A stretch of DNA of 64,000 nucleotides from Natrinema zhouii (GTDB taxonomy: Archaea > Halobacteriota > Halobacteria > Halobacteriales > Natrialbaceae): assembly GCF_013456555.2 (NCBI RefSeq), contig NZ_CP059154.1, positions 682,001 through 746,000 of the forward strand, in the 5' to 3' direction. This document shows, piece after piece, positions 1 to 64,000 of the stretch (positions are counted from its first letter, which is position 1; the number at the start of each line of letters is the position of its first letter). Position numbers and translations under genes: made by a program. The notes under the pieces are model-generated. The model had not been told where the DNA came from. It worked only from the letters and a program-made list of their open reading frames with translations, and did no database searches.

Positions 1-789
1 CGAGTGGTAGTTGTACTCGAGGGTCTTCCGCGGATCGAGTTCGGAGGCGGGGTCGCCGACGATGCCGCCGAGATGGATGACAGCGTCGGCTCCTTCGACC
101 GCGTCGACGACCGTCTCGACCGACCGGGCGTCGCCCCGGAGCAGGGAAAACCGGTCGTGCTCGAGGAGCGCTGCGACGCCGGCCTCGCCGTACAGCAGGG
201 GATCGAGCACGCGAACGTCGAACCCGTCGTCGAGCAGTTGTCTGCAGAGAACGGATCCCAGATATCCGGCACCGCCGACGACGAGAACTGTCTCGACAGC
301 AGTCGGATCGATCCCCTGCTCGTGCGTTCGGTCGCCGTCAGCCACTGCGGTCACGTCGACGACGCTCCCGTCCGAATCGATGACCGGAGCCACGGTGGAG
401 CCGCTGGGATCCGCTGTCGCTGTGGATCCGCTCCAATCCGCTGTCCCCGTAGATCCGGTCCCATTCCGATTCGTCGTAGACCCGGTTCGCTCCCCGTTCG
501 CGACGGATCCACTCCGATCCCACTCACTCTTCGGAGTCGGTTGTCCGTCGATCGGACATCCCGTTTCGTCCGCGTCGATGACGGTCGGATCATCGTCGAC
601 GACGGCCGATAACGGCGTCTCCAGTGCGACCCCCGCATGCAGCTTCCGTCTGAGACGTTCGTTCGTCGCGGTTCCGACGAGCCGATTCTCCTCGTCGACG
701 ACGACGATACCTCCCGACCCGGAACGATCGATCTGGGCCATCGCGTTGCGGATCGACATCCCTTCGTCTGCGGTGACTGGCCATCTCAT
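1..789 (-). CDS. CBS-domain NAD-dependent epimerase/dehydratase (3' end outside window)
   Basis: This is an extended SDR of the sugar-nucleotide epimerase type, cut by the left edge: 263 residues are visible and no stop is reached. Residues 11-75 look like a CBS sensor lobe (GGIVVVDEENRLVG), and 133-148 (VAPVIDSDGSVVDV) look like the end of a second lobe. The Rossmann start GGAGYLGS is at 172-179, followed by VIHLGGIVGDPAS. Five nine-residue repeats ending in GST or GSV (88-132) are inserted between the CBS pieces. ATG at 789 is chosen because it just precedes the CBS domain; an in-frame GTG at 840 is possible. An ATAACAAAG motif lies upstream at 870-878, as before other glycan genes in the window. 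The likely role is nucleotide-sugar conversion for surface polysaccharide. The substrate cannot be told. Confidence 0.8.
   Translation of the reverse strand, partial: MRWPVTADEGMSIRNAMAQIDRSGSGGIVVVDEENRLVGTATNERLRRKLHAGVALETPLSAVVDDDPTVIDADETGCPIDGQPTPKSEWDRSGSVANGERTGSTTNRNGTGSTGTADWSGSTATADPSGSTVAPVIDSDGSVVDVTAVADGDRTHEQGIDPTAVETVLVVGGAGYLGSVLCRQLLDDGFDVRVLDPLLYGEAGVAALLEHDRFSLLRGDARSVETVVDAVEGADAVIHLGGIVGDPASELDPRKTLEYNYHS
394..528 (-). repeat. Five 27-bp coding repeats in the epimerase gene
   Basis: In translation these are five tandem nine-residue units: SEWDRSGSV, ANGERTGST, TNRNGTGST, GTADWSGST and ATADPSGST. At DNA level the units begin with GATCC-like sequence at 27-bp spacing. They form a polar, low-complexity linker inside the CBS region. 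Confidence 0.75.
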
Positions 790-869
790 AGTTGCATTAT
801 GGACTGCCGCTCGTAGCCGGTCTCGTACCGACGCCGACACGGCTTGTTCAGTCTACCATGACGATTCCC

Positions 870-878
870 CTTTGTTAT
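870..878 (-). promoter_or_regulatory. ATAACAAAG motif upstream of the CBS-epimerase
   Basis: The minus strand reads ATAACAAAG, followed by GGG. It is 30 bp upstream of the possible GTG start (840) and 81 bp upstream of the ATG start (789). It is the same nonamer found before other glycan genes at 36668, 38877, 51360 and 52562. Confidence 0.5.
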
Positions 879-965
879 GGATAGTGTGAGCGGCAGAACA
901 GCCCCTGATTGATACGATTTCTATCCGTAGCAACTGAATTACTGGATAGTTGAAGAGGACCCAAC

Positions 966-2159
966 TCACTTCGACCGGACGTCTCGAGCCTCGAGACTCG
1001 GTGCAGTGGAACGGCAGCGTTCGATGCCTGCACTGACGCCAGCGACGACCCGGTCGATCTCGTCCGGAGACAACTCGGGATGGATCGGCAGGGAAAGCAC
1101 GCGACTGGCCACGTCCTCGGTGACGGGCAGCGACGCCGATCTGGCACCGTCTCCCTCGCGGTAGGCCTGCGTTTGGTGGACGGTGGGCTCCCAGTAGACT
1201 TTCGACGCGATGTCTCGTTCGGTCAGGGTGTCGATAACGACCGATCGATCGATGTCCGGCCCGAGCGTGACCGTATACAGCTGGTAGACGTGTCGGCCAC
1301 GACCGACAGCCGTATGCGGTTCGACGCCGGGAACGTCAGCGAGTTTAGCCGACAATTTCGCGGCTGCACGCCGCCGACCGGCGATGTTAGACTCGACCTT
1401 CTCGAGTTGGGCACAGCCGATGCTCGCGACGAGATCGGACATCCGGACGTTCGTTCCGATGTCGACGTACTCGCCGCTGTCGGTCGACTGGAAGTACTCG
1501 TCCGACGCGCGACCGTGAGACCGGTAGCGTTCAACCTGGGCCGCGATCTCGTCGTCGTCCGTGACGACTGCCCCGCCCTCGCCCGTCGGAAGGATCTTGT
1601 TTTGACAGAAACTCAGCGCTGTGGAGTCCCCGAACGTCCCGAGAAGGTCACCCTCGTAGTCGGCGCCGAACGCCTCGGCCGCGTCCTCGATCAGCGGGAT
1701 TTCGGCGTCGGCGGCCAGATCGGCGAGGGCGTCGATCTCGCAGGGGGCTCCGTACGGGTGGACCGGCACGATCGCAGCCGTCTCGTCGGAGATCGCGTCC
1801 GCAACGGCGTCCGGATCGAGCCCGTAGGCCGTGCGCTGGATGTCCGCAAACACCGGTCGCGCACCGGTCTGCCGAACGGCGTTCGCCGTCGCGATGAACG
1901 TAAACGACGGGACGATCACCTCGTCGCCCTCGCCGACGCCGTGGGCCGCCAGCGCGGCCACCAGTGCGGTCGTCCCCGAACTGACCGTCACCGCGTGTTC
2001 GACGCCCAGATACTCCTCGAGGCCCGCTTCGAACGCCTCGACGTACGGCCCGTTCGCCCAGTAGCTCCCTCGAGTGATCGAGTCGACGGCGTTGGCCACG
2101 TCCCGTTGGCCCCACGGAATTTCGAACAGCGGTATCGAGTCTTCCATCGATCGAGCCAT
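966..2159 (-). CDS. DegT/DnrJ/EryC1-family PLP aminotransferase
   Basis: This is a sugar aminotransferase of 397 residues, a usual length for the family. It carries the SGTTAL substrate/PLP-binding stretch (61-66), the aspartate strand IPLIEDAAEAFGA (155-167) and the internal-aldimine lysine in NKILPTGEGG (Lys188). Enzymes of this fold convert keto nucleotide sugars to amino sugars. The reading frame stays open upstream to 2333, but the extra residues look non-homologous, so ATG at 2159 (or 2147) is preferred. An ACTTAAT element about 15-20 bp upstream could be the core promoter. It lies in the same direction as, and just upstream of, the CBS-epimerase, so both probably serve one surface-glycan pathway. 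The exact sugar is unknown. Confidence 0.9.
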   Translation of the reverse strand: MARSMEDSIPLFEIPWGQRDVANAVDSITRGSYWANGPYVEAFEAGLEEYLGVEHAVTVSSGTTALVAALAAHGVGEGDEVIVPSFTFIATANAVRQTGARPVFADIQRTAYGLDPDAVADAISDETAAIVPVHPYGAPCEIDALADLAADAEIPLIEDAAEAFGADYEGDLLGTFGDSTALSFCQNKILPTGEGGAVVTDDDEIAAQVERYRSHGRASDEYFQSTDSGEYVDIGTNVRMSDLVASIGCAQLEKVESNIAGRRRAAAKLSAKLADVPGVEPHTAVGRGRHVYQLYTVTLGPDIDRSVVIDTLTERDIASKVYWEPTVHQTQAYREGDGARSASLPVTEDVASRVLSLPIHPELSPDEIDRVVAGVSAGIERCRSTAPSLEARDVRSK

Positions 2160-2441
2160 CACCGACCGATGAATTAAGTAGCCGCTCGTTACCCCTCGAG
2201 AGACTATCACTTCGCCTGTTCTGTTCGCAAAACAGACGGATACCCTGGCCGTCCACTCGGTCGTTCCCCTGGGAGCGTTGCAACGTGGAGTACGGCCGCA
2301 TTCGAACTCGAAAACCATCACGTGCCGGAGCATTCCGTCACATATCGAGACGGTCGCTCGACCGCTGGGGTACTGAATAATAGCTCAAGTCCGCGATCAG
2401 ATAGTGAATTACTTATCGTTAGTTGACAAAACCACTGCCGA

Positions 2442-3122
2442 ATGCCAGACTGTCCCCGCCGAACCCTCCTCAGTGGCCTCAGTTCGACGGTCGCCATCGC
2501 GGCCGCCGGCTGTCTTTCGATTATAGACGACATCGCCGAAACGCCCGCAGACGAGATCGAGCGACACGAGAGCCCGGGTTGGCTCGAGCCCGACGAGTTA
2601 GACGCGGACGAGAAGTACGTCGAAATCGAGGTCCAAAAGGGCGATCCGACGCCGGTCGACGAACTCACACTGAAACTCGACGGCGAGCCCTACGATGCGG
2701 AGATCTGGGCCGACGGTCGAGACGAAATCGAGGCGGGAGCGACGATACTCGTCGCGACCGAGGACGCCGAGCTGAATCTCCGGATCACGCTCCACCACGA
2801 GACCGAATACGGCATGCCCGCCCAAGCGACTCTGTACGGTGACTTCCAGTTCGCATTCGACTACGACTCGGACGCGAGGACGGTCTCGGTCCGCTATGAG
2901 GATGAGTTCCCGCTCGACGGCGATCACGTGATCCTCGCCCTGTACGACGCCACTGACTATCGACTGGAGCCCGAGCCGCTTCGGACGACCAGGCCATGGA
3001 CCGGCTCCGACCTCTCAAGCGGTGACGAAGCGACCCTCGAGAGCGTCGATCCCGGGACGGCGGTCCACGCGTGCTGGAAGCGTCCCTCGCGCCACGAGTC
3101 GCTCGCCGACGCACGAACGTGA
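2442..3122 (+). CDS. Tat-exported lipoprotein of unknown function
   Basis: This 226-residue acidic protein has a short Tat signal (PRRTLLSGL at 5-13) and a lipobox ending AAGC, with Cys24 as the lipidation site. It is therefore likely anchored to the outer face of the membrane. The mature part is rich in Asp and Glu and has beta-strand-like alternation (EYGMPAQATLYGDFQF), but I recognise no enzyme motif. The ATG at 2442 sits about 30 bp after an AT-rich element (TTACTTATCG), consistent with nearly leaderless transcription. It is divergent from the aminotransferase. Confidence 0.8.
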   Translation: MPDCPRRTLLSGLSSTVAIAAAGCLSIIDDIAETPADEIERHESPGWLEPDELDADEKYVEIEVQKGDPTPVDELTLKLDGEPYDAEIWADGRDEIEAGATILVATEDAELNLRITLHHETEYGMPAQATLYGDFQFAFDYDSDARTVSVRYEDEFPLDGDHVILALYDATDYRLEPEPLRTTRPWTGSDLSSGDEATLESVDPGTAVHACWKRPSRHESLADART

Positions 3123-3227
3123 GTAGCGGGAGACGCCGCAGTCGACGAAGAAGAAACGAAGACGACGAGTCTCTCGAGGACGCGGACGACGGGCCACGGT
3201 TCCAGCGCGGAACCGTCGTTCGCGGCG

Positions 3228-3611
3228 TTAGAGGTCAGGAATCGGGACGACGACGACCGGCAGGGTCGCGTCCGCGAGCAGCCGTCGCGCGGTCGAGCCG
3301 AGTTCGCGCGTCGCGTCGGGATCACCGCCGTGTGCGCCGATCACGATCTCGTCGGCATCGATCGCCGCCGCTACCTCGGCGAGCGTGTCCGCAGGGGAAC
3401 CGGACCGACGCTCGGTCGCGACGTCGTCGACGGTCGCGAGCCGAACGGAAGCCACGTTCAGCGCTTCGTCGCCGTCGCGGCGCGCCGTCGGATCGTCGGA
3501 CGGAACGACTGCGATCACGGTCACGGTGTCGTCGGCCGTCGCTCGACCGTCGAGATAGTCACAGATCGCCGCCGCCGTGTGGACGGAGTCGGTTCCCGCG
3601 AGATAGTGCAT
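3228..3611 (-). CDS. UspA-family universal stress protein
   Basis: This single-domain UspA protein has 127 residues. The ATP-binding signature G-x2-G-x9-G-S is present near the C-terminus (GAHG...ELGS), followed by LLADATLPVVVVPI, the usual last strand. The N-terminus MHYLAGTDS lacks the strongly hydrophobic first strand of many relatives but keeps the Asp position. The start at 3611 gives a normal UspA length. The longer open frame to 3986 is low-complexity and unlikely to be translated. Confidence 0.85.
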   Translation of the reverse strand: MHYLAGTDSVHTAAAICDYLDGRATADDTVTVIAVVPSDDPTARRDGDEALNVASVRLATVDDVATERRSGSPADTLAEVAAAIDADEIVIGAHGGDPDATRELGSTARRLLADATLPVVVVPIPDL

Positions 3612-3982
3612 AGCGGACCGACGGCGGCGATCTCGAAGAAAGCTATGAAACAGAAACGGAAACGAGACGCCGCGGGTACGTCGTATTTTCCGACCCAGAA
3701 AACGCACTGGTCTCACTAATACGATGGGAACCACACGAACGCATGGGGGGCAAGGGAGTCCATCCCCGCCTTGGTGGTTTCCGCCTTCCCCGCATCCGAT
3801 CATCTCAGGGTCGCGACGACTGTTCCACGCGGCTCCGCGATTCCCTCTCTCACGGGGCCGTATTGCGTCAGCGACCCGTCTCGCTGCCGGCAGGACTCGA
3901 TCGTCACTGGATCGCTTCGGCCCACTCCCGTCGCTCGCGAGACTGTAATCCCGTTTTCTCGGTCGGCTTCCGAAAGCTGTCG
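3612..3982. other. Intergenic stretch between uspA-like and membrane-protein genes
   Basis: I see no credible gene here. The open frames are arginine/serine-rich and lack recognisable motifs. The uspA-like promoter must lie at the left end, but no clear TATA element is visible. Confidence 0.5.
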
Positions 3983-4294
3983 TCAATGATGACCGTACAA
4001 CGAATAGGTAATCGCAACGAGACCGAACAGTCGACTCACGTTCTCGAGCAGTGCGATGACGACCCGTTCCGGATCGACCAGCGTCGTGACCGCGATGTTG
4101 AGCAGGAACGGAGACACCGTCAGCAGGAGGAGCCCGAGTGCGAGATACAGCATGGACCGGGCGTCGTTCCGACGGTAGCCGCGGTAGGCCTGATAGGCGA
4201 TGAGCGTCCCGAAGAGCGCGACGAGGAGGAGACTCGCGACGGTCAACAGCTCGAACATCGTCGCCTCGTCGACTCGCACGACGTTCCGACTCAT
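3983..4294 (-). CDS. Small three-helix membrane protein paired with a winged-helix regulator
   Basis: This 103-residue protein has three hydrophobic segments (about 14-35, 47-70 and 78-100) separated by a short basic loop (YRGYRRNDAR). Its ATG overlaps the stop of the upstream regulator in an ATGA (4291-4294), so the two are translationally coupled. Such regulator/membrane pairs recur in haloarchaea (I recall the DUF7521 name, not verified). Membrane sensing that feeds the regulator is only an inference. Confidence 0.8.
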   Translation of the reverse strand: MSRNVVRVDEATMFELLTVASLLLVALFGTLIAYQAYRGYRRNDARSMLYLALGLLLLTVSPFLLNIAVTTLVDPERVVIALLENVSRLFGLVAITYSLYGHH

Positions 4295-4638
4295 CGCATC
4301 CCCTCCCACATGCGAGTGAACGTGTCGGCGACGTCTTCCTCGCGGTACGTCAGATCCAGCGAGAACGAGCCGTTCTCCAGCGACAGTTCCAGCCGATCGA
4401 GGTTCGCACTGTAGACACTGTAGTGGTTGCCGTCCGGCGCGAGTTCCGTCTCTTCGGTGACGAGGTGACACTCCTCGAGTCGGTCGAGTCGCCGATAGAT
4501 CGTCGGGAGGGAGGCGTCACACCGTTCGCTCAGGGTACTGGCAGACATGGGTTCGACGCTCGTATGGGTGAGGATATCCCGTGCGTACTCGTCGTCGAGC
4601 ACCGCGAGCAGCGTCGACAAGTCGGTATCCTCACTCAC
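4291..4638 (-). CDS. Winged-helix (ArsR-like) transcriptional regulator
   Basis: This DNA-binding protein has 115 residues. The helix-turn-helix is at about 30-60 (STLSERCDASLPTIYRRLDR), followed by a wing (LVTEETELAPDGNHYSVY). The C-terminal third is acidic and could be an effector or dimer region. It is the first gene of a two-gene unit with the small membrane protein. A perfect GGTATACC palindrome lies 2 bp before the start codon and a partial copy lies over the TATA position, which suggests autoregulation. Confidence 0.85.
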   Translation of the reverse strand: MSEDTDLSTLLAVLDDEYARDILTHTSVEPMSASTLSERCDASLPTIYRRLDRLEECHLVTEETELAPDGNHYSVYSANLDRLELSLENGSFSLDLTYREEDVADTFTRMWEGMR

Positions 4639-4639
4639 T

Positions 4640-4665
4640 GGTATACCTGTTTGTTTCGGTATAAC
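4640..4665 (-). promoter_or_regulatory. Promoter with GGTATACC / GGTATAAC repeat
   Basis: GGTATACC (4640-4647) and GGTATAAC (4658-4665) are direct repeats 18 bp apart. The second, read on the minus strand as GTTATACC, sits 20-27 bp upstream of the start codon, where a TATA box is expected. The first abuts the start. A regulator bound here would block transcription of the regulator/membrane pair. Confidence 0.45.
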
Positions 4666-4742
4666 TATGAAAAGCAGTCCGGTTTTTCTGAGTGAGAAAA
4701 GACTCCCGAAAGTCGTCGGATGAGAAATGGATTTCGGCGCGA

Positions 4743-7331
4743 TCAGGCGGCAGAGTCGGTATCGGCGTCCGCACCGACGTAGTCAGTTCGCAGTGCCCAC
4801 ACCGCGAGCAAGCTCGGGAGAACGAGGATACTCGCGAGGAACGCGTATCCGATCGCGATGCTCGTAACGAACCCGAACCGCTGGAGCGACGGAACGAGCG
4901 CGAAGACGAGGACGCCGAACCCGGCCGCGGTCGTCACCGCGCTGGCCAGCAACGCGCCACCGGTTCCGCGCACCGTCCGCCGAAGTGACGCGATGTGATC
5001 GTCGCCGTGGTATTCCTCGAGGAACCGTTCGCCGATGTGAATGGCGTAGTCGACGCCGATCCCGATCCCGATTGCGGCGATGATGGCCGTTTCGGGGGTG
5101 AACGCGATTCCTGCGAGGTACATCGTTCCAAACAACCACGCCTGTGAGAGCAAAACGGGAGCCATCACGACCGCGCCGAGCGTGAGCGTCCGATACCGGA
5201 GCCAGAAGATCAGCGTCAGGAACGCCACGATGACACCGAACGTGATGAGGAAGCCCTGGACGAGCGTCGTGAGCAGCCCTCGCTGGACGAGTTCCTCGAC
5301 GATCGGCTGGCCGGTCGCAGTCACCGTTAGGTCGGAGTCACCCTCGATCGTCGTCGCGACCCCGCGCATCTCCTCCGTGATGGTTCCGGTATCCGCCCCG
5401 CCGGAGAGCCCCACCGAGAGACGAAGCGCGCGGTACTCGCCGTCGTCGCGGTGGATCGTCGCTTCGGCCGCCTCCGCGTCGGCGGCGTAGACGGCGTCGT
5501 ACACCGCGGTAAGGTTCTCATCGGGCACCCCGTCGCCGTCCGTATCTACCTCGTCCACGACAGCTGCGACCGTCTCGTTGGTCGCGGCGACCGACTCGAT
5601 CGTCTCCAGCGGCCCGGTCGCCTGCAGGCTCCCGTCGGCCAGTTTCACCGCGGAGGACGTATTCGACGCGTGGGCCTTGCCGTCCGCGATCCGCTCGAGC
5701 GTCGTCGGATCAGTGACCGGCCCCTCTATCAGAAATTCGGCCCGCGACTGGTCGTTCGACTGGGCGAAGTTCTCGTTGAGGTACTCGGCGTTCGCGCGGA
5801 GTTCGTAGTCACTCGGCTGGAACGGTCCGGGGAGCGAGTCCATCCAGTCCGGCGAGTCCCGCGGGAGGAAATCCGTCTGGTCGAGCGACGTATCGATGTC
5901 GGCGGCAGCGGCACCGCCCGCGACGCTCAGGAGGACTGCGACGCCGATGACGACGTACGGCGCTCGCCGGGCGATATCGGCCCCGACACTGAGAACGGTT
6001 CCGGCGACGCCGCCCCGACCGAATGCGGGTGATCGGCGCGAAAAGCCGAGTCGCCTGAGCAGCCCGTCGACCTCGAGTTTCAACGCGGGGAGCAACGCGC
6101 CGAAGACGAGAAACGCCGCGACGATCCCCGCTGCGCTGACGATGCCGAACTCCCGGATCGACTCGAGCGGACTGACCGCGTTCGAGAGGAAGCCGACGGA
6201 CGTCGTGAACGTGGCCGCACCGATGGCGATGACGACGCCGGTGAGGCCGCGGCGCATCGCTTCTCGAGGCGTCGCGCCGGAATCGTCGAGTCGGGCCTCG
6301 CGATACCGCATTACCACGTGTAACGCGTAATCGATACTCAGCCCGATCAACAGGAACGGAACGGCGATCAGGATCTGCGTCACGCCGATCCCCGCCCAGC
6401 CCATGAATCCGGCCATCCACGTGAGCACGAGCGCGACGCCGACCAGCCCGAGCGCGACGTCGACGATATCGCGGTAGGCGACGCCGAGAACGACGAGAAT
6501 CAACAGGAGCGCGATCGGTGAGATGATCGCGAAGCTCTCGCCGGTCGCCTCCGTGCTCTCCGCGCCGACGATCCCGGCACCGAACACGAAGCTCTCGGCG
6601 GACAGGAGACCGCTCGCCGAGAGATCCCGTATCTCGAGTTGGGCGTCGACGACGTCCTGAGGCAGGTCGTCGCCGGTCGCGTCGCTCGTGTCCTGAAACA
6701 CGTACATGACGCGCCCCGTCGCAGTCGTCGACCCCTGCTCGTAGTCGGTCGTCAACAGCGCGTAGGGGTCGACCGGTCCCCGAACGTCCGAATCGAGAGC
6801 CAGCACCCGTTCGACCGTCGCTTCGACCTCGCGTTCGGACATCGACTCGAGCTGTGAGATCTGTGTGCGCAGCGACGGCGTCGCAGACGGGCTCATATTA
6901 CTCGCCGACTGCTCGGAGCCGTTTCCGTCCGCGGACCGTTCGTCCGCCGACTGCCGAACGGCCGTCGTCGCGACGATATTCGAGAGGCCGACCGTCGGTT
7001 GGCGCTCTCGTAACGTCGCGTTCACGGCCGACTCGTTCGTCACGGCTTGCTGAAAGCGCAACGTCTCGAGGAGGGAGTCCTTCGTGAGGACGTTCTCGTC
7101 CCGGACCACGACCTGGACGACGGTCGTGTTCTCGCCCTCGGTCGTGAAGTTCTGCTGGAGCATGTCGTATTTCTCGGCCTCCGTCGAGTCGCCCTCGAAA
7201 TTCGCGATGGTCAGCCCCGAGTCGACGTTCCCCGCGGCGCTCCCGACGACGACCGTCATCACAAGCAGAACCGCGATAATGAGTTTACTGTGGTCGGTCA
7301 CGAACGCCGCGTACCGTTCGGCCGGGTTCAT
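4743..7331 (-). CDS. MMPL/RND-superfamily membrane exporter
   Basis: This is an 862-residue integral membrane protein with the duplicated RND plan. Each half has one N-terminal helix, a large extracytoplasmic domain, then a five-helix bundle. The second half includes GIGIGVDYAIHIGERFLEEY, the counterpart of GLSIDYALHVVMRYRE in the first half; these Asp-containing helices form the proton relay in this family. Haloarchaeal MMPL proteins are annotated as hydrophobe or drug exporters; the substrate here is unknown. ATG at 7331 places a TTTATG box 26-31 bp upstream, as in leaderless haloarchaeal promoters. It is divergent from a TrmB-type regulator with shared AT-rich repeats between them, so control by that regulator is plausible. 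Confidence 0.9.
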   Translation of the reverse strand: MNPAERYAAFVTDHSKLIIAVLLVMTVVVGSAAGNVDSGLTIANFEGDSTEAEKYDMLQQNFTTEGENTTVVQVVVRDENVLTKDSLLETLRFQQAVTNESAVNATLRERQPTVGLSNIVATTAVRQSADERSADGNGSEQSASNMSPSATPSLRTQISQLESMSEREVEATVERVLALDSDVRGPVDPYALLTTDYEQGSTTATGRVMYVFQDTSDATGDDLPQDVVDAQLEIRDLSASGLLSAESFVFGAGIVGAESTEATGESFAIISPIALLLILVVLGVAYRDIVDVALGLVGVALVLTWMAGFMGWAGIGVTQILIAVPFLLIGLSIDYALHVVMRYREARLDDSGATPREAMRRGLTGVVIAIGAATFTTSVGFLSNAVSPLESIREFGIVSAAGIVAAFLVFGALLPALKLEVDGLLRRLGFSRRSPAFGRGGVAGTVLSVGADIARRAPYVVIGVAVLLSVAGGAAAADIDTSLDQTDFLPRDSPDWMDSLPGPFQPSDYELRANAEYLNENFAQSNDQSRAEFLIEGPVTDPTTLERIADGKAHASNTSSAVKLADGSLQATGPLETIESVAATNETVAAVVDEVDTDGDGVPDENLTAVYDAVYAADAEAAEATIHRDDGEYRALRLSVGLSGGADTGTITEEMRGVATTIEGDSDLTVTATGQPIVEELVQRGLLTTLVQGFLITFGVIVAFLTLIFWLRYRTLTLGAVVMAPVLLSQAWLFGTMYLAGIAFTPETAIIAAIGIGIGVDYAIHIGERFLEEYHGDDHIASLRRTVRGTGGALLASAVTTAAGFGVLVFALVPSLQRFGFVTSIAIGYAFLASILVLPSLLAVWALRTDYVGADADTDSAA

Positions 7332-7356
7332 TGCTCGAGCGTTGCGGTCCGACCAG

Positions 7357-7389
7357 CATAAATATTGTACGTTTCTACTAAATATGTAC
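7357..7389. promoter_or_regulatory. Divergent promoter with AATATTGTAC repeats
   Basis: AATATTGTAC (7361-7370) and AATATGTAC (7381-7389) are direct repeats; GTAC flanks the inner segment on both sides. The minus-strand TTTATG (7357-7362) is at TATA distance from the exporter start. The repeats overlap that promoter and are candidate sites for the adjacent TrmB-type regulator. Confidence 0.45.
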
Positions 7390-7491
7390 ACCGACGAATC
7401 CCCGTTACTGATAGGCCCGCTGAACCAAGGGGCCACAATCGGAGCACAGAGTCACGATCGGCAGACAGGATGCGAACAACCGAATCTAGCT

Positions 7492-8250
7492 ATGAGTACA
7501 CGAGATGCGGTCGCGGCGTTGAAACGACTCGGGTTACCGAACTATCAGGCGCGCGTCTTCGTCGCGCTCCAGGAACTGGGGGAGGGGACCGCTCAAGAGA
7601 TCAGCGATATTTCTGAGGTTCCGCGTTCGCAGGTGTACGGCGCAGCCGACGACCTCGTCGAGCGCGGGCTCGTCGAACTGACCGAATCGTCGCCCAAGCG
7701 ATATCGGCCGGTGAGCCTCTCGGCAGCCCGCGAACAGTTGACGAATCGCCTCGAGCGCGAACGGGAGCGAGCTTTCGAGAACCTCGCCGAACTTCGGACG
7801 ATGCCGCCTGAACGCGCAGATGACGGAGCCGTCTCGACGCTTCGCGGCCGGCAGCCGATCGACGACCGGATCGCGGAGCTGCTCGAATCGGCCGACTCGA
7901 GCGCCGTCTTCGTCGCGCCGGCGGAGAACTCGCTGTCCGAGACGATCGAAACGACGCTCCGAGAGCGGGCCGCGGAGGGAGTAGCCGTCACCGTCGTCAC
8001 GGCCGAAGAATCGGGAGGGGAGCGGTTCGCTGACAGTCCGATTACCGTGATCGTGATGGGTGAAGACAATCCGGCCGATTTCGCCGGACGAACGCTCATG
8101 GTCGATGACAGCACCGTGCTGTTAGCGGTTGCGACGGACGGCGATACCGTCGCCGAAGAAGCGATGTGGACGGCCGGGAGCAGTATCGGCCGCATTTTAG
8201 CGCAGTTCATGCAGTCCGGGATCGAGTCCGGCAAGAACCGCCACTCGTAG
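7492..8250 (+). CDS. TrmB-family transcriptional regulator
   Basis: This 252-residue protein begins with the TrmB winged helix: ALKRLGLPNYQARVFVAL (10-27), then QEISDISEVPRSQVYGA and ELTESSPKRYRPV. A basic/acidic coiled stretch (about 85-105) leads to a C-terminal effector-like domain with alternating strands (AVFVAPAENSL, VAVTVVTAEE, ITVIVMGEDN). ATG at 7492 is chosen because the homology starts there; the frame is open further upstream. It is divergent from the MMPL exporter and is probably its regulator. TrmB relatives respond to sugars or redox state; the ligand here is unknown. Confidence 0.85.
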   Translation: MSTRDAVAALKRLGLPNYQARVFVALQELGEGTAQEISDISEVPRSQVYGAADDLVERGLVELTESSPKRYRPVSLSAAREQLTNRLERERERAFENLAELRTMPPERADDGAVSTLRGRQPIDDRIAELLESADSSAVFVAPAENSLSETIETTLRERAAEGVAVTVVTAEESGGERFADSPITVIVMGEDNPADFAGRTLMVDDSTVLLAVATDGDTVAEEAMWTAGSSIGRILAQFMQSGIESGKNRHS

Positions 8251-8330
8251 CGGACGGCGTTCGCTCGACCGCCCCATTTTGTATATCATCATGAGGTTTA
8301 TTTACCAGATCGAAGAGCGACTGAGCCGTC

Positions 8331-9068
8331 TCAGGAGCGATCGTCCGTCCACTCGAGCCAGCCGAACAGCCGCTCGAGTAACCGCTCCTCACCGTCTCGC
8401 GAGAACCGATGGCCTTCGCCCGCGAATCGCTCAAGGAGGACGTCGGTCTCGAGTCGCCGGGCGGCGTCGAAGCTGTCGGCGGGATCGACGACGCCGTCGT
8501 CCCCGCCGTGGAAGATTGCGACCGGAACCGACAGCGTCGACGCGACGTCGCCGAACGGATACCGATCGAGGTGGTCGAAGAACCGCCGATCGAGACGCTC
8601 GCCGGTGTCGAAGGCCACCTCGCCCTCGCGTTCGACCGTCGCCCGATACTCGTCGAACGTCTCGTTGGTCGTCACCGGCGCTCGCGTGGCGATCGCTTCG
8701 ACTCGATCGTCGGCTGCTCCGGCGTGGAACGCGACCTTCCCGCCGAAACTCGAGCCGAACAGGGCGTACGAGTCGGGGTCGAAGTAGTCGACGACGCGAC
8801 GGAGGTCGGTCAGTCTCGCCTCGAGCGTGGACTCGACGAACTCGCCGTCTGAGTTGCCACAGCCGCGACAGTCGAATCGAACCGCGTTGTAGCCGGCCGC
8901 GACCGCTCGTCGGCATCGCCGCTCGTAGCTGCCGGACTTGTCGCTCCGAAGGCCGTGACAAAAGACGAGCCAGTCGTCGGACGGTGCCTCGTGATGGACG
9001 ACCGCGAGTTCCGGTGGGCTCCGTTCCGTCGCCGCGGTTTCGATCCGGATTCGGTGTCGGTCTGGCAT
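8331..9068 (-). CDS. Alpha/beta-hydrolase
   Basis: This 245-residue serine hydrolase has the nucleophile elbow GSSFGG (Ser107), an acid residue in HGGDDGVVD (Asp190/191) and the catalytic His in GEGHRF (His220). The early oxyanion-loop motif is VFCHGLRSDKSGS. The order and spacing match acyl-peptidase or dienelactone-hydrolase-like enzymes, but the substrate is unknown. ATG at 9068 precedes the first strand; the longer frame to 9353 adds only an unrecognised tail. Confidence 0.85.
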   Translation of the reverse strand: MPDRHRIRIETAATERSPPELAVVHHEAPSDDWLVFCHGLRSDKSGSYERRCRRAVAAGYNAVRFDCRGCGNSDGEFVESTLEARLTDLRRVVDYFDPDSYALFGSSFGGKVAFHAGAADDRVEAIATRAPVTTNETFDEYRATVEREGEVAFDTGERLDRRFFDHLDRYPFGDVASTLSVPVAIFHGGDDGVVDPADSFDAARRLETDVLLERFAGEGHRFSRDGEERLLERLFGWLEWTDDRS

Positions 9069-9527
9069 TCGTCTCCCACTGACGGCCCCAGCTTCCTTGA
9101 CAGCGGTGTTCCCGGGTGATACGACTGGATTGATCGATACTCGAGCGCGTCGACCGAACGGACGTGACTCAACGACGCGGACGTCCTCGAGTCGAGCCGC
9201 GAGGAACGGCTCGTGGACGGATGAATCCCGGGTTAAGGTGTCCGAACCGTCATCGTCGCAGCCTAGGAATACGGCTGATATTTCCCAGGTCAGCTCTCTG
9301 GTCGGGCTTTCCACCGATAGCGGCTTCCTCTTCCCACTCAAGGAAACGGGCAATACGACAGCTGTCTCTCTCGAACCGATTGCGAATCGCTGCCGATTGT
9401 CGAATTAGCCCGAGTTTTTGCGGAACGGCCTCCGTCGGACTCGGCGACAGAAACGTGCACCGATGGTCAATCACCTCCGCTCTCTCACGGCAAACCGTTT
9501 TTCCGCTCCGAGAGAGTCGGTTCCGCT
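9069..9527. other. Intergenic stretch, no gene seen
   Basis: The open frames on both strands lack homology-like features. This region carries the promoters of the hydrolase (leftward) and the small zinc protein (rightward), but I cannot place either core promoter confidently. Confidence 0.4.
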
Positions 9528-9692
9528 ATGACCCGCACCACCTACCGTTGTGCGTGTGGCGCACACCTCGAGTTCAAACAGGACCTCGAGAAGGAGTCCG
9601 GAACGACGACACCGACCTGGAAGTGCACGGACTGCGGGACGCCGGTGCCGGGGATGACCGCCGAAAAGATCCGACATCAGGACCCGTCCTGA
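9528..9692 (+). CDS. Small zinc-ribbon protein (54 aa)
   Basis: This 54-residue protein has two Cys pairs, Cys8/Cys10 (CAC) and Cys33/Cys36 (CTDC), each followed by G, typical of a one-zinc ribbon. Many haloarchaeal genomes encode such micro-proteins; most are uncharacterised and some affect motility or stress. The start is the only ATG before the first Cys pair, and the stop TGA is at 9690-9692. Confidence 0.75.
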   Translation: MTRTTYRCACGAHLEFKQDLEKESGTTTPTWKCTDCGTPVPGMTAEKIRHQDPS

Positions 9693-10132
9693 GTCGTGGT
9701 ATGGCCAGGAGCGTCCTCGAATGCAGACGATTGTGATTCGATAGCTACGGTCCCGCGTTCCAACGCCTGAGACGTGCTGTTGCGAGGCTGCCGATTGTTC
9801 TCTGACGAACTACTCCCCTCTCCCCCGATGTTATAAACCAATAAATGCTATACTAAATTGGTGGGGCAGACGGACACGTCGCCGTTCACCGTCGCTGGGG
9901 CCCCGTGTGACCAAAATAGGCTGCGTGTGACTTCTGGACGGTGAAAGCATGACCGCTGTGGCAGCTCTGGAGCCGAGTGTTGTCCGGATCCCTCTGCCAG
10001 TGATACTAGCATAGACGTACTCAAGTACGGGTTGTCTCTCTGATTGACGCTGTCTGTCCGGCAGTCGTTGAGACGAGTTCAGTGACTACGAGAGAGGATG
10101 GCTTATGAACCTACATCCTCCATACTGGTACA
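9693..10132. other. Intergenic stretch with AT-rich palindrome
   Basis: No protein gene is credible. TTATAAA at 9831-9837 could be a promoter. CCAAT (9838-9842) and ATTGG (9857-9861) form an inverted repeat just after it. What would be transcribed rightward is unclear; a short RNA or a decayed gene are both possible. Confidence 0.35.
10094..10120. promoter_or_regulatory. Inverted repeat before the TetR regulator gene
   Basis: GAGGATG (10094-10100) and CATCCTC (10114-10120) are perfect 7-bp inverted arms with a 13-bp spacer, ending 12 bp before the start codon. This position suits autoregulation, but the sequence differs from the operator shared by the P450 and SDR genes. Confidence 0.4.
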
Positions 10133-10750
10133 ATGGGCCGCCATCCGGAAACTGAACAACGAATTAGAGAAGCCGCGTTTCGCGCGCTTGTCGAACACGG
10201 ATACGCGGACCTCTCCATCAAGGATATCGGTGACGAGTTGGGCCAAAACCCATCGCTCATATACCACTATTTTGATAGCAAGGACGATCTCTTACTCTCG
10301 ATGCTCGACGTCTTCGTCGAAATATTCCTCGACCAACGGACCGAGAAGCCGATTACGGACCCGGAAACGGAGCTTCGAGAGTTCGTCGGTCAAATACTCC
10401 ATCCGAAGCCGGCACAGGTCGAACAGGTCATGTTTGCCCCGCCATCTGATATCGAGACGGCGGTCTCACGGATTTTCGTCGAGCTGTGGGCGCACGCGAC
10501 GTGGGATCCTGACTTCCGCAGAAAGACCACGCTGGTAGAGGACCGCCTCCGGGAAACGGTCACCCGGATACTCCGCGCCGGAATCGAACTCGAGCAGTTT
10601 CGGCCAGTCGATCCCGAGCTCACGGCAGATCACATCCTCTTTCTCCTCAAGCAAGGGATACACACGGGGACGACGACGAACCGAGATGCGGCCGTCGATC
10701 GAGTCCAAACGATCGTCGACGGAATTATAACCGATATCTCCCGCGAGTAA
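10133..10750 (+). CDS. TetR/AcrR-family transcriptional regulator
   Basis: This 205-residue regulator has the classic N-terminal TetR helix-turn-helix: IREAAFRALVEHGYADLSIK, then IGDELGQNPSLIYHYFDSKDDL (about residues 11-55). The C-terminal part is helical and would be the ligand and dimer domain. It is immediately upstream of a cytochrome P450 gene on the same strand. TetR proteins beside P450s commonly sense the P450 substrate and repress its gene; that role is inferred. Confidence 0.9.
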   Translation: MGRHPETEQRIREAAFRALVEHGYADLSIKDIGDELGQNPSLIYHYFDSKDDLLLSMLDVFVEIFLDQRTEKPITDPETELREFVGQILHPKPAQVEQVMFAPPSDIETAVSRIFVELWAHATWDPDFRRKTTLVEDRLRETVTRILRAGIELEQFRPVDPELTADHILFLLKQGIHTGTTTNRDAAVDRVQTIVDGIITDISRE

Positions 10751-10870
10751 CGGGAGAGTCAGCCAATACGTATCAGGTCGATCCCTTTTCCGCCCATTCG
10801 GTTATCCGACCCCTGCCTCGTTCCGCTGACCGATCTTCGGTACTGCTATCATCCGTTTGTGTTTGCGAGT

Positions 10871-10930
10871 CTATATTAATAAGGGCAGGAATGCCCCAAA
10901 AGGACTACAACTGATTAAACGATCAATTAA
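10871..10930 (+). promoter_or_regulatory. P450 promoter: TATA element and palindromic operator
   Basis: The TATA-like CTATATTAAT is at 10871-10880. TTAAACGATCAATTAA (10915-10930) lies between it and the ATG (10934), and its flanks extend it to an imperfect TGATT...AATCA palindrome. Thirteen of its 16 bases match the perfect palindrome at 13033-13048 in front of the SDR gene, and both promoters share the identical CTATATTAAT box. Confidence 0.6.
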
Positions 10931-10933
10931 ATC

Positions 10934-12160
10934 ATGGAGTCCCCCGATTCAGTCGTCGGAGTGGGCCGGTCACCAGAAGCCATTCGAAGCCTCGAGGGGC
11001 AACTCTCGCCGTTCGAGTGGTACGCTGAGATGCGTCAGGAGACGCCAGTTCACTTCGACGAGCAGCGAGAGACGTGGGACGTATTTCGATACGAAGACGT
11101 CGAACGCGTGCTCAAAGACCACGACACGTTTACGGCTAACCGGGCTTTCGAAGCCGACGAGTCCTCGAACGACGGTGACGACAGTGACGACGGTCTCCCG
11201 ATGCTTCAGACGATGATCACGACCGATCCACCGACACAGACCCGACTCCGAGGGTTCGTCGACGAGCGATTCCAGCCGGGAGCGATACGGGAGTACCAAC
11301 CGCAAGTAGCGGAGGTAACGGAGACCCTGTTGGACGATCTCGAGGACGAGAGCTGTTTCGACTTCGTCGACGAGTTCGCGATCCCGTTTCCCGTCATCGT
11401 CATCGCCGAACTACTGGGGATTCCCGCCGACCGTCGCGATCAGTTCAAAGAGTGGTCGGACGCACTCGTCGCGCGACCCGAAGACGACACCCCGGAGGAG
11501 ATGAAACGGGTACAACGGGAACAGGAGGAAGCCCAACGAGCGATGGGGAGGTACTTCGCGGAGTTGCTGGAAGAGCGCGATGGCGGCGACGGCGACGACC
11601 TCATTACGCTCGCGGCGAACGCGGAGGAGTTATCCAGGGGTGAACAGATCGGGTTCTGCATGCTGCTCCTCCTCGCGGGCAACATCACGACGACGAATCT
11701 CCTCACCAACGCGATATGGTCCGTCGAAGAACACGGGTTGACGGACGCGATTCGCACGGAGGACGTCGATCACACACAGGCTATCGAAGAAACGCTTCGA
11801 TACCGATCCCCGATCCAATCGTTGAAGCGTATCGCCGTGGAGGACGTCGAGCTACACGGTCAACGGATTCAGGCCGGAGATGTCCTCACGCTCTGGCTGG
11901 GTGCCGCAAATCGCGATCCGGAAATCTTCGATACACCCGACGAATTCCGGCCCGAGCGGCGTCCCAACCGCCATATGGCGTTCGGCACGGGAGTCCACTT
12001 CTGTCTGGGTGCCCATCTCGCACGGATGGAAGCGGACGTCGCCCTGGACCACTTATTCGACCGTTTCGACCGCCTGGATGCGGATTTGTCGGGCCTCGAG
12101 CCGTTGAGTGCCCTCTACGGTCTCGAATCGCTCCCCTGTGAAATGAGTCGAAACGCGTAA
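10934..12160 (+). CDS. Cytochrome P450
   Basis: This soluble bacterial-type P450 has 408 residues. The I-helix motif is LLLAGNITTTNLL (oxygen activation AGNxTT), the ExxR pair is in EETLRYRSP, and the haem-thiolate loop is FGTGVHFCLG with Cys357 as ligand. There is no membrane anchor, so it is cytoplasmic and needs a separate ferredoxin/reductase, none of which is adjacent. It is related to CYP107/CYP109-like or haloarchaeal CYP174-like proteins; the substrate is unknown. It is convergent with the SDR gene, with which it shares an operator, suggesting one oxidative pathway. A T-run at 12189-12194 may end its transcript. Confidence 0.95.
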   Translation: MESPDSVVGVGRSPEAIRSLEGQLSPFEWYAEMRQETPVHFDEQRETWDVFRYEDVERVLKDHDTFTANRAFEADESSNDGDDSDDGLPMLQTMITTDPPTQTRLRGFVDERFQPGAIREYQPQVAEVTETLLDDLEDESCFDFVDEFAIPFPVIVIAELLGIPADRRDQFKEWSDALVARPEDDTPEEMKRVQREQEEAQRAMGRYFAELLEERDGGDGDDLITLAANAEELSRGEQIGFCMLLLLAGNITTTNLLTNAIWSVEEHGLTDAIRTEDVDHTQAIEETLRYRSPIQSLKRIAVEDVELHGQRIQAGDVLTLWLGAANRDPEIFDTPDEFRPERRPNRHMAFGTGVHFCLGAHLARMEADVALDHLFDRFDRLDADLSGLEPLSALYGLESLPCEMSRNA

Positions 12161-12243
12161 GCAGACGGATAGCGGCGATATCACTGGATTTTTTGGCTCC
12201 CATCGAACTTGGTTGTCAGATCGATACGTAATAGGGCGGTCGC

Positions 12244-13014
12244 TTAGTCGGCCGCCTGACCGCCGTCGACGGGGAGCGTATGGCCGGTGATACACGACGC
12301 ATCGTCAGAACAGAGGAACGCGACCGCGCCGGCCATCTCTTCCGGGTCCGCGATGCGGTCCATCGGGACGTCGATCATTGCCGACGTGTCGAACTCCATT
12401 TCCGACGGATCGCTGCCTTCCGACATCCCGGATTGGATGTTCGTGTTCGTCGGCCCCGGTGCGATAGCGTTGATCCGAATACCCCGCGTCGCGTACTCGA
12501 GCGCGACCGTCTTCGTGAGGCCGACGACGCCGTGTTTACTGGCCGAATAGCTGGCGAGTCCGCCTATCCCTACTAACCCGGATTCGGAAGCGGTGTTGAC
12601 GATCGCACCGCTCCCCTGCGCTTCCATGACGGGAAGTTCGGCTTTCAGACACGCCCAGACGCCTTTCAGGTTGATATCGAGCAGTTTGTCCCACTGTGCC
12701 TCTTCGATGTCAGTTACTCCTGCAAACCCCGTGAGAATTCCCGCGTTGTTATGCGCAAAATCGAGGCTTCCGTATGTGTCGACTGCGATGTCGACCATTC
12801 GCTCGACCGACTCGAAATCGGCGACGTCAACTTCGACGAACGTTGCATCACCGCCGGCGTCCTCGATCAGGTCGACCGTTTCGCGACCGGCTTCCGCAGC
12901 GATATCTGCGACGACGACGTTTGCGCCGTCCGCTGCAAAGCGTTCTGCTGACGCACGTCCGATTCCCGATCCCGCTCCCGTCACCAGAGCCGTCTTTCCG
13001 TCTATTCCGTTCAT
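12244..13014 (-). CDS. Short-chain dehydrogenase/reductase (classical SDR)
   Basis: This 256-residue NAD(P)-dependent oxidoreductase has all classical SDR marks: cofactor loop TGAGSGIG (12-19), NNAG (89-92), Asn115, catalytic Ser143 and the YxxxK pair Tyr156/Lys160. Asp37 at the end of strand 2 (VVVADI) favours NAD over NADP. It resembles 3-oxoacyl-ACP-reductase or alcohol-dehydrogenase types, and the true substrate is open. It is convergent to the P450 gene and carries the same palindrome in its promoter, so it may oxidise the P450 product. Confidence 0.92.
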   Translation of the reverse strand: MNGIDGKTALVTGAGSGIGRASAERFAADGANVVVADIAAEAGRETVDLIEDAGGDATFVEVDVADFESVERMVDIAVDTYGSLDFAHNNAGILTGFAGVTDIEEAQWDKLLDINLKGVWACLKAELPVMEAQGSGAIVNTASESGLVGIGGLASYSASKHGVVGLTKTVALEYATRGIRINAIAPGPTNTNIQSGMSEGSDPSEMEFDTSAMIDVPMDRIADPEEMAGAVAFLCSDDASCITGHTLPVDGGQAAD

Positions 13015-13031
13015 TATTGACCTGGGCGCTA

Positions 13032-13053
13032 ATTAATTGTTCAATTAATATAG
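13032..13053 (-). promoter_or_regulatory. SDR promoter with perfect palindromic operator
   Basis: TTAATTGTTCAATTAA (13033-13048) has 7-bp arms around TT and extends to 8-bp arms (13032-13049). It overlaps the minus-strand TATA box CTATATTAAT (13044-13053), whose nearer edge is 30 bp upstream of the start. A bound protein would exclude TBP. A near copy precedes the P450 gene. Confidence 0.65.
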
Positions 13054-13298
13054 TCCTTTGGCCGATTTCTGTGGCGACGACCGAGCGCTCTCGCATCCGA
13101 TCGCGATCGATGTGCGTTTTTTCCGGCTCCGTGAGACCGAAACACAGATTTAGGATCGTGGAACAGTATGAGACAACTGATGACTCGAGGCGTCACCCAC
13201 ACGATCCGCTCGTGGCGCGGTGATAGCCCTCTCGAGCAGCCGAGCGGCAGCCGAAATCCGAATCGGCGGTCGCCGGTGAGCTGCCGCGCTGAGCCAGG

Positions 13299-14435
13299 AT
13301 GGGTGATCACGTCGTGACTGAGGTGGCGATCACGGACGCGGTCGACGCCTATCTGCAGCGAAAGGCCGTCGGCGATCCGAACGGATCAGGTGCCGGAGCC
13401 TACGCGTCCAACGCGGAATCGATTCTCCGCCGGTGGGCCGACTGGCTCGAGCAGGAACACGGACTGACCTCGTTGTTCACACTCGAGGTCGACCACATGC
13501 GCGCGTACGCCGAAGAGCTCCGCCGACGAACCGGTCGCGGCGAGTACACCGCCTCGACTGCCGGAACGTACTACGCGGTCGTCCGGGCGTTCCTCTCGTG
13601 GTGCATCCGCGGCGGAATTCTCGCGGAGAACCCCGCCGCGACCGACCGCGCGGAGGCCGCGTTGCCGACCGCCGACGAGCGACCGACGAGCGATTTCTGG
13701 ACCGCACGACAGCGTCGGGAGCTCGAGCGCTACGTCCGTGAGCGGGCGCTCGATACCGGTCGGTCGATGCGCGAGCGACGCGGCCGACTGCGCGAGTACG
13801 CGATGGTGGCCGTCCTCGCTCACTCGACAGTCCGCGGCTCGGAACTGTTTCGGGTCCCCGACGACGACCGACGCACGGGTGCCACATGGGACGACGTCGA
13901 TTTCTATACGGGAACGATCCGCGTCCTCGGGAAGTCCCAGCGACTCGAGGACGTTCCCCTCCCCGCCCGCGCCCGGACCCCGTTGCGCCGCTACCGGGTC
14001 GTCCTCGATCCGCCGTCGAACGACTGGCCGCTGTTCCCGACGGCCCACGCGCCGTCGATCGCCGGTCGCGTGCGCGACGTTCTTCGTGACCGGGGGCACG
14101 ACCAGGAGACGATCGAGTCCCTGCTCGAGGACACGACGGCGACGGAACTCGCTCGCGAGCGCTCGATCGCGCCGCCGGCGATCACCACCGAGGGGGCGCG
14201 GTCGGTGTTGCGCCGGCTCTGCGAGGGTGCCGGGATCGACGTCGACGGCGACTATCTGACGCCGCGGGGCGTCCGCCGAGATCGATCGGGGGCGTCGTAC
14301 CGACAGGAGGCGACGGCGTCGAAGCCGACGCTTCGGGCGTCGGTGCTCGAGCAGTCGATCGTCGTTCCTGAGTCCCGGTCGTCGGTGGTTGACGCTGAGC
14401 CTGTCGAGGGAGACGAGTCGACGAAGACGGACTGA
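13299..14435 (+). CDS. Tyrosine-recombinase-like protein, probably non-catalytic
   Basis: This 378-residue protein has the integrase layout: an N-terminal SAM-like core-binding domain (about 10-110, ending FLSWCIRGGILAENPA) and a C-terminal catalytic-type domain. The first active-site arginine is in AHSTVRGSELFRV and the beta-hairpin lysine in VLGKSQ. Box II reads LTPRGVRRDRSG, where Arg replaces the usual HxxR histidine. The tail after it has no tyrosine in the expected place (SVLEQSIVVPESRSS). It may be a decayed recombinase or a DNA-binding derivative. No att site or mobile partner is visible next to it. Confidence 0.8.
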   Translation: MGDHVVTEVAITDAVDAYLQRKAVGDPNGSGAGAYASNAESILRRWADWLEQEHGLTSLFTLEVDHMRAYAEELRRRTGRGEYTASTAGTYYAVVRAFLSWCIRGGILAENPAATDRAEAALPTADERPTSDFWTARQRRELERYVRERALDTGRSMRERRGRLREYAMVAVLAHSTVRGSELFRVPDDDRRTGATWDDVDFYTGTIRVLGKSQRLEDVPLPARARTPLRRYRVVLDPPSNDWPLFPTAHAPSIAGRVRDVLRDRGHDQETIESLLEDTTATELARERSIAPPAITTEGARSVLRRLCEGAGIDVDGDYLTPRGVRRDRSGASYRQEATASKPTLRASVLEQSIVVPESRSSVVDAEPVEGDESTKTD

Positions 14436-14764
14436 GAGGAGACGGACGATCGTTCTATCGTGAGTTCGTATTCGATGCTGGTGATTTTCTCTCGATTCGT
14501 ATTATGTACAGGAGCGAACGGAACAGTGGGTTCTGTGAACAATGAGTGAGACAACACACCCTGCTATCGTGGCAACGGGGAATCGCCACGCCCTCCCCAG
14601 CCGATTCGCTCACTAGCGTTCGCTCATCCCTCGCGCATCTTTGGGCCGCGGCTCACCCATCGGTTCACCGCGGCACAGCGCGCGCCACCGCACGCCGGTT
14701 GACAAGTTTCGAGTGAGATGTCCTCCACCTATAACTTACGCCAGACCAGTTCACTTCGGCCCGG
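14436..14764. other. Convergent intergenic region with inverted repeats
   Basis: No gene is seen. GAATCG (14580-14585) and CGATTC (14602-14607) form an inverted repeat, and GCCGCGG (14645-14651) with CCGCGGC (14668-14674) forms a second. Both lie between convergent units and might act in transcript ending. The C-rich segment around 14585-14640 resembles dispersed haloarchaeal repeat sequence, but this is from memory only. Confidence 0.35.
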
Positions 14765-16621
14765 TCAAACGACCAGCAGCCACAGGATCACCGTCAGGAC
14801 GAGCGTCAGCAGGAGAACGCTCGTTCCGATGCTCGTCCGGAGGTGAATCGTCGAAGCGCGGCCGCCATCGGTCGGTTGTCGGTCGTCAACATCGACTAAC
14901 GGGAGCCGTCGTGCGGCCGCATCGACGGCGAGGACGGGGTTGTTTCCGGCCCAGTAACACCGTTTGACTGCTCCGACGACGGCGGCGTCGACGATGGCGT
15001 AGGTTTCCGTCACCGCGAGCATCGTCCACCGGCTGAGGTGGTAGGTCGCGGGGTAGACAACCATCACCGGATCGCCCAGATCGAGTTTCGAGAGCGGTTT
15101 CCGGACGAGGACGAACGTGACGGCGGCGACCGCCGTCAGGATTCCCGCCGTCTCGAGGTGACTCGAGCTGTAGGGATGGAGCTCGCTCTCACCGCCGGGG
15201 TACGCAAATTCGAAGTGGCCGGCCTGAGCGTGGAGCGTCGGCGCGAGGTCGGCAAGTCCCTGCCACCAGACGCCGAAGAGGAGACAGGCACCGCCGAGGC
15301 CGAGCATCGCCACCGTCTGGCCGGGTTTGGCGTCGGCGACCTCGAAGTCGCTCTCGCCGTGGAAGAAGACGTAGTAGCCGAGCTTGATGAACGAGAGGAG
15401 CGTTCCGATCGCGCCGAGCCAGAGCAGCCAGTACAGCGCCTGGAACTCCGGTTCTCCGTAATAATGGGGATCCGGATTGGCCGCGTCGAAGAGCATTCCC
15501 TTGCTGACGTACCCGTTGAAGCCGGGGATCGCGGTGATCGAGAGCGCGCCGAGTCCGAAGGCGATCGCGGTGAGGGGCATCTCGCGCCAGAGACCGCCCA
15601 ATTCGTATAAGTCCTCCTCGCCAGTGCGGTAGATGACGACGCCGACGGACATGAACAACAGGCTCTTGAACAGGATGTTGTTGAACAGGTGGCTCAACGC
15701 ACCTGCGACAGCGATTTCGCTGGTCACCGTCCACGCACCCATCCCGATCCCGGCGACGATGTAGCCGAGTTGGGCCTGAATGTGGTAGGACAGCAGCGCG
15801 CGCATGTCGTGTTGGAGCAGGGCGAAGGTCGCGCCGTAGACGGCCATCAGGCCGCCCATGTACGCGATGTAGATCCCCAGTTCGCTCTGAGCGTCGACGG
15901 GGAACGCCCGGTAGAGGACGAACGCGCTCGTCTTCGTCGTATAGACCGAGAGGAACACCGAGGCCGCGATGTGCGGACGCGGGTAGGTGTCGGGCAGCCA
16001 GGTGTGGAACCCGATGAAGGCGACGTTGACGCCCATTCCGAGCACTGCGAGCAGCGCCGGAATCCCGTCGGCGATCCCGGCCTCAGTGTAGACGAACGTG
16101 CCGGTCTGGACGTAGTGGACAGCGACCGCCATCATCACGAGCACCCCGCCGGTGCCGTGGAAGAGCGCGTACCGGAAGCCGGCCCGGACCGCCTCGCCGC
16201 CGTAGTGCCAGACGACGAGCGTGCTGGTGACGGCCATCAGCTCCCACATGAACAGGAGCACGAGCCAGTCGCCCGCGAACGCCGCCCCGATCGACGAGGA
16301 GACGTAGACGAGCGCGAACGCGACTAACGTTCGACTCGCCTCGCTCGAGTAGGCGTAGATCACGCTACAGACGCCCAAAAAGCCGAGACCGAGGCCGACC
16401 ATTCGGGAGAAGTCGTCGACGTAGAACGGGACGACCTCGAACCCGAGGAAGGTCCCTGCCAGGTGCTCGCCGCCGGGGGCGACCAGCGAAATCGCCAGCA
16501 CCGCCGCGAGGCTGAGCGCGCCGACGGCGAAGCCGGCGATTCGCGGCAGGACGAGCACGAGCAGGGCCGCCGCAAAGACGATGAGCGGCGGGTAGGCCAG
16601 TGAGAGAAATTCGAGTTCCAT
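14765..16621 (-). CDS. Mrp antiporter MrpD/NuoL-like subunit (third, distal)
   Basis: This 618-residue polytopic membrane protein belongs to the proton-translocating Nuo L/M/N–MrpA/D superfamily. The conserved helix-5 glutamate is in LLFMWELMAVTSTLV and helix-8-type lysine in SVYTTKTSAF; HTWLPDTYPRPH is the family's HxWLP loop. It is the last gene of the operon, and its ATG overlaps the preceding stop by one base (TGATG). Three paralogous antiporter-like subunits in one operon is more than the bacterial MrpA+MrpD pair; here a separate DUF4040 gene replaces the MrpA tail. Confidence 0.88.
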   Translation of the reverse strand: MELEFLSLAYPPLIVFAAALLVLVLPRIAGFAVGALSLAAVLAISLVAPGGEHLAGTFLGFEVVPFYVDDFSRMVGLGLGFLGVCSVIYAYSSEASRTLVAFALVYVSSSIGAAFAGDWLVLLFMWELMAVTSTLVVWHYGGEAVRAGFRYALFHGTGGVLVMMAVAVHYVQTGTFVYTEAGIADGIPALLAVLGMGVNVAFIGFHTWLPDTYPRPHIAASVFLSVYTTKTSAFVLYRAFPVDAQSELGIYIAYMGGLMAVYGATFALLQHDMRALLSYHIQAQLGYIVAGIGMGAWTVTSEIAVAGALSHLFNNILFKSLLFMSVGVVIYRTGEEDLYELGGLWREMPLTAIAFGLGALSITAIPGFNGYVSKGMLFDAANPDPHYYGEPEFQALYWLLWLGAIGTLLSFIKLGYYVFFHGESDFEVADAKPGQTVAMLGLGGACLLFGVWWQGLADLAPTLHAQAGHFEFAYPGGESELHPYSSSHLETAGILTAVAAVTFVLVRKPLSKLDLGDPVMVVYPATYHLSRWTMLAVTETYAIVDAAVVGAVKRCYWAGNNPVLAVDAAARRLPLVDVDDRQPTDGGRASTIHLRTSIGTSVLLLTLVLTVILWLLVV

Positions 16622-18630
16622 CAGTTGTTCACCTCCGTCACGAGTTCGTCGAACGGAACGTCACCGAGCTCCCCGAACGGCATGCCGAAGACGCCCTCGA
16701 CGATTCGGGTCGCTAACTCGAGGAAGACGGCGTAGTCGGGGCCGATCCCGAGGGCGATCGCGCCCGTCGCGATGACGGCGATCGGTGCGAGCATGAGCCA
16801 CGTGCTCTCCGTGAACGGCGAGTGGCGTTGCCAGCCCTCCGCGGGCGGGCCGCCAGTGAGGTGATCATCGTGGTCGCCGTGGTGATCGACGACGCCGACG
16901 GCGTCGCTAGTGTCGCTAGTGTCGCTGTGGTCGTCGTGGCCCGGCGCTTCGGTACCATCGTCGTGAGCACCGGTTTCGGACGTTCGAGCGTCGGCGGACT
17001 GACTCGCCGCGTCCGCTCCGTCGGCGGTCGTGTGATCGCTCGGGTACTTGTCGACGGCGTACTCGAACTCCTCCTCGCCTGCGGGCTCTGCATCCGTCGC
17101 GTCGGCCGTCTCCGTTCGGTCGGTCGGATCCCCGCCGTCGGCAGCGACGTGGTCGTCGGTGGTCCCGTAGGATCGCAACACGCCACCCCGCGGGAACTCG
17201 AGGAGCGGCTTGGCGTCGTGGCGGTCCTCGCTCTCGAAGAAGGCGGTGTAGACGACCGGCCAGAAGTACGCGACGTTGAGCACGGCCGAGAGCAACAGTG
17301 CGCCGGCGAACAGCCAGTACTCGCCGCCCATGTAGCCGGCCCCGATCAGTATGTAGAACTTGCTGACGAAGCCGGCGACCGGTGGGAGCCCGGCCATGCC
17401 TGCCGCACCGACGGTGAAGGCGGTCATCGTGAGCGGCATCCGTTTGCCGATACCGGCCATCTCGCTGATGTAGTCGGTGTGGGTCTCGACGTGGATCGCG
17501 CCCGCACAGAAGAACAGGGTGAGTTTCGCGAACGCGTGCGCGGGGATGTGGAACAGGGCCCCGACCATCGCGTAGGGATGGAGCATCGACAGCCCGAGCA
17601 CGATGTAGGAAAGCTGCGCCGTCGTCGAGTAGGCCAGCCTACGCTTGAGGTGATCCTTGCGCATCGCGATGATGCTCGCCGCGGTCAGCGTGAACGCGGC
17701 GACGACGGCGACCGGGATGTTCAGTCCGATCTCGCCGATTCCGGGCACGTCCAGGGGCAGGTCGTGGATGAGTCCGGGTCCGTAGACCTCGAGGATAATC
17801 CGAGCGATGCCGAACGCGCCGGACTTGACGACCGCCACCGCGTGAAGCAGTCCAGAAACGGGCGTCGGCGCGACCATCGCGTCGGCGAGCCAGGAGTGCA
17901 GCGGCATCAGCGCGGCCTTGACGCCGAAACCGGCGATGAGCAGGAAGAAGGCGGCCTGCGCGTAGACCGGTTCCGCCTGCGCGGCCGTCGCGAGCGCCTC
18001 GATACCGCCCGACTCGAAGGCGAGCGTCGGCCCGCTACCGACCAGACTCGTCAGCCAGTAAACCATCGCGGTGCCGGCGAGCAGGAAGACGCCGCCGCCG
18101 AAGAACGTGTACGTGAGGTACTTCCGGCCGGCGATGCGGGCCTCGTTGTCCTCGTTGTGGGCGACCAGCGGATAGGTCACCAGCGAGAGCAGTTCGTAGA
18201 AGACGAAGATCGTCACCAGGTTCGCCGCGAAGGCGATCCCGACCGCGGCCGAGAGACTGGCCGCGAACGAGGCGAAAAACCGGGTCTGGGAGTGCTCGTC
18301 GAGTCCGCGCATGTACCCCGTTGCGTAGAACGACGTGAAGATCCAGAGGAAACTCGCGAGGAGCGCGAAGAAGATCCCCAGCGGATCGGCGCGCAGGGCG
18401 AAGTCGATGCCCGCGAGGAACTGAATTCCCGTCGACTCCGCGAGACTCCACCGGAAGACGGTCCCGGACATGACCGCGGGGAGCATGCTGACGATGATGC
18501 CGAACTTCGCGAGGGCGGCCAGGACGGACCAGCCCTCCCGGAGGTTCGGCCGGCGATGCGACGCGACGATCAGGATGATAGCGACCGCCGACACCAACAC
18601 GGCGGCGAGCGGTCGGAGATCTGCGACCAT
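16621..18630 (-). CDS. Mrp antiporter MrpD/NuoL-like subunit with acidic/His-rich insert
   Basis: This 669-residue antiporter-like subunit has the helix-5 glutamate in FVFYELLSLVTYPLV, a lysine in FGVKAALMPLHSWLADAM and another in AVAVVKSGAFG. It is longer than usual because about 120 hydrophilic residues (roughly 485-605) are inserted before the last transmembrane segment. They are rich in Asp, Thr and Ala and contain a His/Asp cluster (HHGDHDDH). The insert faces one membrane side and may bind cations or shape surface charge. It overlaps the next gene by one base. Confidence 0.9.
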   Translation of the reverse strand: MVADLRPLAAVLVSAVAIILIVASHRRPNLREGWSVLAALAKFGIIVSMLPAVMSGTVFRWSLAESTGIQFLAGIDFALRADPLGIFFALLASFLWIFTSFYATGYMRGLDEHSQTRFFASFAASLSAAVGIAFAANLVTIFVFYELLSLVTYPLVAHNEDNEARIAGRKYLTYTFFGGGVFLLAGTAMVYWLTSLVGSGPTLAFESGGIEALATAAQAEPVYAQAAFFLLIAGFGVKAALMPLHSWLADAMVAPTPVSGLLHAVAVVKSGAFGIARIILEVYGPGLIHDLPLDVPGIGEIGLNIPVAVVAAFTLTAASIIAMRKDHLKRRLAYSTTAQLSYIVLGLSMLHPYAMVGALFHIPAHAFAKLTLFFCAGAIHVETHTDYISEMAGIGKRMPLTMTAFTVGAAGMAGLPPVAGFVSKFYILIGAGYMGGEYWLFAGALLLSAVLNVAYFWPVVYTAFFESEDRHDAKPLLEFPRGGVLRSYGTTDDHVAADGGDPTDRTETADATDAEPAGEEEFEYAVDKYPSDHTTADGADAASQSADARTSETGAHDDGTEAPGHDDHSDTSDTSDAVGVVDHHGDHDDHLTGGPPAEGWQRHSPFTESTWLMLAPIAVIATGAIALGIGPDYAVFLELATRIVEGVFGMPFGELGDVPFDELVTEVNN

Positions 18631-20195
18631 TAGTTGAACACCTCCGTGATGAACGGCTCGAGCAAGTCGGCGAACGTCCCGCCCGCAAATCCGAGCGCGA
18701 CGGCGCCCAGTGCGGCGACGACGACGATAGCGACCATGCCGACCGAGACGGCGTCAGGGGTCTCACCGTGGGAGACAGCGGCGGCGACGGTCTCGTCGTC
18801 AGCGTCAGCAGTCCCGCCGTCCGTCGCGATCGAGTCCGACACGTGCGGCGAATCGACCGAGAGCGGTGGTGTGAAGTACATTTTCTCGAGCAGACGGGCC
18901 GCATAGGCGAGGGTGAGCATGGTGCTGAGGAAGATCACGGCGGCGACGGGCCACAGTTCCGACTGGACGGCCCCGAGTGCGATGTACCACTTGCCGACGA
19001 AGCCGACGCCCGGCGGGACGCCGACCAGAACCAGCAGGAGGACAGCCATGGAACCGGCGACGAACGGGCGCTCCTTGGCGAGTCCAGCGTACTCGTCGAC
19101 GGTGCGAGCCCCGTAGCTCGTCGCGACGACGGCGGCCGCCAGAAAGAGGCCGGCCTTCAACAGCCCGTGGCCGACGAGATGGATCGTCGCACCGATCAGC
19201 GCCGTTTCGGAACTGCCCGCGATGACGACTCCGTAGGCGGCGATGACCAGTCCGAACTGCGAGACCGAGGAGTACGCGAGCATCCGTTTGACCTCGGTCT
19301 GGATCACTGCCAGGACGGTTCCCGCGAGGACGCTCACGCAGCCGACCGTGAGGACGATTGCCGCCGCGTTCGGCATCGCGGCGAGGTAGTCGACTTCGAA
19401 GACGGTGACGATCACGCGGCCGAAGGCGTAGGCGGAGGCGGTCGAAACCAGCGCGGCGATCAGCGGCGTTACGCCGTCGGGAGCCCGCTGGTACGCGCTC
19501 GGCTGCCAGGTATGCAGGGGCCACTGGGCGACCTTGACGGCGAAGCCGACGACGATGAACGCGAAGCCGGCCCGGATCAGGACGGGGCGTTCGGCCGCCG
19601 GAATCGCGTCGGCGAGTTCGATCATGTTGAGCGTCCCCGTCGCCATGAAGACGAACGCGACGCCGGTCAGGTACATCGACGCGGCGACCGTCCCCAGGAT
19701 CAGGTACTTCAGGGAGGCGACCGCCGCCTCCGGGCCGTCGCCGCTCGCGACGAGCGCGTAGGTCGCGATGCTCGTGATCTCGAGGAAGACGAAGAGGTTG
19801 AAGACGTCGCCGGTCAGCGAGATGCCGAGCAGGCCGGCGACTAACAGCAGGTACGCGGTGTAGAACGTGTTCCCGCGCGGGCCGCCCCGGCGCGTGTACG
19901 CGAGGACGCCGGTGGCGACCGCCGTCACGAGCAGAACGATCAGCATCGAGAACTCGTCGGCGACGAGCTGGATCCCGTACGTCCGGGGGTAGCCGCCGAG
20001 CGTATGGGTTACCGCTTCCCCACCGGTGTAGACGGCGCTCGCGATGGCGAGGGCTCCGGCGAGGAGACCGGTCGTCGTGAGCGCGGCGACGGACCAGCCC
20101 GTTCGGTCGTATCGGAGTCCGAGGGCAATCGGGAGCGTCGCGGTGATGATCGGGACCGCGATCAGCAGCGGCAAGAGCAGGTCGACGCTACTCAT
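18630..20195 (-). CDS. mrpD: Mrp antiporter subunit D (NuoN/MrpD-like)
   Basis: This 521-residue protein (from ATG at 20195; an upstream GTG at 20201 is possible) belongs to the antiporter-like family. It has helix-5 glutamate in FVFLEITSIATYALV, lysine in GFAVKVAQWPLHTW and the HTWQPSAYQRAP loop. It directly follows mrpC, as D follows C in known mrp/mnh operons, and overlaps it by 8 bp. Its role is proton translocation in the Na+/H+ antiporter complex. Confidence 0.9.
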   Translation of the reverse strand: MSSVDLLLPLLIAVPIITATLPIALGLRYDRTGWSVAALTTTGLLAGALAIASAVYTGGEAVTHTLGGYPRTYGIQLVADEFSMLIVLLVTAVATGVLAYTRRGGPRGNTFYTAYLLLVAGLLGISLTGDVFNLFVFLEITSIATYALVASGDGPEAAVASLKYLILGTVAASMYLTGVAFVFMATGTLNMIELADAIPAAERPVLIRAGFAFIVVGFAVKVAQWPLHTWQPSAYQRAPDGVTPLIAALVSTASAYAFGRVIVTVFEVDYLAAMPNAAAIVLTVGCVSVLAGTVLAVIQTEVKRMLAYSSVSQFGLVIAAYGVVIAGSSETALIGATIHLVGHGLLKAGLFLAAAVVATSYGARTVDEYAGLAKERPFVAGSMAVLLLVLVGVPPGVGFVGKWYIALGAVQSELWPVAAVIFLSTMLTLAYAARLLEKMYFTPPLSVDSPHVSDSIATDGGTADADDETVAAAVSHGETPDAVSVGMVAIVVVAALGAVALGFAGGTFADLLEPFITEVFN

Positions 20196-20559
20196 CGGCA
20201 CGCACCTCCCGAAGCGTGTCCTCGCGGAGCGTCCCGTACTCCGCGTAGATGCGGATGATCAGGGCCAGTCCGACCGCCGTCAACGCGATGCCGACGACGA
20301 TGGCGGTCAGCACGATGACCTGTGGCAGCGGGCTCGCGACCATGACTTCCCCCGCAACTCCCTCGTGGGGGACGATCGGTGCCGAGCCGCCCTCGATGTA
20401 GGCCATCGAGATGAAAAACAGGAAGATGGCCGTCTGGAAGAGATTCACCCCGATCAGCTTCTTCACGAGGTTCTCGCTGGCGATTACCATGTAGATCCCG
20501 AGCCCTAACAGGACGAACAGTAGCACGTACGTGTAGTGGCTCGTCAGGAGGTCAATCAT
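20188..20559 (-). CDS. mrpC: Mrp antiporter subunit C (NuoK-like)
   Basis: This 123-residue protein has three transmembrane helices. VIASENLVKKLIGVNLFQTA carries the NuoK/MrpC lipid-facing glutamate and lysine pair; ALTAVGLALIIRIYAEYGTL ends the last helix as in MrpC. It lies between the B and D subunits and overlaps both. Confidence 0.93.
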   Translation of the reverse strand: MIDLLTSHYTYVLLFVLLGLGIYMVIASENLVKKLIGVNLFQTAIFLFFISMAYIEGGSAPIVPHEGVAGEVMVASPLPQVIVLTAIVVGIALTAVGLALIIRIYAEYGTLREDTLREVRADE

Positions 20560-21088
20560 CGTCGCTCACCTCCGCATTGGGCGAGTCGGGAGCATCGGCG
20601 GCATTGTTAGCACCGCTGACCCCGCCGGTCCCGCTCGGTCGATCAGGCGAGAACCCCGCTGCCATCGTAAAGAAGAGGCTGATGATGGTCCCGGAGACGA
20701 TCAGCGAGATACCGGCGATCTCGACGGCCTCGAGCCCCCACTTCGGTTTGATGTGGAAGACCTCTTTGAGCATTGTAAACTCGAGGAAGTCCCCGCCGAG
20801 GGCGACCATCGCGAGGCCGATCGCGCCGAAGATGACGACGCCGCCGGTGACGAGGCCGGCGAGGAACGAGTTCCGGAGCCACTGTCGGGTCGGTTCGATG
20901 CCGAAGGCGAAGGCGAGCATGAGGACGGTGACACCGACGATGGTTCCGCCCTGGAAGCCGCCGCCGGGGGCGTCGCCACCATGGAACGTCATGAACAGTC
21001 CGTAGGTGAGCGTAAACGGTGCGATGATCTTGACGGTGGTCATGATCACCTGACTCTCGGTGTAGGTATCGTCGACGGATTGAGACAT
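20552..21088 (-). CDS. mrpB: Mrp antiporter subunit B
   Basis: This 178-residue protein has the MrpB fold: PFTLTYGLFMTFHGGDAPGG with the invariant HGGDAPGGGFQGG loop, then four helices. The C-terminal 35 residues are Gly/Asp/Asn-rich and soluble. ATG at 21088 forms TAATG with the stop of the DUF4040 gene, so translation is coupled. Confidence 0.93.
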   Translation of the reverse strand: MSQSVDDTYTESQVIMTTVKIIAPFTLTYGLFMTFHGGDAPGGGFQGGTIVGVTVLMLAFAFGIEPTRQWLRNSFLAGLVTGGVVIFGAIGLAMVALGGDFLEFTMLKEVFHIKPKWGLEAVEIAGISLIVSGTIISLFFTMAAGFSPDRPSGTGGVSGANNAADAPDSPNAEVSDDD

Positions 21089-21627
21089 TAGGCGAACACC
21101 TCGCGTTTCAGGACGAGCAGGGTCGAGACGCCGGCGGCGAAGACGACGACCGCCTCGCCGAAGGTGTCGAAGCCACGGTAGGCGGCGAGGACGGACGTCA
21201 CCGCGTTCTCGACGCCGGTTTGGTTGTACGTCTCCGTGATGTAATGTTGGGTCACGTCCGGGTTCGACCAGACCGGGGTATCCGTGCCGCCGACCGCGTA
21301 CATCTCGGGCAGGACGGCGGTACAGAGCACGAGCACGAACGCCCCGACGACGACGACCGCCGGAACGTGAATTCGCTCCGTGAGCCGATCCGTCGAGGGC
21401 CGCGTCGTGCGCGCGATCGTCAGCAGTAGCAACAGCGTCGTCACGCCGGCACCGATCGCGGCCTCGGTCATCGCAACGTCGGGAGCCAGCAGGAACGTGT
21501 AGAGTATCGCCATTCCGAGGCTGTAGGCACCGAAGACGATAATCACCGAGAGCACGTCGCGGAACAGCGCCGTCGCAACGGCCGTCACCAGGATGAACGC
21601 GACGAGGGTATACGCGAACAGACTCAT
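21088..21627 (-). CDS. DUF4040 subunit (MrpA C-terminal-like)
   Basis: This 179-residue membrane protein matches the separate DUF4040/MbhD-MbhE-like piece that forms the MrpA C-terminus in bacteria. It contains LAPDVAMTEAAIGAGVTTLL (the conserved DVAxTEAxxGAG helix) and a second part with YRGFDTFGEAVVVFAAG. It is separate from any MrpA-type antiporter subunit here, as in archaeal Mrp systems. It overlaps mrpG in ATGA. Confidence 0.9.
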   Translation of the reverse strand: MSLFAYTLVAFILVTAVATALFRDVLSVIIVFGAYSLGMAILYTFLLAPDVAMTEAAIGAGVTTLLLLLTIARTTRPSTDRLTERIHVPAVVVVGAFVLVLCTAVLPEMYAVGGTDTPVWSNPDVTQHYITETYNQTGVENAVTSVLAAYRGFDTFGEAVVVFAAGVSTLLVLKREVFA

Positions 21628-21989
21628 CGCGGCTCACCGTCCGTTTCGGTAGCGACCTCGGTTTCGTCCGTCTCAGCGCCCTCTTCGGCGAGCACGGGTT
21701 CGACACCGGTCTCCGCGGCGGAGCGAGCGATCGCGTGGGCCGCCGTCGGGTTCGTGATGAACACGAAGAACAGCAGGAGGACGGTGTAGATCGCCCCGTG
21801 CTGCCAGCCGAACGCCAACGCGACGCCGGCGAGTGCGAACCCGGCCCCGAGGGTGTCCGTCTGGGACGCGGTGTGAGCCCTCGCGTAAATGTCCGGGAGG
21901 CGGATGACGCCGATCGTCGAGACGAGCGTAAAGAGCACGCCGAACCCGAGAAGGACGACGATCGCCCAGAACCGGATCGTCTCGATCAC
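21624..21989 (-). CDS. mrpG: Mrp antiporter subunit G
   Basis: This 121-residue protein starts at a GTG (21989) that overlaps the mrpF stop as GTGA. It has three helices, with the MrpG signature GVIRLPDIYARAHTASQTDT between the first two. The acidic tail (EEGAETDETEVATET) is a halophile extension. Confidence 0.92.
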   Translation of the reverse strand: MIETIRFWAIVVLLGFGVLFTLVSTIGVIRLPDIYARAHTASQTDTLGAGFALAGVALAFGWQHGAIYTVLLLFFVFITNPTAAHAIARSAAETGVEPVLAEEGAETDETEVATETDGEPR

Positions 21990-22267
21990 AGGACACCACC
22001 TCGTTCGACGGTGAACTTCGAGATCGCGATCGACATCAGGAAGTTCAGCAATGCGTAGATCAGCGCCACGTCGAGGAACCACGCCTGATCGAGCCCTGCG
22101 GCCAGTAGGGCGAGGATAACAACCGTGTTCGTCCCGAGGACGTTCACCGCCAGCAACCGGTCCTGCGTCGTCGGGCCGACGATCGCGCGATAGAACATCG
22201 CGATCGCGAGGACGACGAACAGCGCGGCCGCGGTGAGGAAGATGTCCTCGAGCGAGGTCGGCGTCAC
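21986..22267 (-). CDS. mrpF: Mrp antiporter subunit F
   Basis: This 93-residue protein has three helices. YRAIVGPTTQDRLLAVNVLG is the conserved MrpF segment, with the membrane-embedded Asp in AVNVL-adjacent DRL. It overlaps mrpE (ATGA) and mrpG (GTGA). Confidence 0.93.
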   Translation of the reverse strand: MTPTSLEDIFLTAAALFVVLAIAMFYRAIVGPTTQDRLLAVNVLGTNTVVILALLAAGLDQAWFLDVALIYALLNFLMSIAISKFTVERGGVL

Positions 22268-23298
22268 AGTTCGTCACCTCCGACGATTTCCGCATCGCCG
22301 CGTTCGCTCGGCGAGGGGATCGCCGCCGAATCGCGGCCGTAGAAGACGAAGCGGACGCCGCGCTCGAGCCCGCCGTCGAAGAGATCGTCGCGGGCGGCGG
22401 GAATCAGCGTGTGGACGAGCAGTTGCTGATTGTTGGCCCGGACGGTCAGCGTCCCCGGTGTGAGCGTGATACTGTTGGCTAACGCGAGCAGCGGCAGTCC
22501 GCTTCGCACGCGGGAGTTGACGCGAGTCAGCGTGGGTTCGATCGGCATCGATGGGCGGAGGATCACGGCCGAGACGGCGATATTGGCCTTGACGATCTCC
22601 CAGAGCAAGTACGGGATGTAGATGGTGAAGCGAACGATCCGGAGCGGCGACTGAACGCGGTCGAGCGGGATGGTAAACGTCACCTGTGCGAGCGAGACGG
22701 CGACGATGCCGGCGACCGCAGCGCCGGTGAGGAGATCGAACCAGTAGGTCGGATCGCCGAGGACGAGATAGAAGCCGTAGGAGATCAGAAACGTCGCGAA
22801 CAGTCGATCGAAGTCCTCCGTCCCGCCGGCGAGACGGCCGCGACGGGCCGATCGCTCGACCGGTGCTTCCTCGTAGGCCAGTCCGATGCGCTCGAGTTCG
22901 CGCTCGAGAGGCTGGAGCATCTGTGCCGTGACCCCTGGCTGGTACTCCGGATCGAGGACGACGCGGTCGATCCCGTGTTCGGCGGCGTAGGCGTCGAAGA
23001 TCTCGGCGTAGTCGCGTGGCCCGAAGAGGTATTCGTCAGTCCCGAGCGTCGCCGTCTCGATCGTGACATCGGCGTCGCTGGCATCCTCCTCGACCCAGTT
23101 TCGCGCCCGCGAGAGCAGTCCCTCGGCGTCCTCGGTGTATTGGTCGCTCTCGGGAACGTCGGCGTCGTAGGGCATCGCGACGACGAGGTGACACTCGAGC
23201 GAGTCGCTCGTCTCGAGGCCGGATCGAACGGCGTAACCGACCGTCTGTCGGACGGTCACCGTGTCCGACAGCGGGACGAGCAGACGTTCAACCCCCAC
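22264..23298 (-). CDS. mrpE: UspA-like domain fused to Mrp antiporter subunit E
   Basis: This 344-residue protein is more than twice the length of bacterial MrpE. Residues 1-145 form a UspA-like alpha/beta domain (MGVERLLVPLSDTVTVRQTV, later IDRVVLDPEY), without a clear GxxG-x9-GS ATP loop. Residues about 165-325 form MrpE, with LVLGDPTYWFDLLTG, LLWEIVKANIAVSAVILRP and LANSITLTPGTLTV. It is the first gene of the operon, so the cytoplasmic domain might sense nucleotide or stress state and act on the antiporter; that is inference. Confidence 0.9.
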   Translation of the reverse strand: MGVERLLVPLSDTVTVRQTVGYAVRSGLETSDSLECHLVVAMPYDADVPESDQYTEDAEGLLSRARNWVEEDASDADVTIETATLGTDEYLFGPRDYAEIFDAYAAEHGIDRVVLDPEYQPGVTAQMLQPLERELERIGLAYEEAPVERSARRGRLAGGTEDFDRLFATFLISYGFYLVLGDPTYWFDLLTGAAVAGIVAVSLAQVTFTIPLDRVQSPLRIVRFTIYIPYLLWEIVKANIAVSAVILRPSMPIEPTLTRVNSRVRSGLPLLALANSITLTPGTLTVRANNQQLLVHTLIPAARDDLFDGGLERGVRFVFYGRDSAAIPSPSERGDAEIVGGDEL

Positions 23299-23545
23299 GG
23301 CGTTCCCCTCCGGGTGACCGTCGTTGGATACTCATGGCTCTCGTTGTTACTCGAGTCAAGCGGTAGCCGTAGGAAAACTATTTCGTTATTCGTCTATAGC
23401 GACGGGTTCCGACGGATTCGTTCGGGCCGATTATGGCATTTTGGGCTCGTTTTCGTCAGCCGGTTACCGCGAGTGACCACTCGTCGAAATCGCCCGGTGA
23501 TCGGTAGTTTTACAATCGGAGTTTCAGTAGGGAAAGTTGACTTGC

Positions 23546-23731
23546 ATGACGACGACCGAAACTGTCCACGATCGAATCGGGACCGCACACGATGACCTCA
23601 CGACCGGCCAGCTTGTGGCCGTCTTCGCGTTCGCCGCGGCGCTGGCATTCACACTGCTGTTCCTTCAGGAGCCGCTGGCCCACGACTCGATGCACAACTT
23701 CCGGCACGCAGCCGGCGTGATCTGTCACTGA
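23546..23731 (+). CDS. cbtB: CbtB-type cobalt transporter subunit
   Basis: This 61-residue protein has one transmembrane helix (about 24-42) followed by the metal-binding signature HDSMHNFRHAAGVICH at the C-terminus, as in CbtB. ATG at 23546 is preferred to a TTG at 23537. The stop overlaps the cbtA start (TGATG), so the pair is coupled. CbtAB is a predicted energy-coupled cobalt uptake system, usually linked to cobalamin synthesis. No cobalamin riboswitch was recognised upstream. Confidence 0.9.
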   Translation: MTTTETVHDRIGTAHDDLTTGQLVAVFAFAAALAFTLLFLQEPLAHDSMHNFRHAAGVICH

Positions 23732-24516
23732 TGCTCGTCGACTACCTTGAGCGGGGGGTTCTCGCCGGCGCGATTGCCGGAATCGCGTACGGCGCATACA
23801 TGGCGCTCGTCGCGAACCCGCTGATCGGCTACATGGAAACAGTTGCTGACAGTGCCGAGAGCAGCGAACACGCCCACGGGGCAGGCGAGCACGCTCACGA
23901 AGCCGGGGAACACGCCCACGCGGCCGGCGAGCACGCCCACGCGGTGAGCGAGGCGACGACCGCCGCGGTGAGCGTCGGTAGCGGCGTCCTCTGGGGAATC
24001 CTCCTCGGCGGCGTCTTCGCGCTCGCCTTTTACTTCCTCGAGCCGGCGCTTCCCGGTCGCGGGCGAGTCAAGACCTACGTGCTGGCCGGTGCCGGCTTCC
24101 TCACCGTCTCGGTCGCACCGTGGCTGGTCCTGCCGCCGACGACGCCGGGTGCCGAACAGGCGTTCGATCCCACGCTTCGAATCGGTATCTACGTTGGAAT
24201 GATGGCCATCGGCGGGCTCGTCGCCGCAGCGTCGATCTACGGCTACGGACGCGTGTCGGCTCGGAGCCGACCGCTCGGAATCGCCGCTGTGGCGATTCCG
24301 ATTATCACTCTCGTCGCTGTCACCGCGATCGCGGCACCGACGATCGTCGAGCCGGGGACGATGCCGGTCGATCTCGTGACCGCGTTCCGCGGACTGACCG
24401 CGTTGAGTCAGGCCGCGCTCTGGGCGCTCGTCGCGGGCTGCTTCGGCTGGCTCCAGTCGCGAGCGAGTCCCCGATCAGCCGCCGACCAACGCGACGAGCT
24501 GCTGACCAGTCCATGA
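23731..24516 (+). CDS. cbtA: CbtA-type cobalt transporter subunit
   Basis: This 261-residue membrane protein has about six helices and a long loop after the first. The loop carries four HAH triplets at 47-49, 54-56, 61-63 and 68-70, spaced exactly seven residues (GEHAHxA units), likely a metal-binding or collecting segment. The rest matches CbtA (LRIGIYVGMMAIGGLVAAAS). It is coupled to cbtB upstream and to the ferredoxin gene downstream (ATGA). Confidence 0.92.
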   Translation: MLVDYLERGVLAGAIAGIAYGAYMALVANPLIGYMETVADSAESSEHAHGAGEHAHEAGEHAHAAGEHAHAVSEATTAAVSVGSGVLWGILLGGVFALAFYFLEPALPGRGRVKTYVLAGAGFLTVSVAPWLVLPPTTPGAEQAFDPTLRIGIYVGMMAIGGLVAAASIYGYGRVSARSRPLGIAAVAIPIITLVAVTAIAAPTIVEPGTMPVDLVTAFRGLTALSQAALWALVAGCFGWLQSRASPRSAADQRDELLTSP

Positions 24517-24845
24517 AGAATCGGACAGAAGAACACCGCGAGCGCCTCGAGGCGCACGTCTTCGTCTGTACCAACGACCGTGATTCCGAGTATACGAGCT
24601 GTGGCCAGGTCGGTGCCGAGGAGACGGCCTCGGCAGTCAAAGACTGGCTTCGGGAGCGCGACGCCTTCTGGACGGCAGTGTCCGTCAGCGAAACCTCGTG
24701 TCTCGGACTGTGCAGCGAGGACGGCACCGCGATTTCGATTCAGCCGCGAAACACCTGGTACTCGGACGTGACGCCCGAGACGGTTTCCGAGCTGCTCGAG
24801 TCGGAATTCGGCCCGAACGCGGAGCGCGTCGGCGATGACGGGTGA
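24513..24845 (+). CDS. Thioredoxin-fold [2Fe-2S] ferredoxin
   Basis: This 110-residue protein carries four cysteines (19, 30, 63, 67) in the CTND...SCG and SCLGLC pattern of the thioredoxin-like ferredoxin family. These proteins appear in cobalamin gene clusters of archaea and could supply electrons for cobalt reduction. Coupling with cbtA by ATGA supports a shared role. The function of this protein is inferred from family and neighbours. Confidence 0.85.
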   Translation: MKNRTEEHRERLEAHVFVCTNDRDSEYTSCGQVGAEETASAVKDWLRERDAFWTAVSVSETSCLGLCSEDGTAISIQPRNTWYSDVTPETVSELLESEFGPNAERVGDDG

Positions 24846-25174
24846 CAGCGTCCCGTCTCCCGAAACCCGCGCATTTCTTCGCAATCGTGTCGTCACGTTT
24901 TCATTGGTGACGAATCACTCTCACCAAACACTGTTGGTGGTACAGTTATCACTCTCGAACCGTAGTTTCAATACAGACGGACACTGCGAACTGGCGGTGC
25001 GCACTCGCGGATCACGTCTCGGCACTTGAGCAGCTGCTCGGGTATATAACTATAGATCTTTCTATAAAATCATGGATTAGTGGTGGCTATTCCATTATTT
25101 GTGTAAGAATATTTTAGTTAGAATGAGGTGACGAAGGATTTACGTAGGCATGGTTTCGTTTCCGATTGTAGCGT
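24846..25174. other. AT-rich intergenic stretch
   Basis: I see no gene. The right half (25045-25150) is strongly AT-rich for this genome, with ATATAACTATAG and TTTCTATAAAATC as possible promoters for the regulator at 25175. Confidence 0.4.
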
Positions 25175-25813
25175 ATGACCTCCAGATTCGATATCCCATC
25201 CCGTACTTCGGATACGCCCTCCAGCGATCCGCAGTCCGACGAGACGGCTGAGCTATCCCCGGACGATATTTTTCATATACTCCAGACGAATCGAAGACGA
25301 GAGGCGATCCGATACCTGCTCGAAAAAGACGAACTCGTCAAAATGCGCGACGTCGCCGAGCACGTCGCAGCGAAGGAACACGAGACGACGGTCACGAAAC
25401 TGACATCTGCGCAACGACAGCGCGTCTACATCCCGCTCTATCAGTCCCATCTTCCAAAACTCGACAAGAAGGGGGTCATCGAGTACAACCAATCCCGCGG
25501 GGTCGTGCGGTCGACCGATCGGCTGGAGATTTTTCGACCGTATCTCGAGGCGTCCGATGACGAGTTCGAGTACTCGGGAACGGATACTACCCAATCGACA
25601 GCGGCCGTTGGTGACGCCACGTATTTCCGGTCGGCTGTCGGCGCGAGCATCGGTCTCTTGATCGTTTCCGCGACGGGCATACTCTCGATCCCCGGGTCTG
25701 CCCTTGGAGCGATCATCACGTTCCTGTTCGTACTGGCGATGGTTGCTACGAACCGCAGTGATTCACAGCTTCGAAGCGGTCCACTCCCCCGCAGTGGAGA
25801 CGATTCTCGGTAG
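25175..25813 (+). CDS. Winged-helix membrane-associated regulator (DUF7344-like)
   Basis: This 212-residue protein has a winged-helix N-terminal domain: FHILQTNRRREAIRYLLE, then QRQRVYIPLYQSHLPKLDKK, the family's signature helix, and VIEYNQSRGVV as wing. After residue 145 come two hydrophobic segments. It is the first of three paralogues in this window (others at 34127 and 38048). The targets are unknown. Confidence 0.85.
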   Translation: MTSRFDIPSRTSDTPSSDPQSDETAELSPDDIFHILQTNRRREAIRYLLEKDELVKMRDVAEHVAAKEHETTVTKLTSAQRQRVYIPLYQSHLPKLDKKGVIEYNQSRGVVRSTDRLEIFRPYLEASDDEFEYSGTDTTQSTAAVGDATYFRSAVGASIGLLIVSATGILSIPGSALGAIITFLFVLAMVATNRSDSQLRSGPLPRSGDDSR

Positions 25814-26040
25814 TGCGAGAGCCGGCGTCTCGAATAACGATTGGTGCGAGAATTCCGGTTGCGTGTCGAACGCCCTCAGGTGCGGTTGCAGTCGAGACCA
25901 CGTTGGCCCGACTGGACGACCAACGGTCGGGAGCGAGTGTTGTGAACCTCTCGAGTTACTTTTGCCCTGAATCGCACGGAAGATCGAACGAATCCAGCGC
26001 TTCGAGACGTTTACGTATCAGCCGTTCCGACGTGGTGGCA

Positions 26041-27111
26041 ATGACGCTGTACTCGCGGGTTCGCCCCCTCGCGTTCACGCTGCCGGCCGAGACGGCTCAC
26101 GATCTCGGCAAACGGACGCTCCGGGCGGCCCAATCGACGTGGCCGACGCGGGCGGCGCTGTCGGCGGCCTACCGGTACGAGCATCCCGCCCTTGAGGTCG
26201 AGCTGTTCGACGCGACGTTTCCGAATCCGGTCGGTGTCGCCGCCGGCTTCGACAAGAACGCCGAAGTGACCCACGCGCTCGAGGCGTTAGGCTTCGGTTT
26301 CGTCGAAATCGGAACCGTCACGCCCTATCCGCAGGCGGGCAACGACCGCCCGCGACTCTTCCGCCTGCGCGAGGACGAGGCGATGGTCAACCGAATGGGA
26401 TTCAACGGGCAGGGAATGGAACGGGTCAAATCGCGACTCGAGACCGACGGCACCCCGAAAATCCCGCTCGGCGTCAACGTCGGCAAGATGAACTCCTCGA
26501 CCGAGCGCGAGGCGATCGAGGACTACCGACGCGTCTTCGACCGGCTCTCGTCGTTCGCCGACTACGTCGTCGTCAACGTCTCCTGTCCGAACACGCCCGA
26601 CGAGTTCGACGAAGGCTCGCCCGAGCACCTCCGGGAGATCTTCGAGACGCTCGAGGCCGAAAACGATCGGGACGTCCCGATCCTGGTGAAGATCGGGCCC
26701 GACGAACCCGAGGAGTCGGTGTTTGATCTCGTCGACATCGTCCGCGAGTTCGATCTCGACGGAGTCGTCGCGACGAACACGTCGACGAGCCGCGAGGGCC
26801 TCGAGTCACCGCGTCAGGAGGAGTGGGGCGGGCTCAGCGGGAAGCCGATGGCGGATCGCTCGACGGCAGTCATCCGCTCGCTCGCGGAGTACACGGATGG
26901 CGACCTGCCGATCATCGGTGTCGGCGGCGTCGATTCGGCGGAGAACGCCTACGAAAAGATCAGGGCCGGCGCATCGCTCGTCCAGTTGTACACCGGCTTC
27001 GTCTACGAAGGGCCGTCGACGGCCAAGCGGATCAACCGAGGCCTGGTCGAACTGCTCGAGCGCGACGGGTTCTCGTCGGTCGAAGCGGCGGTCGGTGCGG
27101 ATCTCGAGTAG
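26041..27111 (+). CDS. pyrD: Quinone-dependent dihydroorotate dehydrogenase
   Basis: This 356-residue enzyme oxidises dihydroorotate to orotate in pyrimidine synthesis. It is the class 2 type: an N-terminal helical extension (1-45) for membrane association, then the FMN barrel with GVAAGFDKNAEV, NRMGFNGQGM and the catalytic Ser in NVSCPNTPDEFDEGS. The phosphate-binding end has IIGVGGVDSAENAYEKIRAG and LYTGFVYEGP. ATG at 26041 gives the normal class 2 length. The gene for another step, dihydroorotase, is close by on the other strand. Confidence 0.95.
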   Translation: MTLYSRVRPLAFTLPAETAHDLGKRTLRAAQSTWPTRAALSAAYRYEHPALEVELFDATFPNPVGVAAGFDKNAEVTHALEALGFGFVEIGTVTPYPQAGNDRPRLFRLREDEAMVNRMGFNGQGMERVKSRLETDGTPKIPLGVNVGKMNSSTEREAIEDYRRVFDRLSSFADYVVVNVSCPNTPDEFDEGSPEHLREIFETLEAENDRDVPILVKIGPDEPEESVFDLVDIVREFDLDGVVATNTSTSREGLESPRQEEWGGLSGKPMADRSTAVIRSLAEYTDGDLPIIGVGGVDSAENAYEKIRAGASLVQLYTGFVYEGPSTAKRINRGLVELLERDGFSSVEAAVGADLE

Positions 27112-27126
27112 GGAGTCAACGATCTC

Positions 27127-27357
27127 CTAATCGGCCGGCTCGAGATCGTCGATCGCGTCGCCGAGTCCGTGAAGTTCCGCCGGGCCGACGGCCCCGTCGG
27201 CACGCTCCTCACGGATCTCTTTCGTCGTCGACGCTTCTTCCTGTGGTTCGACCACGGGATCGGTTTCGCCGTCAGTGACGGAGAGATACACCGCTCGAAG
27301 CCGTTCCGTCCTGTCCATCTCGCGGCCATCGTCGCCATCGGAGTCTGAATCAGTCAT
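27127..27357 (-). CDS. Small acidic conserved-type protein, unknown
   Basis: This 76-residue, highly acidic protein (MTDSDSDGDDGREMDRTERL at the start) has a helical centre and a C-terminal stretch AELHGLGDAIDDLEPAD. It has no transmembrane segment and no Cys motif. It lies convergent to pyrD with a 15-bp gap. It is probably expressed, since codon use is haloarchaeal and an ATG lies at the expected place, but its function is unknown. Confidence 0.6.
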   Translation of the reverse strand: MTDSDSDGDDGREMDRTERLRAVYLSVTDGETDPVVEPQEEASTTKEIREERADGAVGPAELHGLGDAIDDLEPAD

Positions 27358-27567
27358 GGCTCGCAGTTCGTATTGATCTAATCGAACGGGTGACGAATAT
27401 AAACCGACTACCGCTTTCACGAACTGAAAACAGTCGCCGAAAACGATACTCGGTCCCACTTCGACCGAGACACCGCCTCGATGGTGAACGATCGTTCCTG
27501 TGTGGGGGTGCACTGACCCACCATCGAGTCGATGTCCCGTCGCCGATGTCCGCTACCCCAACGTCCA

Positions 27568-28935
<1,368 letters not shown>

Positions 28936-29217
28936 TGCCCTGGAGTTGCCGAGGACCGCGCATATAGCTTCCCCAACTGGCTCGCGCTCCCATCGGCTCG
29001 AAAGCGGAACGTGTCGACGAGCGTCGCTGGTAAAGAAGATATTCCCCGCCCATCCAACCGCCAGCGGTGACCTCCGTTGTCGGTCGACCGAACAGTAGTG
29101 AGGAAACCGATATCGAATGCGTCGGCGGTGTAAGCACTGCCTTACGCCGGATCGGGCACCGAAAGCGCGGGGGTACGAATCGAATACTAAACAGCGAGGT
29201 GGTGATACCACCGGGAA

Positions 29218-30207
29218 ATGGACTCGCCAGCGATTCGCGACAGCACGGTGCTCGTGACCGGCGGCGCGGGCTTTATCGGTAGCCACCTCGTCGAGGCGCT
29301 GACCCCCCACAACGAGGTCAGAGTCCTCGACGACTTCACGACCGGCGACCGAACCTACCTCCCCGACGACGTGACGGTGATCGAGGGCGACGTTCGCGAC
29401 CCGATCGCGCTCCAGCGAGCCGCGCGCGGCGTCGACGTGATCTTCCACCACGCCGCACTCGTCAGCGTTACACAGAGTATTAACGAACCCCGACAGAGCA
29501 ATCGCACGAACCTCGAGGCGAGCCTGCTGGTCCTCGAGCAGGCCCGCCAGGAGGATGCCCGGGTCGTCGTCGCCTCGAGTGCGGCGGTCTACGGCCATCC
29601 GGAAGAGCTCCCGATCACCGAAACGGCACCCACGAATCCGACTTCGCCCTACGGCGTTCAGAAACTCGCGCTCGACCAGTACATCCGTCTTTACGAGGAA
29701 CTGTACGATCTGCCAACCGTCGCACTGCGCTATTTCAACGTCTACGGCCCGCGCCAGCAGGGCCCCTATAGCGGGGTTATTTCGACGTTTCTCGAGCAGG
29801 CGCGGGCGGGCGAGCCGATCACGATCGAGGGGGACGGCCAGCAAAGTCGGGATTTCGTCCACGTCAGCGACGTGGTTCGGGCGAACCTTCGGGCGGCGAC
29901 GACCGACGCGGTCGGCGAGGCGTACAACGTCGGAACGGGCCACCGAACGACGATCCTGGAGCTCGCTGAAACCGTTCGAGCAGCGACCGGATCGACGTCG
30001 CCGATCGTCCACCGCGACTCTCGGTCCGGCGATATCAGACACAGTGGCGCGGACACGTCGAAGGCGACGCGCGAGCTCGGATTCGACGCTCGAGTCAGCC
30101 TCGAGTCGGGGCTCCGATCGCTCGTGGCTGAGAGCCGGCGGGACCCTCTCGAGGAGGACGACGGTGCGCTACTGGAATCGAACCGAGAGAGCAGTTCGTA
30201 CAATTGA
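29218..30207 (+). CDS. NAD-dependent epimerase (UDP-sugar epimerase-like)
   Basis: This extended SDR has 329 residues. NAD loop TGGAGFIGSH is at 14-23, HHAALVSV in the middle, the active site has Ser in SSAAVYG and YGVQK (Tyr/Lys), and RYFNVYGPRQ is the usual substrate-binding stretch. It resembles GalE/WbpP-type UDP-glucose/GlcNAc 4-epimerases. The C-terminal 25 residues are an acidic extension. Transcribed alone, it may supply sugar nucleotides to the glycan locus to the right. Confidence 0.9.
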   Translation: MDSPAIRDSTVLVTGGAGFIGSHLVEALTPHNEVRVLDDFTTGDRTYLPDDVTVIEGDVRDPIALQRAARGVDVIFHHAALVSVTQSINEPRQSNRTNLEASLLVLEQARQEDARVVVASSAAVYGHPEELPITETAPTNPTSPYGVQKLALDQYIRLYEELYDLPTVALRYFNVYGPRQQGPYSGVISTFLEQARAGEPITIEGDGQQSRDFVHVSDVVRANLRAATTDAVGEAYNVGTGHRTTILELAETVRAATGSTSPIVHRDSRSGDIRHSGADTSKATRELGFDARVSLESGLRSLVAESRRDPLEEDDGALLESNRESSSYN

Positions 30208-30671
30208 TCCGGACCAAAGCAGCCGATGTCACGCTCCGACTCGATAGCATCACCGTCGGGAACCGCCAAATCGGTGCGAATTCGGCCCGAGCGCCGTCGA
30301 GACGAGGACTCCACGCGATCGTGTTCGACTCGCTGAGAGTCATTCCAACGGTTTTTTACTCCGTGAATCCGGAACGAATCCGTTCTAACCGATCGAAACG
30401 TCCGGTCGAGTTTATTCGGTCCGTCGAACAAAGACCGGTGATACCATGACTGACGAGTGTTTGTCCACAGTGGTCACGGACCAGGTCGGCACGCGTTTGC
30501 CATCACTCGGGAGTGGCCGGCCAGAGAGACCACCGCGGAATCCGTCCGATACTGACCGTTCGGAATCGGTCGATCGAGCGGAATTCGCGATCTGGGAGAG
30601 ATATCGATAAAATACTAACAGCACATGGACTATAAAAAACCATTTGTAGAACGGTCACGACGGTACAGGAC
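30208..30671. other. Intergenic stretch with promoter at right end
   Basis: No gene is convincing. A T-run at 30352-30357 may end the epimerase transcript. TATAAAAAA at 30631-30639 is a strong TATA-like box facing right, 33 bp before a mini-ORF at 30672. Confidence 0.5.
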
Positions 30672-30707
30672 ATGAACAACGCGAACACGGGTTTCCCAGA
30701 GCCATGA
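30672..30707 (+). CDS. Possible 11-codon leader ORF before the regulator
   Basis: ATG AAC AAC begins an 11-residue frame whose TGA overlaps the ATG of the next gene (ATGA at 30704-30707). The TATA box at 30631 would place the transcript start about 10 bases before it. It may couple or modulate translation of the regulator, or be chance. Confidence 0.35.
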   Translation: MNNANTGFPEP

Positions 30708-31204
30708 GCATCTATCGACGAGTTCCCACGCCCTTCCTCACGTCCGGTTCGGCGACCAGTGGAGCGATCGCGTCGGGGGTAGTTACGGGGTCTCGACCCG
30801 GATTCGCCTCGTGGCCGGTCCGACCGCTCCAACTCGAGGGAAGTGCCCACATTGCGGCGCTTGCCGGGATGATCGCGCTCGCGCTTCTCGGGGGAATACT
30901 CGTCGCTCGCAATCGATACGAGGAGCCAACCTCGCTTTCGTCCGGTCCGGAGGCGTCCCACGAGGAGTTCGTGACCGATCGGGATCGCGTCCGGCAACTC
31001 CTCCAGGAAAACGGCGGACGGATGAAACAGTCGAACATCGTCGACTCCGTCGATTGGTCGAAAGCGAAGGTCAGCCGGCTACTCGCCGACCTCGAGGAGG
31101 ACGAACAGATTACGAAACTGCGTCTCGGGCGGGAGAACCTGGTCTGTCTGCCGGGTCACGAACCGACGGCGTCGAAGTCGCCCGAACAGGCAAACGACGA
31201 CTAG
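30704..31204 (+). CDS. Membrane-anchored winged-helix regulator
   Basis: This 166-residue protein has one transmembrane helix (about 48-68, AALAGMIALALLGGILVA) after a short outer segment, then a cytoplasmic winged helix: RVRQLLQENGGRMKQSNIVD, VDWSKAKVSRLLADLEEDEQ, and a wing with ITKLRLGRENLV. This layout is common among haloarchaeal membrane-bound HTH proteins. The ligand and targets are unknown. Next to it lies a secreted repeat protein, a possible target. Confidence 0.85.
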   Translation: MSIYRRVPTPFLTSGSATSGAIASGVVTGSRPGFASWPVRPLQLEGSAHIAALAGMIALALLGGILVARNRYEEPTSLSSGPEASHEEFVTDRDRVRQLLQENGGRMKQSNIVDSVDWSKAKVSRLLADLEEDEQITKLRLGRENLVCLPGHEPTASKSPEQANDD

Positions 31205-31447
31205 CCTCTCGTCTCTCCCGGGCCGATAGCGAGTGGCGAGAGCCCAGTGTCGCGAGTCGATCCGTCCCAGTCGGTGCCGATAGAAGCGAGACTGACAGGA
31301 GGCAGTTCCTATCAGCAATCGTTGTTTTCCGCGAACGAACCCGCCACTGAACGCCACTGCTGAGCCGTAGTATTCGGTTTCTCGGCGTAATGATTCTGCC
31401 AGTTTATCCGCCGAAGGAACGACGAAACTGGTGCCTTCAGGGCAACC

Positions 31448-33859
31448 ATGAACGCACGCAATCAGTTACTCGTCGTACTTACCGCGCTGATGCTCGTTTG
31501 CTCGAGCGGGGCGATGGTCACAGCCGCAACAACCGGTGAGACCGTCGAGCAGGGCAGCGAGGCCAGCGAGGACGAGTACGACTCAGCGAACGATTCAACG
31601 AACGAAACGACAACTGAAGCGGTGAACGAGACGGACGATGTCCCAACGGGGATCGATGAGAACGAAACGGCAGCCGACGACGGAACTGAATTCGACAACG
31701 AAACCGCGGATGCGGACAACGAGTCACAGCCCGCGTACGTGACGTTCGAAGAACAGACGACCGATGGCGAGACGGTCGTCGTCGAAAACGTCACGCTGGC
31801 GAACCCCGGTTTCGTGACGATCCACGATAGCAGCCTCCTCGTGGGCGAGGTCTTCGATAGCGTCATTGGTACCTCGGAATACCTCGAGGCCGGCACGCAC
31901 GAACAGGTCGAAGTCTCCCTCAACGAGTCGCTCGAGGAGGACGAGACCCTGACTGCGATGCCCCATCGCGATACGAACGACAACCAGACGTACGATTTCG
32001 TCGAATCGGAGGGGCAGTCTGACGGTCCCTTCCTCACGGCCGACGACGAGCCGGTGACCGACGGAGCAGTGGTCACCGTCGAGGAGGCGGTCGATGAGGG
32101 GGCAGTCGAGGATAACGAGACCAGCGAGGACGTTGAGCAGCCCGACGACAACGTCAGTGACGAAGAACCGATTGACGAGGAACCGACCGATAACATCACC
32201 GACGAACCGGTTGACGACAACGAAACCGATGATGACCTCGTCGACGACAACGAGACTGATGAGCTAGCTGACGACACCGAAACTGACGACGGTCTCGTCG
32301 ATGAGAATGAAACCGACGAAGACGGGCTAGCTGACGACGACAATGAGACCGACGACGGCCTCGTCGACGACAACGAGACTGACGAGGACGGGCTAGCTGA
32401 CGACGACGAAACCGATGACGGTCTCGTCGACGACAATGAAACCGACGACGGCCTCGTCGATGACAACGAGACTGACGAGGGCGAGTTAGCCGACGAAGAG
32501 CCAGTCGACGAGATGCCGATGGAGGAGATGCCGGTCGACGGTGACGGACAGCCGATCTTCGTCACCGTCGAGAATCCCACCATCGAGAACCTGAATGTCG
32601 AGAACGTATCCGTTTACGTGCTCGTCATCGGTGAAGATGTCGAGGCCGACGAAATCACGGACGAGATGGATAACGTCACCGATGGTGAGATGCCAGTCGA
32701 TGCCAACGTCACCGAAGACGACGAGGTTGACGACAACATCACTGAGGACGACGAGACTGACGATAATATCACGCCGATCGACGAGATGCCGATCGACAAC
32801 GAAACGGAGGATAACATCACCGAGGACGACGAAACCGACGATAACCTTACTGAGGACGACGAAACCGACGATAACCTCACGCCGATTGACGACGACGAAA
32901 CTGAGGACAACGTCACCGAAGACGACGAGACTGACGATAACCTCACACCGGTTGACGACGAAACTGAGGATAACATCACCGAGGATAACGAGACCGACGA
33001 TAACATCACGCCAATCGACGAAGAGCCGGTCGACAACGAAACGGAGGATAACGTCACCGAGGACGACGAGACCGACGATAACCTCACGCCGATCGACGAC
33101 GAAACGGAGGATAACATCACCGAGGACAACGAGACTGACGAAGACGGGCTAGCTGACGACGACAATGAAACCGATGACGGCCTCGTTGATGAGAATGAAA
33201 CCGACGAAGACGGGCTAGCTGATGACAATGAAACCGACGACGGCCTCGTCGACGACAACGAGACTGACGAGGACGGGCTAGCTGACGACAATGAAACCGA
33301 CGACGGCCTCGTCGACGACAACGAGACTGACGAGGACGGGCTAGCTGACGACAATGAAACCGACGACGGCCTCGTCGACGACAACGAGACTGACGAGGAG
33401 CCAGCCGGCGAGATGCCGATGGAGGAGCTACCGGTCGATGGTGACGGACAGCCGATCTTCGTCACCGTCGAGAATCCCACCATCGAGAACCTGAACATCG
33501 AGAACGTGTCCGTTTACGTGTTCGTCATCGGTGAAGGTGTCGACACCGACGAGATCACAGACGAGATGGACAACGTCACCGATGGTGAGATGCCTGTCGA
33601 CGACAACGTCACCGAAGACGACGAGATTGACGACAACATCACTGAGGACGACGAGACTGACGATAACATCACGCCAATCGACGAAGAGCCAGTCGACAAC
33701 GAAACGGAGGATAACGTCACCGAGGATGACGAGACCGACGAGTCCGACACCGAAGACACCGGATTGGACAACGAAACGAACGATACCGGGATCAACGAGA
33801 CCGAAGACGGTCTCAACGATACCGGTGAGAACACTACCGACGGCGTGACGGCCGACTAA
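31448..33859 (+). CDS. Secreted acidic repeat protein rich in N-glycosylation sequons
   Basis: This 803-residue protein has an N-terminal signal peptide (1-27) and one folded domain at about 95-220 (a DUF7282-like beta domain, FVTIHDSSLLVGEVF...). The rest is almost wholly Asp, Glu, Asn and Thr repeats. The NET triplet, a glycosylation sequon, recurs several dozen times. One unit, DDGLVDDNETDEDGLADDNE plus T, is exactly 21 residues and repeated in tandem. A conserved block (GQPIFVTVENPTIENLN...) appears twice, 300 residues apart. No C-terminal anchor motif or transmembrane segment is visible, so it is probably released or loosely surface-bound. It is a likely acceptor for the N-glycan machinery. 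Confidence 0.8.
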   Translation: MNARNQLLVVLTALMLVCSSGAMVTAATTGETVEQGSEASEDEYDSANDSTNETTTEAVNETDDVPTGIDENETAADDGTEFDNETADADNESQPAYVTFEEQTTDGETVVVENVTLANPGFVTIHDSSLLVGEVFDSVIGTSEYLEAGTHEQVEVSLNESLEEDETLTAMPHRDTNDNQTYDFVESEGQSDGPFLTADDEPVTDGAVVTVEEAVDEGAVEDNETSEDVEQPDDNVSDEEPIDEEPTDNITDEPVDDNETDDDLVDDNETDELADDTETDDGLVDENETDEDGLADDDNETDDGLVDDNETDEDGLADDDETDDGLVDDNETDDGLVDDNETDEGELADEEPVDEMPMEEMPVDGDGQPIFVTVENPTIENLNVENVSVYVLVIGEDVEADEITDEMDNVTDGEMPVDANVTEDDEVDDNITEDDETDDNITPIDEMPIDNETEDNITEDDETDDNLTEDDETDDNLTPIDDDETEDNVTEDDETDDNLTPVDDETEDNITEDNETDDNITPIDEEPVDNETEDNVTEDDETDDNLTPIDDETEDNITEDNETDEDGLADDDNETDDGLVDENETDEDGLADDNETDDGLVDDNETDEDGLADDNETDDGLVDDNETDEDGLADDNETDDGLVDDNETDEEPAGEMPMEELPVDGDGQPIFVTVENPTIENLNIENVSVYVFVIGEGVDTDEITDEMDNVTDGEMPVDDNVTEDDEIDDNITEDDETDDNITPIDEEPVDNETEDNVTEDDETDESDTEDTGLDNETNDTGINETEDGLNDTGENTTDGVTAD
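32534..33600 (+). repeat. Two copies of a ~170-bp block exactly 900 bp apart
   Basis: The segment starting at 32534 (coding GQPIFVTVENPTIENLN) is repeated from 33434 with few differences, mostly silent. The offset of exactly 900 bp and the kept reading frame suggest an internal duplication including the repeats between. Confidence 0.8.
33175..33396 (+). repeat. 63-bp tandem repeats
   Basis: CGGCCTCGTCGACG recurs at 33241, 33304 and 33367, spaced exactly 63 bp, and the intervening bases are nearly identical. Each unit codes for 21 residues with two NET sequons. Recent unequal exchange is the likely origin. Confidence 0.85.
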
Positions 33860-34126
33860 CTCGAACCAGCGGTCTGGTTCGGTAGCCGACGGCCGACCGA
33901 TCCAACGGACGGCGCATCTTTTCTCGCCGCCGTTGCGAGCGTTGCGACGGTATTCTTTCGTCTGCCCGGTGAACGACCCATTAGATTCACAGTTACTAGG
34001 CCGTGGTGATCGCGCTGTGACAAACACGTCACATTCGAGTCGATCGACGTGACGGTGCAGACGAAAAGCGAATCGGGGCTAGCGGCCGGTGTCTGTCGGA
34101 CGCGAACTGACCCGACCGTACTCCGT

Positions 34127-34630
34127 TTAGCCGAGCAGTTGGTAGAGACTGCTCGCCGCGACGGCGAGAAACAGCAGGACACTCGAGAGCACCGGATCGA
34201 TGCTCGAGACCACCGGTAGCCCGAGGCCGGCGAGCGCGATGATCGCGAGCCCGAGAAGACAGATTCCGAGGTGAAGCCACAAGACGCGCGAGTGGTCGTC
34301 GTTGTGGCCGTCGACGTACTGGAGAACCTCGTCGAAGTGACGGCCGGGCTGGATCGTCTTCGCGTCCGAGTCGTACTCGATCACGGCGTCTTCCTCGAGC
34401 TGGGGGAGATGCGTCTGTTGCAGGGAGACGTAGACGCTCTTGTAGAGGTTGTTCGGAACGGGCGTCGTATCGGTTTCAGTCGAAGCGATCTCGGTCGCGA
34501 CGTCGGAAACGTCGATCTGTCCGCCGTCCTCCGCGAGTAGTTGAACGATAGCCCGTCGTCTATCGTTACCGAGGATGTGAAACACCTCACTCTCCTCGAG
34601 TGGCTCAGTTCTGTTCGTTTGAACTGACAT
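34127..34630 (-). CDS. Winged-helix membrane-associated regulator (DUF7344-like), second paralogue
   Basis: This 167-residue protein has EVFHILGNDRRRAIVQLLAE, then SVYVSLQQTHLPQLEEDAVI, matching the paralogues at 25175 and 38048. It ends in two hydrophobic segments (LWLHLGICLLGLAIIAL and VLSSVLLFLAVAASS). ATG at 34630 is chosen since the upstream extension has no homology. The function is probably transcriptional, with the membrane part as sensor or anchor. Confidence 0.85.
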   Translation of the reverse strand: MSVQTNRTEPLEESEVFHILGNDRRRAIVQLLAEDGGQIDVSDVATEIASTETDTTPVPNNLYKSVYVSLQQTHLPQLEEDAVIEYDSDAKTIQPGRHFDEVLQYVDGHNDDHSRVLWLHLGICLLGLAIIALAGLGLPVVSSIDPVLSSVLLFLAVAASSLYQLLG

Positions 34631-34974
34631 CGATCGGAGAGAAAGGGCAAGGGTATTCGAACGACAGTCCACCACCAGTGACCATGTATCCCCACTTCAC
34701 CCACCACTAACTTTAACTTTTGCAGGTTACGCTATCGACCGATTCACACCGCGAGATCCGGTTGCGTGTGACGCGTAGTAAGGAAGGGGTACAGTCACGC
34801 AAGCGACCGGTTCCGCACCTCGGCCCTCTCTTCGAAAAGAGTGAGAATCGGAAACGGGTGCGGCGATGCGAAACGTTCGTGAGAGCCGATGAACGTATCG
34901 CTCATCCGAACCGAGAGCAGAAGGGGAGAAAAAGGACTGGGAATGAGACGACACTCCCAGCGCTCCGGCGGCGA
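34631..34974. other. Intergenic stretch, no gene seen
   Basis: Apart from a small hairpin near 34833 (CTCT...AGAG), nothing is recognisable. It separates two leftward genes. Confidence 0.4.
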
Positions 34975-35136
34975 TCAGTCGCCAGGGAGATGACCACCGG
35001 ATTGCATCTCTCGATAGGTCGTACAGGATGGACAGCCGTGGACGATGTCACCGTTGTCACCGAAGACGCGCGCGAACTGTTGGGTTACGTGCGTCCCGCA
35101 GTTTTGACATCGAGCGCCGGCTGTCGACGATTCCAT
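34975..35136 (-). CDS. Small zinc-binding protein (DUF7563-like)
   Basis: This 53-residue protein (start 35136; 35166 is also possible) has two Cys pairs, CQNC and CPSC, framing THVTQQFARVFGDNGD. Haloarchaea carry many such one-zinc micro-proteins (I recall the DUF7563 family, with CQNCG...ARVF...CPNC). The function is unknown, perhaps DNA or protein binding. Confidence 0.75.
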   Translation of the reverse strand: MESSTAGARCQNCGTHVTQQFARVFGDNGDIVHGCPSCTTYREMQSGGHLPGD

Positions 35137-35355
35137 GGGCTTCCAGTTGTGTTGTGTGGAGTTCATGGGTTGTGGGGGTGTGTACTCGGACGAGTACGAT
35201 CGGGGCGCTGCCAACCGGATGAACCGTCCGTCGGATCGATCCGGATGCGACACCGCCGAGCTGCCGCGATACCCGTCCGGGCATCATCGTATCGAGGGGA
35301 GCAAACGCGAATAAAGGAGGTTGACCGTTCACCCGGAGAGCCGGTCTGAGAACCT

Positions 35356-35372
35356 GGAAACAACCTGTTTCC
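35356..35372. promoter_or_regulatory. Palindrome GGAAACA-ACC-TGTTTCC
   Basis: This has perfect 7-bp arms and a 3-bp spacer. A second copy of its core is at 35497-35511 with the same spacer length, so it is likely an operator of the nearby winged-helix regulator at 35723 or of another protein. Confidence 0.5.
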
Positions 35373-35496
35373 GGCCGGATTGGGCGTACAGAAGCGCCGA
35401 AACAGCTGTGTAGTCACTCACACACCGATCGACCTCAACCCGAATTTAGCCGCATTCGGCGGTCAAACCGGTTGTTTAGCTACGTATTGAATCAAC

Positions 35497-35511
35497 GAAA
35501 CATATTGTTTC
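35497..35511. promoter_or_regulatory. Palindrome GAAACA-TAT-TGTTTC
   Basis: This has perfect 6-bp arms and a 3-bp spacer, 141 bp right of the first copy. Both are in the same intergenic region. Confidence 0.5.
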
Positions 35512-35722
35512 CGATCCGAAATACAATCTTACGTTGCGGAACGAAGTGGCGGCAGAGAATAAGGTACATCGTTATAAAATACCACTATCGCTTACCGATT
35601 TTTGTGCCGGAATATAATGGTGGTACCTCCGACAGTGGTGGTCCAGCGACGTCCTCTCTCGAATCGTCACCTCTCACACAGAGCGAACGGACCCTGCCCG
35701 TCCTGAACGGGTGACTACGACT

Positions 35723-36055
35723 ATGTCAACGCAAGCAAGTAACACGCGATCCGAGTCGACTGCCAATCCAGCGGCCAAACTCGACGTCCTCGGGGATGAC
35801 TGCGCCCGGACGATCCTCATCGCGACGAGCGAGGGGCCGAAGACGGCAAAGGAACTGACGAAACGAACGGATAGCTCGTCGGCAACGGTGTACCGACGAA
35901 TCAACAACCTCCTCGAGAGCGATCTTTTGGCGGAGTGCGTGCGGTTCGAGAACGACGGCTCGCATACGACCGCCTACGAGGCGACCGTCGATGTCCTTCG
36001 CGTTCGGATCGACGCGGACGGCATTACCGTCGTAGTCTCGGATACCGACGACTGA
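35723..36055 (+). CDS. ArsR-like winged-helix regulator
   Basis: This 110-residue protein has a winged helix: LDVLGDDCARTILIATSEGP, AKELTKRTDSSSATVYRRIN, ECVRFENDGSHTTAYEATVD. The C-terminal strand has alternating residues (RVRIDADGITVVV). It is related in layout to the regulator at 4291. ATG at 35723 is preferred over GTG at 35711. Palindromes upstream suggest autoregulation. Confidence 0.85.
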   Translation: MSTQASNTRSESTANPAAKLDVLGDDCARTILIATSEGPKTAKELTKRTDSSSATVYRRINNLLESDLLAECVRFENDGSHTTAYEATVDVLRVRIDADGITVVVSDTDD

Positions 36056-36243
36056 CCGGTCCCAATCGTATCAGTGATCCGTCATTAGTGCCCCCGACGT
36101 ACTGATCGTCTCTCACACCGAGGATACGTTCCCCGAGCGCTCCACTAATCGGCTCTTCGAAACGCGAGTGACAGTCCTGGGAACAGGATATTTCGCTCGG
36201 GTAAGACAGAGTAAACCGAAAGAACAGGAGCTGTACGAGACGG

Positions 36244-36252
36244 ATAACAAAT
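36244..36252 (+). promoter_or_regulatory. ATAACAAAT, variant of the ATAACAAA motif, before PadR
   Basis: It reads GGATAACAAATATC, 43 bp before the PadR start. It matches eight of nine bases of the motif before glycan genes. It might be the same element or just an AT-rich promoter. Confidence 0.35.
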
Positions 36253-36286
36253 ATCTATTCACTGGAACGGTCAGTGTGATTGAGCA

Positions 36287-36562
36287 ATGCACGATCTGAC
36301 CGGCTTCCAGCGCGACCTGCTGTACGTGATCGCAGGTGCTGACCGACCGTCGGGGCAGACCGTCAAGGACGAGGTCGAGAAGTACTATAGTTCGGAGATC
36401 AATCACGGGCGGTTGTATCCTAATCTGGACACGCTCGTCAACAAGGAGCTGGTCGAGAAGGGGCAACTCGACAGGCGAACGAACTACTACGCGATCACTG
36501 ATGCCGGTCGACAGCAGATCGAAGATCGACGGGAGTGGGAAGGACAGTACATCGACTTCTAG
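36287..36562 (+). CDS. PadR-family transcriptional regulator
   Basis: This 91-residue winged-helix protein lacks a long C-terminal dimer domain, so it is a minimal PadR. Features: LTGFQRDLLYVIAGADRPSG, YYSSEINHGRLYPNLDTLVN as the recognition part, VEKGQLDRRTNYYAITDAGR as wing. It is common in haloarchaeal genomes and some viruses; the target is unknown. Confidence 0.88.
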   Translation: MHDLTGFQRDLLYVIAGADRPSGQTVKDEVEKYYSSEINHGRLYPNLDTLVNKELVEKGQLDRRTNYYAITDAGRQQIEDRREWEGQYIDF

Positions 36563-36667
36563 GGCGAGGTTTCGCTTTCGGCGGCGGACGACCGCGAATG
36601 GTGTCGACGGTACGGATTCCCGTTGCTTTCGGTTCCACTACAGCCCTCACCCGGCGGTAACCCGGCC

Positions 36668-36676
36668 ATAACAAAG
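36668..36676 (+). promoter_or_regulatory. ATAACAAAG motif before the DUF1616 gene
   Basis: ATAACAAAGCCC lies 90 bp upstream of the ATG at 36767. GGTA occurs 8 bp before it, as in the copies at 51360 and 57351. Confidence 0.5.
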
Positions 36677-36766
36677 CCCAGAAGGGTGTATCGCTCCAAC
36701 GAGAATGCCATTCGTCTTGTCCGTACAGGGAGTAAATGCTACACGGCAACTCCCGGTGGATCGTCG

Positions 36767-37756
36767 ATGAGTCATCGAACGAGTAGTTCGACGCGGTTCG
36801 GATTCGTTCGCCGCTACCCGTTCGATCTCGCGGTCGTCTCGATCGGTGCGCTGCTCGCATACCTGATCGTGACGATGGTCGGGACCGGAAGTAGCCTTCG
36901 ACTGTTCGTTACGGTGCCGCTGGCGCTGTTTCTCCCCGGCTACGCGCTCGTTTCAGTCCTGTTTCCGGCCCGCGAGCGGGACGCGCGGGAGACGGCGGCG
37001 ACGGCCACGGACGCCCGCCCCCGCGGAATCGATATCACCGAACGCGTGGGTCTGGGGTTCGCCCTGTCGCTCGCGATCGTTCCGCTGGCCGTGCTGGTGG
37101 TGCCGATCATCGGCCTGGAGTTGACCGCCGCGTCGGTCACAGCGGCGCTCGCTCTCGTGACGGTCGTCGCCGCACAACTCGGGGTCGTTCGACGGCTTCA
37201 GACCCCGGACACCGAACGGTTCAGTGTCTCACCGATCTCGAGTCTGGGGCGGCTCCGCGGCGACGATAACGCGGTTGCGACGGCGTCGTCGGTACTGCTC
37301 GTGGTGGCGATCGGTATCGCAGTCGGCGCGTTACTCGTGGGACTTCTGCTCCCCGTCTCAGGGGGCGGATACACCGAGCTCGCGCTGTACAGCGAAGACG
37401 AAGACGGCGAGCTGGTTGCCGGCGCGCTACCGAGCGAGGTCGAGTCCGGTGAGTCGATCCCGGTCACCGTCTCGATCGAAAATCAGGAAGGGGACCAACA
37501 GCGCTACACGGTCGTCATCCAGGAGCAGGTCCTCGAGGACGGCGAGGTGGTCGAACGAACGGAGTTGCAGCGGATCGACACGACCGTCTCGGACGGCGCG
37601 ACCGCAAGCGGGGAGCGGTCGGTGACGCCGACGGCCGGGTCCGGCGAAACGGTTCGAATCAGCGTGTTACTCTATGAGGGCGAGCCGCCGGCCACGCCGA
37701 CGAACGATAACGCCGCGGAGGAGACTCACTTCTGGGTGGAAGTGACCGGAGCGTAA
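36767..37756 (+). CDS. DUF1616-type membrane protein
   Basis: This 329-residue protein has four to five transmembrane helices in the first half (about 20-40, 45-65, 100-125, 130-150) with the family segment PLALFLPGYALVSVLFPARE. After another hydrophobic segment (near 195) comes an extracytoplasmic beta domain (GEDGELVAG-like strands, SIPVTVSIENQEGDQQRYTV). DUF1616 proteins often lie in surface-glycan loci. No catalytic residues are known. ATG at 36767 is chosen from the membrane topology. Confidence 0.8.
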   Translation: MSHRTSSSTRFGFVRRYPFDLAVVSIGALLAYLIVTMVGTGSSLRLFVTVPLALFLPGYALVSVLFPARERDARETAATATDARPRGIDITERVGLGFALSLAIVPLAVLVVPIIGLELTAASVTAALALVTVVAAQLGVVRRLQTPDTERFSVSPISSLGRLRGDDNAVATASSVLLVVAIGIAVGALLVGLLLPVSGGGYTELALYSEDEDGELVAGALPSEVESGESIPVTVSIENQEGDQQRYTVVIQEQVLEDGEVVERTELQRIDTTVSDGATASGERSVTPTAGSGETVRISVLLYEGEPPATPTNDNAAEETHFWVEVTGA

Positions 37757-38047
37757 CGACGCCTCTGAGCACAGATTCGATCGAACGCTGCAGGGACCTC
37801 CCTTTTTCGACTCGTTTGATACCGAACACTGGTCTCCCGTCTCGAGATGGTAGTACCGTTTTGAGACGCGGAACTAACCCCCATCAACAACGCCTCTGGC
37901 GGTTGTTGTGCGGCAGTTGAGTTCACAATCGAACCGGTACGAGACGACTTCAAGGCACGCTGAAAACGCAAAGAAGGTACTCGTCTGGGTGGCGGGAATG
38001 AGCAAGAGCGTAACCGACAGCGACGGACATCGGACGACGAAGACCGA

Positions 38048-38584
38048 CTATCGGCTCGCCAGGCCAAACGGGAGGTCCATATTCGGCCGGCGTGAGACGT
38101 GCTGGATTACCGAAAGGACGAGAACGATGAAACAGATCGCCAGCGCAACCATCGGCGCGAGACCGGTCGTCAGGGGGCCGACTGCGAGCCACGACAGCCC
38201 GAACGCGACGACGCCGATCGTGGTAACAGCCGCGTAGAGGCGGTGCCACGCCCGATCGTTCTCGAGTTGCCGATCGAGATACGGCTCGAAGCGGTCCTCG
38301 CTCGGCAGTAACTCGATCTTGTGTCCGTCGGGATCCCAGTCGACGATGCCGTGGTCCTCGAGCATTGGCAAATGGGTCTGGTACAGCGAGATGTAGACCC
38401 GACGGCGCTGGGTCCGGGTCACGTCGTCTGGATCGGTATCGTTCTCCCACGCGGCGACCTGCTGGACGAGCGGCGCGAGATCGCAGGAACCGCCCTGTCG
38501 CTTGAGGTACTGTACCGCTCGCCGTCGCCGCGCATTGCTGAAGACGTCGAATAGCTCGGCCTGCGTGAGTTCGGTCTCAGACAT
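38048..38584 (-). CDS. Winged-helix membrane-associated regulator (DUF7344-like), third paralogue
   Basis: This 178-residue protein has ELFDVFSNARRRRAVQYLKR, then TQRRRVYISLYQTHLPMLED and IVDWDPDGHKIELL as wing. Two hydrophobic segments follow (about 118-160). It is closest in layout to 25175. It faces left, divergent from the acetyltransferase operon of the glycan locus. Confidence 0.85.
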   Translation of the reverse strand: MSETELTQAELFDVFSNARRRRAVQYLKRQGGSCDLAPLVQQVAAWENDTDPDDVTRTQRRRVYISLYQTHLPMLEDHGIVDWDPDGHKIELLPSEDRFEPYLDRQLENDRAWHRLYAAVTTIGVVAFGLSWLAVGPLTTGLAPMVALAICFIVLVLSVIQHVSRRPNMDLPFGLASR

Positions 38585-39052
38585 GGCTACTCTCGTCGTG
38601 TCGTCTCGCGTTCCGATTCCGATTCCGTCCGCCGGGGGTGCTCGGATAGTTCACACCAGTGAATGCCAGCGTGTCACACTTTACTATCACTCGGCTACCC
38701 GCGCGAAAGGGATTTATACCAGTTAGCGTCCGTGACAAACGCCTAATCCAACGTTTCGACGGCCGATACCGCTGTGATCGGGTGATCCCGACAGCGAGCG
38801 ACCGGCTCACCGCGAGACTCGAGAGCGGCGTCTCGACGAGGCCGTAGTTCGTGACTACGGACCCTGCAAGCCCGGGATAACAAAGCCTCGCTACCGGCTG
38901 TTTCAGCATGATTACCCACGCGGGTATCGATTGACTATGAAACGAATACGCGACCGACCACGACACCGAGTAGCGGGTCGAACGCACGCCACGATTCACC
39001 GTCGCGGTCGCTCGAGCGACGTCTGCAGCAGCGACGACGGAGGCAGGACACG
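38585..39052. other. Intergenic region before the glycan operon
   Basis: Divergent promoters lie here. A perfect hairpin, CCGTAGT-TCGTG-ACTACGG, is at 38842-38860, 17 bp before the ATAACAAAG motif. There is no gene. Confidence 0.5.
38877..38885 (+). promoter_or_regulatory. ATAACAAAG motif before the amino-sugar operon
   Basis: ATAACAAAGCCT lies 167 bp before the acetyltransferase start, giving a long leader if it marks the promoter. The 7-bp hairpin just upstream is unique to this copy. Confidence 0.5.
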
Positions 39053-39643
39053 ATGAGCGAAGCGGTACGAGAGGTCGTCCGCGGCGACGGCTGTACGATC
39101 GACGCCGACGCGACGGTCGGCTACGGCGAGTTCGACGAGCCGACTCGAATCGGCGACGACGCGACGATCAGAGCGGGTTCGATCGTCTACGGCGACGTGA
39201 CGATCGGCGACGAGTTCGCGACGGGACACGACGTCCTCGTCCGCGAAGGGACGACGATCGGTGACGACGTGCTCGTCGGAACCAAGACGGTCATCGACGG
39301 GCAGACCACGATCGGCTCGCACGTCAGCCTCCAGACGAACGTCTACGTTCCGACTGAGACGACGATCGGCAGCAACGTCTTCGTCGGCCCGGGTGCGGTG
39401 CTGACAAACGACGAATACCCCGTCCGAACGGACACCGGACTCGAGGGGCCGACGATCGAGGACGGCGCGTCGATCGGCGCGAACGCGACGCTGTTGCCCG
39501 GCGTCACGATCGGCGAGAACGCGTTCGTCGCCGCCGGAGCCGTCGTCACGGAGGACGTCCCGGCCGACAGCCTGGCCGTCGGTTCGCCGGCGACCGTCCA
39601 GTCACTCCCGGAGCCCTTAGCGGAGGAAAACCAGCTCGCATGA
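39053..39643 (+). CDS. Left-handed beta-helix N-acetyltransferase (WbpD-like)
   Basis: This 196-residue hexapeptide-repeat acyltransferase has runs such as IGDDATIRAGSIVYGDVTIG, with turns ending in GPGAVLTNDEYP, a loop typical of WbpD/PglD-like sugar acetyltransferases. It would acetylate the 3-amino group of a UDP-2-acetamido-3-amino-uronic acid. It is first of five overlapping genes (ATGA with the next). Confidence 0.9.
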   Translation: MSEAVREVVRGDGCTIDADATVGYGEFDEPTRIGDDATIRAGSIVYGDVTIGDEFATGHDVLVREGTTIGDDVLVGTKTVIDGQTTIGSHVSLQTNVYVPTETTIGSNVFVGPGAVLTNDEYPVRTDTGLEGPTIEDGASIGANATLLPGVTIGENAFVAAGAVVTEDVPADSLAVGSPATVQSLPEPLAEENQLA

Positions 39644-40860
39644 CGGATACCGAAACGAACCCCGAAGCCGACGGCGGCATCGAGACGAGTGCGGACGGCG
39701 GCACGGGAACCGAGACCGCGGAAACCGACGTCGAATCCGAACGGGAGGCGACGACAGCCGTTCCGATCGCCGACCCCGAACTCAGCGACGACGCCGTCCA
39801 GCGGGTCGAATCCATCCTCGAGGACGGCCGACTGGCAGACGGGCCGGAGGTCAGGGCCTTCGAGGAGGAGTTCGCGGCCTGCTGTGACACCGACGAGGCG
39901 GTCGCGACGGCCAACGGGACGACTGCGTTACACGCCGCCCTCGAGGCGATCGGGCTCGAGGACGGCGAGGCGGTGATCACGTCGCCGTTTTCCTTCGTCG
40001 CGAGCGCGAACGCGATTCGACTGGCGGGCGGCAAACCCGTCTTCGCCGATATCGATCCCGAGACCTACACGCTGGATCCGGCCGACGTGGAACGAGTGCT
40101 CGCCGAGCGCGACGACATCGCCGGAATCCTGCCGGTCCACCTCTACGGACTGCCCGCGGACATGCCGGCGCTGTGTGACATCGCCGACGACCGCGACCTG
40201 TTCGTCCTCGAGGACGCGTGCCAGGCCCACGGCGCGACAGTCGACGGCCAGCGAGTCGGCACGTTCGGTGACGCGGCCTGCTTCTCGTTCTATCCGACGA
40301 AGAACATGACGACCAGCGAGGGCGGAATGATCGTCACCGACCGCGACGACGTCGCCGAGCACGCCGCGAGCTACGTCAACCACGGCCGGGACGTGAGCGG
40401 GACCGGCGGTTACGACCACGTCGCGCTCGGACACAACTTCCGGATGACCAGCATCGAGGCGGCGATCGGTCGCGCCCAGCTCGAGCGGTTGTCGGAGTTC
40501 AACCGCGCCCGCCGCGAGAACGCCGCCGCGTACGATGCGGAACTCGCCGACCTTCCGCTCGAGACGCCAGCGGAGCCGACCGGCTCCCGCCATGTCTACC
40601 ACCAGTACACGGTGCGGACGACGGATCGGGACGCCCTCGCAGCGACGCTCTCGGAGCGAGGGATCGGGACCGGGATCTACTACGAGACGCCGATCCATCA
40701 CCAACCGGCCTACGAGACGGTTAGCACGGCTGCGGCACGGCTTCCCCACGCGGAACGGGCGGCCGATGAGGTGCTATCGCTGCCCGTTCACCAGGGCCTG
40801 TCGGCCCGCGACAGGAGAACCGTCGTCGAAGCAGTGCGGACCCACTTTACGACCCAATGA
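39640..40860 (+). CDS. DegT-family sugar aminotransferase (WbpE-like)
   Basis: This 406-residue PLP enzyme has NGTTALHAAL (92-101), LFVLEDACQAHGA with the PLP Asp, and the internal aldimine lysine Lys221 in FYPTKNMTTSEGG. The first 40 residues are an acidic low-complexity extension. In the WbpA-B-E-D pathway it installs the 3-amino group. It is coupled at both ends by ATGA overlaps. Confidence 0.92.
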   Translation: MTDTETNPEADGGIETSADGGTGTETAETDVESEREATTAVPIADPELSDDAVQRVESILEDGRLADGPEVRAFEEEFAACCDTDEAVATANGTTALHAALEAIGLEDGEAVITSPFSFVASANAIRLAGGKPVFADIDPETYTLDPADVERVLAERDDIAGILPVHLYGLPADMPALCDIADDRDLFVLEDACQAHGATVDGQRVGTFGDAACFSFYPTKNMTTSEGGMIVTDRDDVAEHAASYVNHGRDVSGTGGYDHVALGHNFRMTSIEAAIGRAQLERLSEFNRARRENAAAYDAELADLPLETPAEPTGSRHVYHQYTVRTTDRDALAATLSERGIGTGIYYETPIHHQPAYETVSTAAARLPHAERAADEVLSLPVHQGLSARDRRTVVEAVRTHFTTQ

Positions 40861-41882
40861 GCACGGACTATCGAACGGACGAGACGAGCGACGAACAGAT
40901 TCGGGCCGGCGTCATCGGCGTCGGTTCCATGGGCGAAAATCACGCGCGTATCTACGCCGAACTTCCCCGCGTGGAACTCGCCGGCGTTACTGACCACGAC
41001 GATGGGATCGCCCGACGAGTCGCCGACAAATACGAGACCGAGCCGCTCGACCTCGAGACGCTGTGCGAGCGCTGTGACGTCCTGACGGTAGCCGTCCCGA
41101 CCCGCGCTCACTACGAGATGGTCTCGACCTGTCTCGAGGCGGACGTCAACGTCCTGGTCGAGAAACCGATCGCGGAAACCGTCGAACAGGGCCAGCAGCT
41201 GGCCGAGCAGGCCCGCGAGGCCGGGCTCGTCTTGCAGGTCGGCCACATCGAGCGGTTCAACCCGGCAGTACAGACAGTCGAGGAACTGATCGACGACCTG
41301 GACGTGATCGGCATCGAGGCCGAGCGTCTCGGCCCGCCGATCGACCGGACGACATCTGACAACGTCATCCACGACCTGATGGTCCACGACGTCGACGTCG
41401 TCGGCTCGATACTCGACGATACGCCCCACTCGGTCACTGCGATGGGGACCGAGAACGGCCAGTACGCCACTGCGACCATCGAGTACGACGATGTCGTCGC
41501 GACAGTGACGGCGAGTCGCGTCACCCAGAAGAAGGTGCGAAAACTCACCGTCACCGCTCGCGAGTGCCTCGTCGAAGTGGACTACCTCGAGCAGTCGGTG
41601 TTGATCCACCGCGATTCCTACCCCGAGTACCTCACGGACGACGGGCAGTCCCGATACCGCCACGAGAGCGTCGTCGAGCGGCCCCGAGTCGACACCGGCG
41701 AGCCGTTGCGAAACGAACTCGAGTCGTTCGTCGAGGCCGTTCGCACCGGCTCCGAGCCGGAAGTGACCGCCGAAGACGGGATTCACGCCCTCGAGACGGC
41801 CCAGTTGATCGATCGGCTCGCGATGGGACCGCCGGACGAGACGGACGACGAACCGCCGCGAGAAACGGAGGTCGAAGCCTGA
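40857..41882 (+). CDS. Gfo/Idh/MocA oxidoreductase (WbpB-like)
   Basis: This 341-residue NAD(P)-dependent sugar dehydrogenase has the Rossmann segment RAGVIGVGSMGENHARIYAE, then EKPIAETVEQG with the family's EKP, and the catalytic-region His in DLMVHDVDVV. It probably oxidises the 3-position of UDP-GlcNAcA. It overlaps neighbours by ATGA and TGATG. Confidence 0.9.
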   Translation: MSTDYRTDETSDEQIRAGVIGVGSMGENHARIYAELPRVELAGVTDHDDGIARRVADKYETEPLDLETLCERCDVLTVAVPTRAHYEMVSTCLEADVNVLVEKPIAETVEQGQQLAEQAREAGLVLQVGHIERFNPAVQTVEELIDDLDVIGIEAERLGPPIDRTTSDNVIHDLMVHDVDVVGSILDDTPHSVTAMGTENGQYATATIEYDDVVATVTASRVTQKKVRKLTVTARECLVEVDYLEQSVLIHRDSYPEYLTDDGQSRYRHESVVERPRVDTGEPLRNELESFVEAVRTGSEPEVTAEDGIHALETAQLIDRLAMGPPDETDDEPPRETEVEA

Positions 41883-43468
41883 TGCCGGAAGCTTCGACCG
41901 GTAGTAGCGATGAAGCCGAATCCCAGACTACTGGCGGAACTGACGGTCAGCCCACGGATGGTGACGGCCAGACCGCTGCCGGAGCCGACGGCCAGACCGC
42001 TAGCGGGCTCTACGGCTCGAGCCAGTCCCCGGACCGCCAGCGCGACCGCCTGACGAGCGGCGAGATTCCGGTCGCCGTCTACGGGCTCGGCAAGATGGGG
42101 CTCCCGCTCGCAGCGGTCTACGCCGAGACCACGGGGAACGTAACTGGCGTCGACGTCGACCCCGCCGTCGTCGAGACGATTACCGCCGGGGAGAGTCACG
42201 TCGTCGGCGAACCCGGCCTCGCGGACCTCGTCGCCGACCAGGTCGATGCGGGGCGACTCGAGGCCACGACCGACGGATCGGCGGCGGCGTCTGCGGCGCG
42301 GATTCACGTCATCATCGTCCCGACGCTGCTGGACGACGAGAACGATCCGGATCTGACGACGGTCGAGTCGGTCGTCGACGACATCGCTGCCGGTCTGGCC
42401 CCCGGCGATCTGGTAATCGCCGAGTCGACGCTGCCGCCGGGGACCTGCCGCGACGTCCTCGAGCCCCACCTCGCGAGCGAGAGCGGCCTCGCACCCGACG
42501 AGTTCGGGCTCGCGTTCTGTCCGGAACGGACCGCCTCGGGCACGGCGTTGCGGGACATCCGCGGCCAGTATCCGAAGGTCGTCGGCGGCGTCGATCCGGA
42601 GAGCACTCGGGCGGCTACGGTCGTCTACGACGAACTCTCGGACGACGAGGTCCACCCCGTCTCGGACGCGACGACCGCGGAGGCCGTCAAGGTGTTCGAG
42701 GGAATCTATCGCGACGTGAACATCGGTCTCGCGAACGAGCTGGGCCGACTCGCGGACGAGCTCGATATCTCGGTCCGCGAAGCGATCGACACGGCAAACG
42801 ACCTGCCGATGTGCCAGCTCCACGATCCCGGCCCGGGCGTCGGCGGGCATTGCATCCCCTACTACCCGCACTTCCTGCTCGGCCGGACCGACGAGCCGAT
42901 GGCCGTGACCGAGACCGCCCGCCAGGTCAACGACGAAATGCCCGCCGCCGTCGTCGACCGACTCGAGGGCGAACTCGAGCAAGCGGGCACCGACCTCGCG
43001 GACGCCTCGATCGTCGTCCTCGGGATAACGTATCGACCGGGCGTCGAGGAGACGCGCGCCTCGCCCGCGCTGGGAGTGATCGACGACCTGCTCGAGCGGG
43101 GAGCCGACGTCGCGGGCGTCGACCCGCTCGTCGATCCGGCTGACCACGGCGCGCGGCCGGTGGCGATCGATGAGCTACCGAACGAGACGTTCGACGCCGC
43201 CGTAGTCGTCACGCCCCACGAGGAGTTCGATCGAATCGACTGGGCCGCCCTCGAGCCGATGGTCGTCGTCGACGGCCGGGACGCGTTCGACCTCTCGGAA
43301 ACGTCCCATCGGGAGTACGACCTCGCCGGCTCGAGCGACGGCCGGCCGCCGCGGGATTCGCGTGATCCCGACGATAGTACCGAACGCGATGACACTGAGC
43401 GCGATGGTACCGAGCGCGGGACGTCAGAGGCGGTGAGCACGAGCACGGACGGAGGAAACGATGTATAA
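41882..43468 (+). CDS. UDP-N-acetyl-hexosamine 6-dehydrogenase (WbpA/WecC-like)
   Basis: This nucleotide-sugar dehydrogenase has 528 residues, longer than the usual 420-440. The NAD loop GLGKMG is at 68-73 and the catalytic Cys324 in GPGVGGHCIPYYP. The first 60 residues are polar repeats of DGQTA type and the last 50 are repeats of ERDDT/ERDGT type, both absent from bacterial relatives. It would make the 6-carboxyl of UDP-GlcNAcA or ManNAcA. The start overlaps the upstream stop (TGATG). Confidence 0.92.
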   Translation: MPEASTGSSDEAESQTTGGTDGQPTDGDGQTAAGADGQTASGLYGSSQSPDRQRDRLTSGEIPVAVYGLGKMGLPLAAVYAETTGNVTGVDVDPAVVETITAGESHVVGEPGLADLVADQVDAGRLEATTDGSAAASAARIHVIIVPTLLDDENDPDLTTVESVVDDIAAGLAPGDLVIAESTLPPGTCRDVLEPHLASESGLAPDEFGLAFCPERTASGTALRDIRGQYPKVVGGVDPESTRAATVVYDELSDDEVHPVSDATTAEAVKVFEGIYRDVNIGLANELGRLADELDISVREAIDTANDLPMCQLHDPGPGVGGHCIPYYPHFLLGRTDEPMAVTETARQVNDEMPAAVVDRLEGELEQAGTDLADASIVVLGITYRPGVEETRASPALGVIDDLLERGADVAGVDPLVDPADHGARPVAIDELPNETFDAAVVVTPHEEFDRIDWAALEPMVVVDGRDAFDLSETSHREYDLAGSSDGRPPRDSRDPDDSTERDDTERDGTERGTSEAVSTSTDGGNDV

Positions 43469-44543
43469 GGGCAAGCGAATCGGCGTCGTCGTCACGGCCT
43501 ACGACGAGGCGTCGTTCGTCGGTCGCGTCATCGAGACGGTCCCGGACTTCGTCGATCGGATCTACGCCATCGACGACAGATCGCCGGACGAGAGCTGGCA
43601 GGTGATCCAGCGCGTCGCCGAGCGGGTCAACGCGGAGGCGGAGAGCGACGGAGTCGAACGGGTGGTCGCGGTCACCGACGGCGGCGACGACCGTCGCGTC
43701 GTGCCGATCCGTCACGAGGAAAACCGCGGCTACGGTGCGGCGGTCAAGACCGGCTACCGCCGCGCGACGGAAGAGGGGATGGACGTCGTCGCCGTCATGA
43801 ACGGCGACGGCCAGATGGATCCCACCATCCTCGATCGGATCATCGATCCGGTCGTGACCGGCGAGGCCGACTACGCCAAAGGGAATCGGCTGCTTCGACC
43901 CGAAGACCGCGGGGACATGTCGACGTTCCGGTTCGTCGGAAACGCGATCCTCACCGGGCTCTCGAAGTTCGCCTCGGGCTACTGGTCGATCGGCGACCCG
44001 CAGAACGGGTACACCGCTATTTCGCGGGACGCGATCGAGCGACTCGACCTCGAGGCGATCACCGACCAGTACGGATTCCTCAATCACCTCCTGACACACC
44101 TCAACGTGGCGGGCTGTCGCGTCACGGATGTCCCGATGACGGCGGTCTACGGCGACGAGGAGAGCAGCATCCGGTACGTCCCGTTCGTCCGGTTCGTCTC
44201 CCTGCTGTTGCTCCGGAGCTTCTGCTGGCGGCTGAAAACGCGGTACGTCGTCCGGTCGTTCAATCCGGCCGTCGTCCACTACGCCGTCGGCGCAGTGGGT
44301 CTGGCCGGCGGCCTGATGGGACTGGGCGTCTCGCTCGTCCGGGTGGCACGCGGCGACGAGGCCGTAACGGCCGGCCTCGCCTCGTTCGCCGCACTCCTCA
44401 CCGGGCTCGTCTCGCTCGGCAGCGCCATCCAGCTCGACGCCGAAGCGAGCGACGAACTCGAGGTCTCGTACGACGAACGCACGTCGACGACTGACGGAGT
44501 ATCCGATCGCGACGATCGACCGCCGGCTCAATCGATCGAGTAA
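43461..44543 (+). CDS. GT2-family glycosyltransferase with C-terminal membrane helices
   Basis: This 360-residue protein has a GT-A domain: GVVVTAYDEASFVGRVIETV, IDDRSPDE, RGYGAAVKTGYR and the metal-binding NGDGQMDP. Two transmembrane helices (about 277-300 and 310-333) follow. It resembles dolichol-phosphate sugar synthases such as AglD/AglJ types in archaea. It may load the diacetamido sugar or another sugar on dolichol phosphate. It overlaps the dehydrogenase by 8 bp. Confidence 0.88.
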   Translation: MYKGKRIGVVVTAYDEASFVGRVIETVPDFVDRIYAIDDRSPDESWQVIQRVAERVNAEAESDGVERVVAVTDGGDDRRVVPIRHEENRGYGAAVKTGYRRATEEGMDVVAVMNGDGQMDPTILDRIIDPVVTGEADYAKGNRLLRPEDRGDMSTFRFVGNAILTGLSKFASGYWSIGDPQNGYTAISRDAIERLDLEAITDQYGFLNHLLTHLNVAGCRVTDVPMTAVYGDEESSIRYVPFVRFVSLLLLRSFCWRLKTRYVVRSFNPAVVHYAVGAVGLAGGLMGLGVSLVRVARGDEAVTAGLASFAALLTGLVSLGSAIQLDAEASDELEVSYDERTSTTDGVSDRDDRPPAQSIE

Positions 44544-44734
44544 GTCACGATCGCGTCGCTCTCGCAGGTCGGACACTGGGTTGTTCCGGCCGAGACGTTC
44601 GTCCCGCAGTTACGACACTCGTGGACGACCGTGACTGATTTGACGCCATCACCGCTTTGCGCGGCGGTTTCGGGTGTATCCACGGTGGAGTCGGAGCCGG
44701 AGAACAGTTCACTAAGTAGTGTAGAGAGACTCAT
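44528..44734 (-). CDS. Small zinc-ribbon protein (68 aa)
   Basis: The Cys pairs CRNC and CPTC lie in VTVVHECRNCGTNVSAGTTQ and CPTCESDAIVTY, with an N-terminal acidic helix (LSTLLSELFSGSDSTVD). Its end overlaps the GT2 end by 16 bp, tail to tail. This type of haloarchaeal micro-protein is uncharacterised. Confidence 0.8.
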   Translation of the reverse strand: MSLSTLLSELFSGSDSTVDTPETAAQSGDGVKSVTVVHECRNCGTNVSAGTTQCPTCESDAIVTYSID

Positions 44735-44887
44735 AGAACAGGGTTGTCGGCTCTATTCCAGAGATAGCTATAAGTTTTTCGTGAGTCGTTCGATACTGTC
44801 ATCGGTACGTATAATTCCGTGAACTGACCGATTCTGTGGCTCGTGATAGCTTGGCACGCCCTCAGTACAGTCATCATTCCGACGGCG

Positions 44888-45988
44888 TCACATCGACTGT
44901 GATCGCGGCTGTAACACCCGCTTGGTCGACCGGTCGAACCGGTCGACCGTTCCCCGCGACCGGGCGACGTCGACGAGCAGGTCGGTGAGGTTCACGAGCT
45001 CGTCCACGTACTCCCGCCGCCGCCGTTGCCAGCGATCATCGGCCGTGTCGTCGGCGAGAATCTCGAGCGAGCGAGCACGGACCGCATCGTACTCGTCGAA
45101 CTGCTCGGTGAGGCCGGCCCGCTCGAGCGCCTGAAACTCGCCGTACTCGTGCGTGTCGGTGCCGCGATACCGGAAGGCTGGCGTCCCGAGCAGTGCCGCC
45201 TCGTTGACCATCGTCCCAGTGTCGGCGACCAGCAGCGACGCCTCGGCCATCGCGTCGTGGATCAACGCGGGGTGGAGATCGTACGCCCGCGCGGGGAGGT
45301 CCCGGAGGTCCATCTCGTCGCCCTCGTCGGAGACGAAGACAGTCACCTCCTCGCTGAGTCGTTCGATCAGGTCGCGGCGCTGTTCGGGACGGAACCCCTC
45401 GATACCTGCGTCGTGAAGGGCGTCGAGGGCGTTGAACCGAACGAGCACGTACGGTTCGTCCGGGGCCACGTCGAGGTACTCCCGCACGTCGACGTTCGGT
45501 TCGAAGACGTCGGGATGGAGATAGGCACACTCCTTGAAGCCGTCGAAGGTGTAGTGGGCGTCGCCGAGGTCGCGCCGCGTCACCGCCGGCGAGAGAATAC
45601 AGTCGGCGAAGGGCCGGGAGACGGTGTGGTTGAAGTCGCCGGGCTCGTCGTCCAGGACGAGCACGACGGGGCTCCGCGTCAGCGTGCCGGCGGTGGCCGC
45701 GTAGGGTCCCCGGCCGAAGATCACGTCGGGATCGAACCGGATCGATTCGGTCGCGATGGTGAGGAACTGGCCACCTAACTCGCGGGCGAACCCCAGTTTC
45801 GAGTATCGCTCCGTTCTGTGATCGCCGTACACCCGGTAGGGCATGTCGAAATAGTCGAGTAGGTCGGTCGTACAGGCGTACTCCCTGGTGAGTACCAGCA
45901 CGTCGTGACCCGTTCGCTCGAGACGGTCGACGGCGTGTCGATACAGGTGAACGTGGGCTGGCGTATTCGCCAAGACGAGGATCCGCAT
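44888..45988 (-). CDS. DUF354-type glycosyltransferase-like protein
   Basis: This 366-residue protein has a GT-B-like fold. The start MRILVLANTPAHVHLYRHAV matches DUF354 proteins; DVIFGRGPYAATAG, PVVLVLDDEPGD and the later LLVADTGTMVNEAALLGTPA resemble UDP-sugar-binding regions of epimerase/transferase GT-B proteins. Its function in polysaccharide assembly is inferred from family and place. A related element, ATTACAAAG, lies 25-33 bp upstream. Confidence 0.82.
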   Translation of the reverse strand: MRILVLANTPAHVHLYRHAVDRLERTGHDVLVLTREYACTTDLLDYFDMPYRVYGDHRTERYSKLGFARELGGQFLTIATESIRFDPDVIFGRGPYAATAGTLTRSPVVLVLDDEPGDFNHTVSRPFADCILSPAVTRRDLGDAHYTFDGFKECAYLHPDVFEPNVDVREYLDVAPDEPYVLVRFNALDALHDAGIEGFRPEQRRDLIERLSEEVTVFVSDEGDEMDLRDLPARAYDLHPALIHDAMAEASLLVADTGTMVNEAALLGTPAFRYRGTDTHEYGEFQALERAGLTEQFDEYDAVRARSLEILADDTADDRWQRRRREYVDELVNLTDLLVDVARSRGTVDRFDRSTKRVLQPRSQSM

Positions 45989-46012
45989 CGCTGCAGACTA
46001 CCCCCGCTCGAC

Positions 46013-46021
46013 CCTTTGTAA
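46013..46021 (-). promoter_or_regulatory. ATTACAAAG, one-base variant of the motif, before DUF354 gene
   Basis: The minus strand reads GATTACAAAGGG. It differs from ATAACAAAG in one base and is about 25 bp upstream of the start codon. Confidence 0.35.
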
Positions 46022-46113
46022 TCCCATCGCTACGGACGGAATCGATCGGAAGCCCCCGTGTACGGAGCCAACATCTAGGTGTAGGTGAAGAAAAACCAGT
46101 CTCGGTCGAGCGG

Positions 46114-46122
46114 ATAACAAAA
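46114..46122 (+). promoter_or_regulatory. ATAACAAAA motif before the GT4 gene
   Basis: It reads GGATAACAAAACGG, 31 bp before the glycosyltransferase start, close to the distance of a TATA box from a leaderless start. Confidence 0.45.
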
Positions 46123-46153
46123 CGGTTTCAGTCCGTTTCGTCCGATACTCGAA

Positions 46154-47143
46154 ATGGACGTCCTCACGCTCACTGCGTACGCCGATGCCCCGTTCATGAT
46201 TCAGCAGATGGACGCGCTCGAGGAGCGCGGCGTCTCGTTTACGACGATGTCGGTGGCCGGTGAGATCGACGACGACACCGACCGGAGTCCGGTGGACTAC
46301 CTCCGGACCGTTCCGAGGGCCATCCGGGAGGCGGGGAACGGCTACGACCTGATACACGCTCACTACGGGTTGACGGGGCCGATCGCGCTCGCACAGCTCC
46401 GCAAGCCGGTCGTCCTCTCGCTGTGGGGATCGGACGTCCACGGCCCGGTCGCGCCCGTCAGCCGGGCGTCCGCGCCGTTTTGTGACGAGGTCGTCGTCAT
46501 GTCCGAGGAGATGCGCACGGAACTCGGCCGCGACTGCCGAGTGATTCCTGACGGCGTCGACCTCGAGACGTTTCGTCCGGAACCCCAGGATCGGGCCAAA
46601 GCGCGGGTCGACTGGGACGACGATGAGGACGCGTACGAGGTACTCTTCCCCTACTCCCCCGCACGCGACGTGAAGAACTATCCGCGGGCCGAGCGCGTCG
46701 TCTCCGTGGTCGACAACCTCCTCGAGCGACCCGTGCGGCTCCGGACCGTCTCCGGCGTCGATCACGATGCGGTTCCGGACTACATGAACGCCGCCGACGC
46801 GCTCCTGTTGACCTCCCACAGCGAGGGGTCGCCTAACTCGGTGAAGGAGGCGCTGGCCTGCAACCTCCCCGTCGTCGCCGTCAACGTCGGCGACGTGCGG
46901 GAGCGACTGGCCGGCGTCGAGCCCTCCTGCGTCGCGGCGAGCGACGAGGAACTCGCCCGGGGACTCATCGACGTCCTCGAGCGCGGCGAGCGGTCGAACG
47001 GCCGCGAGGCCGCCCGCCAGGTGAGCATCGACCGGACGGCCGATCGGATGCTCGAGGTCTACGAGGGGGTCGCAGGGCAGGTGATCGAGACCGAGGATGA
47101 CAGGGAGAAACGACCTGTGACGGGAGCGGCTCGACTCGAATAG
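46154..47143 (+). CDS. GT4-family glycosyltransferase
   Basis: This 329-residue GT-B enzyme has IHAHYGLTGPIALAQL and PVVLSLWGSDVHGP in the N-domain, RVIPDGVDLETFRP as linker, and LLTSHSEGSPNSVKEALACN, the E-x7-E motif of GT4. It transfers a sugar from an activated nucleotide donor; the donor is unknown. It is divergent from the DUF354 gene. Confidence 0.92.
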   Translation: MDVLTLTAYADAPFMIQQMDALEERGVSFTTMSVAGEIDDDTDRSPVDYLRTVPRAIREAGNGYDLIHAHYGLTGPIALAQLRKPVVLSLWGSDVHGPVAPVSRASAPFCDEVVVMSEEMRTELGRDCRVIPDGVDLETFRPEPQDRAKARVDWDDDEDAYEVLFPYSPARDVKNYPRAERVVSVVDNLLERPVRLRTVSGVDHDAVPDYMNAADALLLTSHSEGSPNSVKEALACNLPVVAVNVGDVRERLAGVEPSCVAASDEELARGLIDVLERGERSNGREAARQVSIDRTADRMLEVYEGVAGQVIETEDDREKRPVTGAARLE

Positions 47144-47230
47144 CTCTCATACTACCGACCTCGAGCCGGTATGGTTCAAAATTTAGTTTCCGACCCAAAA
47201 CATATCTTTCACCAGTGCGTGGGGTCCCGT

Positions 47231-47818
47231 ATGGGAGCGGACGACTCGAAAATTTCCGACGTCGATCCGTTTCCGGAAACGGAAACGGAAACCGAGGTGA
47301 ACGACGCAGCCGAGCGGGAGTGGACGGCCGCGACGACGGCGTTCGAGCGCGTCGAATCGGTTCTCGGTCGAACGACCGACTGGCAGAGCGCGAGCGAAAT
47401 CGCTGACCGGGCCCGCGTCTCCGAACCGACCGCACGAAAGCATCTCACAGCGCTGGCCGAGACAGGGCATGCGGCGACGAGAGAGACCGGAAATGCGACT
47501 CGATTCCGACGTAACCCCGACCGACGGCGACTCGAGCGAGTGCAACGACTCGCTGACGATCACTCGCGCGGTGAGCTAGAGCGTTCGATCCGCGAGATGA
47601 AAGCGCGGATTCGGGCGTTCGAAGACGCGTACGAAGCGACGAGTCCCGAGGAACTCGTCGATAGTCTGGAACCGGACGACGAAGACGGGTGGAACGATCT
47701 CTCTCGGTGGAAGACGACGCGCCGAAATCTCGCGTTCGCGAAGACGGCCCTCTCGTTTACGGAAACGCGACTCGTCGACTCGAGGAGCACTGGTGAGGAA
47801 CGCGCAGAGAATGCCTGA
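47231..47818 (+). CDS. HTH protein of a probable regulator/TumE pair (DUF7342-like)
   Basis: This 195-residue acidic protein has a winged helix at about 60-105 (SEIADRARVSEPTARKHLTA, LAETGHAATRETGNATRFRR), then a helical part (RSIREMKARIRAFEDAYEAT). It overlaps the next gene by 8 bp. In haloarchaea such proteins sit beside TumE-like proteins and are annotated as antitoxin-like. The start at 47231 is chosen; the frame is open further upstream. Confidence 0.75.
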   Translation: MGADDSKISDVDPFPETETETEVNDAAEREWTAATTAFERVESVLGRTTDWQSASEIADRARVSEPTARKHLTALAETGHAATRETGNATRFRRNPDRRRLERVQRLADDHSRGELERSIREMKARIRAFEDAYEATSPEELVDSLEPDDEDGWNDLSRWKTTRRNLAFAKTALSFTETRLVDSRSTGEERAENA

Positions 47819-48242
47819 CGAACGGGGACCGATCGACTGGGACGCGTTACGCTCAGTCGAGCGCGTCTTTCGCGATCGACTCGACGGACTGGTCACGGAC
47901 GTGACGTACGCTCCGAGTGCTATCGACCCGGTCGAACTGCAGATCACACTCGCCCTCGGCTTCGACGGAGACAGCTGCCGGTTCGACATCCAGTGGTGGC
48001 TGAATCACGGATACAAGTACCACTACACTGAATCCGATCTCGAGTTCCGGTTCGGCTGGGAAATTCGTCCGAGCTACCCGGACAAACACTTCCACTCGCC
48101 TGAAAACCCGGCCGAGCATCGCGAGTCGTGTATCACTCACGAGGAACCGGAACTGGTCACGCTCGCCGTCATCAAGTGCTGGTGGGACGCGCTCGAGGCC
48201 GACGATCCGTCGCTGCTGAATTCGCGCGAAAATCCGCCATAG
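47811..48242 (+). CDS. TumE-like toxin-antitoxin family protein
   Basis: This 143-residue protein's centre reads GYKYHYTESDLEFRFGWEIR and SYPDKHFHSPENP, similar to TumE (DUF6516) proteins with a Y-x-H-Y / PDKHFH motif, possibly a nuclease-like site. Identification is by pattern and neighbour only. ATG at 47811 is inside the previous gene's last codons; a GTG at 47793 is possible. Confidence 0.6.
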   Translation: MPDERGPIDWDALRSVERVFRDRLDGLVTDVTYAPSAIDPVELQITLALGFDGDSCRFDIQWWLNHGYKYHYTESDLEFRFGWEIRPSYPDKHFHSPENPAEHRESCITHEEPELVTLAVIKCWWDALEADDPSLLNSRENPP

Positions 48243-48284
48243 CTGGGACGATATTCGATACTTGGTGGCCGTTCTATTTCGGCG

Positions 48285-49265
48285 CTACTGCACTTCCGCC
48301 CGATACCACTCCATTGCCTCGGGCACGTGCGCCTCGAGCGGCTGGTACTCGTAGCCCAGTTCCTCGCTGGCTTTCCGCGAGCTGTAGAACAGTCGCTGGG
48401 TGGCGAGTTTCGCCATCTGCCGATCGAAGGGGAACATCCGGCGATCGGCGACGGCGTCGACGACCTCGGCGACCGGCCCGGCGGCCTGGATCGCCGCGGC
48501 AGGGACGCGGATCCGTGCAGGTGAGCCGCCGGCCGCGTCGGCGATTCTGGAGACCGCCCGGTCATAGGTGAGGTTCTCGCCGCCGAGGATGTAGTGTTCG
48601 CCGCTGGTCCCGCGCTCGTACGCCGCAAGTATGCCGTCGACGACGTCGGAGACGCCGACGATGCTCAGGCCGCCGGGGAGGTGGGCGGGCATCGTCGGCT
48701 CGACGCCCATCGAGAGCAGTTGCGCGGTGAACTCCTCGTCGCCCGGCCCGAAGATCGACGTCGGGTGGACGGTGACGGCGTCTCCGTCCGTGTCGGCGTA
48801 CCGATCGACCAGCGCCTCCGCCTCGGCTTTCGAGGCCTGGTAGGCACCGATCGGCTCGGCCACGTCCGTCTCGTCCGCGAAGTCGCTCCCGTTCTTCGGG
48901 CGACGCGTTCCGGACGTACTGGTAAACACCACGCGGCCCACGTTGCTGTCTCGACAGGCCTCGAGCACGCGCTCCGTCCCGTCTCGGTTAACTTCCCAGA
49001 CCGTCTCCGGGCCGGCGCTCCAGAGGCCGATCCCCGCGAGGTGGAAGACGACGTCGATCCCGTTGACGAGTTCGCGCAGCGTCTCGTCGTCGAAGAGATC
49101 GCCGACGTACCACTCCACGTCGTCGAGATCACCCCGATCCGAGGTCGGGCGACTGAGCCCGCGAACCGTCCAGCCGTCCTCGAGCAGACGTTCACACAGC
49201 CGCGAGCCGAGGAAGCCGGTCGCGCCGGTGACCGCCGCGGTGCGAGATTCAGTCATGGTCGTCAT
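48285..49265 (-). CDS. NAD-dependent epimerase/dehydratase (extended SDR)
   Basis: This 326-residue protein has the NAD loop GATGFLGSRL, VFHLAGIGLWSAG, the active-site Tyr/Lys in GAYQASKAE and Ser/Thr in STSGTRRP. It looks like dihydroflavonol-reductase/sterol-dehydrogenase-type SDRs that often modify sugars or lipids. It is last in a three-gene unit; its start overlaps the DUF362 stop (ATGA). Confidence 0.88.
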   Translation of the reverse strand: MTTMTESRTAAVTGATGFLGSRLCERLLEDGWTVRGLSRPTSDRGDLDDVEWYVGDLFDDETLRELVNGIDVVFHLAGIGLWSAGPETVWEVNRDGTERVLEACRDSNVGRVVFTSTSGTRRPKNGSDFADETDVAEPIGAYQASKAEAEALVDRYADTDGDAVTVHPTSIFGPGDEEFTAQLLSMGVEPTMPAHLPGGLSIVGVSDVVDGILAAYERGTSGEHYILGGENLTYDRAVSRIADAAGGSPARIRVPAAAIQAAGPVAEVVDAVADRRMFPFDRQMAKLATQRLFYSSRKASEELGYEYQPLEAHVPEAMEWYRAEVQ

Positions 49266-50215
49266 CGACCGCCCTCGAGTTGCGGCGGGACGGCGTCGCC
49301 GGCGACCGCCGCGTAAACGCGGTAGGCGGCCGAGACGGCGGGGTGGGTCTCGTCCGAGGGCGGGAGTTCGCCGTCGGGGATCCGATCTCGAAGCCGCTCG
49401 AAGTCGACGTTAGCACCCTCGACGGAGACCGGTCCGGCCTCACCGCGGGCCGTCTTCAGCGCCGCGTCGGTCTCGATCGAGCGCCCGAGCAGCGAGGTCG
49501 CGACGGCGTCGACAGCGGGAGCCGAACCCGCGAACAGCGCGTTCCCCGTAGCGGGATCGCCGCCGTAGGCAGTCGTCGCATCCAGAACGCTCACGGCGGG
49601 CTCGATGACGCGCGTCGCCGCGACGGGAACCCGCTCGGGATCCGCGGTCGAGTCGACGAGCGCGGCGAGCGTTCGCATCGCGCCGGCGACCGGCCCGTCC
49701 TCGCTCGGTCGCAGCGACGGGACGACGATCACGGTACTCTCGACGAGCCGCTCGGACACCGAGATCGCCATCGGCGTTCCGTCGACGGTACAGATGTCGT
49801 CGGTCCGGGACTCGTCCGCCAGATCGACGAGTTCCGCGTCGAACCGCTCGAGCAGGCTCGCGTAGCCGAGGTACGCCGCCGTCCGGCCAAAGGAGATCCG
49901 CTCGTCGCTCGCACCGGCGACGGCGACGTCGGCGTCCGTCCGCCGCTCGAGGCGGGCGACGATCGACCCGATCACCGCGGGATCGGTGACCATCCCCGAC
50001 GACGGGTGGAACGGGTAGTGAGCGTCGGGGACGAGCGTAATCCGGTCGGCCTCGGCGAGCGTCTCGAGCGAGGGCTCGAACAGGTCTCGAACGGGCGACC
50101 CGAGGGCGGCCATGCGGTCGTCGACGTCGGGGTCCCAGCCGCCGCGGCGTTTATCGGCGTCGACGGCGGCCGCGCGGACCGATGCCTCCGTCGTGGAATC
50201 ACCCATCGCGCTCAT
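49262..50215 (-). CDS. DUF362-type protein
   Basis: This 317-residue protein has the DUF362 N-terminal strands RITLVPDAHYPFHPSSGMVT and VVPSLRPSEDGPVAGAMRTL. It lacks the 4Fe-4S CxxCxxC clusters found in some members. The function of the family is unknown; members of this type occur in archaeal glycan loci. It overlaps both neighbours by four bases. Confidence 0.72.
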   Translation of the reverse strand: MSAMGDSTTEASVRAAAVDADKRRGGWDPDVDDRMAALGSPVRDLFEPSLETLAEADRITLVPDAHYPFHPSSGMVTDPAVIGSIVARLERRTDADVAVAGASDERISFGRTAAYLGYASLLERFDAELVDLADESRTDDICTVDGTPMAISVSERLVESTVIVVPSLRPSEDGPVAGAMRTLAALVDSTADPERVPVAATRVIEPAVSVLDATTAYGGDPATGNALFAGSAPAVDAVATSLLGRSIETDAALKTARGEAGPVSVEGANVDFERLRDRIPDGELPPSDETHPAVSAAYRVYAAVAGDAVPPQLEGGR

Positions 50216-51333
50216 AGCGTCACCTCCGGCGTCTCGAGTCCGTCGATCTCGTCGGCGGCTTCGTCGGTCTCCGCGGCCAGTTCGTAGGCTCGCTCGGCGA
50301 GCGCGAGCGTTCGGCGACCGTCGGCCCCGTCGATCGGCGGCTGCTCGCCCTCGCGGATCGCCTCACAGAAGTCCGCCAGGGCGTCGTAGTGAGCCTGCAG
50401 GTAGAAGGACGGTCCGAAGACGTCCGGTTCGTCGCGCGTGAGTCGACTGGCGACGTTCGAGAGGGCGGACTTGGCCGCGCCGGCGTAGAAGTTCTGTGGC
50501 AGGTGCTCCTGATTGCTGATCGTCCCCGTCACGCCCTCGAGGCGCAGGCGGGTGTTGACCTCCGGGAGTTGTTCCCACTGGTAGGAGCCACAGTGGAGCG
50601 TGATCGTCGTCCCCGCCTCCGGCGCTTCCATGAGGACGGTCGCGGCGTCCTCGACGTCGATCTCGAGCGTCCGTCCCATCGACGCGTCCCGGACCCGGAG
50701 CTCGCCGAACAGCCACTCGAGGACGTCGAAGCAGTGAACGCCGAGCTCGAGCAGGGAGCCGCCGCCGACGGCGTCGGAGTCCAGCGGCCACGAGGGTGGT
50801 GCGTTCTCGACCGGCGGTCGACCGAGCGGGCCGTCGTTGAGTCGGGTGATCGAGGCGTAGGGGACGTGACCGACGCTCCCCTCGTCGTAGGCCGCCTTGA
50901 CGCCGGCCATGTCCGGCTGGTAGCGCAGCGTGTGGTCGACGCCGACGGCGATCTCCGCCTCGCGGGCGGTCTCGAGCAACTCGTCGGCCTCCTCGGTCGA
51001 GCGAGCGAGCGGTTTTTCGACGAAGACGTCGACGCCGGCCTCGGCGGCCCGCTCGACGGCTTCGGCGTGGAGGAACGGCGGGAGCGCGACGACCGCCGCG
51101 TCCAGGTCCTCGGAGTCGAGCAGCGTCGCATAATCGTCGTACGTGCGCGACGCACCGACGCGTTCGGCGCGCTCGCGATTCTCGGGGACGGCGTCAGCGG
51201 CCGCCACGACTTCGACGCCGGGCATCGCGGCTGCTGACTTCAGGTGTACCATGCCGATGTTCCCGACGCCGAGGACGCCCAGCGAGAGCGCACTCGAGTC
51301 GGTCAACCGATTCAAAAGAGGTGTTGGTGCCAT
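50212..51333 (-). CDS. Gfo/Idh/MocA oxidoreductase
   Basis: This 373-residue protein has the Rossmann segment GVLGVGNIGMVHLKSAAAMP, FVEKPLARSTEEAD with EKP, and GGGSLLELGVHCFDVLEWLF with the conserved Asp/His region. It is first of an operon with DUF362 and SDR. It probably acts on a sugar nucleotide or inositol-type intermediate. An ATAACAAAG motif is 27 bp upstream. Confidence 0.9.
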   Translation of the reverse strand: MAPTPLLNRLTDSSALSLGVLGVGNIGMVHLKSAAAMPGVEVVAAADAVPENRERAERVGASRTYDDYATLLDSEDLDAAVVALPPFLHAEAVERAAEAGVDVFVEKPLARSTEEADELLETAREAEIAVGVDHTLRYQPDMAGVKAAYDEGSVGHVPYASITRLNDGPLGRPPVENAPPSWPLDSDAVGGGSLLELGVHCFDVLEWLFGELRVRDASMGRTLEIDVEDAATVLMEAPEAGTTITLHCGSYQWEQLPEVNTRLRLEGVTGTISNQEHLPQNFYAGAAKSALSNVASRLTRDEPDVFGPSFYLQAHYDALADFCEAIREGEQPPIDGADGRRTLALAERAYELAAETDEAADEIDGLETPEVTL

Positions 51334-51359
51334 CTGTCCGAAAACGGGCCGGCTGCGGG

Positions 51360-51368
51360 CTTTGTTAT
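51360..51368 (-). promoter_or_regulatory. ATAACAAAG motif before the oxidoreductase operon
   Basis: The minus strand reads ATAACAAAGCCC, 27 bp before the start codon (51333), the distance expected of a TATA box in a leaderless gene. GGTA lies 8 bp upstream of it. Confidence 0.5.
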
Positions 51369-51425
51369 CGTCGCCGTACCCTCCGGAGCGCTCGAGTAGC
51401 GAATCCCTTCAGTCGATCGTCTCGG

Positions 51426-52370
51426 TCAGCTCCAGCTTGCTGTCGCCCGCTCCGTAACCGGCGACGGTCCTGAGACGCGGCAGGCAACGTCGCCCATCGT
51501 CTCGACCGTGAGATCGGTCGCGGTCCGCCGGCGCTCGAGGTGGGCGAGGATCGCCCGCATGCGACGATCGTCTCGCTCGTGGGTCAGGTTGTTCGGGTGA
51601 AGCCACATGTGAAAGAGCCCGTCAGTCCGAGCCGCCTCGTCGATCCCGCGGCGGGCCAACTTGACCATCGGATCCGTCCAGATCGACTCGGCGACCGTCC
51701 GCGCCGGCCCCTCGAACCCGAAGAGGAACATCGACGCCGGGACGTTGACCAGCCCGTGCTCGTCGACGGCCGGTTCGACCAGCATCGACTGGTCCCGAAC
51801 TGCCGAATCGAAGAGACCGCGCACGCCGTCCCGCGTGGGCGACGTGCCCCGATAGGTCGTGATTCCCTGTGCGGCCAGCACGTCCCGGTGGCCGATATCG
51901 TTGCGCGGATAGACGAACGAGTCGATCGACTGGTCCCAGTCGCCCGCGATTTCGCGGCTGCGCTCGAGTTCGGCGACGGCGAGTTCGCGGTCCGTTTCTG
52001 GCCGACCGAACAGGACGTGCGAGAAGGAGTGGCTGGCGAACTCGTGGTCGGTGTCCGACTTGAGGAGATCCGTCACGAGATCGGTGCCGAATCGGAGCTC
52101 CTCGCGGTCCGCCCAATCGGTTCGCTCGCGGTCGAACCAGCCGTCGGGAGCCGGATGATCGGCGTGGACGCCGTCGCAGTCGTCGAGCATGAGGTGACCG
52201 ACGACGGCCCACGTCGCGGGGATATCGAACTCCTCGAACAACTCGAGCATGACCGACCAGCCGCGGCGACCGGCCTCGACCCGCTCGGTTGGCGGATCGG
52301 CCAGATCGTGGAATCCCCAGCCGAGTTCGGCGTCGAGGGAGATTACGACGCTGCCCACGAGATCCACCAC
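51426..52370 (-). CDS. Polysaccharide deacetylase (NodB-type)
   Basis: This 314-residue carbohydrate esterase of NodB homology has metal site Asp in SLDAELGW (with Glu in place of the second Asp seen in many members), HSFSH as the metal-binding histidines, and SFVYPRNDIGH as motif 3. It removes N-acetyl groups from sugars. It is soluble, with no signal, so it acts inside on lipid-linked or nucleotide sugars or is exported unusually. Confidence 0.88.
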   Translation of the reverse strand: MVDLVGSVVISLDAELGWGFHDLADPPTERVEAGRRGWSVMLELFEEFDIPATWAVVGHLMLDDCDGVHADHPAPDGWFDRERTDWADREELRFGTDLVTDLLKSDTDHEFASHSFSHVLFGRPETDRELAVAELERSREIAGDWDQSIDSFVYPRNDIGHRDVLAAQGITTYRGTSPTRDGVRGLFDSAVRDQSMLVEPAVDEHGLVNVPASMFLFGFEGPARTVAESIWTDPMVKLARRGIDEAARTDGLFHMWLHPNNLTHERDDRRMRAILAHLERRRTATDLTVETMGDVACRVSGPSPVTERATASWS

Positions 52371-52561
52371 TGTTGAACGCGTTTCATATCGGGACGGTCC
52401 GTCTGGGGTGACTTCGTTATGGATCGCTTGTCGAGACGGGAACCGAGAACGGTCGCGTTTACTGCCGGCTTTCGACCCGCCGCGATCGCGCTCGTGCCGT
52501 CGCGGGAGTTAATCGGACCGAACGCGATCGCGTGCGACCGAATACCGCCTGAAACCTCTCT

Positions 52562-52570
52562 ATAACAAAG
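52562..52570 (+). promoter_or_regulatory. ATAACAAAG motif before the phosphodiesterase-like gene
   Basis: TATAACAAAGCGC lies 55 bp before the ATG at 52625. The preceding T makes a TATAA-like core, so it might itself be the TATA box. Confidence 0.5.
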
Positions 52571-52624
52571 CGCTCGTCGGGCAATTTCTGTCTATAGACG
52601 TCTCCGACGTCTCCCTACGTAATC

Positions 52625-54217
52625 ATGAGCGGATCTACAACTCCCTCCGAGCGAGCGTTCGTGCTCGGACTCGACGGCGTACCGTGGAGACTCATCGAGC
52701 AATGGAGCGACGAGGGGGAACTCCCCAACTTCGCACGGATGCGCGACGAGGGCGCATCCGGAACGCTCGAGAGCACCCGCCCGGCGACGACGCCACTCGC
52801 GTGGCCGTCGATCGCGACGGGAGTCTGGCCGGACAAGCACGGTATCTACGGCTTTCAGAACCTCTCTTCGGAGTACAGCCACGAAATGTACACGAGCCGG
52901 GATCTCGCACAGCCGGCCCTCTGGGAGCAACTCGGCCCGGCCCACGTCGGGAACGTTCCGATGACGTATCCGGTCAGCGAGATCGACGGCACCATGGTCA
53001 CTGGCATGATAACGCCGTCGACGGACCGGGAGTTCACCCATCCGCCGGATCTCCAGGCGGAGATCGAGTCCCGGATCCCGAACTACGAGATCAGCCTCGA
53101 TTACCCCGAGTACGCCGACCGACTGGACGATTTCGAGGACGCCGTCGACGACGTGCTCGCCAAGCGCCGCGAACTGATGCGGATCCAGATGGATCGCGCG
53201 AGCGACGACTGGCAACTGTTCTTCTTCGTCTACACCGCACCCGACCGATTCCAGCACCTCATCTGGGATATGGATCGGCTGCTCGCCCACTACAAGAAAC
53301 TCGACGACGTGCTCGGCGAGGTCATGGACTACACGGACGATCACGACGCGGACCTCTACGTCGTCTCCGATCACGGCTTCGGCCCGATCGAGGATCTCGT
53401 TTACGTCAATCGTATCCTCGAGCGAGAGGGGTTCCTGTTCCGACGCGAAGACGACGGGACCCGCGGCGCACTCGCGAGCCTCGGCATCTCCCGGGACGCG
53501 ATCACCGGCGTGCTCAATCGCGTCGGGATCACCGAAAAGGCGCTCGTCCAGTCGCTCCCTCGGCAGCTGGTCGACTCCGTCGCCGAGCAGATTCCCGGTG
53601 ATCACGCCCTCTACGACGTCGACTTCGACCGCACGGTCGCGTTCGTCCACGACACCGGCAACTGCTACATCAATGACACCGAGCGCTTCGACAGTGGCGT
53701 CGTCGACCCGAGCGAGATTCCCGCGGTGAAAGCCGACATCAGGGCCGCCCTCGAGTTGGCGACCGACGCCGACGGCGACCCGCTGCTCGAGGTGGACGAC
53801 GGGGACGAACTGTTCCCGACGGACGACGAGTCACCGGACCTGGTCGTGAGCGGTCGAGGAACCTACGAGGCGCGGAGCACGGTCGCTGACGAGGTGATCG
53901 GCGATACCGGGGTCTACGACGCGAGCCACCGGAGCGAGGGAATCGTCCTCTGTCGTGGGCCGTCGATCGACGCCGGTGCGACGCTGCGCGGGGCCCGCGT
54001 GGTCGACGTCGCGCCGACGCTACTCCACGGGATCGGCGAACCGGTGCCGGAAAACGCCGACGGACGGGTACTGTTCGATGCGTTCGCCGAGGAAGCGCGC
54101 CCGGCGTCGACGAAAGTCGACCGCACGACGATCAGCAAGACCGACAGCGACGACGCGGTCGACGAGGACTTCGACGAAGTCGAGGATCGGCTGAAGGGAC
54201 TCGGGTATATGGAGTGA
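52625..54217 (+). CDS. Type I phosphodiesterase/alkaline-phosphatase-superfamily enzyme
   Basis: This 530-residue protein has metal-binding VLGLDGVPWRLIEQW, the nucleophile region TTPLAWPSIATGVWPDKHG, and VVSDHGFGPI. The sulfatase Cys signature is missing, so it is not a canonical sulfatase. It could cleave phosphodiester or nucleotide-sugar bonds or transfer phosphate groups onto glycans. No signal peptide is visible. The C-terminal acidic tail ends with RLKGLGYME. Confidence 0.85.
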   Translation: MSGSTTPSERAFVLGLDGVPWRLIEQWSDEGELPNFARMRDEGASGTLESTRPATTPLAWPSIATGVWPDKHGIYGFQNLSSEYSHEMYTSRDLAQPALWEQLGPAHVGNVPMTYPVSEIDGTMVTGMITPSTDREFTHPPDLQAEIESRIPNYEISLDYPEYADRLDDFEDAVDDVLAKRRELMRIQMDRASDDWQLFFFVYTAPDRFQHLIWDMDRLLAHYKKLDDVLGEVMDYTDDHDADLYVVSDHGFGPIEDLVYVNRILEREGFLFRREDDGTRGALASLGISRDAITGVLNRVGITEKALVQSLPRQLVDSVAEQIPGDHALYDVDFDRTVAFVHDTGNCYINDTERFDSGVVDPSEIPAVKADIRAALELATDADGDPLLEVDDGDELFPTDDESPDLVVSGRGTYEARSTVADEVIGDTGVYDASHRSEGIVLCRGPSIDAGATLRGARVVDVAPTLLHGIGEPVPENADGRVLFDAFAEEARPASTKVDRTTISKTDSDDAVDEDFDEVEDRLKGLGYME

Positions 54218-54396
54218 GGAACCGTCCCGTCCCCTCGAGACCTGTTTTACGAACCGCTATCGGTCCGGCCAGTGTTCAACCCCGTCGCGCCGTCGTTTGG
54301 CAGTCGACTGGCAGCAACGAGGGTGCAACGGAAACGAGCATTCACTGATACCCCGCGCCGTTCGATCGGCTGTTGAACGACTGGCCTCTCCTCGAG

Positions 54397-55794
54397 TTAC
54401 GACTGATCGCGCGGTAGCGTCAGGGTGATGGTGTTTCCCGCCTCGGACCGATCGAACGCGATGTGGCCGTCCGAGAGATCCACGACCCAGTAGACGAGCC
54501 ACAGACCCAGCCCGGACGTGTGATAGACGTCGTTCATCTTCCAGTCGCCGGTGAGAATGCGAAACTCGATTTCCGGAATCGGTGGGCAGTTATCCCGGAT
54601 CGCGACGGTGACCGTCTCCGGGCGCAAACGGACGGACACCGACAGATTCGGGACTCCCCGGGGTTCGTGGCGGACCGCGTTCTCGAGGAGTTCGACCACG
54701 GCTAACTCCACTTCGGGGACTGCGAGGGCAGTCGCCGCGTCCGGACACGTCGTCTCGATCGACGCGTTCGGATACTGATCGCGTATCGTCTCGATCGCGT
54801 CGGTTGTGACCTGGACGAAGTCGATCGGGACCGGCACCGGCCCCTCCATCAGCAACTCGATGATTTCGCGTTGCTTGGCCGCGGTCTCGAGGAGTTCCTC
54901 CCCCTGCTGATAAATTATCTCCGCGCGCTCGCGGGACGGGTCATCGGCCTCTCTGGCGATACACTCGGCGTGGCCGAGAATAACGGACAGATCGTTTCGC
55001 AGATTGTGACGAAGGAGCTTGTCCATGATCGCGAGCTGGCGTTCCCGTCGGCGACGGTTAGTGACGTCCCGGGTGAATCCGACGATGCGGTCGACCTCGC
55101 CGTCCTCGACGATCGCTTCGGATCGAACCCAGACCCAGCGGCTGTAATCGGTGTCCGGATTGACGCGATACTCGACGTCGACCGATTCGCCGGCCGAGGC
55201 GCGACGCATTACGTCTCTGACCCGGGAAACGTCGTCGGGGTGGACGACGTCGAGAAACGACTGCGGATCGGCTTCGAGCGCGTCGACGGACTGACCGAAG
55301 ACGTCCTCGTAGGCGGGATTGACGAACAGGAGCTCGTTCCAGTCCGCGTTGAACATCCAGAGGACGTCCCCGACCGTCCCGGCGATCGTCTGCAGTCGAC
55401 TCTCGGCGTCGCGGCGATCCCGTTCCGCGGCGACCTGCTCGGAGATATCCCGCGAGCTGACGACGTACCCCTCGAGCGTGTCGTCCGGAAGGTCCGTAAT
55501 GCGGCTCTCGAGCCACACCCATCCGCCGTGTTGGCTCGCGTGACGATAGCGGACTGACTCCGACGATACTCCCGTCGTCCCGGCCTGCTCGAATCGATCT
55601 GCGACCGCCTGTCGATCGTCCGGGTGAATGTACTTCCGGGTACTCTCGCCGACGAGTTCGTCCGGTTCGTAGCCGAGGATAGAGCGGCTCGCCTCGTTGA
55701 CGTAGAGATACGTCCCCGTCTCGTCGACGACGGCGAGCTTGTCTCGAGCGTGCTCGAGCAAGATCGAAGCCAGATCGTCGATTGTGACGGTCAT
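54397..55794 (-). CDS. PAS-domain sensor histidine kinase
   Basis: This 465-residue cytoplasmic kinase has two PAS domains (about 12-118 and 135-250, with HPDDRQAV and HPDDVSRV). The phospho-acceptor His is in MDKLLRHNLRND and the N-box in VVELLENAVRHE. The ATP G1 box reads DNCPPIP where DNGPGIP is usual, and G2 is SGLGLWLV. The change may weaken ATP binding. There is no response regulator next to it. It may sense redox or light-like signals; the output is unknown. Confidence 0.9.
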   Translation of the reverse strand: MTVTIDDLASILLEHARDKLAVVDETGTYLYVNEASRSILGYEPDELVGESTRKYIHPDDRQAVADRFEQAGTTGVSSESVRYRHASQHGGWVWLESRITDLPDDTLEGYVVSSRDISEQVAAERDRRDAESRLQTIAGTVGDVLWMFNADWNELLFVNPAYEDVFGQSVDALEADPQSFLDVVHPDDVSRVRDVMRRASAGESVDVEYRVNPDTDYSRWVWVRSEAIVEDGEVDRIVGFTRDVTNRRRRERQLAIMDKLLRHNLRNDLSVILGHAECIAREADDPSRERAEIIYQQGEELLETAAKQREIIELLMEGPVPVPIDFVQVTTDAIETIRDQYPNASIETTCPDAATALAVPEVELAVVELLENAVRHEPRGVPNLSVSVRLRPETVTVAIRDNCPPIPEIEFRILTGDWKMNDVYHTSGLGLWLVYWVVDLSDGHIAFDRSEAGNTITLTLPRDQS

Positions 55795-55865
55795 CGCACT
55801 AGTCTAGTGGTCATTCACGCAGGATAAGCAAAAGCGTGGTGGGCGTCCCACGGACCGGTCCTCGC

Positions 55866-57173
55866 CTACCGTTCGGACCGAACAAGCCGAAGTCCGGCTT
55901 TCGCCGTCGTCCAGGCCGGATAGACGGTATTATAGACGCCGTTCGGGGCGTTTCGCGCACCGGCCCAGAGGAGTCGGTGGGCCAACGGCGGGCCGGACGA
56001 CGAGATCAGGGCGTCGAGATTCGTACTCTCGAGCCACTCGAAGAAGGCTCGCTCGGCCGATGTCGCGGGTTCGGTCTCGCTCGCGCGCTCGCGGATGTCG
56101 GCCCACATGTGGCGTTCGTCCTGCCCGAGCACCCACTCGCCGCGCTCGAGGGAGCGCCGGAGGTCGCGGTAGTCCGCGTCCGAGAACGGATAGCCGTGGT
56201 TCGACGGCTCGAGACCCGACAGGCGAAGGCCGACTGCTGTCCGATAACACTTCTCACACTCGCCACAGTTGCCGTCCATGCGATCGTTACAGGTCTGGAG
56301 TTGCAGGTCGGGATCCGCCGCACGGACGTAGTCGGCGATGACGTCGAGGCGTTCCTGCCGGGTGAGTTCGTACGCGTCGTGGTGACACCGTGTCCCGGCC
56401 CACCGGACGTGCTCGTCGATGTCGGGGCGCGACCCCCACTCGAGGTCGACCCCCTCCCAGTGGGTCGCGGCGACGTAGAGGTCCTCCATTCCGCGCGCGT
56501 AGGCCATCGGCGCACAGAGGCCGAGCAGCCCCAGCCCGTGACCCACGGAGCTGTACCAGCCGCCGTCGACGTAGCGCTTGTAGTGGGCGAGCAGCATGGG
56601 ATGGTCGAGAAACGAGAGCATGTTGGACTCGACGAACGCCGTCTCACAGTCGTGATCGGCGGCGAAGCCCGAGACGCGCTCGCGGAGGGCGTCCCACTTC
56701 CCGTCGTCGGCGGAATCCGGGGTGATCGTCCAGCCGCGAACGCTGATCAGCGTCGGCGACTCCTCGCGGTGGCGGACGTACGAGCACGTCGAGTCGACGC
56801 CGCCGGTAAATAGCAGGCCGCTCTCGCCGGTCGCGTCCGGCTCCGGTTCGATAGTTCGGCGCGCGTAGAGCGTTCCACCCTCGAGGAAGTTGTGCATGTC
56901 ACACAGCGATTCCTTCACGTCCTCGAGCGCGCGGGCGAACGTCGCGTCGACCTCGTCGACGTAGACGTCGGCCCCGTTAGCCCACGCAACTGGACAGACC
57001 TGTGCGAGGATGGGGATCGCGAGCACGCCCTCGGGAACGTCCGCGATCGGAACGTCGTAGCTGGTTCGAAACGATTCGTCGGTGAAGAACCGCTCGAGGT
57101 CGGCCGAGCTGCGGACCGAACACTCGAGGGTTCCGTCGTGGGTAGTGATCCCGTCGATGATAATCGAGGACAT
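55866..57173 (-). CDS. PP-loop ATPase of unknown specificity in the glycan locus
   Basis: This 435-residue protein has the PP-loop LLFTGGVDSTCSYV (SGGxDS type), so it adenylates a substrate to form an amide or thio bond. A Cys cluster in DGNCGECEKCYRT looks zinc-binding, as in QueC-like and asparagine-synthase-like proteins. The N-terminal 120 residues have no recognised match. It sits alone, leftward, inside the glycan locus. It may add an amide or amidino group to a sugar, but nothing proves it. Confidence 0.7.
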   Translation of the reverse strand: MSSIIIDGITTHDGTLECSVRSSADLERFFTDESFRTSYDVPIADVPEGVLAIPILAQVCPVAWANGADVYVDEVDATFARALEDVKESLCDMHNFLEGGTLYARRTIEPEPDATGESGLLFTGGVDSTCSYVRHREESPTLISVRGWTITPDSADDGKWDALRERVSGFAADHDCETAFVESNMLSFLDHPMLLAHYKRYVDGGWYSSVGHGLGLLGLCAPMAYARGMEDLYVAATHWEGVDLEWGSRPDIDEHVRWAGTRCHHDAYELTRQERLDVIADYVRAADPDLQLQTCNDRMDGNCGECEKCYRTAVGLRLSGLEPSNHGYPFSDADYRDLRRSLERGEWVLGQDERHMWADIRERASETEPATSAERAFFEWLESTNLDALISSSGPPLAHRLLWAGARNAPNGVYNTVYPAWTTAKAGLRLVRSER

Positions 57174-57350
57174 AGGTGAGTGCGAATTCGGGTGTCGTCT
57201 CGACCGATCACGACCGGCTACAAAAACCGGCACAATCGTTGATCGGTTCCGTCTCGAGAAGTCAATCCGTAGCTGACTGTTCCGACTCTCTAGGGATCGC
57301 CTACTTCGATCTCGATCCTCACAATAGCTGTTTTCGAGGGTAGGATGCCT

Positions 57351-57359
57351 ATAACAAAC
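57351..57359 (+). promoter_or_regulatory. ATAACAAAC variant of the motif before the membrane-protein gene
   Basis: It reads ATAACAAACC, 79 bp before the GTG start (57430), with GGTA 8 bp upstream as in two other copies. Confidence 0.45.
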
Positions 57360-57429
57360 CTCGGTAGCACCGACGACTGGGCCAACACATGCGTCTCGAG
57401 ACTGGACTGACAGCACTCGGTGAGACGGC

Positions 57430-59226
57430 GTGAGACGATCGACGTTCAACGCGATGGGCGCGATCGGTTTTCTCGCGGTTGCGATGGGGATTCTTCTGGC
57501 GAGAGCGAACCCCGCGACCGACTACGAGCCGTCGGTTTACGCGGGAGCCCCGACGATCACCTGGGTCGGATTCGCACTCGCGCTTGCGATTGCGGTCGGA
57601 ACGACCCTGTCCTGTCGCGGCCGCCAGCAAGGACTCGGAATCGGCCTCGGGGGACTGACGGTCACGGCCATCGTGAGCCTCCCGCTGTTCCAGAACTATC
57701 ACTTCGCCGGAATGGGCGATGCACTCACCCACCTCGGCTGGACCCGAGACATCGTCACCGGTGGAACCGCACCGCACGAACTCTTCTATCCGGGATTACA
57801 CGCGATCGCGACAGCGCTGCATTTCGCCGGCGGTGTCTCGATCGAACGCGGGCTCCTGATCGGGATGGTCGTCCTCTTCGTTCCGTTCGTCGTCTTCGTT
57901 CCGCTCGTCGTCCGCGATATGAGCGGTGACGGGCTGGCGGTCGGTCTCGCGGCAATCGTCTCCTGGATGGTGTTGCCGATCAACAACATCGCGACGCATA
58001 TGGGAGTCCACACGAACTCGAACGCGCTGTTTCTCGTCCCTCCCGTGATCTTCGCGATCGTCGCCTATCTCCGGCGGCGCTCGACGCTCGAGCGGCTCCC
58101 GTTCGGCGCGTCGCCGTTCAGCGTGCTCATCTTTCTGACCGGCCTGGCACTCCTGCTGGTTCACCCCCAGCAGATGTTCAACGTCGTCGTTCTCGTCGGT
58201 GCGATCAGCGGCGTCCAGTACCTCGCCCGACGGCGCTACGACGACCACCCGATGCTCGAGCATCCGACGACCCACGTCCACACGATCTCCCTCGGAGCCC
58301 TCTTCGGGCTCTGGGCGCTCGGCAACGAACGGTTTAGGGAGGCCGCTGCCGGCCTCGTCACCGGCCTGCTCGCACAGGAGATCGGCGGCGGCACCGAGGT
58401 CGACCAGCGGGGGGCATCGCTGACCGAGATCGGCGGGAGCCTCACCGAGTTGTTCGTGAAGATGTTTCTCGATGCAGCGATCATCGGCCTCATCGTCGGC
58501 TGTTTCGTTCTGGTCGTCTGGCTCGGACGGTCGAGCCTCGACGGAGAGACCAGATCCTTCGTCAACTACATCGCGCTCGCGCTGTTCCCGCTCTCGGGCA
58601 TGTTTCTCGTCTACTTCCTCGGGACGCCGACGATGGCGTTCCGGCAGATGGGATTCATCTACGTGCTCCTGACGATCCTGGCCGGCATCGCCCTCGCACA
58701 GTTCGTCGGCGGCCTCTCGGGCGTGATCTCGAGGCCCGGGGCGAACGCAGTCACGGCGTTGGTGCTGGGAGCGTGTCTCGTTCTCGGACTGATGACGGTG
58801 TTCGCGTCGCCGCTGATATACACTTCGGGTCAGCACGTGACCCCTGAAATGATGAGCGGCTACGAAGACGGGTTGGATCACGGGGGCGATGACGTCCCCT
58901 ACGCGGGAATGGGGTACGATCCGTACCGATACGACCACGGAATCAACGGGATTTCAGGCGGCGGCGGCGACACCATCGGCGGCGCGTCGGCTACCACCGG
59001 CTCCGTCAATGCCAGCGTGTTCTCGGACGGTAACTACAGCGGGGCCTATCCGACCGACGAGTACTACCTCGTCGTCACCGACTGGGACGAGTCGAGAGAG
59101 ATCGACGTCTACCGGGAACTCAACTACCGCGAAGCCGCGCTCGACGGGCTCGAAACCGAGCCGGGCGTGAACAAGGTCATTTCGAACGACGACTTCGAGA
59201 TGTACGCGGTCGACAGCGAACCCTGA
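57430..59226 (+). CDS. Large integral membrane protein (probable glycan-handling)
   Basis: This 598-residue protein starts at GTG (57430) or ATG (57454). About 10-11 hydrophobic segments span residues 8-470, with a short loop GMGDALTHLGWTRDIVTGGT resembling the catalytic outer loop of GT-C glycosyltransferases. The last 120 residues are soluble, polar and outward. It is likely a glycosyltransferase, ligase or polymerase of a lipid-linked glycan; the function is inferred from topology and place. Confidence 0.7.
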   Translation: MRRSTFNAMGAIGFLAVAMGILLARANPATDYEPSVYAGAPTITWVGFALALAIAVGTTLSCRGRQQGLGIGLGGLTVTAIVSLPLFQNYHFAGMGDALTHLGWTRDIVTGGTAPHELFYPGLHAIATALHFAGGVSIERGLLIGMVVLFVPFVVFVPLVVRDMSGDGLAVGLAAIVSWMVLPINNIATHMGVHTNSNALFLVPPVIFAIVAYLRRRSTLERLPFGASPFSVLIFLTGLALLLVHPQQMFNVVVLVGAISGVQYLARRRYDDHPMLEHPTTHVHTISLGALFGLWALGNERFREAAAGLVTGLLAQEIGGGTEVDQRGASLTEIGGSLTELFVKMFLDAAIIGLIVGCFVLVVWLGRSSLDGETRSFVNYIALALFPLSGMFLVYFLGTPTMAFRQMGFIYVLLTILAGIALAQFVGGLSGVISRPGANAVTALVLGACLVLGLMTVFASPLIYTSGQHVTPEMMSGYEDGLDHGGDDVPYAGMGYDPYRYDHGINGISGGGGDTIGGASATTGSVNASVFSDGNYSGAYPTDEYYLVVTDWDESREIDVYRELNYREAALDGLETEPGVNKVISNDDFEMYAVDSEP

Positions 59227-59493
59227 GTTCCTCGAGCGGTCGATGCAGTAGGGCTCTCCGAAGGCGCTGCGCGTCGATGCAGTGAGAGATGACACGACGC
59301 TTTGATTTAGGTAGTACGCGCGTGCGCTCGAGAACGTCTCTCATTTTCATCGACCGTCGGGGTCTTCGGAGTGTAATTCGATGGACCGTCCATCCCGTCG
59401 ACCCTGCATCGACGTCGCGATGGCAGTTGCGCTTTCCGCCCGCACCAGCTTGAGGTCACAGCTGTCTCTCCGCTATCGCCCGGCAAACGGCCG

Positions 59494-59508
59494 GTAATAC
59501 CGTATTAC
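59494..59508. promoter_or_regulatory. GTAATAC-C-GTATTAC palindrome
   Basis: This perfect 15-bp palindrome (GTAA-N7-TTAC) has related copies at 61175, 61249 and 61392 upstream of the paralogous gene. It is 306 bp before the ATG of the gene at 59800. Confidence 0.5.
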
Positions 59509-59733
59509 GGACGGGGAAACGCGTAGCTGGCCGGACGAAACAGTATCTCCACGCGCGTACCAGTACATCTGACCGATGCCTGAAGCCTGCTCTCAGACGC
59601 CTGCTATCCGGGTAATTCGATCCTTTCTCGAGTAACAATGGAATTAGCCGCCCCGGTTTGGCCGTCGGTTCGTTCGTATGTTCGTGAATAAATTGTCGTA
59701 TATTATGACCCTTTCCGCAACGTTAGAATCTAT

Positions 59734-59780
59734 GTCTGTAAATTTAAGCTATATCAGCAAGGAAAAGTTTATGAGTGTAA
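59734..59780 (+). promoter_or_regulatory. Promoter of the first beta-helix gene
   Basis: GTCTGTAAATTTAAGC at 59734 and AAAGTTTATG near 59765-59774 match the upstream region of the paralogue at 61350 in both sequence and distance (66 against 65 bp to the ATG). TTTAT is about 28-32 bp before the ATG. Confidence 0.55.
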
Positions 59781-59799
59781 GTCATCGTTACGAGATTGT

Positions 59800-60750
59800 A
59801 TGGCGCAGAATCCCCGTCCGTCCGAAACGGAATCCGCTCCGACGACAGGCCGAAATTCCGGATTAACCCGCCGTAACTACGTTCGCTCGCTCGCCGCGGT
59901 GGCGACCGCAACGTCCGTGCTCGGTGGTGCCGGTGCAGCCTCGGCCCAAGAGGACTACGAGGTTATCGAAGCCGAGGGACAGACGATCACCATCGACGCC
60001 GGTGAGACCTGGGAGAACAAACTCATCGACATGACGACCGGTCAGGACATCATCGTCACCGCCCACAGCAGCGACTGGACGATCCGAAACATCGGATTCA
60101 AGGGCGAGAACACCTCCGGCACCGGCTCCGCCACGTTCGGCATCTCTGACACCGCCGGCGGCACCTGTACCGTCGAGAACGTCTACCTCGGCGACGGCTC
60201 GAGTACGGGTAACAGCAACCCGAACGGGCACGGCCAGACCGCCTTCTGGGTCGCCCCCGACCACTCCGGTCACATCAATTTCAAAAACGTCAACATTCAG
60301 AACTTCGCGGACAACGCGATCTACGGCTCCGCCCCCGGCAACAAGGGCGGCGGCACGATCCACATCGACAGCAGCTTCGCCGCGAACTGCTACGTTTCGC
60401 ACTTCCGGCTGGCTACCGAGGGCAGCAAGGTAACCAATTCCAGTGTCTACGTCGACAGCAGTGAGGGCTACGTCGGCCGCGGTATCTGGGCGTGGGCCCC
60501 CGGGACGATCGAGGTCGACAACTGCCAGATCGAGATGAACGGGCAGAACTCCGCCATCGTCGCCGGTGCGAACGGAAGCCCCACCCAGGTCTCCGTGACG
60601 AACACCAACTACGACGACGGGGCCGGCATCTCCGAAGAAGCGGGCTCGAGCGTCCAACTCGGTGACGGCGTCGGTACCGAACCCGAAGCAATCATCCCGG
60701 ACGGCGTCCCGACCTCCCCCGAAGAAGCCGCTTCCGGCGGCTCGAACTGA
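59800..60750 (+). CDS. Tat-exported beta-helix-like protein
   Basis: This 316-residue secreted protein has a Tat signal, LTRRNYVRSLAAVATATSVL, ending AASAQ at about residue 49. The mature part is beta-rich (EVIEAEGQTITIDAGETWEN, WTIRNIGFKGENTSG), typical of right-handed beta-helix surface proteins, which often bind or cut polysaccharides. It is a paralogue of the gene at 61415 (DYEVIEA...GQTI..ENKLIDMTTG). Confidence 0.85.
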   Translation: MAQNPRPSETESAPTTGRNSGLTRRNYVRSLAAVATATSVLGGAGAASAQEDYEVIEAEGQTITIDAGETWENKLIDMTTGQDIIVTAHSSDWTIRNIGFKGENTSGTGSATFGISDTAGGTCTVENVYLGDGSSTGNSNPNGHGQTAFWVAPDHSGHINFKNVNIQNFADNAIYGSAPGNKGGGTIHIDSSFAANCYVSHFRLATEGSKVTNSSVYVDSSEGYVGRGIWAWAPGTIEVDNCQIEMNGQNSAIVAGANGSPTQVSVTNTNYDDGAGISEEAGSSVQLGDGVGTEPEAIIPDGVPTSPEEAASGGSN

Positions 60751-60793
60751 CCCGTCCTGCATCCGCTGCTGAAACGCCGCTCCCCGAATTCAT

Positions 60794-60929
60794 CCGCGCT
60801 GATGCGGCCGTCCATCCACAGCCGATCCCTGCTAACGGGACCGTCAACCTTCCCCGCTGACGCACCCCTCCACCGCAAACCCGGTCCCCGCTGACGCGAT
60901 CCGCTATGAATTCGGTCCCCGCTGACGCG
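60794..60929. repeat. Degenerate ~33-bp tandem repeats with CCCGCTGACGCG core
   Basis: Units start at 60794 (CCGCGCTGATGCG), 60827 (CCCTGCTAACGGG), 60853 (CCCGCTGACGCA), 60887 and 60918 (both CCCGCTGACGCG). Spacings are 33, 26, 34 and 31 bp. The flanking bases are more variable. They lie just after the stop of the first beta-helix gene. Confidence 0.65.
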
Positions 60930-61174
60930 ACTTTCCTCCCGGCACGGACCGTTGCGATCTTCCCTCCCGCGATTGCGCTGCCGTGTCCTTCCACCGCCGT
61001 TTCGCCAGTATTTCTCGGTCGGACAGTATCCGACTCGATCGCTGTCGATGGGTTCTGTACTGCCCGAACTACGCGCTCGAGACCTCACCGATGCTGTCTT
61101 TCTGTCCGGTCCACCAGTCATGCCGCTCGAACGAAGTCGGCTGTGACCGGTCGTTCACGCCGTTCACTCCGGTG

Positions 61175-61189
61175 GTAAAATAATATTAC
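61175..61189. promoter_or_regulatory. GTAA-N7-TTAC palindrome copy (GTAAAATAATATTAC)
   Basis: This is a 15-bp element with the same outer arms as those at 59494 and 61249. Confidence 0.45.
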
Positions 61190-61248
61190 TCGCGGACAGA
61201 TTATTCGAGGAGAAAGCCCGGAGTGATCTGCGGCCGGGTTCCGCCCCG

Positions 61249-61263
61249 GTAATACGATTTTAC
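61249..61263. promoter_or_regulatory. GTAA-N7-TTAC palindrome copy (GTAATACGATTTTAC)
   Basis: With flanks it reads CCGGTAATACGATTTTACTG, sharing CCGGTAATAC with the copy at 59491. Confidence 0.5.
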
Positions 61264-61349
61264 TGGCGATGAGTCAAAATGTGGCGGGCGGAAAAATACG
61301 CCGGTGATAAACACACAAACTACTACTAATAATGCAGAGAAAAGGTAGA

Positions 61350-61398
61350 GTCTGTAAATTTTAAGTGCAGAAATGCGGAAAGTTTAAGCTGGTAGTTT
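61350..61398 (+). promoter_or_regulatory. Promoter of the second beta-helix gene
   Basis: GTCTGTAAATTTTAAG at 61350 and GGAAAGTTTAAG at 61378-61389 match the first gene's promoter. The ATG is 65 bp after the start of the motif. Confidence 0.55.
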
Positions 61399-61406
61399 CG
61401 TATTAC
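61392..61406. promoter_or_regulatory. Imperfect copy GTAGTTTCGTATTAC
   Basis: GTAG-N7-TTAC ends 8 bp before the ATG at 61415. It fits the family except one base. Confidence 0.4.
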
Positions 61407-61414
61407 CTGATTGC

Positions 61415-63235
61415 ATGGCACGCGACCCTACGGTACTGGACGACGAGTCGTCCGCCTCCACCGACGCGGAGGCGACCGATGACGGCGGTAAAAGCGTATT
61501 ACTACACCGACGATCGTACATGAAGCTAGCCGGTGCGACGACGGCGGCCGCGGCACTAACCGGAGCCGCGAGCGCCGCCGGAGATGACTACGAGGTTATC
61601 GAGGCGCGCGGACAGACGATCCGGGTCGGCAGCGGCGAGACCTTCGAGAACAAACTGATCGATCTCACCACCGGTGAGGGGTTCCTGATATACGTCGAGG
61701 GAGCGAACTCGGTTATCCGAAATATCGGTTTCAAGGGGCTCTACCGCGGGGACTCGTTCATCATTTCGATCAAGGCCGGACAGGGAGACGTTCTCTTCGA
61801 GAACATTTACCTGGGCGACGGCGCGACGAAAGAGGGCTCGAGCTTCGTTCACGGTCCCGGTGCCGTATTCATGCACCAGGACAGCGACGCTGACCTCACC
61901 TTCCGCAACTGCAACGTCCAGGGATATCCGAACAACGGCTTCTACTGTTCCAACACGCCCTCCGGCGGCAGCGTCCGGTTCGAGAGCTGTTTCGGGAAGA
62001 ACAACGGCGTCACGACCTTCCGATGTGGTAGCGAGGACGACGAGATTATCGACTGCGTCGCTTACAACGACGACACCGACTACGGGAGCGGCTACGGCGG
62101 CTACGGCGAGACCAACGGCCGACCGGTCTGGGTCTGGAACGGCGGCACCGTGACGATCCGCGACTCGCACTTCGCCGACGGTCCGTACCCGTACGCGATG
62201 GTGGCCGGCGCGAACGGTTCGGCGGGCAGCGTCGACTTCCAGAGCGGCGGCTATCGCGGCCAGATTCAGCGTGCGGACGGCTCGACGGTCTCCGTTGGCG
62301 ACGCTGTCTCGAGTGAGCCCGATCTCTCGATCCCCGATGGCGTTCCGACGTCGCCCGAGGAGGCCGCATCGGGCACCCAAACCGCCGACTCGAGCGGTGG
62401 ATCCGGCAACACGGAACCGACCGATGACGAGGAGCGTTCGCAACTGCCGAACGTCCTCCTCGTCGACGGCAGTCCGTCGGACGCGACCCGCTACGAGTTC
62501 ACTGTCGACGGTGCGGTCGAACACGCCAACTACGAGGGCGCTTCCATCGACGGCGAGGAGACCATTGATGGCTCTCGCGTTCAGGGCAGCGTCGCCAGCT
62601 GGAAGGACGCGTTCCGGTTCGACGGCGAACTGACGGAACTCACCGTCGACGGCCCCGGCTCAGTACTGCTCAACGGGGAGCAGGTGGATCCCGTCGACTA
62701 CGGGCAGCAGCTTCCACACGTCCTCGAGATCGCGGGCCGCGGGACGCCGACGAGCTACGAGATTTCGGTCGACGGGACGATCGAACTCGCGTCGGGCGAC
62801 CAGCCGGTGGCAGACGCGACGATCGTCTCCAGTTCGACCGTCCAGAGTACGCTCACCGACGAAACCCAGACCTTCCGATTCTCGGGTGCGCTGACGGACG
62901 TCACCTTCACCAACGGCACGGCGGACGTAACGGTCGACGGCGAAGCGATCGATACGAGCGAGTACGGCGAACAGGAACTGCCTCCCCACGCCCTCGTGAT
63001 CGACGGTGTCGGTGCCGACGGGCCGAGTACGTACTCCCTCGAGGTCGACGGCCCGGTCGTCCAGTCGGACTACCGGAACGCCTCGATCGACGACGAAGAC
63101 GTGATCGAGGGTCGAGCCGTTCGCGGCGGCGTCGGGAACTGGCTCGACGCCTACTGGTTCGACGGGGACATCACGGACTTCCGACTCGACGGGAACGCGA
63201 CCGTCGACGTTCAGTACAACGCGCGAAACCAATAA
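61415..63235 (+). CDS. Tat-exported beta-helix-like protein with three C-terminal repeats
   Basis: This 606-residue paralogue of the gene at 59800 has a Tat-like signal (HRRSYMKLAGATTAAAALTG). Its beta-helix part covers about 60-320. Then come three repeats of about 80-85 residues: each starts with LPxV/HxL and has VDGxVE/SxxxxA and a strand ending in DYG (ELTELTVDG, ALTDVTFTNG, DITDFRLDG). Such repeats are surface-binding modules in other archaeal secreted proteins. The enzyme function is unknown. Confidence 0.85.
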   Translation: MARDPTVLDDESSASTDAEATDDGGKSVLLHRRSYMKLAGATTAAAALTGAASAAGDDYEVIEARGQTIRVGSGETFENKLIDLTTGEGFLIYVEGANSVIRNIGFKGLYRGDSFIISIKAGQGDVLFENIYLGDGATKEGSSFVHGPGAVFMHQDSDADLTFRNCNVQGYPNNGFYCSNTPSGGSVRFESCFGKNNGVTTFRCGSEDDEIIDCVAYNDDTDYGSGYGGYGETNGRPVWVWNGGTVTIRDSHFADGPYPYAMVAGANGSAGSVDFQSGGYRGQIQRADGSTVSVGDAVSSEPDLSIPDGVPTSPEEAASGTQTADSSGGSGNTEPTDDEERSQLPNVLLVDGSPSDATRYEFTVDGAVEHANYEGASIDGEETIDGSRVQGSVASWKDAFRFDGELTELTVDGPGSVLLNGEQVDPVDYGQQLPHVLEIAGRGTPTSYEISVDGTIELASGDQPVADATIVSSSTVQSTLTDETQTFRFSGALTDVTFTNGTADVTVDGEAIDTSEYGEQELPPHALVIDGVGADGPSTYSLEVDGPVVQSDYRNASIDDEDVIEGRAVRGGVGNWLDAYWFDGDITDFRLDGNATVDVQYNARNQ

Positions 63236-63339
63236 CGTCCGATCGGCGTCTCGAACCGACTGTCACGTCCTCACTTCGGCATCCACGGTTCACTTCTCGA
63301 GCGCTTCCCGGGACCGATAAGCCACGACCGAACTCGGGC

Positions 63340-64000
63340 TCACGTTAAATTTGCGATCGCTTCGCTCGGATCGACCATCCCGCTCAGGGTCGCCAATACG
63401 CCCCAGACGGCGACGCCGACGCCGATCACGCCGACGAGCGCCGGAATGTTCGATGCGTACGGAACGAGGAATACCACCGTGATTCCCATACCGGCTGCGA
63501 TGGCAGTCGCCAGGCCGAACGATCGGCCGATACGGACGAAATCGAGAGAGAGTTCTCGGTGCATAACATAGAGGTTCGCCAATGTGTAGGCACCGAACGT
63601 AATAACAGTTGCAGCCGCCGCACCGGTCGCGCCATAGAGTGGGATTAGAACGACGTTGAGGCCAACGTTAGTGACCGACGTCGTTCCCTTCGCGACCGCA
63701 CGGGCGTTTGCCCGCCCGAGGTAGTCGAGTCCGTTGGTCGTTACCTTCGTCACGGCCTGAAAGACGATGTAGACGCCGAACACTTGCAAGACGGGTGCCG
63801 CACCGGTGTAATCCGAGCCGAAAAGCAGTGTGATCGCCGGCTTTGCGACGAGCAAAACGCCGACCGCAGCCGGAACGTAGAGAAGGAAGACGTACTGAAG
63901 CGTCGTCTCGTAGATTCGGGCCGCCCGATCGAGAGACTCGTTTGCTTTCTGTTCGCCGTAGGTCGGGGAAACTGAGAAACCGAGCGAGCTCGCGGGAACC
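63340..64000 (-). CDS. Polysaccharide flippase (Wzx/MATE-like), 5' end outside window
   Basis: This is the C-terminal part of a multi-helix membrane protein of the PST/MVF flippase superfamily; the frame remains open to the right edge. Visible are TLLFGSDYTGAAPVLQVFGV, GLNVVLIPLYGATGAAAATV and YTLANLYVMHRELSLDF, typical of O-antigen translocases. It ends the glycan locus and probably moves lipid-linked sugars across the membrane. Confidence 0.88.
   Translation of the reverse strand, partial: VPASSLGFSVSPTYGEQKANESLDRAARIYETTLQYVFLLYVPAAVGVLLVAKPAITLLFGSDYTGAAPVLQVFGVYIVFQAVTKVTTNGLDYLGRANARAVAKGTTSVTNVGLNVVLIPLYGATGAAAATVITFGAYTLANLYVMHRELSLDFVRIGRSFGLATAIAAGMGITVVFLVPYASNIPALVGVIGVGVAVWGVLATLSGMVDPSEAIANLT

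Follow-up and report, generated by a model that had tools for sequence, protein, structure and literature searches.

The gene at positions 31448..33859 (+ strand) of the analysed window, a stretch of 64,000 nucleotides from Natrinema zhouii, encodes an acidic, sequon-rich protein of 803 amino acids that, from comparative sequence analysis, is best read as a secreted, disordered, polyanionic, N-glycosylated and mucin-like protein of the surface or matrix, with a probability of about 0.6. The protein belongs to a conserved family of the Natrialbaceae that is predicted to be secreted and for which no earlier description was found. The frame starts with ATG and is open throughout its 803 codons (ORF listing), and orthologues with the same signal peptide occur genus-wide. 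Antisense ORFs over the gene were rejected as mirror ORFs of the low-complexity repeat, and Rfam returned no structured RNA across 29-36 kb. Asp (23.0%), Glu (17.3%), Thr (12.5%) and Asn (8.5%) add up to 61% of the residues, so that the sequence-only reading, which had described a “giant” protein of “almost pure” Asp/Glu/Asn/Thr, overstated both the length and the purity. Asp and Glu make up 40% of the chain, Lys and Arg account for two residues in all, and the predicted pI is about 4. The several dozen sequons that had been claimed are indeed present: N-[^P]-S/T sequons number 58 (Thr in 52, Ser in 6; 27 are NET), or 7 per 100 residues, against 9.3 ± 2.6 expected from composition and a maximum of 20 in 2000 shuffles of the mature chain. 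Six of the 58 are followed by Pro, which usually lowers sequon occupancy.

The chain opens with a signal peptide (MNARNQLLVVLTALMLVCSSGAMVTAA, approximately residues 1-27; 31448..31528) that is typical of the Sec type when judged by eye and strongly conserved, being near-identical in orthologues, as the sequence-only reading had proposed. Since the residue before Cys18 is Val, Ile or Leu in nearly all orthologues and Cys18 itself varies, the signal peptide has no lipobox; a lipoprotein was ruled out, Cys18 being replaced by Ser, Phe or Thr in several orthologues. An acidic linker with sequons (31529..31732) leads to a DUF7282 domain (PF23951; 31733..32077), followed by a first acidic NET repeat block (32090..32542) with units such as DDGLVDDNETDEDGLADDDNET, a short hydrophobic beta-like motif (QPIFVTVENPTIENLNVENVSVYVLVIGEDVEA; 32549..32647), a second acidic block (32648..33442), in which NITEDDETDD and NLTPIDDDETEDNVTEDD precede NETDEDGLADDNETDDGLVD units, and a second copy of the motif (33449..33547), 300 codons from the first. 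All of these features lie on the + strand, and tandem repeats with units of 30, 63, 66 and 78 bp span 32.2-33.7 kb. The single folded domain that had been described corresponds to DUF7282, the sole Pfam domain of the protein, yet the two copies of the beta-like motif, QPIFVTVENPTIENLN[VI]ENVSVYV, stand besides it. The chain closes with an acidic, sequon-bearing tail (33752..33856, + strand) that ends in GENTTDGVTAD, with no visible C-terminal transmembrane segment or PGF-CTERM-like tail and no NCBIfam match, in agreement with the earlier claim that a C-terminal anchor is absent. Retention at the surface is putative, since the protein has no known anchor or element for binding to the S-layer.

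DUF7282 covers residues 96-210 and matches the full profile (E 1.1e-41, 142 bits, cut-off 27), and it is predicted by AlphaFold2 to form a mostly beta, Ig-like sandwich with a pLDDT of 93. No relatives of solved structure were found by sequence, Foldseek gave generic, weak Ig-like matches, none with E < 0.001, and the best VIA-align 2 match, a carbohydrate-binding module (Z 7.5, rmsd 3.4, 95 aligned), falls in a range where likeness may mean merely a common arrangement of the fold. No mention of DUF7282 was found in the literature consulted. The Pfam scan, in which DUF7282 was the one match and no ice-binding family appeared, lends no support to the suggestion of ice binding, while cation binding may be expected from charge alone. 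The domain is common to DUF7282 proteins of haloarchaea, large surface proteins among them; outside the Natrialbaceae these commonly carry a PGF-like motif and a hydrophobic C-terminal segment (L085-L094), and some contain tandem domains, whereas the acidic family has acidic repeats and lacks the anchor. Several Natrinema genomes also encode proteins of about 690 amino acids with five or so tandem DUF7282 domains (G002:C1:957659-959548, G010:C1:2275369-2277240, G019:C1:1717297-1719159, G020:C11:3370-5271, G024:C1:1978376-1980232).

Orthologues follow a common plan of signal peptide, acidic linker, DUF7282, acidic repeats, one short beta-like motif, acidic repeats, an Ig-like CARDB domain (PF07705) and an acidic tail. 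CARDB, which matched in 13 of the 13 representatives scanned (best E 3e-10) and is modelled as an eight-strand sandwich (AlphaFold2, pLDDT 93), lies near the C-terminus and is the domain that the orthologues share with CARDB surface proteins. The window's copy departs from this plan in two respects: the beta motif is duplicated together with repeats, and CARDB is gone, with no match to its Pfam profile in the protein. The duplication comprises approximately 630 bp including the motif, its copies (32215..32841, gene nt 768-1394, and 33094..33741, gene nt 1647-2294; + strand) being 85.6% identical, and of 91 codons compared at the 300-codon offset, 9 differ synonymously and 10 nonsynonymously. 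In the nearest orthologues, L034 and L035, which have one copy of the motif, the stretch FNVSDLEAP...YVHMVLSDESGEVAALELTE stands ahead of a tail identical to that of the window's protein, and the comparison places the junction at the missing CARDB (DDETDES/DTEDTGLDNET) at 33728..33751 (+ strand). Recombination between repeats is the likely origin of both the duplication and the loss of CARDB, although an assembly error at the repeat may be their source. Orthologues on the tree range from 419 to 1000 amino acids, and in that of 1000 (L142, G038:C3) a long, pure PEQ repeat (PEQPEQPEQ...) replaces part of the acidic stalk.

An orthologue is present in 28 of 28 other Natrinema genomes, truncated in one, and in most Natrialbaceae genomes. 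Across genera the gene is preceded by pyrD, dihydroorotase, a GalE-like epimerase and a DUF7343 protein and followed by DUF7344, DUF7563, HTH, PadR and DUF1616 genes, so that the acidic-protein genes can be regarded as positional orthologues. In the window the conserved neighbours are a DUF7343 winged-helix protein upstream (30704..31204, +; Pfam E 4e-28) and a DUF7344 protein downstream (34127..34675, −; Pfam). The latter forms a pair with a second DUF7344 gene (38048-38584, −) that flanks the small HTH and PadR regulators and the DUF1616 gene, and this block, which is kept as a whole across the Natrialbaceae, adjoins a glycan locus (39053..51333) in which Pfam identifies a hexapeptide acyltransferase, a DegT aminotransferase, GFO/IDH oxidoreductases, glycosyltransferases and an epimerase. 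In G011 (L061/L184, G011:C1 near 1128281) the orthologue ends inside DUF7282 and the usual downstream neighbours are absent, indicating that the locus has been rearranged or disrupted there.

The properties of the family separate when its members are compared on a tree. All 71 orthologues are acidic, with 29-49% Asp plus Glu, whereas 46 are enriched in sequons and 25 are not; the tree requires eight changes between the rich and the poor state, at least five of which are forced by well-supported branches. Acidity is therefore the constant property, and sequon richness has been gained and lost repeatedly. The 27 complete Natrinema orthologues carry 18-51 sequons each, approximately 4.5 times the expectation or more, with 58-87% of their Asn residues within sequons. 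Since repeat expansion copies any motif, sequons inside one protein are non-independent events. In the 46 rich orthologues, Ser or Thr occupies N+2 for 77% of Asn (baseline 15%, other offsets 2-23%), and N+2 is the top Ser/Thr offset in 46/46 rich as against 6/25 poor orthologues. The bias holds over repeat units as unlike as NETDEDGLADD, LDDEEDNVTDE, EEEPVNETPTE, DEFDENVTDDE and EEPNETEEPVE; because the units differ so strongly between lineages, it does not stem from the expansion of one peptide. The same orthologues show a Thr:Ser ratio of 1059:191 in sequons versus 3254:1173 overall. We read the N+2 bias as a probable sign of selection for N-glycosylation sites. This and the sequon excess lend comparative support to the heavily N-glycosylated, mucin-like surface protein that had been proposed, with glycan occupancy as a prediction. 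From the 25 genomes without enrichment it follows that glycosylation is not essential to the basic role of the family. Sequon-poor taxa include Natronorubrum, Natronococcus and Natrarchaeobius, and also Halopiger djelfimassiliensis, which we take not to be an alkaliphile; alkaliphily as a cause of sequon loss is only a lead.

In Haloferax volcanii the oligosaccharyltransferase AglB acts on N-X-S/T sequons, and every N-glycoprotein of the main dataset was predicted to be secreted or transmembrane (PMC8241124). AglB (TIGR04154) was found in 111 of 111 good Natrialbaceae genomes, sequon-rich and sequon-poor alike, so the poor state is not simply due to absence of the enzyme. The 803-residue protein thus combines sequons, a signal peptide and an AglB-bearing host, the prerequisites of an N-glycoprotein. 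The AglB gene of this genome (G000:C1:1115623-1118277) lies approximately 400 kb from the acidic-protein gene, and the neighbourhood is also kept beside sequon-poor orthologues (L078, L080), which gives the closeness of the glycan locus little weight; that locus, put forward earlier as a possible modifier, is indeed nearby, and its adjacency was discounted as evidence of modification.

A second surface protein of 1583 amino acids, non-repetitive and with a DUF7282 domain (L199:2664-7415, G000:C1 near 1242163-1246914, − strand), varies along with the acidic protein in sequon density (Spearman 0.67, 38 genomes). Among the first 21 genomes the sequon enrichment of this protein separated the rich and poor groups without overlap, while exceptions appeared once 17 further genomes were included: G100, G080, and also G112 and G114, in which the best matches are more distant proteins. 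Over six phylogenetically independent pairs, approximately three were concordant, none discordant and three tied, which alone is not significant. The correlation suggests that lineages may differ in the N-glycosylation load of their surface at large. A tentative and rather doubtful extension is that Natrialbaceae lineages repeatedly shift this load over the whole surface proteome, keeping AglB and the acidic backbone. If so, the acidic protein family would be the extreme read-out of a proteome-wide shift, with sequons coming and going inside an ever-rebuilt acidic repeat.

Other explanations place the function elsewhere in the chain. The repeats could be merely salt-adapted spacers, forming an acidic stalk for adhesion or ligand-binding by DUF7282 and CARDB. 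This would account for the strong conservation of DUF7282 (76% mean column identity), for CARDB, named for cell-adhesion-related domains, in all 13 scanned orthologues, and for acidic spacers that every lineage keeps while their sequence turns over freely. However, pure spacers leave the N+2 bias of the 46 orthologues unexplained, the window's protein has lost CARDB and yet has expanded repeats, and no ligand is known, the Foldseek matches being generic; we consider this explanation unlikely. It is still less probable that the protein acts as a polyanionic buffer of cations and water whose sequons are an incidental by-product of the expansion of NET-type repeats. Acidity is universal where sequons are not, and a single chance NET could be multiplied by expansion, but Thr is kept at N+2 despite lineage-specific repeat units, and the rich or poor state tracks another surface protein that is not repetitive. 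The missing CARDB, along with the truncated orthologue of G011, could also mean that the locus is decaying, or a contingency locus, in this strain, the C-terminal domain having been lost through recombination between repeats and the protein being no longer functional. Against this stand the open frame of 803 codons, the intact signal peptide, DUF7282 and C-terminal tail, and differences between the repeat copies that are partly synonymous and include no stops, so that decay appears very improbable.

In the favoured reading of a glycosylated, mucin-like protein, the chain would be exported by Sec and its signal peptide cleaved, giving a mature protein in which the Ig-like DUF7282 and the short beta motifs are strung along long, probably mostly disordered Asp/Glu repeats. 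The composition of these repeats suggests that they would be extended and hydrated and would hold counter-ions at high salt. N-glycans would be added by AglB, in Natrinema as well as in several sister lineages, to a high proportion of the N-x-T sequons. The glycosylated chain could then form a thick, hydrated coat or matrix, either on the cell surface or in the surrounding medium. Repeat recombination would alter the length of the stalk and shuffle domains, and in this strain it would have duplicated the segment with the beta motif and deleted the C-terminal CARDB.

In its mode of working the protein most resembles halomucin (Hmu1) of Haloquadratum walsbyi, which is secreted, negatively charged, repeat-rich and glycosylated and varies in length by repeat-mediated deletion (PMC1544339, PMC3119063). 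The likeness is one of composition and mode: halomucin has 7,837-9,159 amino acids and other domains, compared with 803 amino acids and DUF7282 here, a length that falls short of a halomucin-like size of over 2,000 amino acids, whereas a signal peptide, judged from sequence, is present. The protein is accordingly classed by its domain, among the DUF7282 proteins, and not with halomucin. The S-layer glycoprotein of haloarchaea is secreted and acidic and carries N-x-S/T sequons, representing the type of AglB substrate. The 803-residue protein, predicted to be secreted, shares these properties, but differs in lacking a C-terminal anchor and in having long stretches of low-complexity repeats that are very densely packed with sequons. 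It thereby offers a high-density putative AglB substrate on which occupancy can be measured. The family as a whole amounts to a natural experiment: with AglB always present, a single syntenic protein has retained its acidic low-complexity backbone throughout the lineages but has gained or lost dozens of sequons, so that the contribution of glycans to a halophilic surface that is polyanionic already can be addressed.
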